Positions 1 to 64,000 of a stretch of 64,000 bases of DNA are shown piece by piece. Every line of letters begins with the position of its first letter. The first letter of the stretch is position 1. The notes under the pieces were generated by a model, which searched no databases, had not been told where the DNA came from, and saw nothing but the letters and a program-made list of their open reading frames with translations. Source of the DNA: Novosphingobium flavum (lineage in GTDB: Bacteria; Pseudomonadota; Alphaproteobacteria; Sphingomonadales; Sphingomonadaceae); assembly GCF_014230315.1 (NCBI RefSeq), contig NZ_JACLAW010000001.1, positions 248,001-312,000 of the forward strand. Direction: 5' to 3'. A program made the translations under genes and the position numbers.

Positions 1-138
1 CAGCAGCTTCCTGACCTCAGACAGGACCGAAAGCCCGCCGACGCCCGAATCGAACAGCAGGATCGGCGCTGCCGGGTTGGCCGATAGCGCGGAGTGGGGG
101 GCGGCAAGAGTGCCGGTGGCGGCGCCGGGTTGGACCAT
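1..138 (-). CDS. murI: Glutamate racemase MurI, N-terminal fragment (runs off the window)
   Basis: The first 46 codons of a minus-strand gene are visible, starting from the ATG at 138. After a variable 25-residue leader comes [17 protein letters not shown], the first strand and aspartate/serine (D30, S31) motif of Asp/Glu racemases. MurI converts L-glutamate to D-glutamate in the cytoplasm for peptidoglycan synthesis. The rest of the gene, including both catalytic cysteines, lies outside the window, so intactness cannot be judged. It is divergent from plsY, with about 90 bp between the two starts. The leader before the first beta strand is longer than usual, so a more internal start is possible. 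Confidence 0.85.
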
Positions 139-229
139 ATCGGTGGCATACCTATTTTTTCTCTGCGCGAAAGCAATGACCGTGCTTAAAGAGCCGGCGC
201 GAACAGGCACGAAGACAGGGGATAATTCC

Positions 230-820
230 ATGAACGCCGCCATGCTGGTCCAGTCGCTGGTCGCCGGCTACCTGCTCGGTTCGATCCCTTTCGGCCTGCT
301 GCTTACTCGCCTGACGGGGGCGGGAGACCTGCGTTCGATCGGCTCGGGCAATATCGGGGCGACCAACGTGCTGCGCACCGGGCGCAAGGGGCTGGCCGCG
401 GCCACCCTGCTGCTCGATCTCGCCAAGGGGGCGCTTGCTGTCTGGCTGGCGCGCGAATTCATCGGCGGGTTCGAGGCGGCAGCGGCCTTCGGCGCCGTGA
501 TCGGCCATTGCTTCCCGGTCTGGCTGCGCTTCAAGGGCGGCAAGGGCGTGGCCACCCTGATGGGCGTAGCGCTTGGCCTCGCCTGGCCGATCGGCCTCGT
601 CTACGCGGTGGTCTGGCTGGGCATGCTGGCGCTCACCCGCGTGTCCTCGCTCGGCGGGATGAGCGCGGCCGTCGCCGCGCCGCTCGCCGCGCTGGCCACG
701 GGCCATGCGGGCTATGCTCCGGTCCTTGCCGCGCTCGCAGTGTTGGTCCTGTGGCTGCACCGCGCCAATATCGCCCGCCTGCGCGCCGGGACCGAACCGA
801 AAGTGGGCAGCAAGAAGTGA
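230..820 (+). CDS. plsY: Glycerol-3-phosphate acyltransferase PlsY
   Basis: This is a 196-residue integral membrane protein of typical PlsY length. It transfers an acyl group from acyl-phosphate to glycerol-3-phosphate, the first step of phospholipid synthesis, at the inner membrane. The three family motifs are visible: [14 protein letters not shown] near residue 14, [16 protein letters not shown] near 40, and [12 protein letters not shown] near 100. The ATG at 230 was chosen because it places the first membrane segment directly at the N terminus. An in-frame extension back to position 77 would run across the murI promoter region. The gene ends 10 bp before dprA, suggesting one transcript. 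Confidence 0.95.
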
Positions 821-830
821 GCGGCGAGGT

Positions 831-1958
831 ATGAGCGATCCAGTGGCGGCTGCCGCCGCTCTGTCGCAGGACGAGGCTTTCGCCCGGATCCGCCTGCTGC
901 GCTCGCCCAACGTCGGCCCGGTCACCTATGCCGCGCTGCTGCGCCGCTTCGGCACGGCGGCGGCGGCGGTGGAGGCCCTGCCAAGCCTTTCCGCGCGCGG
1001 CGGGGCGCCTTACCGGCCCGCGCCGGAAAAGCGGATAGAGGCAGAAATCGCCGCCGTGAAGCGTGCCGGAGCGCGCTACCTGTTCCACGATTCGCCGGAC
1101 TATCCGCGCCTCCTTGCCGAAACCGACGGGGCCCCGCCGATCCTTGCCCTGCGCGGAGACGCGGCCCTGTTCCACCGTCCCGCCGTCGCCGTGGTCGGCG
1201 CGCGCAATGCCTCGGCCGGGGCCGTCAAGCTCGCGCGCTCCTTCGCGGCGGCGCTGGCCGAGGCGGGCTATGCCGTGGTCTCGGGTCTCGCTCGCGGGGT
1301 GGACGGCGCGGCCCATGCTGGGGCGCTGGCCGGGGCCGGTCAGGGCGGCGGCACGATCGCCGTCATCGCCAGCGGGATCGACATTGCCTATCCGCCCGAA
1401 CATGCCGGCCTGCAGGAACAGGTTGCCGCCTCGGGCCTCCTCATCGCCGAACAGCCGGCGGGGACCGAGCCGCTCGCCCGCCACTTCCCCTCGCGCAACC
1501 GGATTATCGCCGGGCTCTCTGCCGGGACCCTGGTGGTCGAGGCCGCGCCGCGGTCCGGTTCGCTGATCACGGCGCGGTTGGCGGGTGAAATGGGGCGCGA
1601 GGTCATGGCCATCCCCGGCTCCCCGCTCGATAGTCGGGCCCACGGCTGCAACCAGCTGATCCGCGACGGGGCGATCCTCGTCCAGAAGGCCGAGGAGGTG
1701 ATCGAGCTGCTCGAAGGCTTTACCTGCCAGCCCCGCAGCACATTCCGCGAGGCCGATGTCGGCGCTGATTTCACACCCGATGTCGAAGCCGAACCGGCCG
1801 ACGTTGCGGCTCTGCTCTCCACCGCGCCGGTCAGCGTGGATGAACTGGTGCGCCAGTCCGGCGCCGGCGCGGCCTCGGTGCAACTGGCGCTGATCGAGCT
1901 GGAACTCGCCGGGCGCCTGCTCCGCCATGCGGGGGGCAGGGTCAGCCTCGCGGCTTGA
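831..1958 (+). CDS. dprA: DNA-processing protein DprA/Smf
   Basis: The 375-residue protein has the full DprA layout: an N-terminal helical (SAM-like) region to about 75, then a Rossmann-type DprA domain with VAVVGARNAS near 120, SGLARGVDGAAH near 152 and HFPSRNRIIAGLS near 218. A C-terminal winged-helix domain (about 310-375) follows. DprA binds incoming single-stranded DNA and loads RecA during natural transformation, acting in the cytoplasm. The ATG at 831 follows a GGCGAGGT stretch 10 bp after plsY; a longer frame upstream overlaps plsY and is not needed. The plsY-dprA-topA order is common in alphaproteobacteria. Confidence 0.95.
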   Translation: MSDPVAAAAALSQDEAFARIRLLRSPNVGPVTYAALLRRFGTAAAAVEALPSLSARGGAPYRPAPEKRIEAEIAAVKRAGARYLFHDSPDYPRLLAETDGAPPILALRGDAALFHRPAVAVVGARNASAGAVKLARSFAAALAEAGYAVVSGLARGVDGAAHAGALAGAGQGGGTIAVIASGIDIAYPPEHAGLQEQVAASGLLIAEQPAGTEPLARHFPSRNRIIAGLSAGTLVVEAAPRSGSLITARLAGEMGREVMAIPGSPLDSRAHGCNQLIRDGAILVQKAEEVIELLEGFTCQPRSTFREADVGADFTPDVEAEPADVAALLSTAPVSVDELVRQSGAGAASVQLALIELELAGRLLRHAGGRVSLAA

Positions 1959-2021
1959 CGCAACCGGCAACCGCCGCCCACCATCGCGCACGTACACACG
2001 TAAGGAAGCCGCGTTCAGCCC

Positions 2022-4604
2022 ATGCAACTGGTCATCGTAGAATCGCCCGCCAAGGCCAAGACCATCGAGAAGTATCTCGGCAAGGGCTACAAGGTCCTCG
2101 CGTCCTACGGCCACATCCGCGACCTGCCGGCCAAGGACGGCTCCGTCCGGCCGGACGAGGACTTCGCGATGGACTGGGAGCTCTATGGCGACAAGCAGAG
2201 CCGGGTCCGCGAGATTTCCGACGCCGCCAAGCTGGCAGACCGTCTGATCCTGGCCACTGACCCTGATCGCGAGGGTGAGGCTATCTCGTGGCATGTCAAG
2301 GAGTTGCTGACCAAACGTCGCGTACTTCCGAAGGAGGTTGAGCGGGTTACCTTCAACGCCATCACCAAGGACACGATCCTGGCGGCGATGAAACAGCCGC
2401 GCGAGCTCGACCAGGACCTGATCGACGCCTACCTCGCGCGCCGCGCGCTCGATTACCTGTTCGGATTCACCCTCTCGCCGGTGCTGTGGCGCAAGCTGCC
2501 CGGCGCCAAGAGCGCGGGCCGCGTCCAGTCGGTGGCGCTGCGCCTGATTGTCGAGCGTGAGCGCGAGATCGAGGTCTTCCGCGCCCAGGAATACTGGTCG
2601 GTCGTCGCCACGATGGAACAGGGTGGAACCGAATTTTCGGTGCGTCTCGTCCGTTTCGAGGGCGAGAAGCTGGATCGCCTTTCGCTTGGTGACGAGGGCA
2701 TTGCCCTGCGCGCCAAGGCGCTGGTCGAGGGCGCGGTGTTTCGGGTGGAAGAGGTCGAGACCAAGCCGACCCGGCGCAATCCCTATCCCCCGTTCACCAC
2801 CTCCACCCTGCAGCAGGAAGCGGCGCGCAAGCTCGGTTTCTCGGCCAGCCACACGATGCGGGTCGCCCAGACGCTCTACGAGGCCGGCGCGATAACCTAC
2901 ATGCGAACCGATGGCGTGCAGATGGACCCGAGCGCCATCTCGGCGGCGAGGCTTGCGATCTCGGACCGCTATTCGGGGCACTATCTTCCGGAAAAACCAA
3001 GGCATTATGAGACCAAGGCCAAGAATGCTCAAGAAGCGCACGAAGCGATCCGGCCGACCGATTTCGGCAAGGACCGCCACGGTTCGGGCGACGAGGCACG
3101 GCTTTACGACCTGATCTACAAGCGCGCCATGGCCAGCCAGATGGCCTCGGCCAATATCGAGCGCACGACCGTCACCCTGCGCGACGGGACCGGCAAGCAC
3201 GAACTGCGCGCCACCGGACAGGTCATCAAGTTCCCCGGCTTCCTCGCGGTCTACGAGGAAGGCCGCGACCAGAAGCAGGAGGGCGAGGACGACGAGAGCG
3301 GCCTGCTGCCCGCGATGAACAAGGGCGATTGCCCGGCCAAGAAGGGGGTGGACGCCGCCCAGCACTTCACCCAGCCGCCGCCGCGCTATTCCGAGGCCTC
3401 GCTGGTCAAGCGGCTTGAGGAACTTGGCATCGGCCGTCCCTCGACCTATGCCGCGACCTTGCAGGTTCTCAAGGACCGCAATTACGTCAGGACCGAGAAA
3501 AACCGTTTTTTTGCAGAGGAATCGGGCCGACTTCTCACAGCATTTCTCGAGCGGTTCTTCGACCGTTACGTGGCTTACGAGTTCACTGCCGGGATGGAGG
3601 AGGAGCTTGACGACGTTTCGGGCGGCCGGGCCGCATGGAAGGAAGTGCTCGCCGAGTTCTGGCGCGACTTCAAGCCCAAGTCCGATGAAGTCATGGAGCG
3701 CAAGCCCTCGGAAGTGACCGAGGCGCTGGACGAGTTCCTCTCCGACTACCTGTTCCCGCCCCAGGCTGACGGCGCCGATCCGCGCGTCTGCCCCAAGTGC
3801 GGGGAAGGGCGCCTGTCGCTTCGCGGCGGCCGCTTCGGGGCTTTCGTGGCCTGCTCGAACTATCCGGAGTGCAAGTACACCCGCAAGTTCGCCCAGCCCG
3901 GCGGCTCGGCCGAGGGCGGCGAGGACGGCGCGCTCGGCAAGGATCCGGTCTCGGGCCTCGAAGTCGTGCGCCGGGCCGGACGGTTCGGCCCCTATATCCA
4001 GCTGGGTGACGGCAAGGAGGCCAAGCGCGCCTCGATCCCCAAGGACATTCCCGAGCTCGATCTCGAATGGGCGCTCAAGCTGCTGGCGCTCCCGCGCGAG
4101 ATCGGGGCTCACCCCGAGACGGGCAATCCGATCACCGCCTCGATCGGCCGCTACGGGCCCTACCTTGCCCATGACGGCAAGTACGCCAAGCTGCGCTCCA
4201 CCGCCGAGGTGTTCGAGACCGGCATGAACGCCGCCGTCGCCAAGTTGGCCGATGCCGCCAATGGCGCGGGCCGCGGGGCGCGGGCCGGGGCCGAGCCGCT
4301 CAAGGTTTTCGGCGCCCATCCCACCTCGGGCGGGGAGATCAAGCTGATGGCCGGGCGCTACGGCCCATACGTGACCGACGGGACTACCAATGCCACGCTG
4401 CCACGTGACAAGCAGCCCGAGAGCCTGACCGTCGAAGAAGCGATCACCCTGATCGACGAGCGCGCGGCCAAGGGGCCGGCCAAGGGCAAGCGCAAGGCTC
4501 CGGCGAAAAAGGCCGCGCCCAAGAAGGACGGGGCCAAGAAGCCTGCCGCCAAGAAGCCTGCCGCCAAGAAGGCTCCGGCCAAGAAGAAGGCGCCTGCGGA
4601 ATGA
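2022..4604 (+). CDS. topA: DNA topoisomerase I
   Basis: This 860-residue type IA topoisomerase relaxes negative supercoils by transient single-strand cleavage. The N-terminal Toprim domain begins with the glutamate of VIVESPAKAKTIEKYL and has the DPDREGEA metal motif near 81. The catalytic tyrosine is Y293 in ITYMRTDG. One C4 zinc finger (CPKC...CSNYPEC, about 590-615) is followed by topoisomerase C-terminal repeats (GRFGPYIQLGDG, GRYGPYLAHDGKYAKL, GRYGPYVTDG). The last 40 residues are a Lys/Ala/Pro tail with repeated KKPAAKKPAAKK units, probably a DNA-binding tail. The stop codon overlaps the ATG of the next small gene. Confidence 0.97.
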   Translation: MQLVIVESPAKAKTIEKYLGKGYKVLASYGHIRDLPAKDGSVRPDEDFAMDWELYGDKQSRVREISDAAKLADRLILATDPDREGEAISWHVKELLTKRRVLPKEVERVTFNAITKDTILAAMKQPRELDQDLIDAYLARRALDYLFGFTLSPVLWRKLPGAKSAGRVQSVALRLIVEREREIEVFRAQEYWSVVATMEQGGTEFSVRLVRFEGEKLDRLSLGDEGIALRAKALVEGAVFRVEEVETKPTRRNPYPPFTTSTLQQEAARKLGFSASHTMRVAQTLYEAGAITYMRTDGVQMDPSAISAARLAISDRYSGHYLPEKPRHYETKAKNAQEAHEAIRPTDFGKDRHGSGDEARLYDLIYKRAMASQMASANIERTTVTLRDGTGKHELRATGQVIKFPGFLAVYEEGRDQKQEGEDDESGLLPAMNKGDCPAKKGVDAAQHFTQPPPRYSEASLVKRLEELGIGRPSTYAATLQVLKDRNYVRTEKNRFFAEESGRLLTAFLERFFDRYVAYEFTAGMEEELDDVSGGRAAWKEVLAEFWRDFKPKSDEVMERKPSEVTEALDEFLSDYLFPPQADGADPRVCPKCGEGRLSLRGGRFGAFVACSNYPECKYTRKFAQPGGSAEGGEDGALGKDPVSGLEVVRRAGRFGPYIQLGDGKEAKRASIPKDIPELDLEWALKLLALPREIGAHPETGNPITASIGRYGPYLAHDGKYAKLRSTAEVFETGMNAAVAKLADAANGAGRGARAGAEPLKVFGAHPTSGGEIKLMAGRYGPYVTDGTTNATLPRDKQPESLTVEEAITLIDERAAKGPAKGKRKAPAKKAAPKKDGAKKPAAKKPAAKKAPAKKKAPAE

Positions 4605-4780
4605 GCGAGAAGCTTGCGCGCCATCGCCAGCCATGGAAGCCGGAAGAGCTGCAGAAGCTTCGCGCCCTCGCGGGCAAGGGCAAAGGGCTCAAGGAAATCG
4701 CCAAGGGCCTCAACCGCACCGAGGAATCGACCAAGGACGCCGCGCGCGAGCATGGCATCGTGATCGCCAAGCTGCGCTAG
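4601..4780 (+). CDS. Small helix-turn-helix-like protein coupled to topA
   Basis: This 59-residue reading frame starts with the ATGA that also contains the topA stop, a pattern typical of translational coupling. The sequence has a tryptophan-led segment (PWKPEELQKLRALAGKGKG) followed by LKEIAKGLNRTEESTKDAA. This resembles the small SANT/GcrA-like three-helix DNA-binding modules found in alphaproteobacteria. That resemblance is by eye only. It is basic, has no membrane segment or signal peptide, and probably acts in the cytoplasm. A function beyond possible DNA binding is not claimed. Confidence 0.75.
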   Translation: MSEKLARHRQPWKPEELQKLRALAGKGKGLKEIAKGLNRTEESTKDAAREHGIVIAKLR

Positions 4781-4865
4781 GGATGGCCGGGGCGCCGGGC
4801 GGCTGGACCGGGCCTGAGGCCTCTGTTAGCACCGAAGCGGGTCTGAAGGGATAATAGACACAACA

Positions 4866-6731
4866 ATGGCAATCGATTCAGCACAGGCCATCCCGGCCTG
4901 GCCGGAACGCCGGCATCCAGCGCTCCTGTTGCTGGCCTTCCTGCTCCTGACGCTGCTTCGCCTGCCGCAGGTCGTGCTTCACGGCCGCTTCTATGCCGAG
5001 GAAGCGACCAACTTCTTCGCCTATGCCTGGCACATGCCCTGGCGCGAGGCGTTGTTCCATTCGTTCGGCGGCTATCTGAACATCGTTGCCTCGGGTTCCA
5101 CGCTGGTAGCGGCGCGGCTGGTGCAGGGGGGGCTGCTGCCGCTCGAATCGGCGCCCTATGTCACGATTCTGACCGCCCTGTTCTTCCAGGCTTGCCCGGC
5201 CATGCTGATCATCGCCAGCCGCGAGCCGTGGCTGGCGCCGCGCTGGACCAAGCCGCTGGCCCTGTTCCTGCTGGCCACCGTTCCGGCAACCGAGGAGGTC
5301 TGGCTCCACAGTCTGCACAGCCAGTTTCACCTCACCGTCTGCGCAGTGCTGGTCATGGTCTTCACGGTGCCCGAAGGATTCAGGGCTCGCCTCGTGCGGC
5401 TCGCACTGCTGTTCGTCGCGCCGTTGACCGGCCCCAGCGCGATCATGCTTCTGCCGGTCCTGGGCGCCAAGGCCTGGGCCGAACGCAGCGGGGCTCGCGC
5501 GGTGCAGGCAGCCGCCCTGGCGGCAGGCTCGGCGATCCAGCTGCTGATCTTCTACGAGCCGACCTCGGTGCGCAATTTCCGCCTCGATCCGGTGGAGCTC
5601 TTCGCCAATTTCGCGGTGCGCCACGTGGCTTCGCCGTTGGGCTCTCCGGCCGCGGGCTATGCCCTGGCGGACTGGATGCAGCCGCCGGTTGCGCGGTTCA
5701 CCTCGCTGGCGATTGCGGTGGTGCTCATTGCAGCGGTCTTCGGCCCGCTCACGTTCAAGGCGCTGCAGAAGTGGCGCGAAGCCCCGGCCTGGCTGCTGGC
5801 CACCGGGGCGATGATCGCCGGCGCGAGCTTTCTTGGTGCGCTGTCCAAGCCCCTGGCGCTCCTCCAGCCTTTTGCCGGCCAACGCTATACCTTCGTGCCG
5901 CAGGTGCTGTTCGACCTCGCGATCATCGCCCTCGCTGCGACGAGCAGCGGGCGCTGGCACAAGTTTGGCCGCATCCTGCTGGGCCTGTTGATCTTCGCCT
6001 CGGTTGTCACCTGGCCGTTCAAGACCCGTTCGATCGTGCGCGGGCCGGACTGGGCCCAGCAGGTTGCGGCATGGCGCAAGGACCCCGCCTATCGGCCGAT
6101 GGCCTGGCCCGCGCGGTGGGCTGCGGACCTGTCGGCCGCTCCGCCGTCCTGCGCGGCCAATGCGGCCGGCGAAGGGCCAAGCTGGTGTGATGCTGCCTGG
6201 CTGGATCGGCAGAAGGTCGAGATCGGCGGGGAAAAGCAGCGCAGCGCATCCTACGTCGCCTCCGGCCCGCAGCTTGGCAAGGCCGAGGGGCTGTGTCGCC
6301 CCGGCGAACCGGGCCCGGCGCTGTTGGTCGACGTCGCGGGGCTGAAGGACCACGTGGGCAACGTCAAGCTCGAGGTCTATCCCGCCAACGACGACGACTT
6401 TCTTGATGACGACGATGCCCTGGTGGCAGAGCACAAGGTGTTTCGCCGGGTAGAGCAGCCCTTGCCGGCCAGCGGCCCCGCCACGGTCTGCGTGCGCATT
6501 CCGGGGCCGGGGGCCTATTCGCTGGTGGTTCTCCATGACCGCAACGGCGATCACAAGTTCAACTTCACCAGCGAAGGCATCGGCTTTGCCGGCAATCCCC
6601 GGATCGGCCTTGGCCTGCCGAGCGCGAGCGAGGCGGCGGTGGTGGTCACCGGCAGCGGCCTTTCACGCACCGCCGTGGTGATGAACTATCGCACCGGCTT
6701 CCTGAAGTTCTCGCCGCTGGCGAGGCGCTGA
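4866..6731 (+). CDS. Polytopic membrane protein with C-terminal DUF2141-like domain
   Basis: The 621-residue protein has a hydrophobic N-terminal two-thirds (about residues 10-380) with around nine to ten apparent membrane segments. It contains charged loops such as RFYAEEATNFFAYAW, which recall membrane glycosyltransferase-like proteins without a clear family signature. After a soluble linker, residues from about 485 match the DUF2141 pattern: an acidic segment DDDFLDDDDA, then GAYSLVVLHDRNGDHKFNF, then SEGIGFAGNPRIGLGLPS. DUF2141 is normally a stand-alone secreted domain, so this fusion is unusual. It likely places the domain on the periplasmic face. The ATG at 4866 gives the first hydrophobic segment near the N terminus. 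It is convergent with era. The substrate is unknown. Confidence 0.85.
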   Translation: MAIDSAQAIPAWPERRHPALLLLAFLLLTLLRLPQVVLHGRFYAEEATNFFAYAWHMPWREALFHSFGGYLNIVASGSTLVAARLVQGGLLPLESAPYVTILTALFFQACPAMLIIASREPWLAPRWTKPLALFLLATVPATEEVWLHSLHSQFHLTVCAVLVMVFTVPEGFRARLVRLALLFVAPLTGPSAIMLLPVLGAKAWAERSGARAVQAAALAAGSAIQLLIFYEPTSVRNFRLDPVELFANFAVRHVASPLGSPAAGYALADWMQPPVARFTSLAIAVVLIAAVFGPLTFKALQKWREAPAWLLATGAMIAGASFLGALSKPLALLQPFAGQRYTFVPQVLFDLAIIALAATSSGRWHKFGRILLGLLIFASVVTWPFKTRSIVRGPDWAQQVAAWRKDPAYRPMAWPARWAADLSAAPPSCAANAAGEGPSWCDAAWLDRQKVEIGGEKQRSASYVASGPQLGKAEGLCRPGEPGPALLVDVAGLKDHVGNVKLEVYPANDDDFLDDDDALVAEHKVFRRVEQPLPASGPATVCVRIPGPGAYSLVVLHDRNGDHKFNFTSEGIGFAGNPRIGLGLPSASEAAVVVTGSGLSRTAVVMNYRTGFLKFSPLARR

Positions 6732-6760
6732 GCGGCGGCCTGCGCCGCCGCCCGCGCGCT

Positions 6761-7702
6761 TCAGCGCACCCAGTCCAGCCCGATCTCTTCGTAGATCTCG
6801 CGGCTTTCGGCCCAGTTCTCTTCCACCCGAACGTGGAGGAAAAGATGGATCTTGGTTTCGAGCAGTTCGGACAGCTCCTTGCGGGCCGCTTCGCCGATGG
6901 CCTTGAGCTTGGAGCCGCGCTTGCCCAGCACGATGGCCTTCTGGCTGTCGCGCGCGATCACGATCTGCTGGTGGATCTCGATCGATCCGTCCTTACGGTG
7001 CTGGTAGCTTTCGGGCCGCACCGCGCTGTCATAAGGCAGTTCGTCGTGAAGCTGGCGGTAGAGCTGTTCGCGGGTGATTTCGGCGGCGAGCAGGCGTTCC
7101 GAGGCGTCGGACACCTGGTCTTCCGGGTAGTGCCAGGCCCCTTCGGGCATGGCCTTGGCAAGGTCCGCCTTGAGCTGGGCGATGCCGTCTCCGGTCAGGG
7201 CCGAGACAAAATAGACCTCGTCGAAGTCCACCCGCCCGGCCAGTTCCTGGGCGAGGGCGAGCAGCGGCTCCTTCACGCACTGGTCGACCTTGTTGAGCAC
7301 CAGCAGCTTGCGTTCGCGCCGGTTCTTCAGGCCTTCGAGGATGTGCTCGATCTGGTCGAGCTTCTTCTTGCGGGCATCGACCACGAGCAGGACCGCGTCG
7401 GCCTCGACCGCGCCTTCCCAGGCCGCGCTGACCATGGCCCGGTCGAGCCGGCGGCGCGGCTCGAAGATGCCGGGCGTATCGGCGAGGATGATCTGGGTGC
7501 GGAATTCTTCCGAATCCTCCAGCGCGATGCCCATCAGGCGGGCGCGGGTCGTCTGGGCCTTGGCCGAGACGATCGCGACCTTCTGGCCGACGAGCGCGTT
7601 GACGAGGGTCGACTTGCCGGCATTGGGCGCGCCGAGCACCGCGACGAGGCCGCAGCGGGTGGGGAGTGTGTTTTCAGTGGTCATGTCGTGTGGCCCGTTC
7701 AT
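6761..7702 (-). CDS. era: GTPase Era
   Basis: Era binds the 3' end of 16S rRNA through a C-terminal KH domain and couples GTP hydrolysis to 30S maturation. Visible are the P-loop GAPNAGKS (residues 24-31), the TTR switch region, DTPG, NKVD and SALTGDG. The C-terminal KH segment contains VIARDSQKAIVLGKRGSKLKAIG. The ATG at 7702 forms an ATGA overlap with the rnc stop, which suggests coupling and gives 313 residues. An ATG at 7684 six codons later (MTTENTLP) is an equally credible start closer to the usual family N terminus. It is the last gene of the lepB-rnc-era operon. Confidence 0.95.
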   Translation of the reverse strand: MNGPHDMTTENTLPTRCGLVAVLGAPNAGKSTLVNALVGQKVAIVSAKAQTTRARLMGIALEDSEEFRTQIILADTPGIFEPRRRLDRAMVSAAWEGAVEADAVLLVVDARKKKLDQIEHILEGLKNRRERKLLVLNKVDQCVKEPLLALAQELAGRVDFDEVYFVSALTGDGIAQLKADLAKAMPEGAWHYPEDQVSDASERLLAAEITREQLYRQLHDELPYDSAVRPESYQHRKDGSIEIHQQIVIARDSQKAIVLGKRGSKLKAIGEAARKELSELLETKIHLFLHVRVEENWAESREIYEEIGLDWVR

Positions 7703-8370
7703 CCGAACCGCCGCAGGAACTCGGCCGCGGCAAGGGTTTCGGCTTCCTGCTTGCTCGATCCGGTCGCCTCGACCTCGCCAACGCCCTTGATCGCCACCGC
7801 AACGGTGAACTGGGCGGCATGGTCGGGCCCGGTGCGTTCGAGCACCTTGTATTCGGGCAGCTTGCGGCGATTGCCGGCAGCCCATTCCTGCAGGGCCGAC
7901 TTGGGATGCTTCTGCTGGCCGACCCGCCCCTCGACCGCATCGGTCCAGAGCCGGCGGACGAGGCCGCGAGTCAGCTCGAACCCGCGGGTGAGGAAGCTGG
8001 CCCCGAGCAGGGCCTCCATCACGTCGCCAAGGATATTGTCGCTGTCGGCCCCGCCATCGTCGCGCGCCTGCTTGCCGAGGCGGATGTGGGCGGACAGGCC
8101 GACCGCGCGGGCCACGGCGGCATTGGTGTCGCGGCTGACCAGCGCATTGAGGCGCTGCGAGAGCTTGCCCTCGTTGCCAGTGCCGCGCTCGAACAGCCAG
8201 TCGGCGATGACCAGCCCGAGCACGCGGTCGCCAAGGAATTCGAGCCGCTCGTAATTGCGCGGCTCGCCGGTGCTGCCATGGGTCAGGGCCTCGAGCCACA
8301 GGGCCGGCTCGCGCGGGGGCTCGCCCAGCAGCTTGCCGAGAAATGCCGCGGTTTCGGGAGACAGGGTCAC
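7699..8370 (-). CDS. rnc: Ribonuclease III
   Basis: The 223-residue protein cleaves double-stranded RNA during rRNA and mRNA processing. It has the RNase III signature ERLEFLGDRVLGLVIADWLF and the second acidic motif GDVMEALLGASF. A C-terminal double-stranded-RNA-binding domain (about 155-222) includes PKSALQEWAAG and GSSKQEAETLAAAEFL. The start is a GTG only 2 bp after the lepB stop. No other start gives the family length without running through lepB. It overlaps era by 4 bp. The lepB-rnc-era order is conserved in alphaproteobacteria. Confidence 0.95.
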   Translation of the reverse strand: MTLSPETAAFLGKLLGEPPREPALWLEALTHGSTGEPRNYERLEFLGDRVLGLVIADWLFERGTGNEGKLSQRLNALVSRDTNAAVARAVGLSAHIRLGKQARDDGGADSDNILGDVMEALLGASFLTRGFELTRGLVRRLWTDAVEGRVGQQKHPKSALQEWAAGNRRKLPEYKVLERTGPDHAAQFTVAVAIKGVGEVEATGSSKQEAETLAAAEFLRRFG

Positions 8371-8372
8371 GC

Positions 8373-9227
8373 TCAGAACGTGCCCCCGATCCGGCTCCAG
8401 CGGGTCGCGGTCAGCCAGGTCCACGGTTTGACCCATGACGACGAGCCATCGGTTGAGAACATCATCACGCTCGCCTTGCCGACGAGGTTGGCCTGGGGAA
8501 CGATCCCGATCCCGCCGCCCGGCGTCGCCGGAAAGCGGCTGTCCATCGAGTTGTCGCGGTTGTCGCCCATCATGAACATCGCGCCTTCGGGCACGAGGAT
8601 CGGCGGGGTATCGTCCTGAGGCGTCTGGCCAAGGTCGAGCACGAAGTAGGAGCGGCCGCCCGGCAGCGTTTCGCGGAAGCGCGGATAGCGGCAGACGCGG
8701 CTTCCGTCGGCCTTCGTGGCCTCGAACACCGGCATGTAGCAATGGGTGTTGGTCGTGACCGCGATCTCCGCGTCGCTCACCCGCACCTTGGGCACGGCCT
8801 GGCCGTTGAGGTGAAGCACGCCGCCGATCATCTGCACCTGGTCGCCCGGCAGGCCGATCACGCGCTTGATATAGTCGGTATCGTTGAGCGGCGGGGCCTT
8901 GAAGATCACCACGTCGCCGCGTTCGGGCTGGCTGGCGAGGATCCGGCCCGGGATCAGCGGCACCGACATCGGCAGCGAATAGCGCGAATAGCCGTAGGAC
9001 CACTTCGCGGCGAGCAGGTAGTCCCCGTTCTCGAGCCGGGGCAACATGGATTCGCTGGGAATGTTGAACGGCGCGAAGACGAAGCTGCGGAAGGCCAGGA
9101 CCAGGACGACCAGCTTGGCGAGGAAGACGAAGAAGTTCTCCTCCTTCTTGGCGGGCTTTTCGGCCGCCGGGGAGGAGACGGCCTCGGCTCCCGGCGTGAC
9201 AGGAGCTTCGGTGGAAGTTTCGTTCAT
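8373..9227 (-). CDS. lepB: Signal peptidase I
   Basis: This inner-membrane serine protease of 284 residues removes Sec and Tat signal peptides. A short cytoplasmic, Glu/Ala/Lys-rich N terminus is followed by a single membrane anchor (about residues 31-52). The catalytic serine S60 lies in PSESML and the general-base lysine K121 in DYIKRVIGLPGDQV. The later box MMGDNRDNSMDSR is also present. The ATG at 9227 begins the N-terminal extension typical of the group. It is the first gene of the lepB-rnc-era operon and is divergent from pgi across about 230 bp. Confidence 0.96.
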   Translation of the reverse strand: MNETSTEAPVTPGAEAVSSPAAEKPAKKEENFFVFLAKLVVLVLAFRSFVFAPFNIPSESMLPRLENGDYLLAAKWSYGYSRYSLPMSVPLIPGRILASQPERGDVVIFKAPPLNDTDYIKRVIGLPGDQVQMIGGVLHLNGQAVPKVRVSDAEIAVTTNTHCYMPVFEATKADGSRVCRYPRFRETLPGGRSYFVLDLGQTPQDDTPPILVPEGAMFMMGDNRDNSMDSRFPATPGGGIGIVPQANLVGKASVMMFSTDGSSSWVKPWTWLTATRWSRIGGTF

Positions 9228-9455
9228 CTGGTATCCGTCCGGGAAGCTGTTGAGGTGCCCCGCGGTTCCGGCAATAGCCGGGCGGGGCGCCCGTGGAAAG
9301 GGCCTCGCGCTGGAGCGCGCCGCGCCGCGAATACGTCTGCTTGCAGGCTCGCCCATCCGCGCGGCCTTGCTCGCGGGCGCCAGATCGGCCAGCGAAGGAC
9401 AATTGCCCGGCCGGTGGATTCGCGCGCCCGGTGCCTTTGCCTTGGAGTTCCCGTG

Positions 9456-10970
9456 ATGACCGACGCCGCTCACGCCGCCCTCGAAACGCTCCGCGCCCTG
9501 CCGCGTCCGAGCCTGGCCGAGCTGTTCGCCGCCGGTGACCGGCTGGGCGCCTTCGCCACTTCGCTCGACCTGCCGGACGGCAAGATCCTGTTCGACTGGT
9601 CGAAGACTCACCTCGATGCCGCCCATGTCGAGGGCTTCCTCGCCCTGGCCGAGGCGCGCGGCTTTGCCGAGCGGCGCCGGGCCCTGTTCGCGGGCGAAGT
9701 CGTCAACGTCACCGAAGGCCGCGCGGCCGAGCACACGGCCCAGCGCGGCGTGGGGAGCGAAGAGGCGGTCGAACTGGCCGCGACGTTCCACGAGCGGATG
9801 CACATGCTGGTCGAGGCGATCCACCTAGGCGCTCTGGGCGAAGTGCGTCACCTCATCCACATCGGCATCGGCGGTTCGGCACTCGGCCCGGCCCTTGCGA
9901 TCGATGCCCTGACCCGCGACGGGGCGATGGTCGACGTCCACGTTGTTTCCAACATCGACGGCGTGGCGCTGGAAGCCGCCTTCGCCGCCTGTGATCCGGC
10001 GACCACGATGATCGCCGTGGCTTCCAAGACCTTCACCACGATCGAGACCATGACCAATGCCCATTCGGCCCTGGCCTGGCTCAGCGAGAACGGGGTGACC
10101 GACCCTTATGGCCGGGTCGTCGCGCTCACCGCCGCGCCGGACAAGGCGGTGGAATGGGGGGTGGACGAGACCCGCATCCTGCCCTTTTCGGAAAGCGTCG
10201 GCGGGCGCTACTCGCTGTGGTCCTCGATCGGCTTCCCGGTGGCGATCGCGGTTGGCTGGGATGAATTCGCTGCCATGCTCGAAGGCGCCGCGGCGATCGA
10301 CCGCCATTTCCGCGACACGGACGGGATCGCCAACCTGCCGCTGCGCGCCGCCTTTGCCGACCAGCTGTACTCTGCGCTGCGCGGCTGCCAGACCCGCGCG
10401 GTCTTCGCCTATGACGAACGCCTCGCACTGCTGCCCGACTATCTCCAGCAGCTCGAGATGGAATCGAACGGCAAGCGCGTCACCGCCGAAGGCGCGCCGG
10501 TGGACGGGCCGACCTCGCCGATCACCTGGGGCGGCGTGGGCACCGACGCCCAGCACGCGGTGTTCCAGCTGCTTCACCAGGGCACGGTGATCGTGCCGGT
10601 GGACTTCATCGCCGCGATCCAGCCGGGCGATACGCTCGATCCGGCACACCACCGCATCCTGCTCTCCAACTGCTTCGCGCAAGGGGCGGCGCTGATGGCC
10701 GGGCAGGGCAACGACGATCCGGCCCGCGCCTATCCGGGCGACCGGCCCTCGGCCACGATCCTTTGCGACGAACTGGGCGCCGCCACGCTCGGCGCGCTGA
10801 TCGCCTTCCACGAGCATCGCACTTTCGCCAATGCGGTCCTGCTCGGGATCAATCCGTTCGACCAGTTCGGGGTCGAGCTGGGCAAGGCCATCGCCAAGCA
10901 GATCGAGCAGGGGAACGCCCGCTTCGATCCTTCGACCGAGGCCTTGCTGGCTGCTGCCGGGATCTCCTGA
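9456..10970 (+). CDS. pgi: Glucose-6-phosphate isomerase
   Basis: The 504-residue cytoplasmic enzyme interconverts glucose-6-phosphate and fructose-6-phosphate. Family features include HIGIGGSALGPALAIDAL (about residue 137), VSNIDG, the SKTFTTIETMTNA sugar-phosphate-binding stretch, and the signature region SPITWGGVGTDAQHAVFQLLHQG with the C-terminal NPFDQFGVELGK lysine. The ATG at 9456 has a GGAG about 9 bp upstream; the long in-frame extension upstream is antisense to lepB and is not real. It appears to be a single-gene unit ahead of the pilus operon. Confidence 0.96.
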   Translation: MTDAAHAALETLRALPRPSLAELFAAGDRLGAFATSLDLPDGKILFDWSKTHLDAAHVEGFLALAEARGFAERRRALFAGEVVNVTEGRAAEHTAQRGVGSEEAVELAATFHERMHMLVEAIHLGALGEVRHLIHIGIGGSALGPALAIDALTRDGAMVDVHVVSNIDGVALEAAFAACDPATTMIAVASKTFTTIETMTNAHSALAWLSENGVTDPYGRVVALTAAPDKAVEWGVDETRILPFSESVGGRYSLWSSIGFPVAIAVGWDEFAAMLEGAAAIDRHFRDTDGIANLPLRAAFADQLYSALRGCQTRAVFAYDERLALLPDYLQQLEMESNGKRVTAEGAPVDGPTSPITWGGVGTDAQHAVFQLLHQGTVIVPVDFIAAIQPGDTLDPAHHRILLSNCFAQGAALMAGQGNDDPARAYPGDRPSATILCDELGAATLGALIAFHEHRTFANAVLLGINPFDQFGVELGKAIAKQIEQGNARFDPSTEALLAAAGIS

Positions 10971-11021
10971 TCAGGGCATTTCCTGAGGCGGATGGGGAAC
11001 AATCTAAACGGTTTGGCAACC

Positions 11022-11036
11022 TTACTCTGGGATTAA
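11022..11036. promoter_or_regulatory. CtrA-like box upstream of the TadG operon
   Basis: The sequence TTAC-N7-TTAA differs by one base from the TTAA-N7-TTAA consensus of the alphaproteobacterial cell-cycle regulator CtrA. It lies 85 bp before the tadG-like start. A chance match is possible: I expect a couple of one-mismatch boxes in 64 kb of this composition. It gains weight from a similar box upstream of a pilin gene in the same window. Confidence 0.35.
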
Positions 11037-11120
11037 GCAGCCTTCGGAGGGAAACCGAAACGACGCCTGTTCCATCTGCAGGCTAGGTTTTTCGGTCTTT
11101 CCGCGATTCTGGGGGTTCCC

Positions 11121-12368
11121 ATGCTTGGCTCGATCTTGCGCGCATTGTTGAAGGACACCTCGGCCAATGCCCTGGTGGTCTCCGCCTTTGCCATGATGTC
11201 GATGATTGGCGGGGCGGGACTGGCCACCGATACGGTGCAGTGGACCCTGTGGAAGCGCCAGCTTCAGCGGATGGCCGATTCGGCCGCGCTGTCGGGCGCC
11301 TATGCCTTGGCTGCAGGTTCTGCCGGGCCGGCGGCGGCAACCACCGAACTCGGCCGCTATTCCTACATCACTAACACAGTCACCTACAACGCCATGCCGA
11401 CCACCGGCACTTATGCCAACAATGCCATGGCTCTGCGGGTCGCGCTTTCCACCTCGCGTGCGCTGCCGTTCTCCAGCCTGTTCATGTCGTCCACGCCGAC
11501 GATCACGGCCGAGGCCACCGGGGCGGCGGTCGGGTTCGGGCAATATTGCGTGATCTCGCTGGAAACGACGACGGCCACCGGCGTCAGCTTCGGCGGTAAC
11601 ACCACCGCCACGCTTGGCTGCGGAGTGGCCACCAATTCGCAGGGCACTACTGCGGTCTACGCCGGCGGTAGCTCTCAGGTGACCGCCTCGCCTATTTCGG
11701 CAGTCGGCAATGTGCCCGCATCGAGCAATTACCAGACCGGCACCACGCTGATTTCCTATTCGATCGCCCAGGCCGATCCCTATGCCAGCCTCCCGATGAT
11801 GTCGGTCCCCAACGGCTGCAACCAGGCGCTCTCGATCGGTTCCAATAAGACCAAGTCGGTCAATACCAGCGGTAACCCGGCAACCCAGTGCTACACCAGC
11901 ATGGATATCCAGGGCACGGCCAACATGGACCCGGGCATCTACATCATCAACGGGGGCTCCTTCAACATCGGCGCCCAGGCCGAGGTGAACTGCTCCGGCT
12001 GCGTCTTCCTGCTGACGACAGATGGCGCGGCGAGCACGGTCGCCACGGCCGATATCAACGGCGGCGCCAAGTTGAACATCACCGCGCCGACCAGCGGCAC
12101 CTACAAGGGGATCCTGTTCTACCAGGACCGTAACGCCGTGGCCGGCACGACCAACAAGATCAACGGCAATTCCAGCTCGGTCCTCGATGGGGCGATCTAT
12201 TTCCCCAAGCAGTACGTGACGTTCAACGGCACTACGGGAATGGACACCAAGTGCATCCAGATCGTGGCGCGGCAGGTCACCTTCACCGGCAACAGCACGA
12301 TCCAGAACAATTGCACCAACTCCGGATCGCAGTCGATCACTGGCACCCAGGTCCGGCTGGTCGACTGA
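11121..12368 (+). CDS. TadG-like pilus assembly protein (Tad_N type)
   Basis: The 415-residue protein begins with the Tad_N pattern: a short basic start, a hydrophobic segment (ALVVSAFAMMSMIGGAGLATD) and WKRQLQRMADSAALSGAYAL. This pattern is typical of TadG/TadE minor pilin-like components of the Flp/Tad secretion system. The rest is Ser/Thr/Gly/Asn-rich with several cysteines, consistent with an exported, beta-rich surface or periplasmic domain. Members of the group are exported and help pilus assembly. The first of three genes, it ends 1 bp before the next. The vWA domain of some TadG proteins is not evident. Confidence 0.85.
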   Translation: MLGSILRALLKDTSANALVVSAFAMMSMIGGAGLATDTVQWTLWKRQLQRMADSAALSGAYALAAGSAGPAAATTELGRYSYITNTVTYNAMPTTGTYANNAMALRVALSTSRALPFSSLFMSSTPTITAEATGAAVGFGQYCVISLETTTATGVSFGGNTTATLGCGVATNSQGTTAVYAGGSSQVTASPISAVGNVPASSNYQTGTTLISYSIAQADPYASLPMMSVPNGCNQALSIGSNKTKSVNTSGNPATQCYTSMDIQGTANMDPGIYIINGGSFNIGAQAEVNCSGCVFLLTTDGAASTVATADINGGAKLNITAPTSGTYKGILFYQDRNAVAGTTNKINGNSSSVLDGAIYFPKQYVTFNGTTGMDTKCIQIVARQVTFTGNSTIQNNCTNSGSQSITGTQVRLVD

Positions 12369-12369
12369 G

Positions 12370-12894
12370 ATGAGCCGCTCGATCGCACCCCGTCGCCCCG
12401 CCTGCCCAAGGCTCGCTGACTTGTGGCGAGACCAGTGCGGGTCCAGCGTGATCGAGATGAGCTTCATCTTGCCGGTTCTGGTCATGCTCGCCTGCGTGGC
12501 CGCGGACCTCGGGATGGCCTTCCTCCAGCAGATCAAGATCCAGCAGGCGGCGGCGCGGACGATGGAAATGGCCTTGGCCTACAAATCGTCGACGACCTCC
12601 CTGAGCACGACGATCATCCATGACGAGGCCGCCACGGCCTATGGCTATCCCACCACCAACAACACCAATGTCGTGGCGGATATGTGGCTCGAATGCGGTG
12701 GCACCCGGCAGAGCACCTATTCCGGAACCTGCGCTACCGGCTCGCCGGCGCGCTATGCCTCGATCACCATCACCGACACCTATACCTGGCTGTTCGGCAC
12801 CATTTTCACGTCCCGGCTCAGGGTGGGCAACCCGAATGCGTCGGCGGTTACGTCGGTCGCCCTCAAGGGCTTTGCCGAAGTGAGGGTCCAATGA
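12370..12894 (+). CDS. TadE-family pilus assembly protein
   Basis: The 174-residue protein carries the TadE signature: a basic N terminus ending in LWRDQCGSSVIEMSFILPVLVMLACVAADLG. In this pattern a Gly-x-x-x-(V/A)-x-E motif precedes a single membrane segment, followed by a helical QQAAARTMEMA stretch. TadE proteins are pseudopilins processed by a prepilin peptidase and needed for Flp pilus assembly. It sits between the TadG-like gene (1 bp gap) and a second TadE-like gene (ATGA overlap), indicating one operon. Confidence 0.87.
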   Translation: MSRSIAPRRPACPRLADLWRDQCGSSVIEMSFILPVLVMLACVAADLGMAFLQQIKIQQAAARTMEMALAYKSSTTSLSTTIIHDEAATAYGYPTTNNTNVVADMWLECGGTRQSTYSGTCATGSPARYASITITDTYTWLFGTIFTSRLRVGNPNASAVTSVALKGFAEVRVQ

Positions 12895-13355
12895 TCGTTC
12901 CGCTTCGCCGCCGACTGGCCGCACTGTGGCGCGACGAGGCCGGAAGCCCCGCCGTGGAATTCGCGCTCACCTTCCCCGCGCTGGGTGTGGTGATCTTCGG
13001 AGTGATCCAGCTCGGCATGGCGATTCAGGCCTATGCCGGTGTGCGTAACGCGGTCGAGGTGGGCGCGCGCTATGCCAGCGTCTTTACCGGTCAGGCCAAC
13101 ACGGCAACCTGCGGCACGGGCTCGACCCTGACCAGGAGCGGCTATCCCACCAACGACCAGATCAAGAGCAAGGTCACCGCGAGCGTGTTCGGGGTCAATA
13201 CGGCCCTGCTTACCACGCCCACCGTGACCCTCGGCAACAACAACGGCGCCTGCTACGTCGACGTTTCGCTCAGCTACACGATCTCGATGAGCTTGGTGTT
13301 CGTCTCCACGCCGGGCTACACCATGTCCTACACCCGGCGGGTCTACCAGCAGTAG
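12891..13355 (+). CDS. TadE-family pilus assembly protein (second copy)
   Basis: This 154-residue protein has the same pattern as its neighbour: ALWRDEAGSPAVEFALTFPALGVVIFGVIQLG, with the processing-type glycine and conserved glutamate before one membrane helix, then VRNAVEVGARYAS. The start was set at the ATG in the ATGA overlap with the preceding stop, rather than a longer frame lying inside the preceding gene. The C-terminal part is an exported domain with two cysteines. Together with the upstream TadG- and TadE-like genes it forms a three-gene minor-pilin operon. Confidence 0.87.
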   Translation: MIVPLRRRLAALWRDEAGSPAVEFALTFPALGVVIFGVIQLGMAIQAYAGVRNAVEVGARYASVFTGQANTATCGTGSTLTRSGYPTNDQIKSKVTASVFGVNTALLTTPTVTLGNNNGACYVDVSLSYTISMSLVFVSTPGYTMSYTRRVYQQ

Positions 13356-13432
13356 GCAGCCGCTCGGGCCGTTTCCGACTGGCAAAACGCGCCCCCCCTT
13401 GCCATATCGCGCTCCGCAACAAGGAGCGGCAG

Positions 13433-14779
13433 ATGGCTGAATACGACTACGACCTCTTCGTCATCGGTGCCGGGTCGGGCGGGGTCCGGGCGAGCCGCAT
13501 CGCCGCCTCGCACGGCGCGCGCGTGGCCGTGGCGGAAGAGTTCCGGGTCGGCGGCACCTGCGTGATCCGCGGCTGCGTGCCCAAGAAGCTGCTGGTCTAC
13601 GGATCGCACTTCGCCGAGGAACTGCAGGACGCGGCCCATTATGGCTGGTCGGTAGAGGGCATGAGCTTCGACTGGGCGCGGCTGCGCGATACCGTCCTGC
13701 GCGATGTCGATCGGCTCAACGGGCTCTACGAACAGACGCTGAGCAACAACAAGGTCGAACGCTTCCTCGAACGGGCGGAGATTACCGGGCCGAACGCGGT
13801 CCGCCTCGCCTCGGGGCGGGAGATCAGCGCGAAATACATCCTCGTCGCGGTCGGCGCCTGGCCGGTCCTGCCCGAGTTCGAAGGCGTGGAGCACTGCATC
13901 ACTTCGAATGAGGTGTTCCATCTGCCCGAACTGCCGCGCCGCGTGGTGATCCAGGGCGCGGGCTATATCGCGCTCGAATTCGCCGGGATCTTCAACGCGC
14001 TCGGCAGCCAGGTCACCGTCGTCAACCGCAGCGACCAGATCCTCCGCGGCTATGACGAATCGCTGCGCGACCGCCTGCTCCAGATCACCATGGCGCGCGG
14101 GATCGAGTACAAGTTCCAGTGCCCGATCCGGAAGGTGGAGAAGCAGGAGGACGGTTCGCTGATGGTCACGGCCGGTAACCGCGATCCTTTCCCGGCCGAT
14201 GCCGTGCTGGTCGCCACCGGCCGCCGCCCCAAGACCGACGGGCTCGGGCTGGAGAGTGCCGGGGTCCAGCTCGGCGAAAAGGGCGAGATCCCGGTCGACG
14301 AATACAGCCGCACCTCCTGCCCGAGCATCTATGCCGTGGGCGACGTGACCGACCGGGTCCAGCTCACCCCGGTGGCGATCCGCGAAGGCCATGCCTTTGC
14401 CGACACCGTGTTCGGCGGCAAGCCGCGCACGGTGGACTATTCGTGCATTCCCAGCGCGGTATTCTCGCAGCCTCCGCTCGCCGGGGTCGGCCTGACCGAG
14501 GGGCAGGCGCGCAATGCCTATGGCAATATCAAGGTCTACACCTCGGACTTCCGGCCGATGAAGAACGTCTTCGCCGACCGGATGGAGCGCGGGCTCTACA
14601 AGCTGGTGGTCGATGCCAACAGCGACAGGGTTCTGGGCGTCCACCTCATCGGCCCGGATGCCCCGGAAATCCTCCAGGCCGCCGCGATCGCGGTCAAGGC
14701 CGGGCTGACCAAGGCCCAGTTCGACGATACCGTGGCGATCCACCCCTCAATGGCCGAGGAACTCGTGCTGATGCGCTGA
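13433..14779 (+). CDS. gor: Glutathione-disulfide reductase
   Basis: The 448-residue flavoprotein reduces oxidised glutathione with NADPH. The N-terminal FAD motif is VIGAGSGGVRAS and the redox pair is C43/C48 in GGTCVIRGCVPKK. The nucleotide-binding fold GAGYIALEFAGIFNALGSQ follows, then the second FAD motif YAVGDVT and the C-terminal active-site HPSMAEELV. An arginine-containing NRSDQILRGYD segment after the second fold fits NADPH preference. RBS-like AAGGAGCGG precedes the ATG at 13433. It is convergent with the peptide transporter, 20 bp apart. Confidence 0.95.
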   Translation: MAEYDYDLFVIGAGSGGVRASRIAASHGARVAVAEEFRVGGTCVIRGCVPKKLLVYGSHFAEELQDAAHYGWSVEGMSFDWARLRDTVLRDVDRLNGLYEQTLSNNKVERFLERAEITGPNAVRLASGREISAKYILVAVGAWPVLPEFEGVEHCITSNEVFHLPELPRRVVIQGAGYIALEFAGIFNALGSQVTVVNRSDQILRGYDESLRDRLLQITMARGIEYKFQCPIRKVEKQEDGSLMVTAGNRDPFPADAVLVATGRRPKTDGLGLESAGVQLGEKGEIPVDEYSRTSCPSIYAVGDVTDRVQLTPVAIREGHAFADTVFGGKPRTVDYSCIPSAVFSQPPLAGVGLTEGQARNAYGNIKVYTSDFRPMKNVFADRMERGLYKLVVDANSDRVLGVHLIGPDAPEILQAAAIAVKAGLTKAQFDDTVAIHPSMAEELVLMR

Positions 14780-14799
14780 TCCGGGTCTGCCCCCGGCGG

Positions 14800-16188
14800 C
14801 TAGGCGTGAGCCAGCAGTCGGGGGGCGGCGAAGAGCCGGAAGCCCGCAAAGGCCACCAGCCCGATCGCGGCCGTGCCGACATGGAGCAGCCAGAACTGCA
14901 CCGTGTCCATGTCCGAATACCAGCCGCCGATCTCGCCGACCATCTTGTTGGCGGCGAAGAAGGCGAGGTAATAGACCCCCAGCACGGTCGCGTTCATCGC
15001 GCGCGGGGCGAGGCGGGTGAACAGGGCCAGGCTCACCGGCAGCATGTTGGAAAAGCCGATCGAGTTGAGCAGGTGGAACAGGACCGGCCAGAACAGCCCG
15101 ATCTTGCCGCCCCCCGCAGTCGCCGCCGCGATCACCAGGCACAGCCCGCCGGCGATCGAGAACAGGCTGCCGATGATCATCTTGCCCAGCTCGTCCGGCT
15201 CCGTGCCGGTGCGCGCCGCCCGCCATTTCCAGAAGGCGGCCACGCAGACCAGCATGGCGAAAGAGAGCGCCGCGTCGATCGTGATCATCCAGCTGGTCGG
15301 CAGGGTGTGGCCGAAGAAGGTCAGCGCGAATTTCTCATCGGCCCAGACGAGGTAGGCGTTGAAGATCTGGTTGTTGGTGATCAGCGCCACGGCCAGTGCC
15401 GGCACCAGCAGGACCACGGCGAGCAGCCGCGCTCCGTCGCCCGGCTCAAGGCCGGGCCGTTCGCGCGCCGCGCCGCGCACGGGCGCATTGTCCGCCGGCA
15501 GCCACGGCCCTGCCTTCAGGTAGAGCAGCAGCCCCGCCACCATCACCACGCCGGCCGTGCCGAAGCCCCAGTGCCAGCCGACCTTCTCGCCCAGCGTGCC
15601 CGAGATGAGCGGCGCGCCGATCACCGAGACGTTGATCGCGATGTAGAAGATCTGGAAGGCCATGGCCCGGCGGCTGTCTTCGGCGGCGTACAGCTCGCCG
15701 ACCTGGCTGGCGATATTGCCCTTGAACAGGCCGACGCCGATGACAAGGCAGATGAGGGCGAGCAGGAAGGTCGGTTGGAAGGCCATCAGGAAGTGGCCCA
15801 GCGCCATGACCAGCGCGCCAAGGATCAGGGTGGTTCGCCGTCCGAGGAACCGGTCAGCGATATAGCCGCCCGCGATCGGGGTCAGATAGACCAGTGAGGT
15901 ATAGTCCCCGAACACGGCCGAGGCGAGCGGCTGGCCCTGCTTGCCGCCATACCAGCCGCCCTGCAGCCACTCGAGCCCCCAGACCGTGCCGATATGCTCG
16001 GGCAGCAGCAGGAACTTGACCATGTAGAGCACCAGCAGGGTCTGCATGGAATAGTAGGAAAACCGCTCGCACCCTCCGACGAAGGCGAGATAGCCCAGAC
16101 CCTTGGGGTGGCCGAGAAAGGCCCGGTCGTGGGCCGCCTTCTCGATCGTTGCCGGGTCGAGTTCGGGCGTCGCTTCGGAAAGGGTCAT
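14800..16188 (-). CDS. POT/PTR-family proton-dependent oligopeptide transporter
   Basis: The 462-residue inner-membrane protein has about 12-14 hydrophobic segments. It carries the POT signatures ERFSYYSMQTLLVLYM near residue 42 (the E-x-x-x-x-Y-type proton-coupling region) and GGYIADRFLGRRTTLILG near 115. Members import di- and tripeptides with protons. The ATG at 16188 is followed by an acidic N terminus typical of the group. It is transcribed towards gor and follows aroB on the same strand after 35 bp, so partial co-transcription with aroKB is possible. Confidence 0.9.
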   Translation of the reverse strand: MTLSEATPELDPATIEKAAHDRAFLGHPKGLGYLAFVGGCERFSYYSMQTLLVLYMVKFLLLPEHIGTVWGLEWLQGGWYGGKQGQPLASAVFGDYTSLVYLTPIAGGYIADRFLGRRTTLILGALVMALGHFLMAFQPTFLLALICLVIGVGLFKGNIASQVGELYAAEDSRRAMAFQIFYIAINVSVIGAPLISGTLGEKVGWHWGFGTAGVVMVAGLLLYLKAGPWLPADNAPVRGAARERPGLEPGDGARLLAVVLLVPALAVALITNNQIFNAYLVWADEKFALTFFGHTLPTSWMITIDAALSFAMLVCVAAFWKWRAARTGTEPDELGKMIIGSLFSIAGGLCLVIAAATAGGGKIGLFWPVLFHLLNSIGFSNMLPVSLALFTRLAPRAMNATVLGVYYLAFFAANKMVGEIGGWYSDMDTVQFWLLHVGTAAIGLVAFAGFRLFAAPRLLAHA

Positions 16189-16223
16189 CGGCTCACCATA
16201 ACGGTCTGATGAGCCGGGGTATC

Positions 16224-17327
16224 CTATTTCAACTGCTCGTCAAGAAACCGGGCGACGTCGTCCAGCTTCACGTCCTTGGCGAGGAAGGCCTCGCCGATGG
16301 AGCGCAGCAGGATGAAGGGCAGGGTGCCCGCGTCCATCTTCTTGTCGTGCAGCATGTGGGAAACCAGCGCCTGACCGTCGACGTCCAGCCCCAGCTCGGC
16401 CAGTTCCGACTTCATCCCCACCGCCTTCAAATGGGCGGGAATGCGCTCGGCCTCGCTGGCGGGCAAGAGCCCGAGCCGCGCCGAATAGCGGGCCGCCAGC
16501 ACCATGCCGAGCGCCACGCCCTCGCCGTGCAGCAGGCGGTCGGAAAAGCCGGTCTCGGCCTCCAGCGCATGGCCGAAGGTGTGGCCAAGGTTGAGCAGGG
16601 CGCGCAAGCCGGTGGTCTCGAACTCGTCCTGCGCCACGATCGCCGCCTTGGCCGCGACCGAACGGGCAATCGCCAATTCGCGCGCCGCCGGATCGCCCGC
16701 CATGAGCGCGGGCCCATTGGCCTCGCACCATGCGAAGAAGTCCGCATCGCCCAGCGCGCCGTACTTGAACACCTCTGCATAGCCCGCGCCCACTTCGCGC
16801 GGGGGCAGGGTGTCCAGCGTCGAGGGATCGGCCAGCACCAGCGAAGGCTGGTGGAACGCGCCGACGAGGTTCTTGCCGGCCCCGGTGTTGATCGCGGTCT
16901 TGCCGCCCACGCTCGAATCGACCTGGGACAGCAGGGTCGTCGGCAACTGGATGAAATTGCACCCGCGCTTGAGCACGGCGGCGGCAAAGCCGGTCAGGTC
17001 GCCGATAACCCCGCCGCCGAGCGCGAGCACATGGTCCTTGCGCTCCACTTCCTCGGCCAGCAACCAGTCGATCACCTCGGCAAGGTGCGCCCACGATTTG
17101 GTCGCCTCGCCGCTTGGCAGGATCTTCCAGCGCGGCTCGAATCCCGCCCCCTCCAGCGAGGCGGCAACGGTGCCGCCCCAGGCCGCGAAAACCTTGTCGT
17201 CGGTCACGATCGGCACGCGCTGCTTGCGCAGCAGCGGGCCGCATTCGGCGGCGACATTGGCGAGAAGGCCCACGCCCACGCGCACTTCGTAGGGACGTCC
17301 GGCGATGCCGACCGGGATCACAGCCAT
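16224..17327 (-). CDS. aroB: 3-Dehydroquinate synthase
   Basis: The 367-residue enzyme performs the second shikimate-pathway step, converting DAHP to 3-dehydroquinate using NAD and a divalent metal. Typical motifs are LPSGEATKSW, the NAD-binding LALGGGVIGDLTGFAA, and FIQLPTTLLSQVDSSVGGKTAIN with the catalytic lysine. The metal ligands in AEVFKYGAL and NLGHTFGHALE are also visible. Its start overlaps the end of aroK by 10 bp, a standard aroK-aroB operon. Confidence 0.96.
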   Translation of the reverse strand: MAVIPVGIAGRPYEVRVGVGLLANVAAECGPLLRKQRVPIVTDDKVFAAWGGTVAASLEGAGFEPRWKILPSGEATKSWAHLAEVIDWLLAEEVERKDHVLALGGGVIGDLTGFAAAVLKRGCNFIQLPTTLLSQVDSSVGGKTAINTGAGKNLVGAFHQPSLVLADPSTLDTLPPREVGAGYAEVFKYGALGDADFFAWCEANGPALMAGDPAARELAIARSVAAKAAIVAQDEFETTGLRALLNLGHTFGHALEAETGFSDRLLHGEGVALGMVLAARYSARLGLLPASEAERIPAHLKAVGMKSELAELGLDVDGQALVSHMLHDKKMDAGTLPFILLRSIGEAFLAKDVKLDDVARFLDEQLK

Positions 17328-17896
17328 GAATCGATTTCCTTGAGAACCTTGCCGAGGGTCCGGGTCTGCGGAGCCTTGCCGCTGACCACCTTGATCGGCG
17401 CCTCTGAATAGTACGGATCGCGCACTGACTTGAGATTGCGCAGGATCTCGGCGGGATCGCCGCCGCGCAGCAGGGGGCGATGGTCCTTGCGGCCCACCCG
17501 CTCGACCAGCGTTTCGACATCCGAATCGAGCCAGATCGTGATCGCCCGCTGCAGGATCAGACCGCGCGTCTGGTCATTGACGAAGGCGCCGCCGCCAGTG
17601 GCGATCACCCGCGGCCGGGCGCCGGGGTTCTCGAGCAGGCGCGCGATCACCCGCCGCTCGCCGTCGCGGAAATAGGGCTCGCCATAGGCCGCGAAAATCT
17701 CGGGAATGGTCATCTGCGCGGCGCGCTCGATTTCCTCGTCGGCATCGACGAAGGGCAGGTCCAGCACCTGGGCCAGCTTGCGCCCGATCGAGCTCTTGCC
17801 GCAGCCCATCATCCCCACCAGGACGAGCGGACGGTCGATCCGCCGCGCCAGCGCGGCAATCTCCTCGTTCGTCAGGCGGGTTTCGTCGACTTCCAT
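17318..17896 (-). CDS. aroK: Shikimate kinase
   Basis: The 192-residue kinase phosphorylates shikimate with ATP. The Walker A motif GMMGCGKSS is at residues 28-36, the DADEEIE shikimate/Mg site follows, then the FRDGER region, the ATGGGAF Walker-B-like loop and DHRPLLRG lid arginines. A longer frame reaches 18016, but the ATG at 17896 (MEVDETRL) gives the family length. The upstream extension has no similarity I recognise. It is the first gene of the aroK-aroB unit and is divergent from the small membrane-protein gene at 18068. Confidence 0.95.
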   Translation of the reverse strand: MEVDETRLTNEEIAALARRIDRPLVLVGMMGCGKSSIGRKLAQVLDLPFVDADEEIERAAQMTIPEIFAAYGEPYFRDGERRVIARLLENPGARPRVIATGGGAFVNDQTRGLILQRAITIWLDSDVETLVERVGRKDHRPLLRGGDPAEILRNLKSVRDPYYSEAPIKVVSGKAPQTRTLGKVLKEIDSWL

Positions 17897-18067
17897 TGCA
17901 GCGCTGCCTATAGTTGCGCTACTCGCCTGTGCAAGCGTCGCGCTCTCGCGCGCGGCCCAGATGCTTGAGGAAGGTTGCGAAGGTTGGCCGGTCGTAAGTC
18001 GCGTCTTATGTCGCAAGGCACATTGTCGCTCACCGCTTTCCCGAATGAAGCTGGCAGAGGAGAAGAG

Positions 18068-18205
18068 ATGCGTTCCCGCAAGCTCTGGCTGATTGTGGCC
18101 TTGGCCGCGTTCGCGGCGTTCCTCGCCTATGCCTGGGTTGATGGCGGGCGTGAGCCGGTGCGCGAGATCGCGGTCGAGATCCCGGTACCGGGAGCGGCGC
18201 AGTGA
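18068..18205 (+). CDS. Small single-pass membrane protein
   Basis: This 45-residue frame has a basic start (MRSRKLW), one membrane helix (LIVALAAFAAFLAYAWVD) and a short acidic/proline tail. A strong purine-rich RBS (GGAGAAGAG) lies directly upstream and fixes the ATG at 18068. The stop overlaps the GTG of the next gene (GTGA), so the two are probably coupled. The helix could be an uncleaved anchor. No family is recognised. Its link to the large exported protein downstream suggests an envelope role, which is inference. Confidence 0.7.
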   Translation: MRSRKLWLIVALAAFAAFLAYAWVDGGREPVREIAVEIPVPGAAQ

Positions 18206-20031
18206 AGCACGTCCACCTCTACCTCGCCGGCGCTGCCCTCGCGCTCACCTCGGCTTTCGCCCTTGCGCAGGACGCGCCCGAATCGCTCCTGCCGCCGGGG
18301 TTCGACAAGCCGGCGCGCCCTGCCGCTGCCGCGCCGCCGCGCGCCGCCGCGCCCGCCGCCGCGGCAAACCCGGCCGCCACCCCCGTCATCCAGCAGATCC
18401 CCTCCGGCCTTGCCGCTCGCTCTGGCCCGGTCGCCCTGCCGTCCGGCCTGCCTTCGCTCGAGGCGCTCGAGGCGATGAGCCCGGACGAACTGGACAGCGT
18501 GCTCGGGCTCAAGCCCAAGGACGACATTCCCCCCGCCGCCCGCCACGCCATGCTGCGCGTCGGCGTGATCGACGAGGGTGAGGGCGGCCTGCCCTGGTGG
18601 GGCCTGCGCAAACAGAACCCGGACCTCGTGCGCACCCTGCTCGAAGGGGATTCGGGGCATTTCGTCTCGCGCTGGGGCCATATCCTCGTGCGCCGCGCAC
18701 TGGCCTCGCGGCTCGATGCCCCGGCCGGGATGGAACCGGCCGACTTTGCCGCCATGCGCGCCGCCCTGCTGGTGCGGATGGGCGAGGGGAGCGCCGCCCG
18801 CGCCCTCGTCCAAGATGTCGACACAGCCAATTTCAGCCCGGCGCTGACCCAGTCGGCCCTCGATTCCTACGTCGCCACGTCCGACTTCACCGGCATCTGC
18901 CCGGTCATCGCGCTGCAGGGCACGGCGAAGAAAGACAAGCCGTGGCAGGTCCTGCAGGCCGTCTGCGATGCCTTCTCGGGCGAGGACAGCCGCTCGATGG
19001 CATCGCTCGACCGGCTGTTCTACTACGGTGCCATGTCGCGGATCGACATGCTGCTGGCCCAGAAATACGCGGGCGCCGCGGGCAAGGCGCGCCGCGCGGT
19101 CAAGATCGAGTGGGACGGGGTCAAGGACATGACCCCGTGGCGCTATGCCATGACCCTCGCGGTCGGGCTCCAGCCCCCGGCCGCCCTGATGAAGGACGCG
19201 GCGCCGACCTATTCCTACATGGCCGCCACGGCCCCGATGCTGTCGCTCGATGGCCGTGCTTCGGCCGCCGATGTCGCCGCAGGCCGCGGCCTGCTTTCGT
19301 CCACCGCCCTGGTCGATCTCTACGGGCAGGTTTACGACGAGGACGCCGACAACAGCGAATGGGCCACCCGTGCCGCGCGCCTGCGCGATGCCTATGTCGC
19401 GCAGGACCCGGCCGACCGTCTCGCCGCCATGCGTGAGATCTGGGGCGATGCCGCCGATCCGCTGCGGCTCCACTCGCGGCAGGTCCTCACCGCCTATTGC
19501 GCCGCGCGCTTCCCGGTCGACAAGGCCTATGCCGACGATGCGCCCGACCTGATCTCCTCGATGCTCACCGCCGGGCTCGACGCCAATGCCGCGCGCTGGG
19601 CGCCGGTCCTGGAAAAGGGCAGCGCGGGCTGGGCCCTGCTCGCCGTCGGCACGCCGGGGGGCGCCGCGGTCGATACCGGCGCGATCGACGAGTTCCACGA
19701 CGGCGACCAGAGCACCGATTCGCGCCGCAGCCAGTTCCTTGTCGCCGCACTGGCCGGGCTCGGCCGGCTGCCGCTGAACAATGCCAACGATCTTGCCGGC
19801 AAGTACGGCTTCCGGCTGGACTATGCCACGCGTTGGTCGAAGGCGATCGACCTTGCCGCCCAGTACCGCAATCCCGCGCTGGTGGCGCTGCTCGCCGGGC
19901 TCGGCATGCAGGGCGACGGGTGGGACAAGATGACGGCGCGCAACCTCTATCACATCGTCGCGGCGCTCAGCCGCGCCGGGCTCTCCGCCGAAGCGCGGAT
20001 GATCGCCGCCGAGGCCGTGGCGCGGGGATGA
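18202..20031 (+). CDS. Exported protein of unknown function
   Basis: The 609-residue product starts with a clear signal peptide (MKHVHLYLAGAALALTSAFALAQ, likely cut after AFALA). An Ala/Pro-rich low-complexity linker (about 35-60) follows. The mature part is Ala-rich and mostly helical, and may form tetratricopeptide-like alpha-solenoid repeats, but I see no catalytic motif. The start is GTG in a GTGA overlap with the small membrane protein upstream. It ends 10 bp before xerD. Secretion to the periplasm is well supported by the leader; the function is unknown. Confidence 0.8.
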   Translation: MKHVHLYLAGAALALTSAFALAQDAPESLLPPGFDKPARPAAAAPPRAAAPAAAANPAATPVIQQIPSGLAARSGPVALPSGLPSLEALEAMSPDELDSVLGLKPKDDIPPAARHAMLRVGVIDEGEGGLPWWGLRKQNPDLVRTLLEGDSGHFVSRWGHILVRRALASRLDAPAGMEPADFAAMRAALLVRMGEGSAARALVQDVDTANFSPALTQSALDSYVATSDFTGICPVIALQGTAKKDKPWQVLQAVCDAFSGEDSRSMASLDRLFYYGAMSRIDMLLAQKYAGAAGKARRAVKIEWDGVKDMTPWRYAMTLAVGLQPPAALMKDAAPTYSYMAATAPMLSLDGRASAADVAAGRGLLSSTALVDLYGQVYDEDADNSEWATRAARLRDAYVAQDPADRLAAMREIWGDAADPLRLHSRQVLTAYCAARFPVDKAYADDAPDLISSMLTAGLDANAARWAPVLEKGSAGWALLAVGTPGGAAVDTGAIDEFHDGDQSTDSRRSQFLVAALAGLGRLPLNNANDLAGKYGFRLDYATRWSKAIDLAAQYRNPALVALLAGLGMQGDGWDKMTARNLYHIVAALSRAGLSAEARMIAAEAVARG

Positions 20032-20041
20032 GAACGGCCGG

Positions 20042-20953
20042 ATGAACCCGGTCGATACCTTCCTCGCCATGCTCGCTGCCGAACGCGGCGCGGCGGCCAA
20101 CACGCTGGCCGCCTATCGCCGCGATCTCGAAGGAGCGGGCGAACTGATCGGCGATCTCGCCCGGGCCGACGGCGCGGCGCTGGCCCGGCTCGGACAGGGC
20201 TGGGCCGACCTTGCCCCGTCGAGCCTCGCCCGAAAATGCTCGGCCCTGCGCCAGTTCTACGGATTTCTGGTCGATGAAGGCCTGCGCGCCGACGATCCGT
20301 CGCCCGCCCTGCCGCGCCCGCGCGCCCGCCGCCCGCTGCCGCGCCTGCTCTCCCACGCCGAGGTCGAGGCCCTGCTGGTGCGCGCCGAGGAAGAGGCGGC
20401 CGGAGACCGGGCCGAGGCGGTGCGGATGCTGACGCTGCTCGAACTGCTCTATGGCTCGGGCCTGCGCGCGACCGAGCTGGTCTCGCTGCCTCTGAATGCC
20501 GTCCCGCGCGATGCGCCGTTCCTCACGATCACCGGCAAGGGCGGGCAGCAGCGCATGGTCCCGGTTTCGACCCGCGCCCGGCAGGCCCTGTCGCGCTGGC
20601 TGGCCCTGCGCCCTGCCGGCGGCCGCCATCTGTTCCCCTCGCGCGGGGCGGGCGGGCATCTCACCCGCGTGCGCCTGTTCCAACTGCTGCGCGAGCTTGC
20701 CCTGCGCACCGGCATCGCCCCCGAAAAGATCTCGCCACACGTCCTGCGCCATGCCTTCGCCACCCACCTGCTCGAAGGCGGGGCCGACCTGCGCGTGCTC
20801 CAGACCCTGCTCGGCCATGCCGACATCGCCACGACCCAGATCTACACTCACGTCGATTCGGCGCGGCTTGTGGCGCTGGTGAATGCCCGCCATCCGCTGG
20901 CTACGGGGGATTCGAGAGCCAATTTCCTTGCCCAGCGGCCAGAGCGCGACTAA
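20042..20953 (+). CDS. xerD: Tyrosine recombinase XerD
   Basis: The 303-residue protein has an N-terminal SAM-like core-binding domain (about 1-90, with ANTLAAYRRDL) and a C-terminal catalytic domain. The catalytic set is complete: Arg in YGSGLRATEL (about 142), Lys in ITGKGGQQR, His/Arg in SPHVLRHAFATHLL (about 234-237), His in LLGHADI and Tyr in TQIYTHV (about 269). XerD with XerC resolves chromosome dimers at dif under FtsK control. XerC versus XerD assignment rests on overall resemblance. It is a housekeeping copy and no attachment site is seen next to it. Confidence 0.9.
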   Translation: MNPVDTFLAMLAAERGAAANTLAAYRRDLEGAGELIGDLARADGAALARLGQGWADLAPSSLARKCSALRQFYGFLVDEGLRADDPSPALPRPRARRPLPRLLSHAEVEALLVRAEEEAAGDRAEAVRMLTLLELLYGSGLRATELVSLPLNAVPRDAPFLTITGKGGQQRMVPVSTRARQALSRWLALRPAGGRHLFPSRGAGGHLTRVRLFQLLRELALRTGIAPEKISPHVLRHAFATHLLEGGADLRVLQTLLGHADIATTQIYTHVDSARLVALVNARHPLATGDSRANFLAQRPERD

Positions 20954-20963
20954 TCGCGCAGGC

Positions 20964-21908
20964 ATGATTTCCTTCCTTGAATTCGAAAAGCCGGTTGCCG
21001 CGCTCGAAGCGCGCATTGCCGAGCTGCGCGCCACGGCGGTCGATGGCGATATCGACCTCGCCGCCGAGATCGAGAAGCTGGAAAAGAAGAGCGCGGGCCT
21101 GCTGGCCAGTACTTATGCCGCGCTCTCGCCCTGGCAGAAGACCCAGGTCGCCCGCCATCCGGCGCGCCCGCACTTCCTCGACTATGTCGGCTATGCCTTC
21201 ACCGATTTCATGCCGCTGGGCGGAGACCGGCTCTATGGCGACGATCAGGCGATCATCGGCGGCTTCGCCCGGCTCGGCAATCGCCGCATCGTGCTGATCG
21301 GCCATGAAAAGGGCAACGATACCCAGAGCCGGATCAAGCACAATTTCGGCATGGGCAAGCCGGAGGGTTACCGCAAGGCGATTCGCCTGATGGAACTGGC
21401 CAGCCGATTCGGCCTGCCGGTTGTAACGCTGGTCGACACCTCGGGCGCTTTTCCCGGGGTCGAGGCCGAAGAGCGCGGCCAGGCGGAAGCCATCGCCCGG
21501 TCGACCGAGGCCTGCCTCGCGCTCGAAGTGCCGATGGTCGCCGCGATCGTGGGTGAGGGCGGCTCGGGCGGCGCCGTGGCGCTGGCCAGCGCCGAGCGCG
21601 TGCTGATGCTAGAACATGCGGTCTATTCGGTGATCTCGCCCGAAGGCGCATCGTCGATTCTCTGGCGCACGGCCGACAAGGCGCCTGACGCTGCCGAGGC
21701 GATGAAAGTGACCGCGCAGGATCTCCTCGCGCTCAAGGTGATCGACCGGATCGTGCCGGAGCCGGTCGGCGGCGCCCACCGCGATCCCGCCGCAACTGCC
21801 GCGGCGCTCGCCCGCGCGATCGGCGAGGAACTCGACGGTCTGTCGCGCAAGAAGCCGTCGGAACTGGTCAAGCTGCGCGAGGAACGCTTCCTCGCCATCG
21901 GCGCCTGA
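20964..21908 (+). CDS. accA: Acetyl-CoA carboxylase carboxyltransferase subunit alpha
   Basis: The 314-residue alpha subunit works with AccD to transfer the carboxyl group from biotin to acetyl-CoA, giving malonyl-CoA for fatty-acid synthesis. It begins with FLEFEKPVAALEARIAELR, followed by LSPWQKTQVARHPARPHFLDYV, GDDQAIIGGFARL, GHEKGNDT and the oxyanion glycine run VGEGGSGGAVALA. The C-terminal part ISPEGASSILWR is conserved. The ATG at 20964 lies 10 bp after xerD. A strong intrinsic terminator follows the gene. Confidence 0.97.
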   Translation: MISFLEFEKPVAALEARIAELRATAVDGDIDLAAEIEKLEKKSAGLLASTYAALSPWQKTQVARHPARPHFLDYVGYAFTDFMPLGGDRLYGDDQAIIGGFARLGNRRIVLIGHEKGNDTQSRIKHNFGMGKPEGYRKAIRLMELASRFGLPVVTLVDTSGAFPGVEAEERGQAEAIARSTEACLALEVPMVAAIVGEGGSGGAVALASAERVLMLEHAVYSVISPEGASSILWRTADKAPDAAEAMKVTAQDLLALKVIDRIVPEPVGGAHRDPAATAAALARAIGEELDGLSRKKPSELVKLREERFLAIGA

Positions 21909-21916
21909 ACCTGTAA

Positions 21917-21951
21917 GCAGGCTCGACAGGGCTAGGCAGGCTCGACAGGGC
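21917..21951 (+). repeat. Two tandem copies of a 16-bp unit
   Basis: The unit GCAGGCTCGACAGGGC occurs at 21917-21932 and again at 21936-21951, with 3 bp between. It lies between the accA stop and its terminator. It looks like a local duplication; no function is evident. Confidence 0.7.
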
Positions 21952-21970
21952 GCAATTAAGGCACAAGCAG

Positions 21971-22000
21971 AACGGGCGCCCTCGGGCGCCCGTTTTCTTT
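21971..22000 (+). terminator. Intrinsic terminator after accA
   Basis: A perfect 10-bp GC-rich stem (AACGGGCGCC paired with GGCGCCCGTT) closes a 4-nt loop and is followed by TTCTTTTG. It is placed about 60 bp after the accA stop. Confidence 0.9.
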
Positions 22001-22032
22001 TGTCGCCCGCGTTTTGGCGCAAGCTCTTGCAG

Positions 22033-22066
22033 ACAAAGAAAAAGGCGGCGGGAAATTCCCGCCGCC
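22033..22066 (-). terminator. Intrinsic terminator after the first Flp pilin gene
   Basis: Read on the minus strand, a GGCGGCGGG/CCCGCCGCC stem with a 5-nt AT loop is followed by TTTTTCTTTG. It lies 30 bp after the pilin stop at 22096. Confidence 0.88.
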
Positions 22067-22095
22067 CCAATCTTTTCGTGACTTGCGTCGGCGGA

Positions 22096-22269
22096 TTACG
22101 AGTTGGCCGTACCCAGCTGCGACGAGGTCTTCGAGAAGGTGGTGTTGAGCTGCGAGCCGAGGCCCGAAACCGTGGTCATGATGGCGACGGCGATGAGGGC
22201 GGCGATCAGGCCGTATTCGATCGCGGTGGCGCCAGCTTCGTCGCGGATCAGCTTGCTGAAGAAGGTCAT
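22096..22269 (-). CDS. Flp/Fap-type (type IVb) pilin
   Basis: The 57-residue product is MTFFSKLIRDEAGATAIEYG followed by a hydrophobic helix (LIAALIAVAIMTTVSGLG) and a short polar tail. The G-ATAIEYGLI pattern is the Flp prepilin cleavage and assembly motif, processed by a TadV/CpaA-type peptidase. It would be the main subunit of the Tad pilus whose minor components are coded at 11-13 kb. A purine-rich RBS (CCAGGAGAC) precedes the ATG. It has its own terminator, and a CtrA-like box lies about 90 bp upstream. Confidence 0.93.
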   Translation of the reverse strand: MTFFSKLIRDEAGATAIEYGLIAALIAVAIMTTVSGLGSQLNTTFSKTSSQLGTANS

Positions 22270-22352
22270 GTCTAGTCTCCTGGTTTGCAGTCTAAGTACC
22301 CGGCTCTTCCCGTCCCACCGGTAGGAGCAAGAGTGTTTCTAACTATGAGGTC

Positions 22353-22367
22353 TTATTAAAAGGTTAA
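22353..22367. promoter_or_regulatory. CtrA-like box upstream of the Flp pilin gene
   Basis: The sequence TTAT-N7-TTAA differs by one base from the CtrA consensus TTAA-N7-TTAA. It lies 84 bp upstream of the pilin start at 22269. In Caulobacter crescentus pilA is directly activated by CtrA, which makes the placement meaningful. Between box and gene a 13-mer (GAGTGTTTCTAAC, 22331-22343) recurs at 54248-54260 in another minus-strand promoter region at a similar distance. Binding here is inferred. Confidence 0.4.
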
Positions 22368-22373
22368 GCACTC

Positions 22374-22559
22374 TCACCCGGACGTTGCGTTGGCCAACGT
22401 GGATCCCACACGGCCCCACATGATGTTGGTTTCACTGGCAACGCCCTGGACCGCTACCATGATGGCAATCATGATTAGCGAACAGATCAGCCCGTATTCG
22501 ATGGCCGTGGCCCCTCGCTGGTCGCGCAACAGAGACTGGAGCGTCTGCAGGAGTTTCAT
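22374..22559 (-). CDS. Second Flp-type pilin
   Basis: The 61-residue product has the same layout as the neighbouring pilin: LLRDQRGATAIEYGLICSLIMIAIMVAV, then a polar tail with IMWGRVGSTLANATSG. The prepilin motif RGATAIEYGL is intact. The two copies differ clearly in the helix (a cysteine here) and tail, so they are diverged paralogues rather than a recent duplication. It lies 104 bp upstream of the first pilin on the same strand. It may be a minor subunit. Confidence 0.9.
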   Translation of the reverse strand: MKLLQTLQSLLRDQRGATAIEYGLICSLIMIAIMVAVQGVASETNIMWGRVGSTLANATSG

Positions 22560-22765
22560 GGGTTGGTTCCGTCGAATATTTCGCTGTGAGATTGGTTTCG
22601 CACCAGTTTCGTTACCGCCGGGTTAGACCGCAGGGTTAACGTGCAAAAAATGCCGACAGGGACAGGCCGAAAGGTTAGAGGTGCAGGGGTTGCCCTTTGC
22701 TTAAAGCCTCGCAAAAAACCGATTTTGCCGCCAGTGTGCGGAAGCGGCCCGGGCAGGTGCAAACG

Positions 22766-23227
22766 ATGCAAGATTTCCCGACAGTCTTAACTTCTTCCCC
22801 AGCGCAACTACGAAGCACCCTGCTCGTGGTCGCGGCGGCCCTCATATCCGCCGATGGCCGGATCTGCATGCAGCAGCGCCCCCTGGGCAAGAATCACGGC
22901 GGGCTATGGGAGTTTCCCGGCGGCAAGGTCGAGGCGGGCGAGGGCCCCCGCGCCGCCCTTGTGCGCGAGATCGAGGAGGAACTGGGTGCCCGGCTCGACG
23001 AAGCCGCGCTTGTCCCCGTGGGCTTTGCCGATTCGGCGCCCGGGGCAGGGGCTGGACTGGTCATCCTGCTCTATGCCTGCCGCTCCTGGAGGGGCGAAGT
23101 GCGCTGCCTCGAGGGCGAGGCAATCGGCTGGTACGCCCCCGGCGAGGTCTCGGCGCTGGCCATGCCGCCGCTCGATTACCCGCTGGCGGAGCAGCTTGAA
23201 AAAGTTCTTGGCCAAGGGTCGATTTAG
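22766..23227 (+). CDS. mutT: MutT-type Nudix hydrolase (8-oxo-dGTP diphosphatase)
   Basis: The 153-residue protein has a complete Nudix box at about residues 53-75 (G-x5-E-x7-REIEEELGA) after GGLWEFPG. This is the arrangement of MutT proteins that remove 8-oxo-dGTP from the nucleotide pool. The ATG at 22766 (MQDFPTVL) leaves an 18-residue lead before the first strand. A longer frame from 22697 exists, and a GTG nearer to LLVVAAAL could also serve. It ends just upstream of tRNA-Arg. Exact substrate is inferred from the family. Confidence 0.85.
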   Translation: MQDFPTVLTSSPAQLRSTLLVVAAALISADGRICMQQRPLGKNHGGLWEFPGGKVEAGEGPRAALVREIEEELGARLDEAALVPVGFADSAPGAGAGLVILLYACRSWRGEVRCLEGEAIGWYAPGEVSALAMPPLDYPLAEQLEKVLGQGSI

Positions 23228-23273
23228 GTATTGCCAAGCCGGAGAGTCGGTCCTAGAGGCGGCGCTCCCAAGG

Positions 23274-23350
23274 GCGCCCGTAGCTCAGCTGGATAGAGCA
23301 TCAGACTACGAATCTGAGGGTCGGACGTTCGAATCGTTCCGGGCGCGCCA
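23274..23350 (+). tRNA. tRNA-Arg (anticodon ACG)
   Basis: A 77-nt cloverleaf with an encoded CCA. The acceptor stem is GCGCCCG/CGGGCGC, the D-arm contains AGCTCAGCTGGATAGAGC, the anticodon stem TCAGA/TCTGA holds loop CTACGAA (ACG at 23308-23310), and the T-arm includes GTTCGAATC. The A34 would be edited to inosine to read CGN arginine codons. An intrinsic terminator follows. Confidence 0.98.
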
Positions 23351-23362
23351 TAGGGAAAATCA

Positions 23363-23389
23363 GGGCGGCACTGCGGTGCCGCCCTTTTT
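23363..23389 (+). terminator. Intrinsic terminator after tRNA-Arg
   Basis: A perfect 9-bp stem GGGCGGCAC/GTGCCGCCC with loop TGCG is followed by TTTTT. It is 12 bp after the tRNA 3' end. Confidence 0.93.
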
Positions 23390-23542
23390 GATTCCCGCCC
23401 TGGGCCGGCCCCGCCGGTGATTGATCGCGCGGCCCCGGCAATAGACTTGCCTGCCGGCCCCGGACACATCCTGCACATACCCTGCTATAGCAGCCCGGAC
23501 CGGCGCAAAGACGCCGGGGCTGACCACCAAGCGGGAGACCGG

Positions 23543-25147
23543 ATGATGCGCTACCCCAAGGGCCTGCTTGCGCCCCTTGCCCTGATTTCCATTCTTGCCA
23601 TGGCCTCGGCCGCTCCGGTCCCGGCCGCCCCGGCGCATCCTTCGCCCACGGCCATGACCCAGTCCGGCATGGTCGCGGGCGAGGCATCGCCAGGCGGCGA
23701 GCGCTTTCTGGGCATTCCCTATGCCGCGGCGCCGGTTGGCCCCCTGCGCTGGCGCGCGCCGCAGCCGCCGTCATCGTGGAAAGGCCTGCGCCCGGCCACC
23801 GCTTTCGGGCACGATTGCATGCAGGAGCCCTATCCCAGCGATGCCGCCCCGCTCGGCACGGCTCCCGCCGAGGATTGCCTGACGATCAACGTCTGGCGGC
23901 CCAAGGGCGCCCGCGCCGGGGCCAGGCTTCCGGTCATGGTCTGGATCTACGGCGGCGGCAGCGTCAACGGCGGGGCCTCGCCCGATGTCTATTCCGGCGA
24001 TGCCTTCGCCCGCGACGGGGTGGTCTTCGTCAGTTACAACTACCGCGTCGGCCGGTTCGGCTTCTTCGGCTTTCCCGCGCTCGCCCGCGGCGATGCCGAC
24101 AAGGGCCTGCTTTATAACTACGGCTACATGGACAGCGTGGCAGCCTTGCAATGGGTCCGGCGCAACGTCGCGGCCTTCGGCGGCGATCCGGCCAAGGTGA
24201 CGATCTACGGCCAGTCGGCCGGGGCCGGGCAGGTCGCCATGCTGCTCGGCAGTCCGCTGGCGCGCGGCCTGTTCCGCGGGGCGATCATCCAGTCGGGCGG
24301 CAATGCCAACAATGCGCCCACCCCGGCGGCCGAGGCGGACAAGGCCGGGCTCGCCTTTGCCGCGCGCTGGGGCATCGCGGGCGAGGGCAGCGAGACCCTT
24401 GCCCGGCTGCGCGCCCTCTCGGCGGCGCAAGTGACCGACGGCATCCACATCGGCACCGCCGCCGCCCAGCGCCCGACCTTTGCCGGCGCGGTCGGCGACG
24501 GCAAGTTGCTGACCGGCGGCCTGGTGGAAGTGGTCAAGGCCGCGCGCGAGGCCCGCGTCCCGCTGATCATCGGGTCGACCACGGCCGACAACTTCGCCGC
24601 GATGACCGCGCCGACGCTCGACGAGGCATTCGCCACGACCTTCGCCCCGGTCGGGCCAGCAGCGCGGGCCGCCTATCTCGTCGCCCCGGCCGCCGATCCG
24701 GGCCGTGTCTTGCGCGAGATGGGTCGCGACCTTTCCTATAACGAGAATGCCCGCAACATCGCCCGGCTGATGACGGCACAGGGCTTGCCCGTCTGGCGCT
24801 ACCGCTTCGGCTATGTGGCGAACGCCATGCGGGGCGAATGGACCGAGGGCCCGCCGCACGCGACTGACATCCCCTTTGCGATGGACATGGTCACGGCCAA
24901 ATATGGCGCGGCCACCACGGCCGAGGACAGGTCCGTCGCCGCCCGGCTCCACGCCTACTGGGTCAACTTCGTCAAGACGCTCGACCCCAACGGCAAGACC
25001 GCGAGCGGCGAGCAACTCGCCCCCTGGCCGCGCGAGGATCCCGCTGCGGATCGTCTGATGCGGTTCAACCCCGATGGCAGCAATGCGGGGAGCGACGATC
25101 CCTATCACGCCCGGATCGAGGCGATCGCCCGGCTGCGCGGGCACTGA
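23543..25147 (+). CDS. Secreted type-B carboxylesterase
   Basis: The 534-residue protein has a signal peptide (MMRYPKGLLAPLALISILAMASA) and the carboxylesterase/lipase B fold. It carries FLGIPYAAAPVGPLRWRAPQPP, the EDCLTINVWRP motif, the oxyanion hole VWIYGGGSVNGGASP and nucleophile S225 in IYGQSAGAGQ. Family members hydrolyse ester bonds of varied substrates in the periplasm or outside the cell. An RBS (CGGGAG) precedes two adjacent ATGs (23543 and 23546); either may be used. No regulator or transporter is next to it, so the natural substrate is open. Confidence 0.9.
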   Translation: MMRYPKGLLAPLALISILAMASAAPVPAAPAHPSPTAMTQSGMVAGEASPGGERFLGIPYAAAPVGPLRWRAPQPPSSWKGLRPATAFGHDCMQEPYPSDAAPLGTAPAEDCLTINVWRPKGARAGARLPVMVWIYGGGSVNGGASPDVYSGDAFARDGVVFVSYNYRVGRFGFFGFPALARGDADKGLLYNYGYMDSVAALQWVRRNVAAFGGDPAKVTIYGQSAGAGQVAMLLGSPLARGLFRGAIIQSGGNANNAPTPAAEADKAGLAFAARWGIAGEGSETLARLRALSAAQVTDGIHIGTAAAQRPTFAGAVGDGKLLTGGLVEVVKAAREARVPLIIGSTTADNFAAMTAPTLDEAFATTFAPVGPAARAAYLVAPAADPGRVLREMGRDLSYNENARNIARLMTAQGLPVWRYRFGYVANAMRGEWTEGPPHATDIPFAMDMVTAKYGAATTAEDRSVAARLHAYWVNFVKTLDPNGKTASGEQLAPWPREDPAADRLMRFNPDGSNAGSDDPYHARIEAIARLRGH

Positions 25148-25235
25148 TCCGTGTCGCGGGCGGGAACCGCTCCCGTCCGCGCCGGGTTTCCCCGATGCAG
25201 AGCGAAGGCTAGACGTGGCCGTCGAGGGAGATGCG

Positions 25236-26741
25236 ATGACTTCGCCGCCGCAGGGGGATTCGGAAGACCAGGGCACAGAGGCCGGCGTCTGGCGCTTCGC
25301 CATGGCCAGCCGCGCCCATGTCGTGGTCGATGCCGCCGCTTATTTCTCGCTGATGCAGGATGCCATGCTGCGCGCGCGCCAGCGGATCATGATGATCGGC
25401 TGGGATTTCGATACCCGCGTCCGCATCGGGCCCGGCCGCCGCTGGTGGAACCGGCCGAGCCGCAAGCGCCACCCCGCCCGCCTCGGGGCGCTGGTGGTGT
25501 GGCTCGTCAACCGCAACCGGACACTTCAGGTGCGCGTGCTCAAGTGGAATTTCGGCGCGCTCAAGTTTGTCTTCCGCGGCACGATGATCTTCGACCTGAT
25601 CCGCTGGTTCCGCCACCCGCAGATCGACTTCAAGTTCGACTCGGCCCATCCGCTCGGCTGCGCGCATCACCAGAAGATCGTGGTGATCGACGACCGGTTT
25701 GCGGTCTGCGGCGGGATCGACATGACCACCAGCCGCTGGGACACGCCCGAGCACCGTGAGCACGACCCGCGCCGGCTCAAGCCCAGCCGGCGCCCCTACG
25801 GCCCGTGGCACGACATGACGATGTTGATGGAAGGCGATGCCGCCCGCGCGCTGGGCGACCTTGGCCGGGCGCGCTGGAAGCGGGCCGGGGGCCGGCCGAT
25901 CGAGCCCTGCGCCCCGCAGGAAGAAAGCGCCTGGCCGGCCCGGCTCGAGGCCGAGTTCCGCGATGTCGAGGTCGGCATCTCGCGCACGTCCGCGAAATAC
26001 GGCCGCTATGAAGAGGTGCGCGAGATCGAGGCCCTGTTCGTCCAGCACATCGCCGCCAGCCAGCGCCTGATCTATGCCGAGAGCCAGTACTTCGCCTCGC
26101 GCCGCATCGCCGAGGCCCTCGCTCACCGCCTGTCCCGCCCCAATCCGCCCGAGGTCATCCTGATCAATCCCTTCAATGCCGAGGGCTGGCTCGAACAGGC
26201 GGCGATGGACGGGGCCCGCGTGCGCCTGCTCCATGCCGTGGCCGAGCGCGATCCCGCGAAACGCATGCGGGTCTTCGTGCCCTATACCGGCTCGGTGCCG
26301 ATCTACGTCCACGCCAAGCTGATGATCGTCGATGACGAGATCCTGCGAATCGGCTCGGCCAACTGGAACAACCGCTCGATGGGTCTCGATACCGAGGCCG
26401 ACGTGTTCATCGACGCACGCCGCCCGGCGAACGATCGGCCCGAGGTGCGCGAGACGATCACTCATGTTCGCCACCGCCTGCTGGCCGAGCATTGCGGCCT
26501 GCCGGTCGAGGCGATCGGCCCCTTGCTGGCCGAGCACGGTTCGATGGCCGAAATGATCGAGCAGAGGCCCCGCACGGCCAAGCGGCTCGAGCCTTTCCAC
26601 TTGCGTCCGCTCACCGAGGCTGAAAAGGCGATTGCCGACAGCGCCCTGCTCGATCCAGAACGTCCCGACGAACTGTTCGAGCCGATGCGCGGCCGGCGCG
26701 GCCTGTTTCGCCGTGGCGGTTTTCTGCGCCGGCCGCGCTAG
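25236..26741 (+). CDS. Phospholipase D-family protein (two HKD motifs)
   Basis: The 501-residue protein has two phospholipase D-superfamily motifs: HHQKIVVIDD with H145/K147, and VHAKLMIVDD with H359/K361 followed by GSANWNNRS. Early residues MMIGWDFDTRVR match bacterial PLD proteins rather than cardiolipin synthase, and no membrane anchor is evident. It would hydrolyse or transfer phosphatidyl groups. The ATG at 25236 follows a GAGGGAG RBS. An in-frame extension back into the esterase gene was rejected. It ends 23 bp before folE, so the two may share a transcript. Confidence 0.9.
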   Translation: MTSPPQGDSEDQGTEAGVWRFAMASRAHVVVDAAAYFSLMQDAMLRARQRIMMIGWDFDTRVRIGPGRRWWNRPSRKRHPARLGALVVWLVNRNRTLQVRVLKWNFGALKFVFRGTMIFDLIRWFRHPQIDFKFDSAHPLGCAHHQKIVVIDDRFAVCGGIDMTTSRWDTPEHREHDPRRLKPSRRPYGPWHDMTMLMEGDAARALGDLGRARWKRAGGRPIEPCAPQEESAWPARLEAEFRDVEVGISRTSAKYGRYEEVREIEALFVQHIAASQRLIYAESQYFASRRIAEALAHRLSRPNPPEVILINPFNAEGWLEQAAMDGARVRLLHAVAERDPAKRMRVFVPYTGSVPIYVHAKLMIVDDEILRIGSANWNNRSMGLDTEADVFIDARRPANDRPEVRETITHVRHRLLAEHCGLPVEAIGPLLAEHGSMAEMIEQRPRTAKRLEPFHLRPLTEAEKAIADSALLDPERPDELFEPMRGRRGLFRRGGFLRRPR

Positions 26742-26764
26742 GGCTGGCTCGAGGGAGGTTTCGC

Positions 26765-27391
26765 ATGAGCAGTATCGATGGCCCCGACGAGGACGGCACC
26801 GGCCCGGTGGGCGCCGACGGCAAGATCATCGTGCCCGAGAACGTGCAGGAGGCGATCCGCACCCTGATCCGCTGGTCGGGCGACGATCCGGCGCGCGAGG
26901 GCCTGCTCGATACCCCGCGTCGGGTCGCCCGCGCGTGGAAGGAATATTGCCAGGGTTACGGCGAGGACCCGGCGGTCCACCTGTCTCGCATCTTCGAGGA
27001 AGTCGGCGGCTACGACGAGGTCGTCCTGCTCAAGGACATCCCGTTCCAGAGCCACTGCGAACATCACATGGCCCCGATCATCGGCAAGGCGGCCATCGCC
27101 TACCTGCCGCGCGATCACGTGGTCGGCATCTCCAAGCTCGCCCGCGTCCTCCACGGCTTCGCCCGCCGCCTCCAGATCCAGGAACGCCTCACCGCCGAGG
27201 TCGCCCAGTGCATCTGGGACAACCTGAAGCCCCACGGCGTGGCGGTCGTGATCGAGGCCAACCACGCCTGCATGACCGCGCGCGGCGTGCGCACGCCGGG
27301 CGTCGGCATGGTCACCAGCCGGATGATGGGCACCTTCCTCAAGGACGAGCGCAGCCGCAAGGAAGTCCTCAGCCTGATGGGCTACGGCTGA
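26765..27391 (+). CDS. folE: GTP cyclohydrolase I
   Basis: The 208-residue enzyme makes 7,8-dihydroneopterin triphosphate from GTP, the entry to folate (and queuosine-type) biosynthesis. Zinc and substrate motifs are present: DTPRRVARAWKEY, PFQSHCEHHMAPIIGKAAIAYLP with the zinc Cys/His, the KLARVLHGFARRLQIQERLT signature, and the second zinc cysteine in NHACMTARGVRTPG. The ATG at 26765 has an ideal GGAGG RBS. Confidence 0.97.
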   Translation: MSSIDGPDEDGTGPVGADGKIIVPENVQEAIRTLIRWSGDDPAREGLLDTPRRVARAWKEYCQGYGEDPAVHLSRIFEEVGGYDEVVLLKDIPFQSHCEHHMAPIIGKAAIAYLPRDHVVGISKLARVLHGFARRLQIQERLTAEVAQCIWDNLKPHGVAVVIEANHACMTARGVRTPGVGMVTSRMMGTFLKDERSRKEVLSLMGYG

Positions 27392-27413
27392 GCCCCACGC
27401 GCGACGCTTAACT

Positions 27414-27435
27414 CCCCTCCCGCAGGCGGGAGGGG
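27414..27435. repeat. GC-rich hairpin after folE
   Basis: CCCCTCCCGC and GCGGGAGGGG are perfect inverted arms with a 2-nt centre, followed by CCGGGGGTGGGC. There is no T run, so it is not a standard intrinsic terminator. Similar GC-rich elements are frequent between genes of sphingomonads; it may be a dispersed repeat or RNA-stabilising hairpin. Confidence 0.55.
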
Positions 27436-27564
27436 CCGGGGGTGGGCCTGCAACAGCTACCCGGTGCGACGAGTCCGAGGCAGAGCGCCAACGGCAGCTT
27501 TCAGAACACGCGCTACGTCGAGTGAAAGGCCGGAAAGTCGGGGGAAATGGACCTTCTTGCCCCA

Positions 27565-27734
27565 CTACCAACCCCGCTCAGCCTGAGCCTGTCGAAGGCC
27601 ACGCGCCAAGTCTCGCCCCAGTCGCCCTACCTTGCACGCCAACTCCGAGACATGCGGCCAGTCCGCAGACGGTCGGCACATTTCAGAGGGCAGCGCGTGG
27701 CCTTCGACAGGCTCAGGCTGAGCGGGGTTGGTAG
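27565..27734. repeat. 42-bp perfect inverted repeat, 86-bp spacer
   Basis: Arms at 27565-27606 and 27693-27734 are exact reverse complements. The core of each arm (CCCCGCTCAGCCTGAGCCTG plus TCGAAGGCC) includes an internal palindrome-like CTCAGCCTGAG. Arms of this kind recur between genes in many sphingomonad genomes and resemble REP-type elements mobilised by a REP-associated tyrosine transposase. No transposase is coded here, so this would be a non-autonomous copy. Confidence 0.8.
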
Positions 27735-27847
27735 GATTTTGACCGCAATGTCGGCGTTTCCGGAACGGCCGCTTCCGGCGAGGAAACCCAAATAGCGGAC
27801 GTTTCCCATGCGCGCTGCATTCAACCACGCAGCCCCACCCCGCCCAC

Positions 27848-27878
27848 AAAAAAGGAGGGCCCGCGAGCAGGCCCTCCT
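27848..27878 (-). terminator. Intrinsic terminator after peroxiredoxin
   Basis: On the minus strand a perfect 9-bp stem (AGGAGGGCC/GGCCCTCCT) with an 8-nt loop is followed by six T residues. It is about 63 bp after the peroxiredoxin stop. Confidence 0.9.
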
Positions 27879-27941
27879 CAATTCCTCCCGTAATCGGGAA
27901 GGAAAGCAAGCACACCCCGGCCATAACCGGGGCACCAAGTC

Positions 27942-28421
27942 TTACAGCTGCTCGAGCATGTACTCGGCCGCGCTCACCTTGAATTCGCCCGGGCCTTCCA
28001 CGTTCAGCTCTTCCACGGTGCCGTCGTTGACGATCATCGAGAAGCGCTTGCCGCGCAGGCCCATGCCGAAGCCGGTGCCGTCCATGGTCAGGTCCAGCGC
28101 CTTTACGAAGTCGCCGTTGCCGTCGGCCAACATGGTCACATCGGCCGAACCGCTGGCCGCGCCCCAGTTCTTCATCACGAAGGCATCGTTGACCGCGGTG
28201 CAGACGATCTCGTCCACGCCCTTGGCCTTGAGCTCGGCGGCCTTGTCAACATAGCCCGGCAGGTGCTTGGCCGAGCAGGTCGGGGTGAAGGCGCCGGGGA
28301 CGGAGAACAGCGCCACCTTCTTGCCCGCGAAATATTCGCCGGTCTGCACCGGCTCGTTTCCTTCGGCGCCGGCCTTGATCAGCTTCACGTCGGGCAGCTT
28401 GTCGCCAACTGCAATGGTCAT
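27942..28421 (-). CDS. Prx5-type peroxiredoxin
   Basis: The 159-residue protein carries the Prx5-type active site VPGAFTPTCSAKHLPGY, with peroxidatic C49, and the downstream DAFVMKNW segment of this subgroup. It reduces hydrogen and organic peroxides in the cytoplasm, usually with glutathione/glutaredoxin or thioredoxin as donor. No fused glutaredoxin domain is present. The ATG at 28421 has a purine-rich GGAAGGACAC leader. It is a single-gene unit with its own terminator, divergent from an exported unknown protein. Confidence 0.93.
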   Translation of the reverse strand: MTIAVGDKLPDVKLIKAGAEGNEPVQTGEYFAGKKVALFSVPGAFTPTCSAKHLPGYVDKAAELKAKGVDEIVCTAVNDAFVMKNWGAASGSADVTMLADGNGDFVKALDLTMDGTGFGMGLRGKRFSMIVNDGTVEELNVEGPGEFKVSAAEYMLEQL

Positions 28422-28649
28422 TGTTCTGTGTCCTTCCAGGGTTTGAATCGGGGTCTGAATCTCTGGGCGCTGGCATAGGCGCTTGCGCGAGCAATTCGCA
28501 ACAACTCATCCGCGCGTCGCCCGCCGAGGTAAAATGCGACGAACCGAATATGGTTTCTTTCGATTTAAACCCACCCGGTGAAGCGGAATTAACCGTTGCG
28601 GCCGCAATCCTCTGCACGTGGGGGAAACCACGTTGTGGAGACCAGGGAC

Positions 28650-29111
28650 ATGAACAGGATCGGGATCGCATTCGCGGCGCTTGCCGCAGGGGGAATGTTG
28701 TGCGCCATGCCGGCTTCGGCCGCTCGCGGAGGCGAGGCGGAGAAGCTGCGCCGGCTGGATATCATGCTGATGGTAACGTCGCTGCGCTGCCGCACCGGGC
28801 GCGATAATTTTCAGCCCGAATTCCAGCGCTTCGAGGCCGCGCACCTCGCTGAGCTGAACGGCGCGGCCAAGGACCTGCGCTTGGGCCTCGTCTCCCAGTA
28901 CGGCGCGAAGGGGGCAGACCGCGCGCTTGACCGGATCAGCACTTCGATGGCCAACCAGTACGGGCAGGGGCACCCGTGGCTGGGCTGCGCCGAGCTCAAG
29001 GTCGCAACCCGCATCCTTACCAACATGCGCGGCCGCGATGCCCTGAACGAGGCTGCCGACCAGCTTCTCGCGCCGGATGCGCGCGGCGAATTCGCCATGG
29101 CCGGGCGCTGA
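28650..29111 (+). CDS. Small exported protein of unknown function
   Basis: The 153-residue product has a clear signal peptide (MNRIGIAFAALAAGGMLCAM, likely cut after PASA). The mature part is short, helical and basic, with two cysteines (SLRCRTG and LGCAEL) that could form a disulfide. The ATG at 28650 follows CAGGGA; an in-frame upstream extension lacks signal character and was dropped. It precedes ahcY on the same strand, but the palindrome and hairpin between them suggest separate transcription. No family recognised. Confidence 0.75.
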   Translation: MNRIGIAFAALAAGGMLCAMPASAARGGEAEKLRRLDIMLMVTSLRCRTGRDNFQPEFQRFEAAHLAELNGAAKDLRLGLVSQYGAKGADRALDRISTSMANQYGQGHPWLGCAELKVATRILTNMRGRDALNEAADQLLAPDARGEFAMAGR

Positions 29112-29132
29112 ACCGGCCACCCTTCGAGTCGC

Positions 29133-29152
29133 ATATAAAGACATCTTTATAT
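29133..29152. promoter_or_regulatory. 20-bp palindrome upstream of ahcY (putative operator)
   Basis: ATATAAAGA and TCTTTATAT are perfect 9-bp inverted arms around CA, about 90 bp before the ahcY start. The AT-rich element stands out in this GC-rich region. Its form suits a dimeric regulator. ArsR-type SahR controls ahcY and methionine-cycle genes in several proteobacteria through palindromes of broadly similar shape, so it is a candidate; I did not verify the motif. Confidence 0.6.
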
Positions 29153-29172
29153 TCTTGGACGGAACGGGTAAG

Positions 29173-29199
29173 GGCGGTGCCATGATGGCGCCGCCTTTT
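29173..29199 (+). terminator. Terminator-like hairpin in the ahcY leader
   Basis: GGCGGTGCC pairs with GGCGCCGCC (one G-U pair) around a 5-nt loop, followed by TTTT. It either ends the transcript of the exported protein upstream or, because it lies between the palindrome and ahcY, acts as a leader attenuator. Confidence 0.65.
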
Positions 29200-29242
29200 C
29201 CGTTGGGCGGCGCGCTGCCGAGCCGTTCAGGAGAAGCTTGCC

Positions 29243-30655
29243 GTGACCACACTCGCCGTCGCCCCCGATCATGTTGTCGCCGATCTCGGCCTCGCTGACT
29301 TCGGCCGCGCCGAAATCCGTATCGCCGAAACCGAGATGCCCGGCCTGATGGCGCTGCGCGACGAATTCGGCGCGTCCCAGCCGCTCAAGGGCGCGCGGAT
29401 CACCGGCTCGCTGCACATGACCATCCAGACCGCGGTGCTGATCGAGACCCTCGTGGCCCTCGGCGCCGATGTCCGCTGGGCCACCTGCAACATCTATTCC
29501 ACGCAGGACCACGCCGCCGCCGCGATTGCCGCCGCCGGCATCCCGGTCTTCGCCGTGAAGGGCGAAAGCCTGGCCGAATACTGGGACTATGTCGGCCGCA
29601 TCTTCGACTGGGATGACGGCACTGGCCAGACCGCCAACATGATCCTCGACGATGGCGGCGATGCCACCATGTTCGCCCTGTGGGGCGCCCGCGTCGAAGC
29701 CGGCGAGCCGCTGTTCGAGCCGAGCAATGCCGAGGAAATCGAGTTCGTCCGCGCGCTCAAGGAATTCCTCAAGCGCAAGCCGGGCTATCTCTCGGCCTCG
29801 GTCGCCCACATCAAGGGCGTTTCGGAAGAGACCACCACCGGCGTCCACCGCCTCTACCAGATCGCCAAGGACGGCAAGCTGCCGTTCCCCGCGATCAACG
29901 TGAACGATTCGGTCACCAAGTCGAAGTTCGACAACCTCTACGGCTGCAAGGAATCGCTGGTCGACGCGATCCGCCGTGCGACCGACGTGATGCTGGCCGG
30001 CAAGGTCGCCTGCGTCGCCGGTTTCGGCGATGTCGGCAAGGGCTCTGCCGCTTCGCTGCGCCAGGGCGGCGCCCGCGTCATGGTCACCGAGATCGACCCG
30101 ATCTGCGCCCTCCAGGCCGCCATGGAAGGCTATGAGGTCGTGACCATGGAAGAAGCGGTGAAACGCTGCGACATCTTCGTCACCGCCACCGGCAACGAAG
30201 ACGTGATCACCGCCGAGCACATGAAGGCGATGAAGCCGATGGCCATCGTCTGCAATATCGGCCACTTCGACAGCGAGATCCAGATCTCGGCGCTGGGCAA
30301 CTACAAGTGGACCGAGGTCAAGCCGGGCACCGATCTGGTCGAATTTCCTGATGGCAAGCAGATCATCGTCCTGGCCAAGGGCCGCCTGGTCAACCTCGGC
30401 TGCGCCACGGGCCACCCGAGCTTCGTCATGTCGTCGAGCTTCACCAACCAGACCCTCGCCCAGATCGAGCTGTTCACCCGCAACGACGCTTACGAAAACC
30501 GCGTCTACGTCCTGCCCAAGCACCTCGACGAGAAGGTCGCCGCCCTTCACCTCGAAAAGCTGGGCGTCAAGCTGACCAAGCTGTCGAAGAAGCAGGCCGA
30601 CTATATCGGCGTGTCCTCGGAAGGGCCCTTCAAGCCGGACCATTACCGCTACTGA
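29243..30655 (+). CDS. ahcY: S-adenosylhomocysteinase
   Basis: The 470-residue NAD-dependent enzyme splits S-adenosylhomocysteine to homocysteine and adenosine, keeping methylation reactions running. Recognisable stretches are [16 protein letters not shown], the catalytic [21 protein letters not shown], the NAD-binding [17 protein letters not shown] and the C-terminal [28 protein letters not shown]. Length matches the longer bacterial form with its inserted segment. The start is GTG at 29243, preceded by AGGAGAAGC. The leader holds a palindrome and a hairpin. Confidence 0.98.
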
Positions 30656-30680
30656 TCGCCCGGCGAATAGCCGCGAACGA

Positions 30681-30710
30681 AAGGGCGGGGCGCCAGCCTC
30701 GCCCTTTTCC
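30681..30710 (+). terminator. Intrinsic terminator after ahcY
   Basis: AAGGGCGGGG pairs with CCTCGCCCTT (one G-U pair) around a 6-nt loop, followed by TTCC. The T run is short, so strength is moderate. Confidence 0.75.
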
Positions 30711-30764
30711 GTATCGGGGCGCCATGCTAGAACCCTGCGCCTGGGGCGCGCTGGGAGAAATGGC

Positions 30765-31427
30765 ATGACACTCTCGATCGGAAGTACCGCGCCCGATTTT
30801 ACCGCCCAGACCACGCAGGGCGAGATTCGCTTCCACGATTGGCTGGGGGACAGCTGGGGCATCCTGTTCTCGCACCCCAAGGATTTCACGCCGGTCTGCA
30901 CCACCGAACTGGGTTATCTCGCCCGCCTCGCGCCCGAATTCGCCAAGCGCAATTGCAAGGTCATCGGCCTCTCGGTCGACCCTGTGGGCAATCACGAGCG
31001 CTGGCTCGGCGATATCCGCGCGGCGACCGGCGGAGAGGTGACCTATCCGATCATCGGTGACAGCGACCTTGCCGTGGCCAAGCTCTACCAGATGCTCCCC
31101 GCCGATGCCGGCAGCACCTCCGAAGGCCGCACCGCGGCAGACAACGCCACGGTCCGCACGGTCTATCTCATCGGGCCCGACAAGCTGATCAAGGCCAGCC
31201 TCAATTACCCGATGAGCTCGGGCCGCAATTTCGACGAAGTGCTGCGCCTGCTCGATTCCTGCCAGCTGACGGCAAAGCACAAGGTGGCCACCCCGGTGAA
31301 CTGGAAGTGGGGCGAAGACGTCATCATCGTCCCCGCCGTGTCCGACGACGAGGCGCGCGAGCGCTTCCCCGATGGCTGGAACGCGGTCACGCCCTACCTG
31401 CGCGTCGTCCCCCAGCCCAAGGGCTGA
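30765..31427 (+). CDS. 1-Cys (Prx6-type) peroxiredoxin
   Basis: The 220-residue protein has the Prx6 active site HPKDFTPVCTTELGYLARL with peroxidatic C45, the RNCKVIGLSVD segment, and the long C-terminal domain of this subfamily (TPVNWKWGEDVIIVP). It reduces peroxides and phospholipid hydroperoxides using a single cysteine; a second cysteine near the end of the core (DSCQLT) is not in the resolving position of typical 2-Cys enzymes. It lies 5 bp before the dioxygenase-rhodanese gene, implying an operon for peroxide and sulfur stress. Confidence 0.94.
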   Translation: MTLSIGSTAPDFTAQTTQGEIRFHDWLGDSWGILFSHPKDFTPVCTTELGYLARLAPEFAKRNCKVIGLSVDPVGNHERWLGDIRAATGGEVTYPIIGDSDLAVAKLYQMLPADAGSTSEGRTAADNATVRTVYLIGPDKLIKASLNYPMSSGRNFDEVLRLLDSCQLTAKHKVATPVNWKWGEDVIIVPAVSDDEARERFPDGWNAVTPYLRVVPQPKG

Positions 31428-31432
31428 GCGGC

Positions 31433-32467
31433 GTGTTTTTCGCGGTCTTTCGGGATGGGGAGGGCTGCAAGTCCTACATCATCGCCTGCGCCGAAACCTG
31501 CCATGCCGCGATCATCGATCCGGCGCTCGACCTGGTCGACCGCTACATCGGCGAAGTGGCGAAACAGGGCCTCCACGTCAGCTTCGTGATCGATACTCAC
31601 ACCCACGCCGATCACTTCTCCGGCGCCCGCGCGCTCGGCCAGAAGTTCGGCGTGCCGGTGGTCATGCACCGCTACTCGCCCGCGCCCTACGTCGATCTCC
31701 ACGTCGAGGACGGCCATGCGCTCCCCCTCGGCAAGATGCGGCTGCGGATCATTCACACGCCCGGCCACACCCGCGATTCGATGGCGATCCATGTCGAGGA
31801 CCGGGTCTTCACCGGAGACACCCTGCTCATCGGCGGCACCGGGCGCAGCGACCTGCCGAGCGGCGATCCCGACCAGCTCTATGAAAGCCTGTTCGGCAAG
31901 CTGCTGACCCTTCCTGACGAAACGCTGGTTTTCCCGGCGCATGACTACAAGGGCCGAGACAACACCACGATCGGTGACGAACGACTGGCCAATCCCCGCC
32001 TCGCCAAGACCGAGCGGGCGGACTTCGTCGAACTGATGAACAGCCTCAACCTCTCCGCGCCCACGCACCTGACCGAGGCGCTGCGCACCAACATGTCGGG
32101 CGGCAAGACTGTGCGCCAACTCCTTGCCGAGGCCGGCGCCCGCGTACCCTTCATGCCGATGGACGAACTGCGCCTGCGGCTCGGCCGCCGCGGCAACGAT
32201 TTCGTGATCCTCGATGTGCGTGAGAAAGACGCCTATGCCGCCGGCCACGTCCCCGGCGCGATCCACGTCCCGCGCGGCCAGCTCGAACTGCGCGTCAACG
32301 AGGCCCTGCCTGACCCGAGCATCGAGATCCTCGCCGTCTGCGAATTCGGCAAGATCTCCACCCTCGCGGCGGCCACCCTGCGTGAGCTCGGCTACACCCG
32401 CGCGGTCGCACTGGATGGCGGCATGGCCGCCTGGCGCGGCGCCGGCCATCCGGTCGAGGCGGGCTAG
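31433..32467 (+). CDS. Persulfide dioxygenase-like metallo-beta-lactamase with rhodanese domain
   Basis: The 344-residue protein joins an ETHE1/Blh-like metallo-beta-lactamase domain (about 1-235) to a rhodanese domain (about 250-340). The metal motif THTHADH is at residues 55-61, followed by HTPGHTRDSM, FTGDTLL and PAHDYKG. The rhodanese has its active cysteine C303 (LAVCEFGKIS). Such fusions oxidise glutathione persulfide to sulfite and exchange sulfane sulfur. The GTG at 31433 is 5 bp after the peroxiredoxin stop; the longer frame upstream overlaps that gene and was rejected. Confidence 0.92.
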   Translation: MFFAVFRDGEGCKSYIIACAETCHAAIIDPALDLVDRYIGEVAKQGLHVSFVIDTHTHADHFSGARALGQKFGVPVVMHRYSPAPYVDLHVEDGHALPLGKMRLRIIHTPGHTRDSMAIHVEDRVFTGDTLLIGGTGRSDLPSGDPDQLYESLFGKLLTLPDETLVFPAHDYKGRDNTTIGDERLANPRLAKTERADFVELMNSLNLSAPTHLTEALRTNMSGGKTVRQLLAEAGARVPFMPMDELRLRLGRRGNDFVILDVREKDAYAAGHVPGAIHVPRGQLELRVNEALPDPSIEILAVCEFGKISTLAAATLRELGYTRAVALDGGMAAWRGAGHPVEAG

Positions 32468-32516
32468 GGCGGGCAGCGGCATCTCCTGACAACGCGCCGG
32501 GCTGCAACCCGCGCCC

Positions 32517-33332
32517 TCAGAAATGCATCACGCCCCGGCTCTTGAGCAAAACGTCCTGGATGAACCCGCGCGGCACCGTGGTCTTGCCCAGTTCGATCGC
32601 CACGAAGACCCGGCCATGCACGACCTGCTCCTCGAAGTACTCGGCCTCGCGCCCGTCAACGTCCATGTCGGTCAGCATCCGCGCGATGGCGCCGCCGGTC
32701 GCGCCCAGCGCCGAGCCGAAAGCCGCGATGCTGCTGATCGCCGTGGCCGCCAGCGCCCCTGCCGCCGCCACCCCGCCAATGCCGGGGATCATTAGCATGG
32801 TCATGCCGAGCAGGGCCCCGGCGATGCCGCCGCCTGTCGTCGCCCCGGCCACGCTGAGCAGGGAATGCCCGCGCGGCAGGACCGGCTCGGGCTCGAGGAA
32901 CTGGCCGGTGCGCCACAGCAGCGAGATCGCCCCTTCCGGCACCCCCGCCGCCTTGAGGTCGATCACCGCGTGTTCGGCCCCCGCGCGGTCGCGGAACACG
33001 GCGGTCACCACCCGGCCCGAAGCATCGGCGCGCACGGCTTGACCCGCGCGGAACTCATGGGAAAAACGCAGCCGCTCGGCCTCGGTCTCGAACGAAATCC
33101 TCAGCCCCGCCCGCTCGTGCAACTTGGCCACGCTGGGCGAGATGCCGGGGGTGAACAGGGTGCGCGCCAGCATGTCGATGGTCGAGCGGCGCAGCTTGCG
33201 GTCCGTTCCCCGGTCGATCCATTCGAGGGTTTGCGGTCGCGGGTATCCTGAAGACATGTAGTTCAGGACCGGCAGATCCGCAGCCTTGATGACGAAATCG
33301 GGAATATCCTCTTCTCCCTTTAGGGCGTGCAT
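32517..33332 (-). CDS. Unknown protein with glycine-zipper region
   Basis: The 271-residue product has a soluble N-terminal half and then an alternating Gly/Ala hydrophobic stretch (about 165-230: GATTGGGIAGALLGMTMLMI and IAAFGSALGATGGAIARM). Similar regions follow a small alpha/beta domain in bacterial stress proteins of the YflT/general-stress 17M type (here VVTAVFRDRAGAEHAVIDLKAAGV). This would suggest a membrane-associated stress protein, by resemblance only. The ATG at 33332 was chosen over a TTG nine codons earlier; neither has a strong RBS. Confidence 0.75.
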   Translation of the reverse strand: MHALKGEEDIPDFVIKAADLPVLNYMSSGYPRPQTLEWIDRGTDRKLRRSTIDMLARTLFTPGISPSVAKLHERAGLRISFETEAERLRFSHEFRAGQAVRADASGRVVTAVFRDRAGAEHAVIDLKAAGVPEGAISLLWRTGQFLEPEPVLPRGHSLLSVAGATTGGGIAGALLGMTMLMIPGIGGVAAAGALAATAISSIAAFGSALGATGGAIARMLTDMDVDGREAEYFEEQVVHGRVFVAIELGKTTVPRGFIQDVLLKSRGVMHF

Positions 33333-33567
33333 ACTCGGGCTTTTGTCGACATCATGCAACAGGACGGCTTACCCAGTTGCTAATTCAGGCCGCGCAGGCA
33401 CGGATGCTTTTGCACCTCCATGCAATAGCTTCAGCGATGGCGATTTGCGGTGATCTGGCCAAATCCTTGACTTTTCGCAGGCTTTGCGCCATATGGGCAA
33501 GGCTAACGTCGCCTGCGACGGAATTTGACGCCGCGAAGGCGCCTCCTTCCATTTCACGCTGCCAGCT

Positions 33568-33589
33568 CCGCCCGCGCTGTTGCGGGCGG
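33568..33589 (+). promoter_or_regulatory. Hairpin in the cold-shock gene leader
   Basis: CCGCCCGC and GCGGGCGG are perfect arms with a 6-nt loop, ending 28 bp before the cold-shock gene start. No T run follows directly. It could be a leader structure affecting translation or transcript stability, as in other cold-shock genes, or an element of an upstream RNA. No function is demonstrated. Confidence 0.5.
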
Positions 33590-33617
33590 GTAACTGTTTT
33601 CGTGAAGGAAACATCCC

Positions 33618-33824
33618 ATGCCTATCGGCACCGTCAAGTTCTTCAATCCCGACAAGGGTTTCGGTTTCATCGCTCCTGATGGCGGCGAACCTGACAATTT
33701 CGTCCACATCAGCGCGGTCGAGCGTTCCGGCCTTGGTACCCTGGTCAAGGACCAGCGCGTCAAGTACGAGCTCGAAACCGATCGCCGTGGCAAGTTGGCG
33801 GCGGTCAATCTCGAGAACGCCTGA
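33618..33824 (+). CDS. Cold-shock domain protein
   Basis: The 68-residue protein is a single cold-shock domain that binds single-stranded RNA and DNA. Both RNA-binding motifs are visible: KGFGFIAP (RNP1) and NFVHIS (RNP2), with GTVKFFNPDKG at the start. The ATG at 33618 has GTGAAGGAAAC upstream. A hairpin lies in the leader. The infA-like gene starts 4 bp after its stop, so the RNA chaperone and IF-1 may be co-expressed. Confidence 0.95.
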   Translation: MPIGTVKFFNPDKGFGFIAPDGGEPDNFVHISAVERSGLGTLVKDQRVKYELETDRRGKLAAVNLENA

Positions 33825-33827
33825 GGA

Positions 33828-34082
33828 GTGGCCAAGGAGGCCCTTCTCACGCTGGAGGGGCGGATTGATGAAATCCTCCCCGACGGCCGTTTCGCCGTAA
33901 TCCTCGAAAACGACCACCGGATCATCGCCTATACCGCAGGCAAGATGCGCAAGTTTCGCATCCGCTCGGTCGTCGGTGATCACGTGCGCGTCGAAATGAC
34001 GCCTTACGACCTGCAAAAGGGCCGCATTGTCTTCCGCGAACGCGGACCGGGTGGCGGCCCTCCGGGACAGCGCAGGCGCTAG
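33828..34082 (+). CDS. infA: Translation initiation factor IF-1
   Basis: The 84-residue protein shows the IF-1 OB-fold pattern ([28 protein letters not shown], then [32 protein letters not shown]). A short Gly/Pro/Arg tail follows. IF-1 occupies the A site during initiation. The GTG at 33828 follows TGAGGA, so the RBS overlaps the stop of the cold-shock gene. IF-1 in many alphaproteobacteria is about 72 residues; the tail makes this one slightly long. In-frame C-terminal variation of this kind is common and does not affect the call. Confidence 0.9.
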
Positions 34083-34129
34083 CGCCCGCAAACCCATAAG
34101 AAAACGCGCCAAGACGCGTTCAGGATACA

Positions 34130-34279
34130 ATGATCGATACCAGAAATACCCCTCACCGTTCTGCGCTGCGCTATGCCCAGCGCCTGAGCGAGCTGAGCAA
34201 CATTCCCCGGATCCGACCCTCGGCCGGGGCACTTACCGCCCGGGAATTGCGCCGCGAGGTGCTTGCCATTCTCGGTTGA
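34130..34279 (+). CDS. Very small basic protein, function unknown
   Basis: A 49-residue frame with many arginines, helical character (RSALRYAQRLSELSNIPR) and the C-terminal segment LTARELRREVLAILG. The ATG at 34130 follows TTCAGGATACA. It is one of three consecutive small genes between infA and the DivL-type kinase, all with RBS-like leaders and spacing of 50-60 bp. No domain is recognised. Coding status rests on position, start signals and codon use alone. Confidence 0.55.
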   Translation: MIDTRNTPHRSALRYAQRLSELSNIPRIRPSAGALTARELRREVLAILG

Positions 34280-34335
34280 ACCGGCCGGGCCGTGCCGAAA
34301 GGCCGGCCCTGCCCAGGCACGATCGGAGAATGCCA

Positions 34336-34566
34336 ATGAGCGTTTCGGGTGATTTCTACCAGTTGCAGGCCGACCTCTGCGCTCAGGCCGCCGAACGCGC
34401 CGATCTGCCCATGCTGCGCCAGAAATACGAGGCGGCCGGGGCCGCCTGGCAGGCACTGGCCCAGCGCGAGACGCGAATTGCCGAAACCCGTGCCAATCGT
34501 CTTGCCGTGGAAGCCGAACGTAAACTCGCCGAAAACGGCGCGCCGATCGAAGCCGTAATCTCATAA
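34336..34566 (+). CDS. Small coiled-coil protein, function unknown
   Basis: The 76-residue product is almost wholly helical and Ala/Glu/Arg-rich (LCAQAAERADLPMLRQKYEAAGAAWQALAQRETRIAETRANRL), suggesting a coiled coil. Two ATGs compete. The one at 34336 (MSVSG) is 7 bp after GGAG and is preferred over 34330 (MPMSVSG), which is too close. No signal peptide or membrane helix. Family unknown; it is probably cytoplasmic. Confidence 0.7.
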   Translation: MSVSGDFYQLQADLCAQAAERADLPMLRQKYEAAGAAWQALAQRETRIAETRANRLAVEAERKLAENGAPIEAVIS

Positions 34567-34619
34567 GCCGCGCCGTTTATGAGTTGACGCTCTGACTCGG
34601 TGATCCCGGGAGAATTGTC

Positions 34620-34793
34620 ATGGACCTCAACGAACTGCTCTATCAGCACCAGCGGGCGCTGATGACTGCCTCGCTCGTGCCCATCGCATTGGCGGGAAGC
34701 CGCTTCGATCTTGTCGGCCACTATGCCGAACGGATCCGCCGCCTGCGCAGCGAACTCGGCGTCAGCGTCTGGCCCGGCCCGGCCTTGCGCTGA
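34620..34793 (+). CDS. Small protein of unknown function
   Basis: A 57-residue frame beginning MDLNELLYQHQRALMTASLV, followed by HYAERIRRLRSELGVSVWPG. The ATG at 34620 has GGGAGAATTGTC upstream, a good RBS. It is the last of three small genes before the DivL-type kinase. The start MDLNELLYxHQ recalls short conserved proteins in sphingomonads, but I cannot place it in a family. Confidence 0.6.
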   Translation: MDLNELLYQHQRALMTASLVPIALAGSRFDLVGHYAERIRRLRSELGVSVWPGPALR

Positions 34794-34912
34794 TCGCAGG
34801 GCAGGGCGGCCACCGTCTCGTGGCGCCCCTGTAACCGCGAGATTGCCGATCTCCCCCATTTCCGGGCATCCCCCGCTTGCCTTCGGGCGGCCGCTTGCAT
34901 AGCCAAGCGGAG

Positions 34913-37264
34913 ATGATCCTCTCCCAAACCATGCTGGTGCTGATCGGCCTGCTGCTGGCTGCTTGGGCGGTTGCGGCGGTCTGGGTCATGGTGTCGGCAC
35001 GCGTCCGGATGAAAAAGGCCGAAAGCGCGATGCGCTCGGGGCGCCGCCTGGCCCGGATGGTTGAAGAATCGCCCACCATTCCGCTGCTCGTCCGGGCTGA
35101 CGGCCGGATTGAGGCTGCGCCGAAACTGGCCAAGTGGCTCGGGCTCGACCAGGTCCCGCAATACCTTACCGAACTCGGCCAGGCCGATGGCGGGGACGGG
35201 GGCATCCCCCAGCTCCAACTGGGCGAACTGATCGCTGCGGTTCGCCGCACCCAGAAAACCGGCGCGCCGTTCCGCATGGTCGTCACGCCGGCGGGCTCGC
35301 GTCGTTCGCTGTCCCTGCGCGGCCACCTGGCCGATCCGCAGGTCTCGCCCGGCGGCGCCGCGCTGGTCTGGGTCTTCGACTTTTCGGAGAGCGAGGGCGA
35401 ACTGGTTCGCCTGCGCGAGGAAGCTTCCGGCGCCCGCGCCGATTTCGTTGCCCTCGTCGGCCTGATCGAGGCCGCGCCGATGCCGATGTGGTTCCGCGAC
35501 CGGCAGGGGCGCCTGCGCCTCGTCAACCGCGCCTATGTGACGGCAGTGCAGGGCGAAAGCGCCGAAGCCGTGGTGGCCGCGGGGACGGAACTGGTCGAAG
35601 TGATCGACGGGCTTTCCGCCGCCCAGATCGCGCTGCAGGCGGCCGAACGCCACACCCCGATCGAGCGGATGGTCGCCGCCACGATCGGCGGTCAGCGCCG
35701 CACGCACCGCATCTCCGACCTGCCGCTGGGCGAGGAAGGGGTGGCCGGCTACGCGGTCGACGTCGAGGACATGGAGGAACTTGCCCGCTCGTTCCGCGCT
35801 TTCCGCGATGCCCAGCGCTCGATGCTCGACCAGCTGTCGGCCGGGGTCGCCCAGTTCGATGCGGGGCGCCAACTGGTTTTCGCCAACCAGCCGTTCCTGC
35901 GCATCTTCGGATTGAAGCCGGCGATCCTGCTCGATCCCCAGCCGTTCGAGCGGTTGCTCGACATGGCCCGCGATGGCGGCCGGGTGCCGGAAGTGCGTGA
36001 TTTTCCCGCATGGCGCCGCGAACGCGCCGGGTGGTTCCGCCACAGTGCCGCGCAGGAGGAAGCCTGGACCCTGGCCGACGGCACGCATCTGCGCGTCGTC
36101 GCACAGCCGATGCCCGATGGCGGGCTGATGCTGATCGCGGAGGACCAGACCGAGCAATTGCGCCTCTCCGCCAGCCGCGACACCCTGCTGCGCACCCGCG
36201 CCGCGACGTTCGACAGCCTGTTCGAATCGATCGGCGTCTTTTCGCCCGACGGCAAGATGCAGCTGTGGAACCGCCGCTTCGCACAGGACTGGGGGCTGGA
36301 CGCCGATTTCCTCGACACCCATCCCAAGGTCGACGTCCTGCTCGAACGGATCGGCGCCCGGCTCAAGCGCCCGGTCCAGTCGAAGCAGGTCGGAGACGTC
36401 ATCCGCGCCGCCACGCTCGACCGGGTGCAGACCAGCGGCCGGGTCGTCCTCGCCGATGGCCGCACCCTCGAATTTGCCGGGGTTCCCCTGCCGGACGGCA
36501 ATGGCCTGCTGACCGTGCTCGACATTACCGACAGCCAGAAGGCCGAAGCGGCCCTGCGCGAACGCAATGCCGCGCTGACCGAGGCGGACGCCGTCAAGAC
36601 CCGCTTCCTCGCCAACATGAGCTACGAATTCCGCACGCCGTTGACCTCGATCGGCGGTTTTGCCGAATTGCTCGAGGCCGGGATCGGCGGAGACCTGACC
36701 CCGCAGGGCCACGAATATGTTGCCGCGATCCTCACCTCGGTCCAGCGGCTGGGCGAGCAGATCGAGACCGTGCTCGACCTTTCGCAGAGCGAAGCGGGAC
36801 TGCTTCCGCTGGCCGAGGAAGAGATCGAGCTGATGCCCTTCGTTACCAAGGTGGTGGAAGAGCGCGTCCACGCGATCCGCGACGGCGGCCTGACCCTCGA
36901 CCTGCGCGGCGATCGCGGCGCGGGCCGGGTGAAGGGGGACCGTCGCCGCCTCGCCCGTGCGATCGGCCACCTAGTCGACAATGCCATCGCCGCCACCCCG
37001 CGCGGCGGCCGCATCCTGGTCGACCTGACGCCCACGAAGCAGGGGCCGCGCGTGGTGATTTCCGACAATGGCGCCGGCATGGACACGGCCACGCTCGCCC
37101 GCGCCATGCAGGGCCTCAAGCCCAGCGCTGACGGCGCCGGGTTCGAGCGCCGCCAGGGCCTCGGCCTCCCGCTCGCCCGCCAGCTGATCGAGGCGCATGG
37201 CGGCACGCTCGAACTGCTGTCGGAGCCGGGGCAGGGCACGGCCGCGATCGTCAACCTGCCGTGA
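34913..37264 (+). CDS. divL: DivL-type sensor kinase with tyrosine in the H-box
   Basis: The 783-residue protein has one N-terminal membrane helix (LVLIGLLLAAWAVAAVWVMV), a PAS-rich sensor region (about 50-540, with several PAS-like repeats such as DRQGRLRLVNRAYV and SPDGKMQLWNRRF), then a kinase core. The H-box reads FLANMSYEFRTPLTSI with Y571 where histidine is normal, followed by an HATPase domain (DNAIAATPRGG, DNGAGMD, GLGLPLARQLIE). Tyrosine at this spot is the mark of DivL, which in Caulobacter binds DivK and controls CckA and so CtrA. Gene order divL-tsaE supports the call. The ATG at 34913 has GCGGAG directly before it. It overlaps tsaE by GTGA. Confidence 0.9.
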   Translation: MILSQTMLVLIGLLLAAWAVAAVWVMVSARVRMKKAESAMRSGRRLARMVEESPTIPLLVRADGRIEAAPKLAKWLGLDQVPQYLTELGQADGGDGGIPQLQLGELIAAVRRTQKTGAPFRMVVTPAGSRRSLSLRGHLADPQVSPGGAALVWVFDFSESEGELVRLREEASGARADFVALVGLIEAAPMPMWFRDRQGRLRLVNRAYVTAVQGESAEAVVAAGTELVEVIDGLSAAQIALQAAERHTPIERMVAATIGGQRRTHRISDLPLGEEGVAGYAVDVEDMEELARSFRAFRDAQRSMLDQLSAGVAQFDAGRQLVFANQPFLRIFGLKPAILLDPQPFERLLDMARDGGRVPEVRDFPAWRRERAGWFRHSAAQEEAWTLADGTHLRVVAQPMPDGGLMLIAEDQTEQLRLSASRDTLLRTRAATFDSLFESIGVFSPDGKMQLWNRRFAQDWGLDADFLDTHPKVDVLLERIGARLKRPVQSKQVGDVIRAATLDRVQTSGRVVLADGRTLEFAGVPLPDGNGLLTVLDITDSQKAEAALRERNAALTEADAVKTRFLANMSYEFRTPLTSIGGFAELLEAGIGGDLTPQGHEYVAAILTSVQRLGEQIETVLDLSQSEAGLLPLAEEEIELMPFVTKVVEERVHAIRDGGLTLDLRGDRGAGRVKGDRRRLARAIGHLVDNAIAATPRGGRILVDLTPTKQGPRVVISDNGAGMDTATLARAMQGLKPSADGAGFERRQGLGLPLARQLIEAHGGTLELLSEPGQGTAAIVNLP

Positions 37265-37704
37265 GGGTGGACCTCCCCGATCTCGCCGCGATGCAGGCTT
37301 TTGGCAGTGCCGTTGCAGAGCGGTTGCAAATTGGCGACGTCGTGGCGCTCTCCGGCGGCCTCGGCATGGGCAAGACCACGCTTGCCCGCGCCATCATCGC
37401 CGCGCTCGGCCATCAGGGCGAAGTGCCGAGCCCGACCTTCACCATCGTTGAGACCTACGATCCCCCCGCCGTCCGCCTGCCCCTGGTCCACGCCGATTTC
37501 TACCGGCTGAAGCATCCGGAAGAGGCGCAGGAACTGGGGCTGGACGACTATCGGAGCGGCGCGGCCCTCATCGCGGAATGGCCGGAAATGGCAGGCGGTT
37601 TCGCTCATGAGACGGGCTGCTTGTCGATCCTGTTGGAAAGTGCGGGAGAGGGGCGGATCGCCATTGTAAACGGCGGCCCCGATTGGGTAGGGCGGCTGCC
37701 ATGA
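37261..37704 (+). CDS. tsaE: tRNA threonylcarbamoyladenosine biosynthesis ATPase TsaE
   Basis: The 147-residue protein has the Walker A GGLGMGKTTLAR, PSPTFTIVETYD and HADFYRLKHPEEAQELGLDDY, all characteristic of TsaE. It drives the TsaB-TsaD complex that makes t6A at position 37 of ANN-decoding tRNAs. The GTG at 37261 overlaps the divL stop and the gene ends in an ATGA overlap with amgK, so the run is translationally coupled. The genes for TsaB/C/D are not in the window. Confidence 0.94.
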   Translation: MRVDLPDLAAMQAFGSAVAERLQIGDVVALSGGLGMGKTTLARAIIAALGHQGEVPSPTFTIVETYDPPAVRLPLVHADFYRLKHPEEAQELGLDDYRSGAALIAEWPEMAGGFAHETGCLSILLESAGEGRIAIVNGGPDWVGRLP

Positions 37705-38684
37705 CCGATACCGTGCCCGAGGGGATCGATCCCTTCCTCGCCGCCGCCGGCTGGACCGGCGCCGCCATCGAGCCGCTGCCCGGCGATGCCTCGTTCCGCC
37801 GCTATTTCCGCATCCGCAAGGGCGAGAAAACCGCCATGCTGATGCACGCCCCGCCGCCGCACGAGGATCCCGCACCCTTCCTGCGCGCCGCCCGCTGGCT
37901 CGACGATGTCGGTCAGCGCGCCCCGATCGTGCTTCACGAGGCCGCGCGCGAAGGGCTGGTCCTGCTGGAAGACTTCGGCGAAGTCCGGATGCGCGACTAT
38001 CTCGATGCCTGGCCCGACGACGAGCTGCCGGTCTATGCCGCCGCGGTCGATGCGCTCAAGGCCCTGCACCAGGTTCCTCCGGGGCCGTTTACCGCCTATT
38101 CGCTGGCCGAATACCAGCGCGAGGCCAAGCTGTTCATCGACTGGTATTGCCCGGCCCAGAACCTTTATGTCGACGGCAAGGGCTGGACTGAGGCGTGGGA
38201 TGCGGCGCTGATGCCGCTGCTCGGCCGCCAGCGCCCGGGCGTGACCGTGCTGCGCGACTATCATGCCGAGAACATCATGCTGCTCGGCGCGCTGCACAAG
38301 CAGGGTCTGCTCGATTTCCAGGACGCGCTGGTCGGCCATCCGGCCTACGATCTCGTCTCCCTGCTGCAGGACGCGCGCCGTGATGTCTCGACCGATCTCG
38401 AGGCGGAGATGGTCGGCCATTACCTGCGCGGCCACCCCGATCCCGAGACTTTCGTGGCTGACTATGCTCGCCTCGGCGCCCAGCGGAATGCCAAGATCGT
38501 CGGCATTTTCGTCCGCCTGTGGAAGCGCGACGGCAAGCCGCGCTACCTCTCACTGATCCCGCGCGTCTGGGCCCTGCTCGAGCGCGACCTGACTCATCCC
38601 GCGCTCGCGCCGGTGGCGGAATGGTTCGCCGCGAACATCCCGGATCACCTGCGCGCCGATGGCGGGGGCACCTACGACGTATGA
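37701..38684 (+). CDS. amgK: N-acetylmuramate/N-acetylglucosamine anomeric kinase AmgK
   Basis: The 327-residue aminoglycoside-phosphotransferase-fold kinase has LPGDASFRRYFRIRKG at the N terminus, the catalytic loop VLRDYHAENIMLL and DFQDALVGHPAYDLVSLLQD. AmgK phosphorylates MurNAc at C1; the next gene coding MurU then makes UDP-MurNAc, a recycling route that bypasses de novo synthesis and can confer intrinsic fosfomycin tolerance. The ATG at 37701 overlaps the tsaE stop (ATGA). The assignment rests on the pair with murU and on the fold. Confidence 0.88.
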   Translation: MTDTVPEGIDPFLAAAGWTGAAIEPLPGDASFRRYFRIRKGEKTAMLMHAPPPHEDPAPFLRAARWLDDVGQRAPIVLHEAAREGLVLLEDFGEVRMRDYLDAWPDDELPVYAAAVDALKALHQVPPGPFTAYSLAEYQREAKLFIDWYCPAQNLYVDGKGWTEAWDAALMPLLGRQRPGVTVLRDYHAENIMLLGALHKQGLLDFQDALVGHPAYDLVSLLQDARRDVSTDLEAEMVGHYLRGHPDPETFVADYARLGAQRNAKIVGIFVRLWKRDGKPRYLSLIPRVWALLERDLTHPALAPVAEWFAANIPDHLRADGGGTYDV

Positions 38685-39409
38685 GCAAGCCGCTTGCCTC
38701 CGACACCGCGATGGTCATGGCTGCCGGGCTCGGCAAGCGGATGCGCCCGCTGACCGCGGCCCGGCCCAAGCCGCTGGTCAAGGTCGCCGGCAAGCCGCTG
38801 ATCGACTGGAGCCTCGATCTGCTCGCCGATGCGGGGGTGAAGAAGGCCGTCGTCAACGTCCACTACCTCGCCGATGCGCTGGAAGTGCACCTTGAACACT
38901 ATCCCCGGCTCGAAATCGCGGTGTCCGACGAGCGTCCCGAATTGCTCGAGACCGGCGGCGGGCTGGTCCGCGCCCATGCCCAGGGCCTGCTGCCCGATCC
39001 GTTCTTCTGCGTGAACAGCGATAATATCTGGCTGGATGGCCCGCGCAGCGCCTTTGACGAGCTGAGCCAGGCCTGGAACCCTGACCGGATGGACGCGCTG
39101 CTGCTGATGGTCCGCCATCCCGCCGCGCACAACTATGTCGGCAAGGGCGATTTCCATCTCGATGGGCTGGGCCAGGTCAGCCGTCGCCGCTCCGGCCGGG
39201 TTGCTCCGTTCATCTACACCGGCATCCAGCTCTGCTCGCACCGCCTGCTGCGTGATGCGCCGGAAGGCCCGTTTTCGACCAACGTGCTGTGGAGCCGCGC
39301 GATGGAAGAAGGACGGCTCTACGGCTGGGTCCATACCGGTGAGTGGTTCGAGGTCGGCAATCCCCAGGCCATCGCACCGACCGAGGCGATTCTGCTCGGG
39401 CGCCACTAA
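38681..39409 (+). CDS. murU: N-acetylmuramate 1-phosphate uridylyltransferase MurU
   Basis: The 242-residue nucleotidyltransferase has the family start MVMAAGLGKRMRPLTAARPKPLVKVAGKPLI. Further motifs are ETGGGLV, VNSDNIWLDG and TGEWFEVGNPQAI. It adds UMP to MurNAc-1-phosphate from AmgK to give UDP-MurNAc. The ATG at 38681 overlaps the amgK stop. The longer in-frame extension (from 38519) runs through amgK and was not used. Confidence 0.9.
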   Translation: MSKPLASDTAMVMAAGLGKRMRPLTAARPKPLVKVAGKPLIDWSLDLLADAGVKKAVVNVHYLADALEVHLEHYPRLEIAVSDERPELLETGGGLVRAHAQGLLPDPFFCVNSDNIWLDGPRSAFDELSQAWNPDRMDALLLMVRHPAAHNYVGKGDFHLDGLGQVSRRRSGRVAPFIYTGIQLCSHRLLRDAPEGPFSTNVLWSRAMEEGRLYGWVHTGEWFEVGNPQAIAPTEAILLGRH

Positions 39410-39411
39410 GC

Positions 39412-42411
39412 GTGACTGAACGGCGCGCCGGGCCGACGCTCTATTCGATCGCGGCACACCGCGGTTTCGCCGATGCGCTCGCCGCCGGCCTGATCCCGCG
39501 TTACGCCTCGGGCGAACTCGGCCTGGCCCGCCTGACCCTGCTGCTGCCCAGCCAGCGCGCCGTGCGCACGGTGACCGAGGCCTTCGTGCGCCTGTCCGGC
39601 CAAGGGGAGGGGAAGGGGGGGATGCTCCTTCCGCGCATGGTCGCGGTCGGTGACCTCGACCTCGACGAAACACTCGGCCCCCTGCTCGATCCGCTCGGTG
39701 CCGGGGCCGATATCGCACCAGCCGCGGACCCTACCCGGCGTTGGTTGCGGATCGCCGACCTTCTGCGTGAGGAACTGGCCGACAGCGCCCCGCGCGGCCC
39801 GGCCCTGCTCCGCCAGGCTTTCGAGATCGGGCGGACGATGGATCGCCTGCTGGTCGAGGGGATTGGCCCGCAGGAACTGCTGCAGGACCGGGTTCTGGCA
39901 GTGGTCGGCGAACAAGCCGAGCACTGGAAGGCCTCGATCCGCACTTTTGCGCGGGTTCAGGCCCGCTGGCTTGCCGAACTCGAGGCGCGCGGCGAGCTTG
40001 ACGCCCCCTCGCGGCGCAATGCCCTGTTCGCCCATGCCGCGCGGCGCTGGCGGGACGAACCGCCGCCGTTCCCGGTCGTGGCTGCCGGCGTCACCAGTGC
40101 CTCGCCCGCGCTCGCTGCCCTGCTGCGCACCGTGGCGGACCTGCCCGATGGAGCCGTGATCCTGCCCGACCTCGATCTCACCCTCGATGAGGCGGTCTGG
40201 GATGATCTCGGCACGGCGGGATCGCCGAAAACGCCGGACGATCCCCCGATCGGCCGCGACGATGCCGTCGTCCACCCGCAATATCACCTCAAGCTGCTGC
40301 TGCACCGCATGGGCGTGGGGCGCGGCGAGGTCGAGCCGTGGCACCGTTCGGGCCTGGCAGCGGCGCCGCCTGAGCGGCGCCGGGCCATCTCCAACCTGTT
40401 CCTCCCGCCCGCGGCCAGCGCCCGGTGGGTCCGCCTCAAGGCCGAGGAACGGCGCCTTTCCGCGGTGCGGCTGATGGAAACGGCCCATCCCGGGGAGGAA
40501 GCCCAGGCCATCGCCATCCTGATCCGCGAAGCGCTGGAAGAGCCCGAGCGCCGCGTTGCTCTCGTCACGCCAGACCGGGCGTTGGCCGGGCGGGTGATCG
40601 CCCATCTCCAGCGCTGGGGGATCTCGGCAGACGATACGGCGGGCCAGCCCCTGCCGCAGACCGCTGCGGGGCGCCTGTTCCTGCTGCTGGCCGAAGTGGC
40701 GGCAAGCGGGGCCTGCCCGGTGCCGCTGGTCGCCCTGCTCGGCCATCCGCTGGCCGGCTGCGGGGAAGGGCGCGCAGACTGGCTCGATCGGCTGCGCGAA
40801 CTGGACGAACGCTTGCGCGGACCGCGCCCGGAGCCGGGCCTTGGCCATGTCGCCCGCACGGTCGAGGGCGCCGGAAATCCGCGGCTTGCTGCCTGGTGGG
40901 AGGCGGTCTCGGCCATTCTCGCGCCGCTGCTGGGCGGCGGCGAGCAGGCGCTTTCTGACCTCGTCGACCTGTTGGTCGCGGCGGCCGAAGCCCTGTCCGG
41001 TGGTGCGGTCTGGGCCGGGGCCGATGGCCGCGCGCTCTCGGCCTTCGTGGACGATCTGCGCGAGGCCGCTGCCGACGTCGGCACCCGCCTCGCGCCGGAC
41101 GATCTTGCCGCCGCCCTGCGCGACGCAATGGACCGCGTTGCCGTGCGCCCGCCGTGGGGCGGCCATCCGCGCGTGGGCATCTACGGCTTGATCGAGGCGC
41201 GGATGAGCCGGGCCGATCTCGTCATCTGCGGCGGCCTCGTCGAAGGCACCTGGCCCGGCGCCTCGGCGCCTGACGCGCTGCTCGCTCCGGCCGTGCTGCG
41301 CGCACTTGGCGTGCCCGGCGCCGATTTCCGGATCGGCCTTGCCGCGCATGACCTTGCCGCCGCGCTCGGCGCGCCGGAAGTGGTGCTGAGCCATGCCCGC
41401 CGCGATGCCGCCGGCCCGGCCATCCCCTCGCGCTTCGTGCTGCGGGTGCGCGCCATGCTGGGCGAGAAGTTGCTGGCGGATCACCTGGAGACCCGCGCGG
41501 TCGAGCTTGCCCGCGCGATCGACGATCCGCTGCCCGCGCCACCCCATCCGCGCCCCGAGCCCATGCCGAGCGCGGCGCAGCGTGACGTGCCGATCGCGGT
41601 CACCGGGCTCGACCGGCTGCGCGGCGACCCCTACCAGTTCTACGCCAGCGAGATTCTGCGCCTGCGCGCCTGGGACGCGCTCGATGCCGAGCCGACGGCG
41701 GCGTGGAAGGGCACGGCGGTCCACAAGATCCTCGAGGAATGGCACAAGCAGCGCGGCGAACTCCTGCCCATCGCAGAAGGTGAACTGGCGAAGATGAGTG
41801 CGCACCCGCTGGTGCGCGGGCTATGGTGGCCGCGGCTGGTTGCCGGGCTGGAATGGATCGCGCTGGAGATCGAGCGCCTCAAGGCCGAGGGGCGCGAGGT
41901 GGCCGCGAGCGAGGCCAAGGGACACATCACGTACAAGGGCGTGAAGATCACCGGCCGGGCCGACCGGATCGACCGCAGCGCCGACGGCACGCTAGCCATT
42001 GTCGATTACAAGACCGGCAGCCCGCCTTCGGCCCGCCGGGTCGGCGAAGGCTTCGCGCTCCAGCTCGGCCTGATCGGCCTGATGGCGCGGGAAGGGGCCT
42101 TTTCCGGCATTTCCGGCGAGCCGGAGCGGTTCGAATACTGGTCGCTCAGGAAGTCCGGGAAGAGCCCGACCGGGTTTGGCGAATGCAGCGAGCCGATCCT
42201 GGAGGGCCAGAAGAAAAGCGGCATCCCGCGCGAGGATTTCCTGCCCGAGACCGAGCGCTACCTGTCGGAGGCCATCGCCCGCTGGATCAAGGGCAACGAT
42301 CCGTTCACCGCCCGCCTCAATCCCGATCTGCCCAGCTATGACGACTATGACCAGTTGATGCGGCTCGACGAGTGGCAGGCGCGCGCCGCCGACCTGGAGG
42401 AGCCGGAATGA
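39412..42411 (+). CDS. addB: Double-strand break repair protein AddB
   Basis: The 999-residue subunit begins LYSIAAHRGFADALAAGL and LLLPSQRAVRTVTEAFV, a degenerate helicase-like N-terminal half. It ends in a PDDEXK nuclease domain (about 800-960, with ITGRADRIDRSADGTLAIVDYKTGSPPS). It matches the alphaproteobacterial AddB group, which joins AddA to resect broken ends for RecA loading. The GTG at 39412 is 2 bp after murU. The stop lies in the first of two tandem 20-bp copies before addA. Confidence 0.92.
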   Translation: MTERRAGPTLYSIAAHRGFADALAAGLIPRYASGELGLARLTLLLPSQRAVRTVTEAFVRLSGQGEGKGGMLLPRMVAVGDLDLDETLGPLLDPLGAGADIAPAADPTRRWLRIADLLREELADSAPRGPALLRQAFEIGRTMDRLLVEGIGPQELLQDRVLAVVGEQAEHWKASIRTFARVQARWLAELEARGELDAPSRRNALFAHAARRWRDEPPPFPVVAAGVTSASPALAALLRTVADLPDGAVILPDLDLTLDEAVWDDLGTAGSPKTPDDPPIGRDDAVVHPQYHLKLLLHRMGVGRGEVEPWHRSGLAAAPPERRRAISNLFLPPAASARWVRLKAEERRLSAVRLMETAHPGEEAQAIAILIREALEEPERRVALVTPDRALAGRVIAHLQRWGISADDTAGQPLPQTAAGRLFLLLAEVAASGACPVPLVALLGHPLAGCGEGRADWLDRLRELDERLRGPRPEPGLGHVARTVEGAGNPRLAAWWEAVSAILAPLLGGGEQALSDLVDLLVAAAEALSGGAVWAGADGRALSAFVDDLREAAADVGTRLAPDDLAAALRDAMDRVAVRPPWGGHPRVGIYGLIEARMSRADLVICGGLVEGTWPGASAPDALLAPAVLRALGVPGADFRIGLAAHDLAAALGAPEVVLSHARRDAAGPAIPSRFVLRVRAMLGEKLLADHLETRAVELARAIDDPLPAPPHPRPEPMPSAAQRDVPIAVTGLDRLRGDPYQFYASEILRLRAWDALDAEPTAAWKGTAVHKILEEWHKQRGELLPIAEGELAKMSAHPLVRGLWWPRLVAGLEWIALEIERLKAEGREVAASEAKGHITYKGVKITGRADRIDRSADGTLAIVDYKTGSPPSARRVGEGFALQLGLIGLMAREGAFSGISGEPERFEYWSLRKSGKSPTGFGECSEPILEGQKKSGIPREDFLPETERYLSEAIARWIKGNDPFTARLNPDLPSYDDYDQLMRLDEWQARAADLEEPE

Positions 42412-42447
42412 GCCCCGAGGAACTGGCATGAGCCCCGAGGAACTGGC
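42408..42447 (+). repeat. Exact 20-bp tandem duplication at the addB/addA junction
   Basis: The 20-bp unit ATGAGCCCCGAGGAACTGGC occurs at 42408-42427 and again at 42428-42447. The addB stop (TGA, 42409-42411) lies in the first unit. addA begins with ATGAGC immediately after the second. A slip of one unit would change the addB-addA distance by 20 bp. Confidence 0.95.
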
Positions 42448-45400
42448 ATGAGCAAGGTCTATCCCTTGCAGGACAACCAGCGCCTCGCGGTCGATCCGCG
42501 CGACACGGTCTGGCTCTCGGCCTCGGCCGGAACGGGCAAGACCCAGGTGCTCTCGGCCCGCGTCCTGCGCCTGCTGCTGAGCGAGGGGGTCTCTCCCGCC
42601 CAGATCCTCTGCCTCACCTTCACCAAGGCGGGCGCGGCGGAAATGGCCAACCGCGTCAACGAGGTGCTGGCCAACTGGGTGAGGATGCCCGACGTGGCGC
42701 TGGGGATCGAGCTTCAGGCGATCGGGGCCTCGGCCAACGATGCCACGCGGGCCCGCGCCCGCACGCTCTTCGCCGCCGTGCTCGATTGCCCGGGCGGGGG
42801 GCTTAGGATCAACACGATCCACGCCTTCGCCCAGTGGCTGCTGGCGGGTTTCCCGGAGGAGGCGGGCCTCTCGCCCGGCACCCGCGCGATGGAGGACCGC
42901 GACCGGGCGCTGCTCTCGCGCGAGGTGCTCTCGCGCCTCCTGCTTGATGCCGAGGATCAGGGCGATCACGAGATGCTGGACGCGCTCGCCGCCCTGTCGC
43001 TGCGCATGGGGCCGGACGAGGTTGAGCGGTTCCTGCTGCGCTGCGCGACGGCGCGCGAGGCGTGGTTCGGGCCCGGTTCGTGGGTTCCGCCGCTGCGCCC
43101 CAGGGTCGAGCGCCTGCTCGGCTTGCCCGAGGGCAGGGATCTTGCCGAACTGTGCGACGATGCCGCGTTCGACACCCGCTCGCTGCGCCGCTGCATGGAG
43201 ATCAACGCGGCGTGGCCTGCTCAGACCGGGCAGAACGCGGCCAATGCGATCGGGCACTGGTTGGCGAAGGACGAGGGCGCGCGGGCTGATGCGATCGACG
43301 CGCTGGCCGAGGTGTTCTTCACCAAGGGCGGCGAGCTGCGCGCATCGAAATCGCAGCAGAAGATCGATCCGGCCTATGCCGACTTCGTTGGCCGCGTCGC
43401 CGCCTGCATCAACGCGGTGTGCGAGCGCAAGGCCATGCTCGCGCTCGCCGGCTGGCTGACTCCAGCGCTCACCCTCGGCCGCCGGTTCGCGCTCGCCTGG
43501 GACGAGGCCAAGACCCGCGAGGGGCTGATCGACTTCGACGACCAGATCCGCCAGGCTGCCGACCTTCTCACCCGCTCGGACCTTGCCGACTGGATCCGCT
43601 ACAAGCTTGACCGCCGCTTCGATCACATCCTGATCGACGAGGCGCAGGATACCAATGCCGCGCAGTGGCAGATCATCGAGGCGCTGACGGGTGATTTCTT
43701 CGCCGGGGCGGGCCAGCACGGTGCCGAGGCCCTGCGCACCCTGTTCGTGGTGGGCGATTACAAGCAGGCGATCTTCCGCTTCCAGGGCACCAGCCCGGAA
43801 AACTTCGAGCGCGCCCGCCGCAGCGTGAAGGAGCAGATGCTCGGCGCCGCCGCCAATGCTGAGCAGTTGCGCGGCGCCTCGGGGCTGCGCGAATTGCAGG
43901 AACTGGGTCTCGGCCGGTCTTACCGCACGGCGCGGCCGATCCTCGAATTCGTTGACGCCGCGATTTCCGGGATCGGGCCGGAGCGCTTCGGCCTGTCCGC
44001 TTCGCCCGAACCACATCTGGGGGAGGACCGGCCGGGTCTCGTCACCCTGTGGCGGCCGGTCGGCCTGTCGGGCGACGATACGGGCGAGGAACCGGACGAG
44101 GGCGAGGAAGGTTGGCTCTCGCGGCCCGACCGGCAACTGGCGGACCGGATCGCCCGGCAGGTCGCCGCCTGGCTGCGGGATGGCTATGCCCTGGTCAAAG
44201 GCCAGCCGCGCCGCGCCGCGGCGGGTGACGTCATGGTGCTGGTGCGCAAGCGCAAGGAACTGGCCGGTCTGATCGTGGCCCGGCTTCATGCGCGCGGTGT
44301 GCCCGTGGCGGGGGTCGACCGGCTGCGGCTTGGCGCTCCGCTCGCGGTCAAGGACCTCATCGCCGCGCTACGCTTCGCCGCCCAGCCGCGTGACAGCCTG
44401 ACCCTTGCTGCCCTGCTGGTCTCGCCGCTCGTCGGCTGGAGCCAGGAAGACCTGCTCGAACACGGCTACCGCGAACCGGGCGTACCCCTGTGGGACCACC
44501 TGCGCCGCTCGCGCGGGCCCTTGGTCGCCGCCACGGTCGGGCAATTGCTGGAGCTTCTCGCCCGCGCTGATTTCGCCCCGCCGCAGGCGCTGCTGCAATG
44601 GCTGCTGGTCGGTCCGTGGCAGGGGCGTCGCCGCCTCGTCGCCCGGCTGGGCACCGAGGCGAACGATCCGATCGACGAACTGGTCAACGCCGCCCACGCC
44701 TATGCGGCTACAGATACGCCGAGCCTCGTCGGCTTCCTCAACTGGTTCGATGCCGGGGACGGCGAACTGAAGCGCGAGGCCGAGGGCGGCGGCGGGCTGG
44801 TGCGGGTGATGACGGTCCACGGTTCGAAGGGCCTGCAGGCCCCGATCGTGATCCTCGCCGATGCGGCCGACAATCCCGATCGCGGGCTTGGCGCGGAACT
44901 GGCCCTGTCGGAACCCGGTCCCGCTGGTCTGCGGCACGTTCCGTCGATCCCGCTGCCGGGTTTGCGCAAGGACGAGAAGCTGGGCCGGATCGCCGCCGCC
45001 GAGGCGCTGGTCGGCAAGGAGGAGCGCGAGGAGCACTGGCGTCTGCTCTACGTCGCCATGACCCGGGCGGAAGAGGCGCTGTTCGTTACCGGCTCGCTCG
45101 GTCCGCGCGAAACCCGGCCCGCCGAGGATTCCTGGTATGCCCGGCTTGCCGAGGTGTTCGGAGATGCCGCGTGGCAGGCCGATCCGCTGTGGGGCGAACG
45201 GATCGAGCACGGCAACGCGCCGGCGCCCCCGCCGGCCCGCGCGGCGGAAGCGCTGGCCCTGCCGCTGCCCGCCGCCCTGCCGGCATGGCTCAGCCGCCCG
45301 CTTGCCGCCGAACCGCGCCCGCCGCGCCCGCTCGCGCCCTCCGCGCTGGGCGAGGACAGTGCCGCCGATCCGCCGCGCCCGGCAGGCCGCGCGGCCGATG

Positions 45401-45918
45401 TCGCCGCAGCTGCCCGGCGCGGTACCTTGATCCACCGCCTGCTCGAACGTCTGCCCGATCTTGCGGCCGAGAGCAGGCATGAGGCCGCCGCCCGCTGGCT
45501 TGCCCGCAATGCCGCCGATCTTGCGCAAGATGTCCGCGCCGAGATGGCCGGGGCTGCGCTGCGCGTGCTCGCGGTCGAAGGCTGGGGCGATCTGTTCGGG
45601 CCCGGCGCCCTTGCCGAAGTCCCGATTGCCGCCACGGTCGGCGAGCAGGTCGTCGCCGGCACGATCGACCGCCTGATCGTGACGGCCGGGCGCATCCGGC
45701 TGGTCGATTTCAAGACCGCGCGCCGTCCGCCGGCTTCAGCGGAGCAGGTTCCCGTGGCGATCCTGCGCCAGATGGGGGCCTATGCCGCCGCGCTCGAACA
45801 GGTCTGGCCGGGCCGGATAATCGAGGCGGCCCTGCTCTATACCGAGGCGCCTGCATTGATCGTCCTGCCGGACGAACTGGTGGCGCGGCACAAGCCCGGG
45901 TTTGCGGGGGCGCAATAA
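42448..45918 (+). CDS. addA: Double-strand break repair helicase-nuclease AddA
   Basis: The 1156-residue protein has UvrD/Rep-type helicase motifs: Walker A SASAGTGKTQVL near residue 27, FTKAGAAEMANRV, IDEAQDTNAAQW, VGDYKQAIFRFQGTSP, VMTVHGSKGLQAPIVIL and LLYVAMTRAEEAL. A C-terminal PDDEXK nuclease domain includes VAGTIDRLIVTAGRIRLVDFKTAR. It forms the AddAB complex with AddB. The ATG at 42448 follows the second copy of the tandem unit. trxA follows after 80 bp. Confidence 0.96.
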   Translation: MSKVYPLQDNQRLAVDPRDTVWLSASAGTGKTQVLSARVLRLLLSEGVSPAQILCLTFTKAGAAEMANRVNEVLANWVRMPDVALGIELQAIGASANDATRARARTLFAAVLDCPGGGLRINTIHAFAQWLLAGFPEEAGLSPGTRAMEDRDRALLSREVLSRLLLDAEDQGDHEMLDALAALSLRMGPDEVERFLLRCATAREAWFGPGSWVPPLRPRVERLLGLPEGRDLAELCDDAAFDTRSLRRCMEINAAWPAQTGQNAANAIGHWLAKDEGARADAIDALAEVFFTKGGELRASKSQQKIDPAYADFVGRVAACINAVCERKAMLALAGWLTPALTLGRRFALAWDEAKTREGLIDFDDQIRQAADLLTRSDLADWIRYKLDRRFDHILIDEAQDTNAAQWQIIEALTGDFFAGAGQHGAEALRTLFVVGDYKQAIFRFQGTSPENFERARRSVKEQMLGAAANAEQLRGASGLRELQELGLGRSYRTARPILEFVDAAISGIGPERFGLSASPEPHLGEDRPGLVTLWRPVGLSGDDTGEEPDEGEEGWLSRPDRQLADRIARQVAAWLRDGYALVKGQPRRAAAGDVMVLVRKRKELAGLIVARLHARGVPVAGVDRLRLGAPLAVKDLIAALRFAAQPRDSLTLAALLVSPLVGWSQEDLLEHGYREPGVPLWDHLRRSRGPLVAATVGQLLELLARADFAPPQALLQWLLVGPWQGRRRLVARLGTEANDPIDELVNAAHAYAATDTPSLVGFLNWFDAGDGELKREAEGGGGLVRVMTVHGSKGLQAPIVILADAADNPDRGLGAELALSEPGPAGLRHVPSIPLPGLRKDEKLGRIAAAEALVGKEEREEHWRLLYVAMTRAEEALFVTGSLGPRETRPAEDSWYARLAEVFGDAAWQADPLWGERIEHGNAPAPPPARAAEALALPLPAALPAWLSRPLAAEPRPPRPLAPSALGEDSAADPPRPAGRAADVAAAARRGTLIHRLLERLPDLAAESRHEAAARWLARNAADLAQDVRAEMAGAALRVLAVEGWGDLFGPGALAEVPIAATVGEQVVAGTIDRLIVTAGRIRLVDFKTARRPPASAEQVPVAILRQMGAYAAALEQVWPGRIIEAALLYTEAPALIVLPDELVARHKPGFAGAQ

Positions 45919-45998
45919 TCCTGTACCCGCTGGGCGTTGCATGCGGGCCCCGGCGGCCTAGATAACAGTCCGAAACAAGTGTCAGGAGTAGTGATTCC

Positions 45999-46319
45999 AT
46001 GCCCACCGTGAAGGTTACCGACGCCAGCTTCGACAGCGATGTGCTGGCTTCCGACAAGCCCGTGCTGGTCGATTTCTGGGCGGAATGGTGCGGCCCGTGC
46101 AAGATGATCGGCCCGGCCCTCGAGGAAATCGCCGACGAGTTGGCTGAAGATGTGACCATCGCCAAGGTCGACATCATGGCCAACACCGACACTGCGACCA
46201 AGTTCGGCGTCCAGTCGATCCCGCTGCTGGTGCTGTTCAAGAATGGTGAGCCGGTTGCCCAGAAGCTCGGCGCTGCCCCCAAGGGTGCGCTGAAGGCCTG
46301 GATCCAGGGCGCTCTCTAA
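45999..46319 (+). CDS. trxA: Thioredoxin
   Basis: The 106-residue protein carries the redox motif [13 protein letters not shown] (C31, C34), VDFWAEW, and the cis-proline segment [13 protein letters not shown]. It reduces protein disulfides, including those of peroxiredoxins and ribonucleotide reductase. RBS CAGGAGTAG precedes the ATG. Its position after addBA is typical of alphaproteobacteria. It is convergent with the inositol-monophosphatase-like gene, 3 bp apart. Confidence 0.97.
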
Positions 46320-46322
46320 GCG

Positions 46323-47129
46323 TTAAATCGCCTGCATTCGCGCGGCGAGGTCGTCCCACAGGGCCGGGCTCGCCGCGCCGATCAGGCCGGGCTCCAGATG
46401 CCGGTCAACCCGGTATTCCGAGCCGTCCGGCCGGGCAGCCCGCCCGCCGGCCTCGTTGAGGAACAGCACGCCCGCCGCATGGTCCCACGCGAGGGTGCGC
46501 TCGAACACCGAGACGTCGTTCACCCCCAGCGCAAGGCGCGGATACTGTTCGGCCGCGCAGCGCGGAATGTCGACCAGCGCATAGTGCGGGGCAATGTGCG
46601 CCATGAGCGCCGCGCGCCGTGCCGCATCGGCGAAGATCACCGAAATTGCGGCAACCGGCGGTTCCTGCCCCGTGCTACGGGCGCCGATCCGCTCTCCGTT
46701 GACGAAGGCGCCGCCGCCGCGATGCGCCGTGCAGAGGCGCTGTTGCAAGGGATCGTAGATCCAGCCGGACAGGATTTCGCCCCGGTCGGCCAGCGCCAGC
46801 AGGATGCCGAAGGGCGGCTTGCCCACGGCGAAATTGTTGGTCCCGTCGAGCGGGTCGATGATCCAGCACAGCCTGTCGGCGAGCCGGTCCATCAGGGACG
46901 GGTCGGCATGGCAGCCTTCTTCGCCGACGATCGCCGCCTCGGGCAGGATGCGGGCCAGCCCCTCGGCCAGCCGCGCTTCGCTTTCGAGATCGGCCACGGT
47001 CACGACGTCGTCGGCCGCCTTGCTGATGATCTCGTCGGCCGTGAGCTGGCGATAGTGCGTCAGCAGGCATTGCTCGGCCGTCTCGCGCATCAGGGCGGAA
47101 ACGGCGTTGTCGAGGGCTTGGTTCGGCAT
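46323..47129 (-). CDS. Inositol-monophosphatase-family phosphatase
   Basis: The 268-residue enzyme has the metal motifs VGEEG (about 71) and WIIDPLDGTNNFAVGKPPFGILLAL (about 88-112), and the C-terminal WDHAAGVLFLNEAGG. Members act on inositol phosphates, 3'-phosphoadenosine phosphates or histidinol phosphate. Which one cannot be read from the sequence. It follows argJ on the same strand with only 7 bp between them, which would also fit an amino-acid-biosynthesis role. Confidence 0.9.
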   Translation of the reverse strand: MPNQALDNAVSALMRETAEQCLLTHYRQLTADEIISKAADDVVTVADLESEARLAEGLARILPEAAIVGEEGCHADPSLMDRLADRLCWIIDPLDGTNNFAVGKPPFGILLALADRGEILSGWIYDPLQQRLCTAHRGGGAFVNGERIGARSTGQEPPVAAISVIFADAARRAALMAHIAPHYALVDIPRCAAEQYPRLALGVNDVSVFERTLAWDHAAGVLFLNEAGGRAARPDGSEYRVDRHLEPGLIGAASPALWDDLAARMQAI

Positions 47130-47136
47130 GACGCCG

Positions 47137-48363
47137 TCAGCTGCGATAGTCGGCGTTGATCGAGATGTAACCGTGCGTGAGGTCGCAGGTCCACACGGTC
47201 GCGCGACCCTGGCCCAGCCCCAGATCCACGGAAATTCTCACTTCGCGGCCCTTGAGGTGCGCGGCCACCGGGGCCTCGTCGTAGTCGGCCAGTGGCTGGC
47301 CGTCCTTGGCCGCCCAGACCCCGCCGAAGCCGATCGAGAGCCTGTCGCGGTCGGCGGGTTCGCCGGCCTTGCCGACCGCCATGACCACGCGGCCCCAGTT
47401 GGCGTCTTCCCCGGCGATGGCGGTTTTTACGAGCGGAGAGTTGGCGATGGCGAGGCCGACCTTGCGGGCCGAGGCGTCGCTGACGGCGCCGGTTACGGCC
47501 ACTTCGATGAACTTCTGCGCGCCTTCGCCGTCCTTGACCACGAGGTGTGCAAGCTCCCTGCAAACGGACTGCAACGCCGCTGCAAAGGCATCGGCCCCGG
47601 CGCTCTCGAACGAGACCAGTGGAGCGTTGCCGGCAGCGCCGGTGGCGAAGGCCAGCACCGTGTCCGAGGTCGATGTGTCGCTGTCGACCGTGATGCAGTT
47701 GAAGGTCGCGTCGGCCGAGGCGGACAGGCATTGCTGGAGAAAGGCGGGGTCGACTGCCGCGTCGGTGAAGACGTAGCCGAGCATGGTTGCCATGTCGGGC
47801 GCGATCATGCCCGAACCCTTGATGATCGCACTGAAGTGGACCTTCACGTCGCCGATCATCGCGCTCGCCGTCGCGCCCTTGGGGAAGGTGTCGGTCGTGC
47901 CGATGGTGCGCGCTGCGTCTTCCCAGCCGCAGGGGTGGGCGGTGAGCGCGGCCTCGACCCCGGCGCGGGCCTTGTCCTTGGGCAGGGGGACGCCGATCAC
48001 GCCGGTGGAGGAGACGAAGACTTCCTCACGCCCGCAGCCGAGATGGTCGGCCACCTGCTCCATGATCTGCTCCACCGCCTCGCGTCCGCGATAGCCGGTG
48101 AAGGCGTTGGAATTGCCGGCGTTGACCACCAGGGCCCGGGCCTTGCCCTGCTTCACGTTCTGGCGGCCAAGCTCGACTTCGGACGAGCAGCAAACGTTGC
48201 GGGTGAACACGCCGGCAACGGCCGTGCCTTCGATCAATTCGACATAGGTCAGGTCACAGCGGCCCCAGTCCTTGTACCCGGCGCGGACGATGCGCGGGGT
48301 AACCCCGGCGATGGCGGGCAGGGCGGGGAAGGGCGAGGCGAGCGGGGAGACGGCTTCGGACAT
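47137..48363 (-). CDS. argJ: Glutamate N-acetyltransferase/amino-acid acetyltransferase ArgJ
   Basis: The 408-residue enzyme moves acetyl groups between ornithine and glutamate in arginine synthesis. The precursor self-cleaves before a threonine; here T193 in MATMLGYVFTDA is the nucleophile. Other matches are RNVCCSSEVELGR (near 57) and NAGNSNAFTGYRG. The N-acetylglutamate-forming second activity is expected but not provable by sequence. It starts at the ATG at 48363 and is followed by the phosphatase gene. Confidence 0.95.
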   Translation of the reverse strand: MSEAVSPLASPFPALPAIAGVTPRIVRAGYKDWGRCDLTYVELIEGTAVAGVFTRNVCCSSEVELGRQNVKQGKARALVVNAGNSNAFTGYRGREAVEQIMEQVADHLGCGREEVFVSSTGVIGVPLPKDKARAGVEAALTAHPCGWEDAARTIGTTDTFPKGATASAMIGDVKVHFSAIIKGSGMIAPDMATMLGYVFTDAAVDPAFLQQCLSASADATFNCITVDSDTSTSDTVLAFATGAAGNAPLVSFESAGADAFAAALQSVCRELAHLVVKDGEGAQKFIEVAVTGAVSDASARKVGLAIANSPLVKTAIAGEDANWGRVVMAVGKAGEPADRDRLSIGFGGVWAAKDGQPLADYDEAPVAAHLKGREVRISVDLGLGQGRATVWTCDLTHGYISINADYRS

Positions 48364-48394
48364 GGCCGAGGGACTAGCGCGCGCGGCCGTGAAA

Positions 48395-49537
48395 TCAAGC
48401 GTTGAGCGCCAGCCCTGGTGAATGCCCGTCGTGGTCGCCCATCGGCTTTGGCTGTTTGCCTCGTTCCAGCAAGCGCGCGGCGCAATGGGCCAGAACCAGG
48501 GAGATTGTCACGCTTGCCGCGGCGACAAGCGGCGCGAAGGTTTCCGGCACCCGGTCGCTGACCGCCTTGCCGCAGAGGAGCAAGGGATAATGGAAGACAT
48601 AGAGCGGATAGGACAGTCTGCCCATGGCCATCAGCAGGGCGGCAGGCTCGCCGCGCGAAGGTGCCGCGGCAAGCCACATGACCAAGGGGAAGGCCAGCAG
48701 GGTGAGGATCACGTCCCCCAGCCCACGTGAAAGCGGCAGAAGCGGCGAGAAGGCCACGATAGCCACCGGCAACAATAGCGAAACTTGCCATCCAAGGCCC
48801 GAATTGGCACCGCGCCGCACGGAGCGCCGGGCGAGCAGCATGCCGATCGGATAGGCGAACATCACTCGAAGCAGGCCTAGCCACCAGCCGTAAACATCCG
48901 GCCCGGCGCCGTTCGAGCCGATCATCGCAACGCTCACCGTGAGCGCCGCGCCGGCCAGGAGCGCCAGAAGCAGCAGGAGCCGGTCCGAAAGGCGCCACAG
49001 GATCAGCACATGGACTGCATTGGCGATCAGTTCGAACAGCAGCGACCATTCCGGTGGATCGACCACGAAAAGCTGCCCTTCGCCGGACAGGCGCGGCAGA
49101 ATCAACAGGCCAAGCGCCACATCGCGAACGGAAAACAAGGTTCCGCGCGCCGCGAAGTGACAGACGACGCCCAGCGCCACCCCCATCGCCATCAGGGGCC
49201 AAAGACGCATGATGCGCGCCTTCATGAACCGGGCGAAGGAAAGGCCCGCGGCAAACCGGCGGTCGAACGCCATGGCCAGAACGAAGCCGCTCAGCATGAA
49301 AAACAGATCGACGAGCAGGTAGCCTCGCTCAACCAGACCCCACCGACCGAAAGTCGTGGTGACATGGTACAGCACCACGCCGACCGCCGCCAAGGCGCGC
49401 AGTCCGTCCAGCACCGGCATGCGGGCGTCGGTCGTCGTTGGCGCAGTAAGGGCTCTCGTCACTCCCGCTTTATCGCCGCAAAACGTGAACAGCCGGTTAG
49501 GCGCGGTCGGCGCCGGGCCTGATCGGCTTTGCGCCAT
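48395..49537 (-). CDS. Acyltransferase-3 (OafA/YrhL-type) membrane protein
   Basis: The 380-residue inner-membrane protein has about ten hydrophobic segments and the acyltransferase-3 pattern: PVLDGLRALAAVGVVLYHV with its conserved Arg/His, LFFMLSGFVLA, FMKARIMRLWPL and LSYPLYVFHYPLLL. Family members move acetyl or succinyl groups to sugars, peptidoglycan or lipids. The first 40 residues precede the conserved part and may be over-extended; a start near 49420 (MPVLDGL) is possible. It sits 32 bp before argJ. Substrate unknown. Confidence 0.87.
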   Translation of the reverse strand: MAQSRSGPAPTAPNRLFTFCGDKAGVTRALTAPTTTDARMPVLDGLRALAAVGVVLYHVTTTFGRWGLVERGYLLVDLFFMLSGFVLAMAFDRRFAAGLSFARFMKARIMRLWPLMAMGVALGVVCHFAARGTLFSVRDVALGLLILPRLSGEGQLFVVDPPEWSLLFELIANAVHVLILWRLSDRLLLLLALLAGAALTVSVAMIGSNGAGPDVYGWWLGLLRVMFAYPIGMLLARRSVRRGANSGLGWQVSLLLPVAIVAFSPLLPLSRGLGDVILTLLAFPLVMWLAAAPSRGEPAALLMAMGRLSYPLYVFHYPLLLCGKAVSDRVPETFAPLVAAASVTISLVLAHCAARLLERGKQPKPMGDHDGHSPGLALNA

Positions 49538-49607
49538 GCTCGTGCGCGGTGATGTGACTTCAGGAGTGGACGAACCGCCTCGGCGCCCCTATCTGGTGTG
49601 ACCGACC

Positions 49608-49883
49608 ATGACCCGTCTGCTGCTCGCCTTTCTTGCCTTGCTCGGCATCGTTGCCCAGGCCGCTCCGGCCGAGGCGCGTCCCTGCGGCGAGACGGCGCAG
49701 GTCCGGCTGATCGCCTCCGGGGCGGCAGTCGCGGGGGTCATTGCCGTGCGCAGCATTGCCGCGCCGCCGCATCTTGCGCCGGTCCGCGGCGAACACTTCG
49801 CTTCCAGCGAAGTCCCGGTCGCCCTGCTGGCCATTGCGCCTGCGCCGACCGTCCTGATCAAGGTCGATCGCGCCCGCGAATAG
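49608..49883 (+). CDS. Small exported protein upstream of secA
   Basis: The 91-residue product begins with a signal peptide ([20 protein letters not shown], likely cut near AEA). The mature part is about 65 residues with one cysteine, no membrane helix. The ATG at 49608 has no clear RBS. The gene is 120 bp before secA on the same strand. A second frame for secA overlaps this region, but secA has its own start. No family recognised, and coding status is moderate. Confidence 0.6.
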
Positions 49884-50002
49884 CGCGGCCCCCGGCATCC
49901 TTGTTTTTTCGCGCGAAACCGGCCCGCTGGCCCGCGCGTATTCACCCTATCGTCACGTCATGCCGCGCCTTCGGCGCGCGGCGCTCATCACAGGATATTC
50001 CC

Positions 50003-52744
<2,742 letters not shown>

Positions 52745-52747
52745 CGG

Positions 52748-52781
52748 AAAAGGGGCGCGGGGAAACTCCGCGCCCCTTTTC
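52748..52781. terminator. Bidirectional terminator after secA
   Basis: AAAAGGGGCGCGG and CCGCGCCCCTTTT are perfect 13-bp arms with a 7-nt loop. T runs appear on both strands, so it can end both secA and the convergent small membrane-protein gene. Confidence 0.93.
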
Positions 52782-52825
52782 GGGTGAATTCACCGAGGCG
52801 GCGGCACCGGGTCGCGCGCTTGCGG

Positions 52826-53026
52826 CTATTCCATCATCATCAGAAGGGCCCAAGCGATGGCCGTGCCGATGATGAACAGGGTCCACGAACCGTAGATTTC
52901 AGTGCCCTGGACATTGAAATGCTGGATATGCAGCAGGCCGCCGGAACCGCCGCGCGTGCCGATGAAGGTCGAGATGATCCACGACAGGAAGGCGCCGGGG
53001 ATCAGGGCTTTCACGAGGGCGATCAT
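52826..53026 (-). CDS. Small two-helix membrane protein
   Basis: The 66-residue product has two hydrophobic helices (ALVKALIPGAFLSWIISTFIG and WTLFIIGTAIAWALLMMM) joined by a polar loop with HIQHFNVQGTEIYGS. Small proteins of this shape occur next to secA-type genes in sphingomonads; function unknown. It is convergent with secA across the bidirectional terminator. The start ATG at 53026 is preceded by CAAACGATG-type sequence with a weak RBS. Confidence 0.7.
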   Translation of the reverse strand: MIALVKALIPGAFLSWIISTFIGTRGGSGGLLHIQHFNVQGTEIYGSWTLFIIGTAIAWALLMMME

Positions 53027-53098
53027 CGTTTGCTCTGCATTGGAGTTTGGCGCGGCGCGGCAGGGCCGGCCCCGCCGAATGGGGTCAGGGCGCCATTA

Positions 53099-53458
53099 TC
53101 AGAAATCGAACCCTACTCCAACGTGAACGAGGCTTGGCGCATCGGCGCGGCCGCCGCCCAGCGCGCCCAGTTCGACTTCCGTGCCGCGCCGCGAACCGGC
53201 CTTGAGCGCGAGGTCGGGCAGCGGCGTTTCGTAGGTGGCATCGTCAAGCAGGGGGAAGCGATCGGCGGCGGCCTTGACCCGGAGCGGCGCCGGCTGCGCG
53301 AGGGCTGTGCGCTCGCGCGCGAACTCGGCCGGGGACAGCTCGATCCGCACCGGCGCATGGGCATGCGCGACCTCGGCGGCGAGAAGGTGCGGGGCGAGCA
53401 TTCCGAGCAGCAGGCCGATCGACATCGCGAAAACCTTTGCGGTTGGTAAGGACTGCAT
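53099..53458 (-). CDS. Small exported protein, function unknown
   Basis: The 119-residue product starts with a signal peptide (MQSLPTAKVFAMSIGLLLGM, likely cut after HLLA). The mature part has a Leu/Pro-rich segment and a C-terminal Gly/Ala part with the final phenylalanine after VGVGFDF. That is a possible outer-membrane-sorting end, though too short for a barrel. The ATG at 53458 has GGAAT upstream; a longer frame reaching 53488 lacks signal character. No family recognised. Confidence 0.65.
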   Translation of the reverse strand: MQSLPTAKVFAMSIGLLLGMLAPHLLAAEVAHAHAPVRIELSPAEFARERTALAQPAPLRVKAAADRFPLLDDATYETPLPDLALKAGSRRGTEVELGALGGGRADAPSLVHVGVGFDF

Positions 53459-53531
53459 CGCCGATTCCGGTGAAGTCCACATCAACAACCACGGAAAACC
53501 GACGTGGTTTCCGAAAAGGTAGGCACGTTGT

Positions 53532-53696
53532 TCAGTGGCGCTTCTGGCGCATGGCCTGGCGCGGGCTCAGCCGGGTGTGCCAGCGCATCTCCCGGTCGCG
53601 CAGGATCCGCCTGCGCCAGGTGATGATGGCGGCCGCGATGGACCCGAGAAGGACGGCGATGAGGCCGTAGGCGATGAGCAGGCGAGGTTCGATCAT
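53532..53696 (-). CDS. Short membrane protein (single helix)
   Basis: A 54-residue frame: MIEPRLLIAYGLIAVLLGSIAAAIITWRRR, a membrane anchor, followed by a basic tail RDREMRWHTRLSPRQAMRQKRH. The start overlaps the stop of the preceding gene (ATGA), so the two are coupled. It is probably a small inner-membrane partner of the preceding protein. No family recognised. Confidence 0.65.
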   Translation of the reverse strand: MIEPRLLIAYGLIAVLLGSIAAAIITWRRRILRDREMRWHTRLSPRQAMRQKRH

Positions 53697-54181
53697 GCCG
53701 CGTCCAGCGCCTGCGGCCCGGCCGTTTCCGCCAGCGCGCGGAGCAGGGCGGCGAGGACGGCCATGGATAGCCAGCGGGCGTTGCGGGAATGGGTGCCGTG
53801 GCCCGGATTGAGCTGGACCTGCGCAATCACGCTGCCGTCGGCCAGCCGCCCGCCGGTAAACACGGCGCGGGGAGGGAGCAGGGCGAGCGCCGCGGATTCG
53901 AACGCGCCGGCACGGGCGAGGTCTTCGGCCCGGTCGAGCATTTCGGCGGCGGTCCGCGGGTATAGCCGGAGATAGAGGTTGCCGAGCAGGTGGGTGGCCG
54001 CCGTCAGGCAGCCTGACTGCTGGCCGAACCCGGCCTCCTCGCAATTGCGGGCCAGTTCACGCAGGTTTCCGCGTTGCGGCGAAACCGTGGCGGGGGCGGT
54101 CGGTCGGATGTTTCTGATTTGCGACACGATTTTCTTTTCCTGCTGGGCGCCGATTGTTTCGACGTTCCCGCCTCGAGACAT
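53693..54181 (-). CDS. Unknown protein, operon partner of the small membrane protein
   Basis: The 162-residue product has no signal peptide and a mixed composition. It contains ELARNCEEAGFGQQSGCLTAATHLLGNLYLRLYP (two cysteines) and an Ala-rich helical C-terminal part. The ATG at 54181 (MSRGGNV) is used; a TTG six codons earlier is possible. It overlaps the following gene by ATGA. Upstream lies a promoter region with a CtrA-like box and a 13-mer shared with the pilin promoter. I cannot name a family. Confidence 0.6.
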   Translation of the reverse strand: MSRGGNVETIGAQQEKKIVSQIRNIRPTAPATVSPQRGNLRELARNCEEAGFGQQSGCLTAATHLLGNLYLRLYPRTAAEMLDRAEDLARAGAFESAALALLPPRAVFTGGRLADGSVIAQVQLNPGHGTHSRNARWLSMAVLAALLRALAETAGPQALDAA

Positions 54182-54565
54182 GCCCGGAAGATGCGGCAAA
54201 GGGAAACGTCCGGACGACGGGATGTGTAATTAAGGCGTTGAAATGACGAGTGTTTCTAACCTTTTATAGTTGCGCGTAATTCAGCTTAATCCGGTGCTAA
54301 CCACTGTCTCGGCCGGTGTTCCGGGGTTTGGATATGGCTTGCCGGCAGTTGAGCCTGGCGCAAGTCGGCCGAATCGCCAGGATGGCCGGAAGGGCCCTGA
54401 TCGCCGGCGACGGGCAGGGCGAGGCAGGGGTTCGCCTGCGCAAAGGGGGAGGGGCTTGTAGTTGCCCCGGCATCTGACTTATCGGGCGCTCCTGGCGCTT
54501 GCTTCCCGCGGCTATGTCGTCATTGTGAGAGGCTGACTTCAAGCCGTGTGGAGGAGCAAGCGTTT
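54182..54565. other. Promoter-sized gap, no convincing gene
   Basis: 384 bp between divergent genes. The AT-richer first half (54220-54305) holds the shared 13-mer GAGTGTTTCTAAC (54248-54260) and the CtrA-like box at 54286-54300. The second half is GC-rich with a 47-codon frame (54334-54477) that lacks an RBS and family features. Confidence 0.7.
54286..54300. promoter_or_regulatory. CtrA-like box upstream of the unknown two-gene operon
   Basis: TTAA-N7-CTAA, one mismatch to the CtrA consensus, 105 bp upstream of the 54181 start. The 13-mer GAGTGTTTCTAAC (54248-54260) lies between it and the gene, in the same order and at a similar distance as before the pilin gene. Confidence 0.35.
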
Positions 54566-56344
54566 ATGTCCCACGCAGGGGCGCTTTCCACTTTGGGTGA
54601 AGGAGTACTCCTCCTCGGCTTTGCCCTGACATTTGTGCTGGTTTTCCGCAGGTTGGGGCTTGGGGCTACGCTCGGTTATCTCCTTGCGGGCATCATGGTC
54701 GGGCCGCACGTTCTGGGCCTCGTCGGCGATGCTCACGCCAAGCTGGGGATCGCCGAGCTGGGGATTACCCTGCTGCTCTTCATCGTCGGGCTTGAGCTCA
54801 ATCCGTCCCGGCTTTGGCGAATGAAGCAGGAGATCCTGGGGATTGGGCTGGTGCAGGTCGTAGCCTGCGGCCTTGCCGTGGCTGGCGCCCTTGTCGTGGC
54901 CGGCTTCTCCCCGACCGCGGCCATTGCCCTCGGCCTGCCCTTGGCGCTGTCCTCTACCGCACAGGTACTGCCCATGCTCCGCTCATCGGGGCAAATGCGG
55001 ACACCGTTCGGCGAGCGGGCATTTGCGATCCTGCTGTTCCAGGATCTCTCGATCATCCCTCTCATCACCATCATCGCCGCGATGAGCCGCAATCCGGCGC
55101 AGGGGACGGAAACGCCCGGATGGCAGCTGGCGCTGTATAGTCTGCTCGCCGTTGCCGGGCTGATCGCAGCTGGCCGGTTCGCGATCCGCCCCCTGTTCAG
55201 GCTCATCGGCAACCTTGGCGAGCGCGAAATGTTCGTGGTCGCCGCGCTGTTCACGGTGGTGGGCGCGGCAGCCCTGATGGAGGCGCTGGGGCTGTCCACC
55301 GCACTCGGCGCGTTCGTGGCGGGGGTCATGCTCGCCGACTCTCCTTACCGGCATGAACTGGAAGCGGACGTCGAGCCGTTCCGGTCCATCCTGTTGGGCC
55401 TCTTCTTCCTGGCGGTCGGCATGCTGCTGGATCTCTCGGCCATCGCGGCACGGCCGCTGTTCGTTGTCGGCATGGCCATTGTGCTGATCGCGGTGAAGGC
55501 TGCCGTGATCTTCGCCATCGCCATGGCCGCCCGCATGCCCTGGCGCCGGGCCCTGGCGCTCGGCCTGCTGCTGAGCCAGGGCGGTGAATTCGGGTTCGTG
55601 CTGTTCACCCAGGCCCAGGGGGCCCTGCTCATTGCCCCCGAGACCGTCAGCCTGTTCGGCGCCGTGGTGACGCTTTCGATGGCAACGACGCCTTTTCTGA
55701 TGGCGGCCACGCGGCGGCTGCGCACCGCGCCGCTGGAGGCCGATGCGGCCCGCAAGGGGCCCGAGGCCGATGGGGCCAATGCCATTGTGGTGGGCTATGG
55801 CCGGTTTGGCCAGACCGTTGCCCAGATGCTGATCGCCAGCGATATCCCGGTTACCCTGATCGACACGGACGTCGAGATGATCGACGTGGCGGAAAGCTTT
55901 GGCGCCAAGGTCTATTTCGGGGACGGCACACGGATCGATCTGCTGCGGCAGGCCGGTGCCGACGAGGCGGAGCTGATCCTGTTCTGCATGGACGGCGACC
56001 AGCTGTCGCCCGACCTGGTCGAAAGCGTGCACGAGGCATTCCCGGATGCCGCTATCTATATTCGCGCGTTCGACCGCCGGGCCGTCATCAGCCTGCAGGG
56101 CACGCCGGCGCGTTACATCGTCCGGGAAGTCATGGAATCCGCGATCAAGATGGCACGGCTGGCGCTGGAAGCCGTATCCGTGAGCGGGGAAGCCATCGAG
56201 CGGGCCGAGGCGATGTACCGAAACCGCGACCGCGAACGGCTGCACAAGCAAATCGAGACTGGCGATGTGCGCAGCGCACGTGACCGCATTCTGGTGCAAC
56301 CCGGCAATGGCGGTCCGTCAGGGTTGTCAGCGGAAGGGCGTTAG
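54566..56344 (+). CDS. Kef-type monovalent cation:proton antiporter with TrkA-N domain
   Basis: The 592-residue protein has an N-terminal sodium/hydrogen-exchanger (CPA2) domain of about 12 helices (residues 10-380, with GYLLAGIMVGPHVLGL, ELGITLLLFIVGLELNP, LSSTAQVLPML and SQGGEFGFVLF). A C-terminal RCK/TrkA-N domain (AIVVGYGRFGQTVAQML, about 412-530) follows. It resembles KefB/KefC glutathione-gated potassium efflux systems, but no KefF/G partner is next to it. The ATG at 54566 is 9 bp from GGAGGAG; the GTG at 54548 precedes the RBS. The final 4 bp overlap the serine recombinase on the other strand. Confidence 0.9.
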   Translation: MSHAGALSTLGEGVLLLGFALTFVLVFRRLGLGATLGYLLAGIMVGPHVLGLVGDAHAKLGIAELGITLLLFIVGLELNPSRLWRMKQEILGIGLVQVVACGLAVAGALVVAGFSPTAAIALGLPLALSSTAQVLPMLRSSGQMRTPFGERAFAILLFQDLSIIPLITIIAAMSRNPAQGTETPGWQLALYSLLAVAGLIAAGRFAIRPLFRLIGNLGEREMFVVAALFTVVGAAALMEALGLSTALGAFVAGVMLADSPYRHELEADVEPFRSILLGLFFLAVGMLLDLSAIAARPLFVVGMAIVLIAVKAAVIFAIAMAARMPWRRALALGLLLSQGGEFGFVLFTQAQGALLIAPETVSLFGAVVTLSMATTPFLMAATRRLRTAPLEADAARKGPEADGANAIVVGYGRFGQTVAQMLIASDIPVTLIDTDVEMIDVAESFGAKVYFGDGTRIDLLRQAGADEAELILFCMDGDQLSPDLVESVHEAFPDAAIYIRAFDRRAVISLQGTPARYIVREVMESAIKMARLALEAVSVSGEAIERAEAMYRNRDRERLHKQIETGDVRSARDRILVQPGNGGPSGLSAEGR

Positions 56345-56754
56345 GCCGGGCCTGGTTGCCGGGGCCATTTCCGCTCCGCATCGGCGCGTTCCTGCAGGAC
56401 ATCCCGTTCGAACGATCTGAAAGCCGCGATGGCGTGGAAGAACGAGCCGCCGCTTTTCTCATTTGTTGCAATGCCTTCGGTCAGTGAATGGAATTCGACC
56501 TGGCGCTTTCCAAGGGTCTCCAGTTCAACCATGAGCGTGATGAGGGACCGGGCAAGGCGATCGAGCCGCCAGACAACGATCTCATCGCCCGGCGCGGCGT
56601 AGGCGAGCATCTCGATGAAGCCGGGCTTGATCACGGCCGAGCCGGACACGTCATGATCCTGCCAAATTCTTACCGCGCCAGCAGCGCGAAGGGCCTCGAT
56701 CTGAATCTCGAGATTTCCTTCGCCCTTGCTGACGCGCGCGTAACCCAACTTCAC
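56341..56754 (-). CDS. Serine recombinase catalytic domain, shortened resolvase
   Basis: The 137-residue product has the resolvase N-terminal domain: LGYARVSKGEGNLEIQIEAL with catalytic S9, DHDVSGSA, VVWRLDRLARSL and the arginine-rich helix FRSFERDVLQERADAERK. Normal resolvases or invertases have a C-terminal helix-turn-helix DNA-binding domain of 40-60 residues. Here the frame ends after the long helix, so that domain is missing. The GTG at 56754 has a GTAGGAGTG RBS. It ends inside the end of the Kef-type gene, suggesting truncation at an insertion boundary. Mobile-element remnant or a resolvase of unusual size; I favour the remnant. Confidence 0.8.
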   Translation of the reverse strand: MKLGYARVSKGEGNLEIQIEALRAAGAVRIWQDHDVSGSAVIKPGFIEMLAYAAPGDEIVVWRLDRLARSLITLMVELETLGKRQVEFHSLTEGIATNEKSGGSFFHAIAAFRSFERDVLQERADAERKWPRQPGPA

Positions 56755-56821
56755 TTCTGCACACTCCTACGCGAGCAAGGACAACCTTGGCGAACGGAAG
56801 CCGGTCCCAATTCCCGGAGGG

Positions 56822-56843
56822 CGTTCACCGCTAGCGGTGAACG
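56822..56843. repeat. 22-bp perfect palindrome upstream of the recombinase
   Basis: CGTTCACCGC-TA-GCGGTGAACG is fully self-complementary and lies 68 bp upstream of the recombinase start. It could be a recombinase subsite (res-like) or an operator for it; one such site alone is less than the three-subsite res of Tn3-type resolvases. Confidence 0.65.
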
Positions 56844-56963
56844 GCATTTTCAGCCAGTCGGTATCGGCGATGAAAAACCGGCGGTGCCGCGGTTGTGCCG
56901 GGGGGGTGGTCAGGAGCGCCGGCAATCGCGGCGATCCTGACCCGATCTTGAGCGGCCTGTCGA

Positions 56964-58643
56964 TCAAGTGTCCCAATTTTCGGGGCGTTCGATCTTCCGG
57001 CATGTTGGCAGGCCCCGGAAGGTGTTGTGTCCGAAGATTAGCACGTGGTCGCGCGCCGGATCGCCGCTGACGAAAAGCTGGTAGTCGTCCGGGCCGGTCG
57101 TCAACTTGACGAAGTCGTGCTCGGTCATGCTCTTTGAAGTGCCCAGCTGCTCGGGCCAGTGGCCTTCCTCGATGCCCTTGTGGAAGCGCTCGACCATGCG
57201 GCCGCTGAGGTTGCTGAGCCGCAGCCGGGCGTGATCGTAGAAGTGCTGCTTGATCGACTGTTTGGTGAAGCCTTCCCTGATCAGCGAGTCGACGACCGTG
57301 GGCGTCAGGACGATCATTGGGTGAGTGCGTTGCCCGCGGAACACGAAATGGACGTGAAGCTGGTTGTCCGCCATGCGGTTCTCGATATTCAGCAACACGC
57401 CTTCGGCGGTGGGCCAGCCCACCTCCAGCGCGGCTGTCTTTTCCGTCGAGAAAAATAGCGTTACGACATTGTCGTCGGGCGCGAAGCCGCGATCCTCGGC
57501 ATAGGTGGTCCAGCCGATTTCGCGCAGGTATTCCTCGTTCTCGGCCACCACGATCTTGAAATTGTCGCCGAAGCAGCTCTTGTCGGTCTTGTGGAGCAGA
57601 AAGCCGCAGGCATTGCGCGCATAGAGCCGGAGAAAGCGGGCGACGCTGGTATTGGCCTGGAATCCGGGCCGCATCACGCCCTGCGTGCAGTTGAACTTCA
57701 GGTCCTTGATGATCGGGCCATTGAGCAGGATCACGGTCTCGCTGCCGGGCGAGTTGCCCAGGTTGACGTGGCCGAAGTCCGGGTCGCACAGCGCTTCGAC
57801 GATGGCGACGAGAATCGGCATGTATTCCGGGCGGCATCCCGCCATCACGCCGTTCACGGCGATGGTCCAGATCGTCGCCTCGCGGTTCTCGGGCTTGAGG
57901 ATGCCCAGCACCTCATCCGGATCGCGCCGGGTGTGACGGAGAAAGGCTTCGACCTTCTCTATCGTTGGCGGAACGACAGGCAGGCCGTCGCTCCACTCAT
58001 GCTGCAGGAAGTGTTCGTTGACCTCTTCGAAACTGCCGCTGAACGCGATGTCACGCGCTGCATGTCCGCCTGCGATCTTGACGTCGGCGGGTTGGACGGT
58101 GAGCCCTTCCACGACCATGTCCGCCATGAACTCGATCGTGTTCCGGTACACCGTTTCGTCCGGAACCGTGTTCACATGGCCGGGATGGACGGCAAACGGC
58201 AGGTTCGGCAGGCCTTCGCCTCTCGCTATGAACATGCCGGCCGTCTTGAAGCCGTCGCAGCACAGGCTGACGGTCGGTATTCCCAGTTTCTCGACGGCGA
58301 TGCTTGCACGCGTCACGGCGGCAATGCATCCTCCTCAGCAACCTGAGCCGCAGATCACCGCATCGACGCCGAGTTCCTTGAACCGCTCCGGCAGCGAGGC
58401 CAACAAATCCGCTTCGCCGGCGCCGTGAAAGTTGTCGAACTCTTTCCAGCTCACGAAACGGATGCCCGGAAAGCGTTTCGGCAGCTCCGCCTCGAGCGCC
58501 GCGAACATGATGTCGCCCTTGAAGATGCGGTCCCACAACTGAACTACAACCTTGCCCTCAAGCGTATCCAGCCGTTTCGCGAGCCGGACCGTGGCACTCG
58601 TGCTCCTCCCGTAGGGCCGGACGACGTCGTATCTGTTTTCCAT
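56964..58643 (-). CDS. Putative UGSC-family selenoprotein (in-frame UGA read as selenocysteine)
   Basis: Interpreted as one 559-residue protein with Sec at residue 103 (UGA at 58335-58337). If the UGA were a stop, the parts would be a 102-residue piece (58335-58643) and a second frame (56964-58316, GTG start). Residues 1-102 (LDTLEGKVVVQLWDRIFKGD, then VDAVICGSGC), the UGA, then GGCIAAVTRASIAVEKLGIP follow the UGSC-family layout, where GxGxU/CGSC is the redox motif; the motif here is U-G-G-C. The C-terminal domain (about 185-559) contains WSDGLPVVPPTIEKVEAFL and AVNGVMAGCRPEYMPILVA, seen in long members of this family. The ATG at 58643 follows ACGAGGCCGGAA. A SECIS-like hairpin directly follows the UGA. 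Its biochemical role is unknown, probably thiol/selenol redox. A recent nonsense mutation remains the alternative. Confidence 0.72.
58299..58330 (-). promoter_or_regulatory. Candidate bacterial SECIS stem-loop after the in-frame UGA
   Basis: In the mRNA, starting 4 nt after the UGA, GAUGC-(A)-UUGC-CGC pairs with GCG-(U)-GCAA-GCAUC. This makes a 12-bp stem with one bulged A and one bulged U around the 6-nt loop CGUGAC. The loop is 17 nt from the UGA and has a G in its first two positions. These match the published rules for bacterial SECIS elements (loop 3-14 nt, about 16-37 nt from UGA, G at loop position 1 or 2). The pairing was worked out by hand. Confidence 0.65.
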
Positions 58644-58835
58644 TTCCGGCCTCGTTGGTTGCGGAGCGCGAAGCCTATGCACAGATCGGCAAGCCGGCGA
58701 CAGTGCCAAATACCTTGGCGGCCGGTTCGGCTCGTTCGAACGGGCGCGGAAGGCCGAACCGCCCTGCTGCCGCTCGGCATTGCGGACGAATTGCGATAGG
58801 ATCGTCTGTGGGCTCAGCGGGCTGGGAGACGATCT

Positions 58836-59441
58836 GTGGGCGAAAGCAACCTTTACCACTCCGGCAACCGTGAATTGCAGGACCGGTTCGGCAGCCGCGC
58901 ACTTGCCGACCGGCTGGAACAGAAACTCGCACGATCAGTCGTTTCGGACGACGACAAGGCCTTCATCGAAAGCCTGCCATATTTCTTCCTGGCAACGGCA
59001 GATGGCGAAGGGCGACCGGATTGCTCGTTCAAGGGCGGCATGCCCGGGTTCGTCCGGGTAACAGGGCCAGCCGAACTGGCCTTTCCGGACTATGACGGCA
59101 ACGGCATGTTCAAGAGCCTCGGCAACCTGCTGGTCAATCCGCATGTCGGCATGCTGTTCATTTCCATGCACGGCAAGCCTCGGCGGCTTCGCATCAATGG
59201 CACGGCCAGCGTGAGCGGCGACGATCCCTTGCTGTCCGAGGCAGTCGGCGCGCAGTTGATCGTGAGGGTCCAGGCCAAGGCCATTTTTCCCAATTGCCCG
59301 CGCTATGTCCCGGCGTTGGAAATGGCCGAACCTTCGATCTACGCGCCCCGTGCCGGCGTGGATCCGCCCGAGCCGGCATGGAAGGGCTTCGATGCGTTCA
59401 AGGACGTGGTTCCGCCGCGGCATCCGACATTCAAGGGCTGA
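58836..59441 (+). CDS. Pyridoxamine-5'-phosphate-oxidase-fold (PPOX) flavin protein
   Basis: The 201-residue protein has the split-barrel PPOX pattern: SLPYFFLATADGEGRPDCSFKGG near residue 46, then FPDYDGNGMFKSLGNLLVNPHVGMLFI and PRRLRINGTASV. Such proteins bind FMN or F420 and take part in redox chemistry; the general class is clear, not the substrate. The GTG at 58836 has GGGAG upstream. It is divergent from the selenoprotein gene with about 190 bp between starts, so both may share a regulatory region. Confidence 0.88.
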   Translation: MGESNLYHSGNRELQDRFGSRALADRLEQKLARSVVSDDDKAFIESLPYFFLATADGEGRPDCSFKGGMPGFVRVTGPAELAFPDYDGNGMFKSLGNLLVNPHVGMLFISMHGKPRRLRINGTASVSGDDPLLSEAVGAQLIVRVQAKAIFPNCPRYVPALEMAEPSIYAPRAGVDPPEPAWKGFDAFKDVVPPRHPTFKG

Positions 59442-59540
59442 CGGCCATTGCAACGGGTCGGGGAATGGCTGGTTTGACGCTCTTGCGGCACGTTTGCCGA
59501 GGGATCCGGCCAGCCCCCTGTTCAAACGCGATCAGGTTCT

Positions 59541-59580
59541 TTTCAGATGAACCATAATACACTATATGTTTCATCTGAAA
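59541..59580. promoter_or_regulatory. Palindromic operator of the RES/Xre toxin-antitoxin genes
   Basis: TTTCAGATGAA (59541-59551) and TTCATCTGAAA (59570-59580) are perfect 11-bp arms separated by 18 bp. They end 10 bp before the antitoxin start and flank an AT-rich stretch (CATAATACACTATATG) that can hold the -10 box. This is the expected form of an autoregulatory operator for a dimeric antitoxin. Confidence 0.75.
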
Positions 59581-59590
59581 GGTTGCTGTG

Positions 59591-59965
59591 ATGAATGCAT
59601 TCGCGAAACCCACGCCCGATCGCAGTGTCGTGCTTTCAGCTGCGGTCACCCGCGTTGCCGACCTGTGGGGGCTCAGCAACACGAAGCTTGGCGCTGTGCT
59701 GGGGTTGTCCGGGCCGACGATTTCGCGCTTGAAGCGGGGGGCAACCAAGCTGGATGCAGCCAGCAAGTCCTTCGAGGCAGGCCAGTTCCTGGTTCGCCTG
59801 TTTCGCAGCCTGGACGCTCTGCTCGGCAGTGACGACGATGCTGCTCGGCAGTGGCTCCAGACACCTAACCTCGATTTGGGTGCCAGGCCGATCGAAGCGA
59901 TCGAGACAATGCGCGGGTTGATTGCAGTTTGTGATTATGTGGACTTCTACCGCGCTCGCGTCTGA
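59591..59965 (+). CDS. Antitoxin of the Xre/MbcA/ParS (DUF2384) family
   Basis: The 124-residue product has an Xre-like helix-turn-helix (VTRVADLWGLSNTKLGAVLGLSGPTISRLKRG) and the C-terminal DUF2384 part (SLDALLGSDDDAARQWLQTPNLDLGARPIEAIETMRGLIAVCDYVDFYRARV). It neutralises the RES-domain toxin coded next and probably represses its own promoter. The ATG at 59591 follows a GTG at 59588. The last 29 bp overlap the toxin start, typical of this two-gene module. Confidence 0.93.
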   Translation: MNAFAKPTPDRSVVLSAAVTRVADLWGLSNTKLGAVLGLSGPTISRLKRGATKLDAASKSFEAGQFLVRLFRSLDALLGSDDDAARQWLQTPNLDLGARPIEAIETMRGLIAVCDYVDFYRARV

Positions 59966-60668
59966 GCACCGGCATTACGCCGGGGAAGTCTGGCGCGTCG
60001 TCGAAGCGCAGCACCGGATCTCGACCAACCGATTGTCCGGCAACCGGGATGAGCAGGCCTTGCTGGAGGAACTGATCGAGGAGATCAAACCTCGCCTGCC
60101 TGCGTCAGCGCAACATCTCGACTACTTGCTTGCCGCGCCGTTTCGTTACGGCCATTCCGGGGCCAGCCGCTTCCGCAAGAGCGGAGAGTTGCCCGGCATT
60201 TTTTACTCCGCCGAGAAGGAGGAGACCGCCCTGGCCGAGGCCGCTTACTGGCGGCTGCGCTTCCTTTCGCGTTCACCGGGATTTCGGCCGCCGACGACCA
60301 CGACGGAACACAGTAGCTTCCGGGTCGCCGTCCGCTCGCTGCGGGCTTTGGATCTGACCCTTCCTCCGTTCGACGTGCGCGAGAAGCAGTGGATCGATCC
60401 GGTCGACTACACGGCCTGTCAGCAACTGGCCGCAGAGGCCCGAATTGCTGGCACCGAGATGCTCCGGACGAGGTCGGCTCGGGATGCGGCCGGAGGTTGC
60501 AATGTCGTGATACTGGACCCGGCCGCCTTCGCGGAACGCACACATCGTCTTGGTCGAACCTGGCACTTGCGTTTTCAGGACGGCCGGCTCCTTGCCTTGG
60601 CGGCCTTTCCGTCGTTCGACCAATTGGAGTTCACGGCGGCAGGCTTTGGTCTCGACGAGGAGCGGTAG
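59937..60668 (+). CDS. RES-domain toxin (NAD-degrading)
   Basis: The 243-residue protein has the RES fold pattern: RYGHSGASRFRKSGELPGIFYSAEKEETALAEAAYWR, where the conserved Arg, Tyr and Glu line the NAD-binding site. This is the MbcT/ParT-like group that depletes NAD+ and stops growth. It is longer than many RES toxins (about 150-180 residues), with extra N-terminal sequence. The ATG at 59937 is used; a TTG at 59922 is less likely. It is in the frame +1 relative to the antitoxin, overlapping by 29 bp. Confidence 0.88.
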   Translation: MWTSTALASEHRHYAGEVWRVVEAQHRISTNRLSGNRDEQALLEELIEEIKPRLPASAQHLDYLLAAPFRYGHSGASRFRKSGELPGIFYSAEKEETALAEAAYWRLRFLSRSPGFRPPTTTTEHSSFRVAVRSLRALDLTLPPFDVREKQWIDPVDYTACQQLAAEARIAGTEMLRTRSARDAAGGCNVVILDPAAFAERTHRLGRTWHLRFQDGRLLALAAFPSFDQLEFTAAGFGLDEER

Positions 60669-60981
60669 GACTTTCGCTTTCCGCTCAGTGATTTGCGCTC
60701 GTGAACGACCGGTTTGTCGAGGATTTCGGCCGTCACTGTTTCTCGGGCGCTTGATGGGCGGGGGCAGATAACGCTCCGCCACTTGGGCGGCGCGTAGGGG
60801 CTCTGTTGGCGTTCGGGGCTGGCGACAACAGCAGCGCGCCCTGATTTCCTCGAAACTTTGTATGGCCAGGCGAACTATCACTCTGCGGTGATAGCGAACA
60901 TTTGAACTCACGATTGGCGTTCCGTCCGCCGGATACTCCATTTGGCCCGAAGTTGGAAAAATCCGATGTAGGGAGAGTTCG
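60669..60981. other. Leader region of the TonB-dependent receptor, no gene
   Basis: 313 bp without a credible gene. It holds the inverted repeat at 60875-60894 about 90 bp before the receptor start, and a GGGAGAG RBS just before 60982. An antisense frame overlaps the toxin end and has no family features. Confidence 0.75.
60875..60894. promoter_or_regulatory. 7-bp inverted repeat upstream of the receptor (LysR-type site)
   Basis: CTATCAC (60875-60881) and GTGATAG (60888-60894) with TCTGCG between them. Centred about 97 bp before the receptor start, the form suits a LysR-type operator (T-N11-A-like with ATC...GAT). A LysR gene lies downstream of the receptor. Recognition is inferred. Confidence 0.4.
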
Positions 60982-63669
60982 ATGAGAGGCAAATGCCGAT
61001 TGAAGCGTTATTGCGCCGTTTTCGCGGTCGCGGCGGCGCTTGCTAGCCAGGGTGCTTATGCGCAGGCTGATGCGGACAAGAAGGCGGGCGAGGCGGGGCG
61101 TCCGAGCGGCGACGAGGCAGCCTCCGAGGCGATCGTGGTCACCGGCAGTCGCATTCGCGGCATTGCGCCGGTCGGCTCGCCGGTGGTGTCGCTCGGCCGC
61201 ACCGATGTGCTTCAGTCAGGCAAGAACAACACCGCCGAGATCCTGCGGCAGATGCCCCAGGTGGTCGCGCTTGGGGCGACCGAAGCCCTGGGCGGCGGCG
61301 GGCAGGACGCCACCGCGAACCAGTCGCGCGCGCAGGGGCTGAACATTCGCGGACTTGGTACGCGGGCGACACTGGTTCTCTGGAACGGCAACCGGGTTGT
61401 CGGCATGGGCGGGTTCGGGAATTTCGTGGACCCTTCGACTTTCCCCACCGTGGCCCTGGAGCGGGTCGAAATCGTGGCTGACGGTGCCTCGGCGATCTAT
61501 GGTTCGGACGCGGTCTCGGGCGTTGCCAACATCATCACGCGGCGCAATTTCGACGGCATCGAGGCGAATGCCCGCTATGGCATCGCGGATGGCGGCTATC
61601 ATGAATTCGCCATCAGCGCGATCGCGGGCAAGACATGGTCGGGCGGCCATTTCAACCTTTCCGCCGAACACAGCGGGCACAATCTGCTGCTCGCCACCAA
61701 GCGCGCTTTCGTCACGTCCGATCAGCGTCCGTTCGGGGGTGCGGATTTCCGTTCGACCTTCTGCCGTCCGGGCAATCTGACCGCAGGCGGCACGACCAAC
61801 TATCCGCTTCCGGCCGGGAACGGGGTGGGCCTTACGCCGGCCCAGCTTGCGGCGGGTTCTCCCAATCGGTGCGATTTGCAGGCATTGGGCACGATCCTGC
61901 CCAAGCAGGCCCGTGACACGGTCCTGTCGTCCTTCGCGCAGGAGCTGGCTCCTGACATCGAGCTTTTCGCCGACGCGTTTTGGACCAAGCGCACCTTCCT
62001 GAATGCGAACGTGCCGACGGCGACCGTCACGGTTCCCTCGACAAATCCGTTCTTCGTCACGCCAGTGGCGGGGCGGACTTCCGTGGCCGTTGCCTACAAC
62101 TTCTATCCGGAGATCGGGTACACCTATACCCCCGGCTACGAGAAAGCCGTGATGGCGGTCGGCGGGCTTCGCGCCAAGGTCGGCGGGGACTGGCGGGTCG
62201 AACTGTCGGGTAGCATCGGGCGCTCGGACGACCTCACGAACAATACCCAGCAGGCCAATGCCACCGCGATCGCAGCGGCGGTTGCGGACACCAATCCGGC
62301 GACATCGCTGAACGTCTTCGGCTCGGCCTACACCAACAATGCGGCTACCCTTTCGAACCTGTTCACCGGCCTTTTCGTCATCAAGGGCTACAACGTCCTC
62401 AAGTCCGTGAACGGCAGCGCCCAGGGCTCGCTGTTCGACTTGCCCGGCGGGGCCGTGAAACTTTCGGTAGGCGGCGAATATCGCAGCGAGCTGAACTTCG
62501 GCATCCTGACGCGGGGCACGCAATCGGCGCCGCTGGCCGGTGACCCGTTCAGGGGCACGCGCACCGTGAGTTCGGTCTTTGGCGAGGTTTACCTGCCGAT
62601 CCTGCGCAACAGCGGCATTCCCGGGCTGCAATCGCTCAATCTGTCGCTGGCCCTGCGCCATGAGCATTATTCCGACGTCGGCAATACCACGAACCCCAAG
62701 GTGGGAGTCACCTGGGTGCCCTTGGAAGGGCTGAGCCTGCGGGGCAGCTACGGGCGTTCGTTCCGGGCACCTTCGATCGCCGAGGCGAACTTCAAGTCGG
62801 CCGGCTATGGCATCAACGTCAACACGGCGCTGGCCGATCCGCTCTCGCCTACGGGCGTGAGCAACGGGATCAGCCTGGTAGGCGGGAATCCCGACCTGGC
62901 CCCCGAAAAGTCGCGGACCTATACGATCGGCGCCGACCTGCGGCCGCTTCCCGGCCTGAGCCTTTCGACGACATTCTTCTCGATCTCCTACACGGGCCAG
63001 ATTGCCGATCTGGTCAATCCGACCGTGCTGCAGAGCCCGTTCTATTCCGCCTATGTGATCCGCAACCCGACGCAGGAGCAGATCCAGCAATACCTGAACT
63101 TCGGCGGCTCACCGCTGCCGATCAGCCTGGGTACCTTGCCCGCCACGGTTTCCTTCATCATTGACGCGCGCCGCCACAATCTGGGCGATACGAAGATGGA
63201 GGGCCTGGATTTCGACCTCGGATACCAGTTCGGCACCGCGATCGGCGACTGGAACCTCCACACCAGCGCGACGCTGCTGACCAGACTGGCAGTGAGCGCC
63301 GCGCCCGGCGCGCCGGTGGTCGACGTGAAGGGACATATCAATCGCGCACCGGAGTTCCGCCTGCGGAGCGAGGTCGGTTTCCGGTCCGGGCCGGTTTCGG
63401 CGCAGATCGCGGCCAATTACGCCACGAGCTACATCAACGACCTGACGGCGCCGGCCTATCGCATCCCCGCAAACACGACCTTCGATCTGTTTGTCGGCTA
63501 TTCGCTGGGCAAGCTCGTGCCGGCGCTGAAGGATGGCAGCCTGTCGCTGACCATCAACAACGTCTTCGACCGCGACCCGCCCCATTCCAACACGGCACTG
63601 GGTTACGATCCCCAGTCCGCCTCTGCGCTCGGACGGACCATGGCCGTTGCGCTGAATACCCGGTTTTGA
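60982..63669 (+). CDS. TonB-dependent outer-membrane receptor
   Basis: The 895-residue receptor has a signal peptide (MRGKCRLKRYCAVFAVAAAL, likely cut at YAQA), a TonB-box-like segment (SEAIVVTGSRI), a plug domain (VERVEIVADGASAIYGSDAV, GVANIITRRNFDGIEA) and a long beta-barrel. It ends in FDRDPPHS...VALNTRF, with the terminal Phe needed for outer-membrane insertion. It imports an unidentified substrate using TonB-ExbBD energy. Sphingomonads carry many of these for iron, sugars, aromatics or lignin-derived compounds. The ATG at 60982 follows GGGAGAG. It is convergent with the LysR gene. Confidence 0.92.
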   Translation: MRGKCRLKRYCAVFAVAAALASQGAYAQADADKKAGEAGRPSGDEAASEAIVVTGSRIRGIAPVGSPVVSLGRTDVLQSGKNNTAEILRQMPQVVALGATEALGGGGQDATANQSRAQGLNIRGLGTRATLVLWNGNRVVGMGGFGNFVDPSTFPTVALERVEIVADGASAIYGSDAVSGVANIITRRNFDGIEANARYGIADGGYHEFAISAIAGKTWSGGHFNLSAEHSGHNLLLATKRAFVTSDQRPFGGADFRSTFCRPGNLTAGGTTNYPLPAGNGVGLTPAQLAAGSPNRCDLQALGTILPKQARDTVLSSFAQELAPDIELFADAFWTKRTFLNANVPTATVTVPSTNPFFVTPVAGRTSVAVAYNFYPEIGYTYTPGYEKAVMAVGGLRAKVGGDWRVELSGSIGRSDDLTNNTQQANATAIAAAVADTNPATSLNVFGSAYTNNAATLSNLFTGLFVIKGYNVLKSVNGSAQGSLFDLPGGAVKLSVGGEYRSELNFGILTRGTQSAPLAGDPFRGTRTVSSVFGEVYLPILRNSGIPGLQSLNLSLALRHEHYSDVGNTTNPKVGVTWVPLEGLSLRGSYGRSFRAPSIAEANFKSAGYGINVNTALADPLSPTGVSNGISLVGGNPDLAPEKSRTYTIGADLRPLPGLSLSTTFFSISYTGQIADLVNPTVLQSPFYSAYVIRNPTQEQIQQYLNFGGSPLPISLGTLPATVSFIIDARRHNLGDTKMEGLDFDLGYQFGTAIGDWNLHTSATLLTRLAVSAAPGAPVVDVKGHINRAPEFRLRSEVGFRSGPVSAQIAANYATSYINDLTAPAYRIPANTTFDLFVGYSLGKLVPALKDGSLSLTINNVFDRDPPHSNTALGYDPQSASALGRTMAVALNTRF

Positions 63670-63698
63670 ACCGCACGCCCTCGGGAACGGCAGGGGAG

Positions 63699-64000
63699 CT
63701 ATGCTCCCTTGCCGCCTTCCAGCGCCGCAAGCCGGAGGCTGACCGGCTCGGCCGCGGCAAAGACGCGATCCCTCAGCCAGATGTTGGCGGGATCATGATC
63801 CTGACTGAAGGGCCAGGCCATCGCGCACTGGATGATCGGGGTCTCGAAGGGCAGCGGGCAACTGCGAAGGGGAAGGCTGAGCTGATGAAACTGGGCAAAG
63901 CTCGCAGGCACGATCGACACCCCGCCGCCGGCCGCGACGATGTGGGGAATGATTTCCATCGGAACCGCCGCGCTGTGCGGTGCCTCCAGATCCATCGGCG
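63699..64000 (-). CDS. LysR-family regulator, C-terminal part (runs off the window)
   Basis: About 100 codons at the 3' end of a minus-strand gene are visible. They include PHIVAAGGGVSIVPASFAQF and PLRSCPLPFETPIIQCAMAWPFSQDHDPANIWLRDRVF, typical of the effector-binding domain of LysR-type regulators. The helix-turn-helix lies outside the window. It is convergent with the receptor gene, 30 bp apart, and may regulate it through the repeat upstream of 60982. That link is inferred from neighbourhood only. Confidence 0.8.
   Translation of the reverse strand, partial: PMDLEAPHSAAVPMEIIPHIVAAGGGVSIVPASFAQFHQLSLPLRSCPLPFETPIIQCAMAWPFSQDHDPANIWLRDRVFAAAEPVSLRLAALEGGKGA

Follow-up and report, generated by a model that had tools for sequence, protein, structure and literature searches.

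The window, a 64,000-nucleotide stretch of Novosphingobium flavum DNA, contains on its minus strand a gene of the UGSC family at 56964..58643 that is predicted to encode a selenoprotein. The frame starts with the ATG at 58643 and ends with a TGA at 56964-56966. Its 559-codon translation has only one internal stop, the TGA of codon 103 (58335..58337, minus strand), located between VICGSGC and GGCIAAV; both the open frame and the place of the stop agree with the original prediction. The same prediction held the region downstream of this codon to be free of stops for 450 codons. No further stop was found there, but the region has 456 codons, the figure of 450 being the length in amino acids of the open reading frame that begins at the GTG at 58316; 102 codons precede the TGA. 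The GC content at codon positions 1, 2 and 3 is 0.61, 0.42 and 0.80 upstream of the TGA, and 0.61, 0.41 and 0.82 downstream of it, and these nearly equal values make both halves look coding.

Codon 103 is the predicted selenocysteine (Sec) codon, as judged from the sequence and from the Sec/Cys column in paralogs and relatives. It is immediately preceded by the codon of Cys102 (58338..58340, minus strand), a position occupied by cysteine in 43 of the 81 Sec sites compared below. Three residues after Sec103, at the end of the U-G-G-C motif (residues 103-106), lies Cys106 (58326..58328, minus strand), the presumed resolving cysteine. The alignments comprised 83 (A2), 58 (A3) and 25 (A5, hand-chosen) sequences; both redox positions of the motif are invariant across the 25 rows of the last one, with U read as C. 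The product consists of an N-terminal UGSC domain (residues 6-182; 58098..58628, minus strand), delimited by a Pfam match and an AlphaFold2 model, and a confidently modelled C-terminal domain (residues 190-559; 56967..58076, minus strand).

The divergent upstream neighbour of the gene is of the pyridoxamine-phosphate-oxidase type. Directly downstream, a resolvase N-terminal-domain protein of 137 aa (PF00239, 105 bits) is encoded at 56341-56754 on the minus strand. A small open reading frame and a gene for a RES-domain protein (PF08808) stand in tandem at 59588-60668 on the plus strand, in a layout like that of a RES/Xre toxin-antitoxin pair; the profile match covers the RES part only.

In the read-through product, residues 6-182, a span that includes the TGA codon, match the Pfam family UGSC (PF24696); the score of 113 bits exceeds the cut-off of 25. 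It scores 47.8 bits with the NCBIfam equivalog NF041046 (UGSC), below the cut-off of 125, and is therefore filed under the Pfam family only. The window gene thus adds one member to an already known selenoprotein family. UGSC is an established family with orphan function, as described in two publications (PMC2398784, PMC13188914): the 2008 ocean survey counts it among the most abundant selenoprotein families and tabulates 255 sequences (its Table 2; PMC2398784), and the 2026 review places it in a group of largely uncharacterized functions (PMC13188914). The window protein shares with the 'UGSC-containing protein' of the former (GOS) survey the domain, the place of Sec and the cysteine three residues on. 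Like the UGSC/Unknown_1 fusion reported there in 2008 (PMC2398784), it is fused to a second domain, a likeness drawn from the published description. It differs from the family in its U-G-G-C in place of U-G-S-C, in its score below the equivalog cut-off and in its sphingomonad host with five paralogs.

The Sec/Cys-x-x-Cys pattern is present in the window protein, and the strict U-G-S-C tetrapeptide is replaced by U-G-G-C. Of the 81 Sec sites, 66 have UGSC, nine UGAC, two UGGC (including the window gene), two UGTC, and one each USTC and UGNC. The variant motif suspected at first reading is therefore real, yet minor, since 15 of the 81 sites, the window gene among them, depart from UGSC. The only other U-G-G-C among these sites occurs in L096, a member of Candidatus Rokuibacteriota.

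The closest named relatives of the SecA of the host genome belong to Novosphingobium (88% to N. bradum). The genome (G000; 4.10 Mb in 26 contigs, listed as 100% complete) encodes the Sec machinery that the original prediction had named as a check. Profile searches detected selA (556 bits), selB (380 bits, with winged-helix domains) and selD (420 bits), each above its curated cut-off, and a tRNA-Sec gene (selC) with the anticodon TCA (69.1 bits). A second locus passes the Rfam tRNA-Sec model with 51 bits; ARAGORN calls it tRNA-Ser, and it was rejected as a candidate. On contig C13 selA adjoins selD, and contig C24 carries selB and the tRNA-Sec gene. The latter contig, of 287 kb, holds selB, tRNA-Sec and four UGSC paralogs together. 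Sec in UGSC proteins via a dedicated tRNA-Sec is also described in a report on Geodermatophilaceae, whose UGSC-motif selenoproteins are paired with a tRNA-Sec of anticodon CUA, implying a UAG codon (PMC5330540); the host of the window uses UGA and the anticodon UCA.

The genome has five UGSC genes, three with TGA at the Sec/Cys column and two with TGC. The TGA genes are the window gene (C-U-G-G-C), C24:43004 (C-U-G-S-C) and C24:8039 (S-U-G-S-C), and the TGC genes are C24:269347 (C-C-G-S-C) and C24:279560 (S-C-G-T-C). A quick tree places C24:8039 and C24:279560 in one three-row group (support 100), and C24:43004 and C24:269347 in one eight-row group (support 92); hence one cell contains both Sec and Cys versions of rather closely related proteins.

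Within the taxonomic family of the host, 15 of 397 genomes contain matches at E<=1e-20. A TGA lies within the match in three of the 397 genomes, namely G000, G066 and G172, the last of the same genus as the window genome, and SelA exceeds its cut-off in exactly these three. Two further genomes (G011 and G297) have the N-terminal part with cysteine at the column and no SelA above the cut-off. In the remaining ten of the 15 only the C-terminal part is covered, the match starting no earlier than query residue 193. Other genomes of the family encode this domain on its own, as proteins of 358-388 aa (L026, L031, L033 and L035) that carry neither a Pfam nor an NCBIfam name. Of at least 586 confirmed matches in the species-level genome collection, the best 79 have TGA at the column in 76 cases, Cys in two (L080 and L110) and an unreadable frame in one (L109).

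Judged by these alignments, the placement of the TGA exceeds chance, because it coincides with the sole Sec/Cys column and recurs there in two more paralogs of the same genome. The sequence would also allow a nonsense mutation or an assembly error in a young pseudogene: the terminal stop of the gene is likewise a TGA, the adjoining resolvase-type gene makes a decaying mobile segment conceivable, and the hairpin of the window gene, described below, is weak by folding energy. We regard such decay as very improbable in view of the TGA shared with the two paralogs and with 76 of the 79 relatives (the best 79 of at least 586), the Sec machinery in the genome, and the intact frame, codon-position composition and conserved residues downstream. 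The points on which the original prediction had staked Sec insertion against random decay all turned out in its favour in silico: the UGA falls on a redox column at which paralogs and relatives carry Sec or Cys, the cysteine sought at this site occurs in two own paralogs and in other relatives, and the downstream half is conserved rather than decayed. From the sequence, UGA 58335-58337 is thus very probably decoded as selenocysteine by the SelA/SelB/SelC/SelD system of the genome itself.

A SECIS-like hairpin was predicted by folding at 58299..58330 (minus strand), with a seven-pair upper stem, a one-base 3' bulge, a six-base loop and a five-pair lower stem. It was compared across 81 Sec sites (76 of the 79 loci, which are the best of at least 586 confirmed matches, the three TGA genes of the window genome, G172 and G066) and seven Cys sites (the two TGC paralogs, L024, L025, L038, L080 and L110); L109, unreadable in frame, was excluded from the hairpin and motif counts. 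The hairpin lies at a fixed distance 3' of the UGA. Numbering from the T of the TGA as position 0, bases 14-19 are paired with bases 26-31 in the common register; in a second register, used by the window gene, base 29 is left unpaired. An uninterrupted stem of at least five pairs starting at the loop, in either register, was found in 78 of the 81 Sec sites and in none of the seven Cys sites, with registers chosen on the same data that were tested. Positions 17 and 28 pair in all 81 Sec sites (31.7 expected), and positions 16 and 29 in 71 of the 81 (25.1 expected). Of these, 17 and 29 fall on wobble positions.

Compared with synonymous recoding, the stem reaches p<=0.05 in 60 of the 81 Sec sites. 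On the same comparison the Sec sites have a mean folding-energy z of -1.43, with 34 of the 81 at p<=0.05; the mean of the Cys sites is +0.19, and none of the seven reaches that level. Neither register applies to two of the Sec sites, C24:8039 and G066, in which the stem is shifted and the loop reads GGTC. The hairpin of the window gene taken alone has seven pairs and a borderline stem (p=0.0535), its register being counted to seven pairs and the common one to six, so that stem lengths are not directly comparable; by folding energy alone it is not significant (p=0.40). The SECIS assignment accordingly follows the register test over the whole set, with the window gene borderline on its own. We propose that the hairpin directly downstream acts as a SECIS element that would aid decoding of the UGA by SelA, SelB, SelC and SelD.

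UGA undergoes low-level read-through in general, and the codon might be suppressed by a near-cognate tRNA or misread as Cys or Trp instead of being decoded as Sec. The completeness of the Sec machinery, the co-occurrence of the TGA form with SelA in three of three genomes among the 397, and the presence of the hairpin at UGA-bearing sites and its absence at the seven Cys sites all argue for Sec and leave misreading with a very low probability.

The annotation of the family in sequence databases seems to be affected by the codon. Among the best 120 of 4502 database relatives, 88 start behind the site, including the window's own truncated open reading frame (P0002), nine have Cys there, 21 have a GGGASG form and two have Leu. 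Late starts are expected if gene models are cut at the UGA, and 88 of the best 120 (of 4502) relatives thus appear to have been left without their active site. In the 21 relatives of the GGGASG form, for example P0011, P0013 and P0018, the redox motif is replaced by a GVGGGASGAAADVR-type stretch, so that a part of the family works without the redox motif. The quick tree includes 17 of these 21, all in a single group (SH-aLRT 100); it requires at least five changes of the Cys label and one of the GGGASG label.

A 2016 paper describes sphingomonads as lacking selenoproteins, and the predicted UGSC selenoprotein goes beyond this description of the group. Titles and abstract openings of the literature searched contained no report of a sphingomonad selenoprotein and none of a relation between UGSC and PrdB.

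AlphaFold2 models the N-terminal domain as an alpha/beta fold of the Rossmann/flavodoxin-like type, in which Sec103 follows strand 95-101 and precedes helix 104-118. The C-terminal domain (residues 190-559) has a pLDDT of 91.3 and no clear match among solved folds. UGSC is stated to be of the thioredoxin-fold type in the 2008 survey (PMC2398784), and the 2026 review groups it with Prx-, Trx- and Grx-like proteins (PMC13188914); the U-x-x-C spacing is also of the thioredoxin type. The model of the N-terminal domain looks Rossmann-like, and the absence of the thioredoxin fold from the fold list still leaves room for it. We consider a thioredoxin-fold selenoprotein rather unlikely.

Profile comparisons point to selenoprotein B of the glycine/sarcosine/betaine and D-proline reductases (GrdB and PrdB; PF07355, TIGR04483). 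Behind UGSC itself, the NCBIfam families ranked at E<=0.01 for the 83 members are PrdB (19), GrdF (four), GrdB (three), TIGR01918 (three) and GrdH (one), and no family besides UGSC and these five is listed. For HHalign comparisons we used 14 of the 15 fetched GrdB/PrdB-like stretches (A4; 21 matches), excluding L147 because of a long unrelated part in its frame. The UGSC N-terminal domain aligns with these 14 proteins over 93 columns at 95.5%, U-x-x-C falling on U-x-x-C. The value is 91.3% with the two motif columns masked, 0.4% with the reversed control and 93.3% with the full-length UGSC alignment. As judged by this profile alignment, the UGSC Sec module is homologous to that of GrdB/PrdB, and the Sec sites align residue for residue. 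In both, the U-x-x-C sits at the same place relative to a strand resembling VDAV and a helix ending in E..GIPT. Unlike GrdB/PrdB, the window protein has a different, long C-terminal domain and no PF07355 match; this profile (GRDB) matches neither the window protein nor any other protein in the genome, and TIGR04483 (PrdB) scores 18.2 bits on the window protein, far from its cut-off of 300.

The alignment of the UGSC Sec site with the selenium site of glycine/proline reductases makes a related chemistry probable, and it gives this orphan family a chemistry that can be tested. By analogy, we tentatively suggest that the window protein could have a role in reductive cleavage similar to that of GrdB/PrdB, a possibility that we rate somewhat below even. 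In such a reaction the selenolate of Sec103, located at the N-terminus of a helix of the Rossmann-like domain, would attack the carbon beside a carbonyl or imine group; the C-terminal domain would help to hold the small substrate that bears this group. The attack would displace a leaving group, as in GrdB and PrdB. Cys106 would then free Sec103 as a selenenylsulfide, which a flavoprotein of the thioredoxin-reductase type could re-reduce. We further speculate, with considerable doubt, that UGSC might be a third branch of the glycine/proline-reductase selenoenzymes outside amino-acid-fermenting anaerobes, in which the Sec module is joined to a domain of new fold replacing the pyruvoyl subunit, and that the sphingomonad Sec/Cys paralog pairs might serve C-X cleavage of several substrates.

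A gene of the pyridine-nucleotide-disulphide-oxidoreductase cluster is present in 14 of the 79 related loci (best 79 of at least 586, UGSC loci only counted), and in three of these 14 loci, drawn from the same best 79, the flavoprotein gene shares the strand of UGSC and is less than 300 bases away from it. None was seen among the four scanned neighbours of the window gene; two genes of this type occur on C24, the contig of the four other paralogs. A gene read as selB is also found in six of the 14 flavoprotein loci (again among the best 79 of at least 586), so the flavoprotein may instead serve selenium metabolism, and such a link of the thioredoxin-reductase-like flavoprotein is possible. In L076, L083, L085 and L088 a thioredoxin-reductase-like gene adjoins a putative selB, assigned by eye, and the first three of these loci also have a putative selA assigned in the same way. 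A cluster of 62 open reading frames, which we take to be Bug/TctC-type solute receptors, is represented in 25 of the 79 UGSC loci (best 79 of at least 586), for example in L045, L052 and L108.
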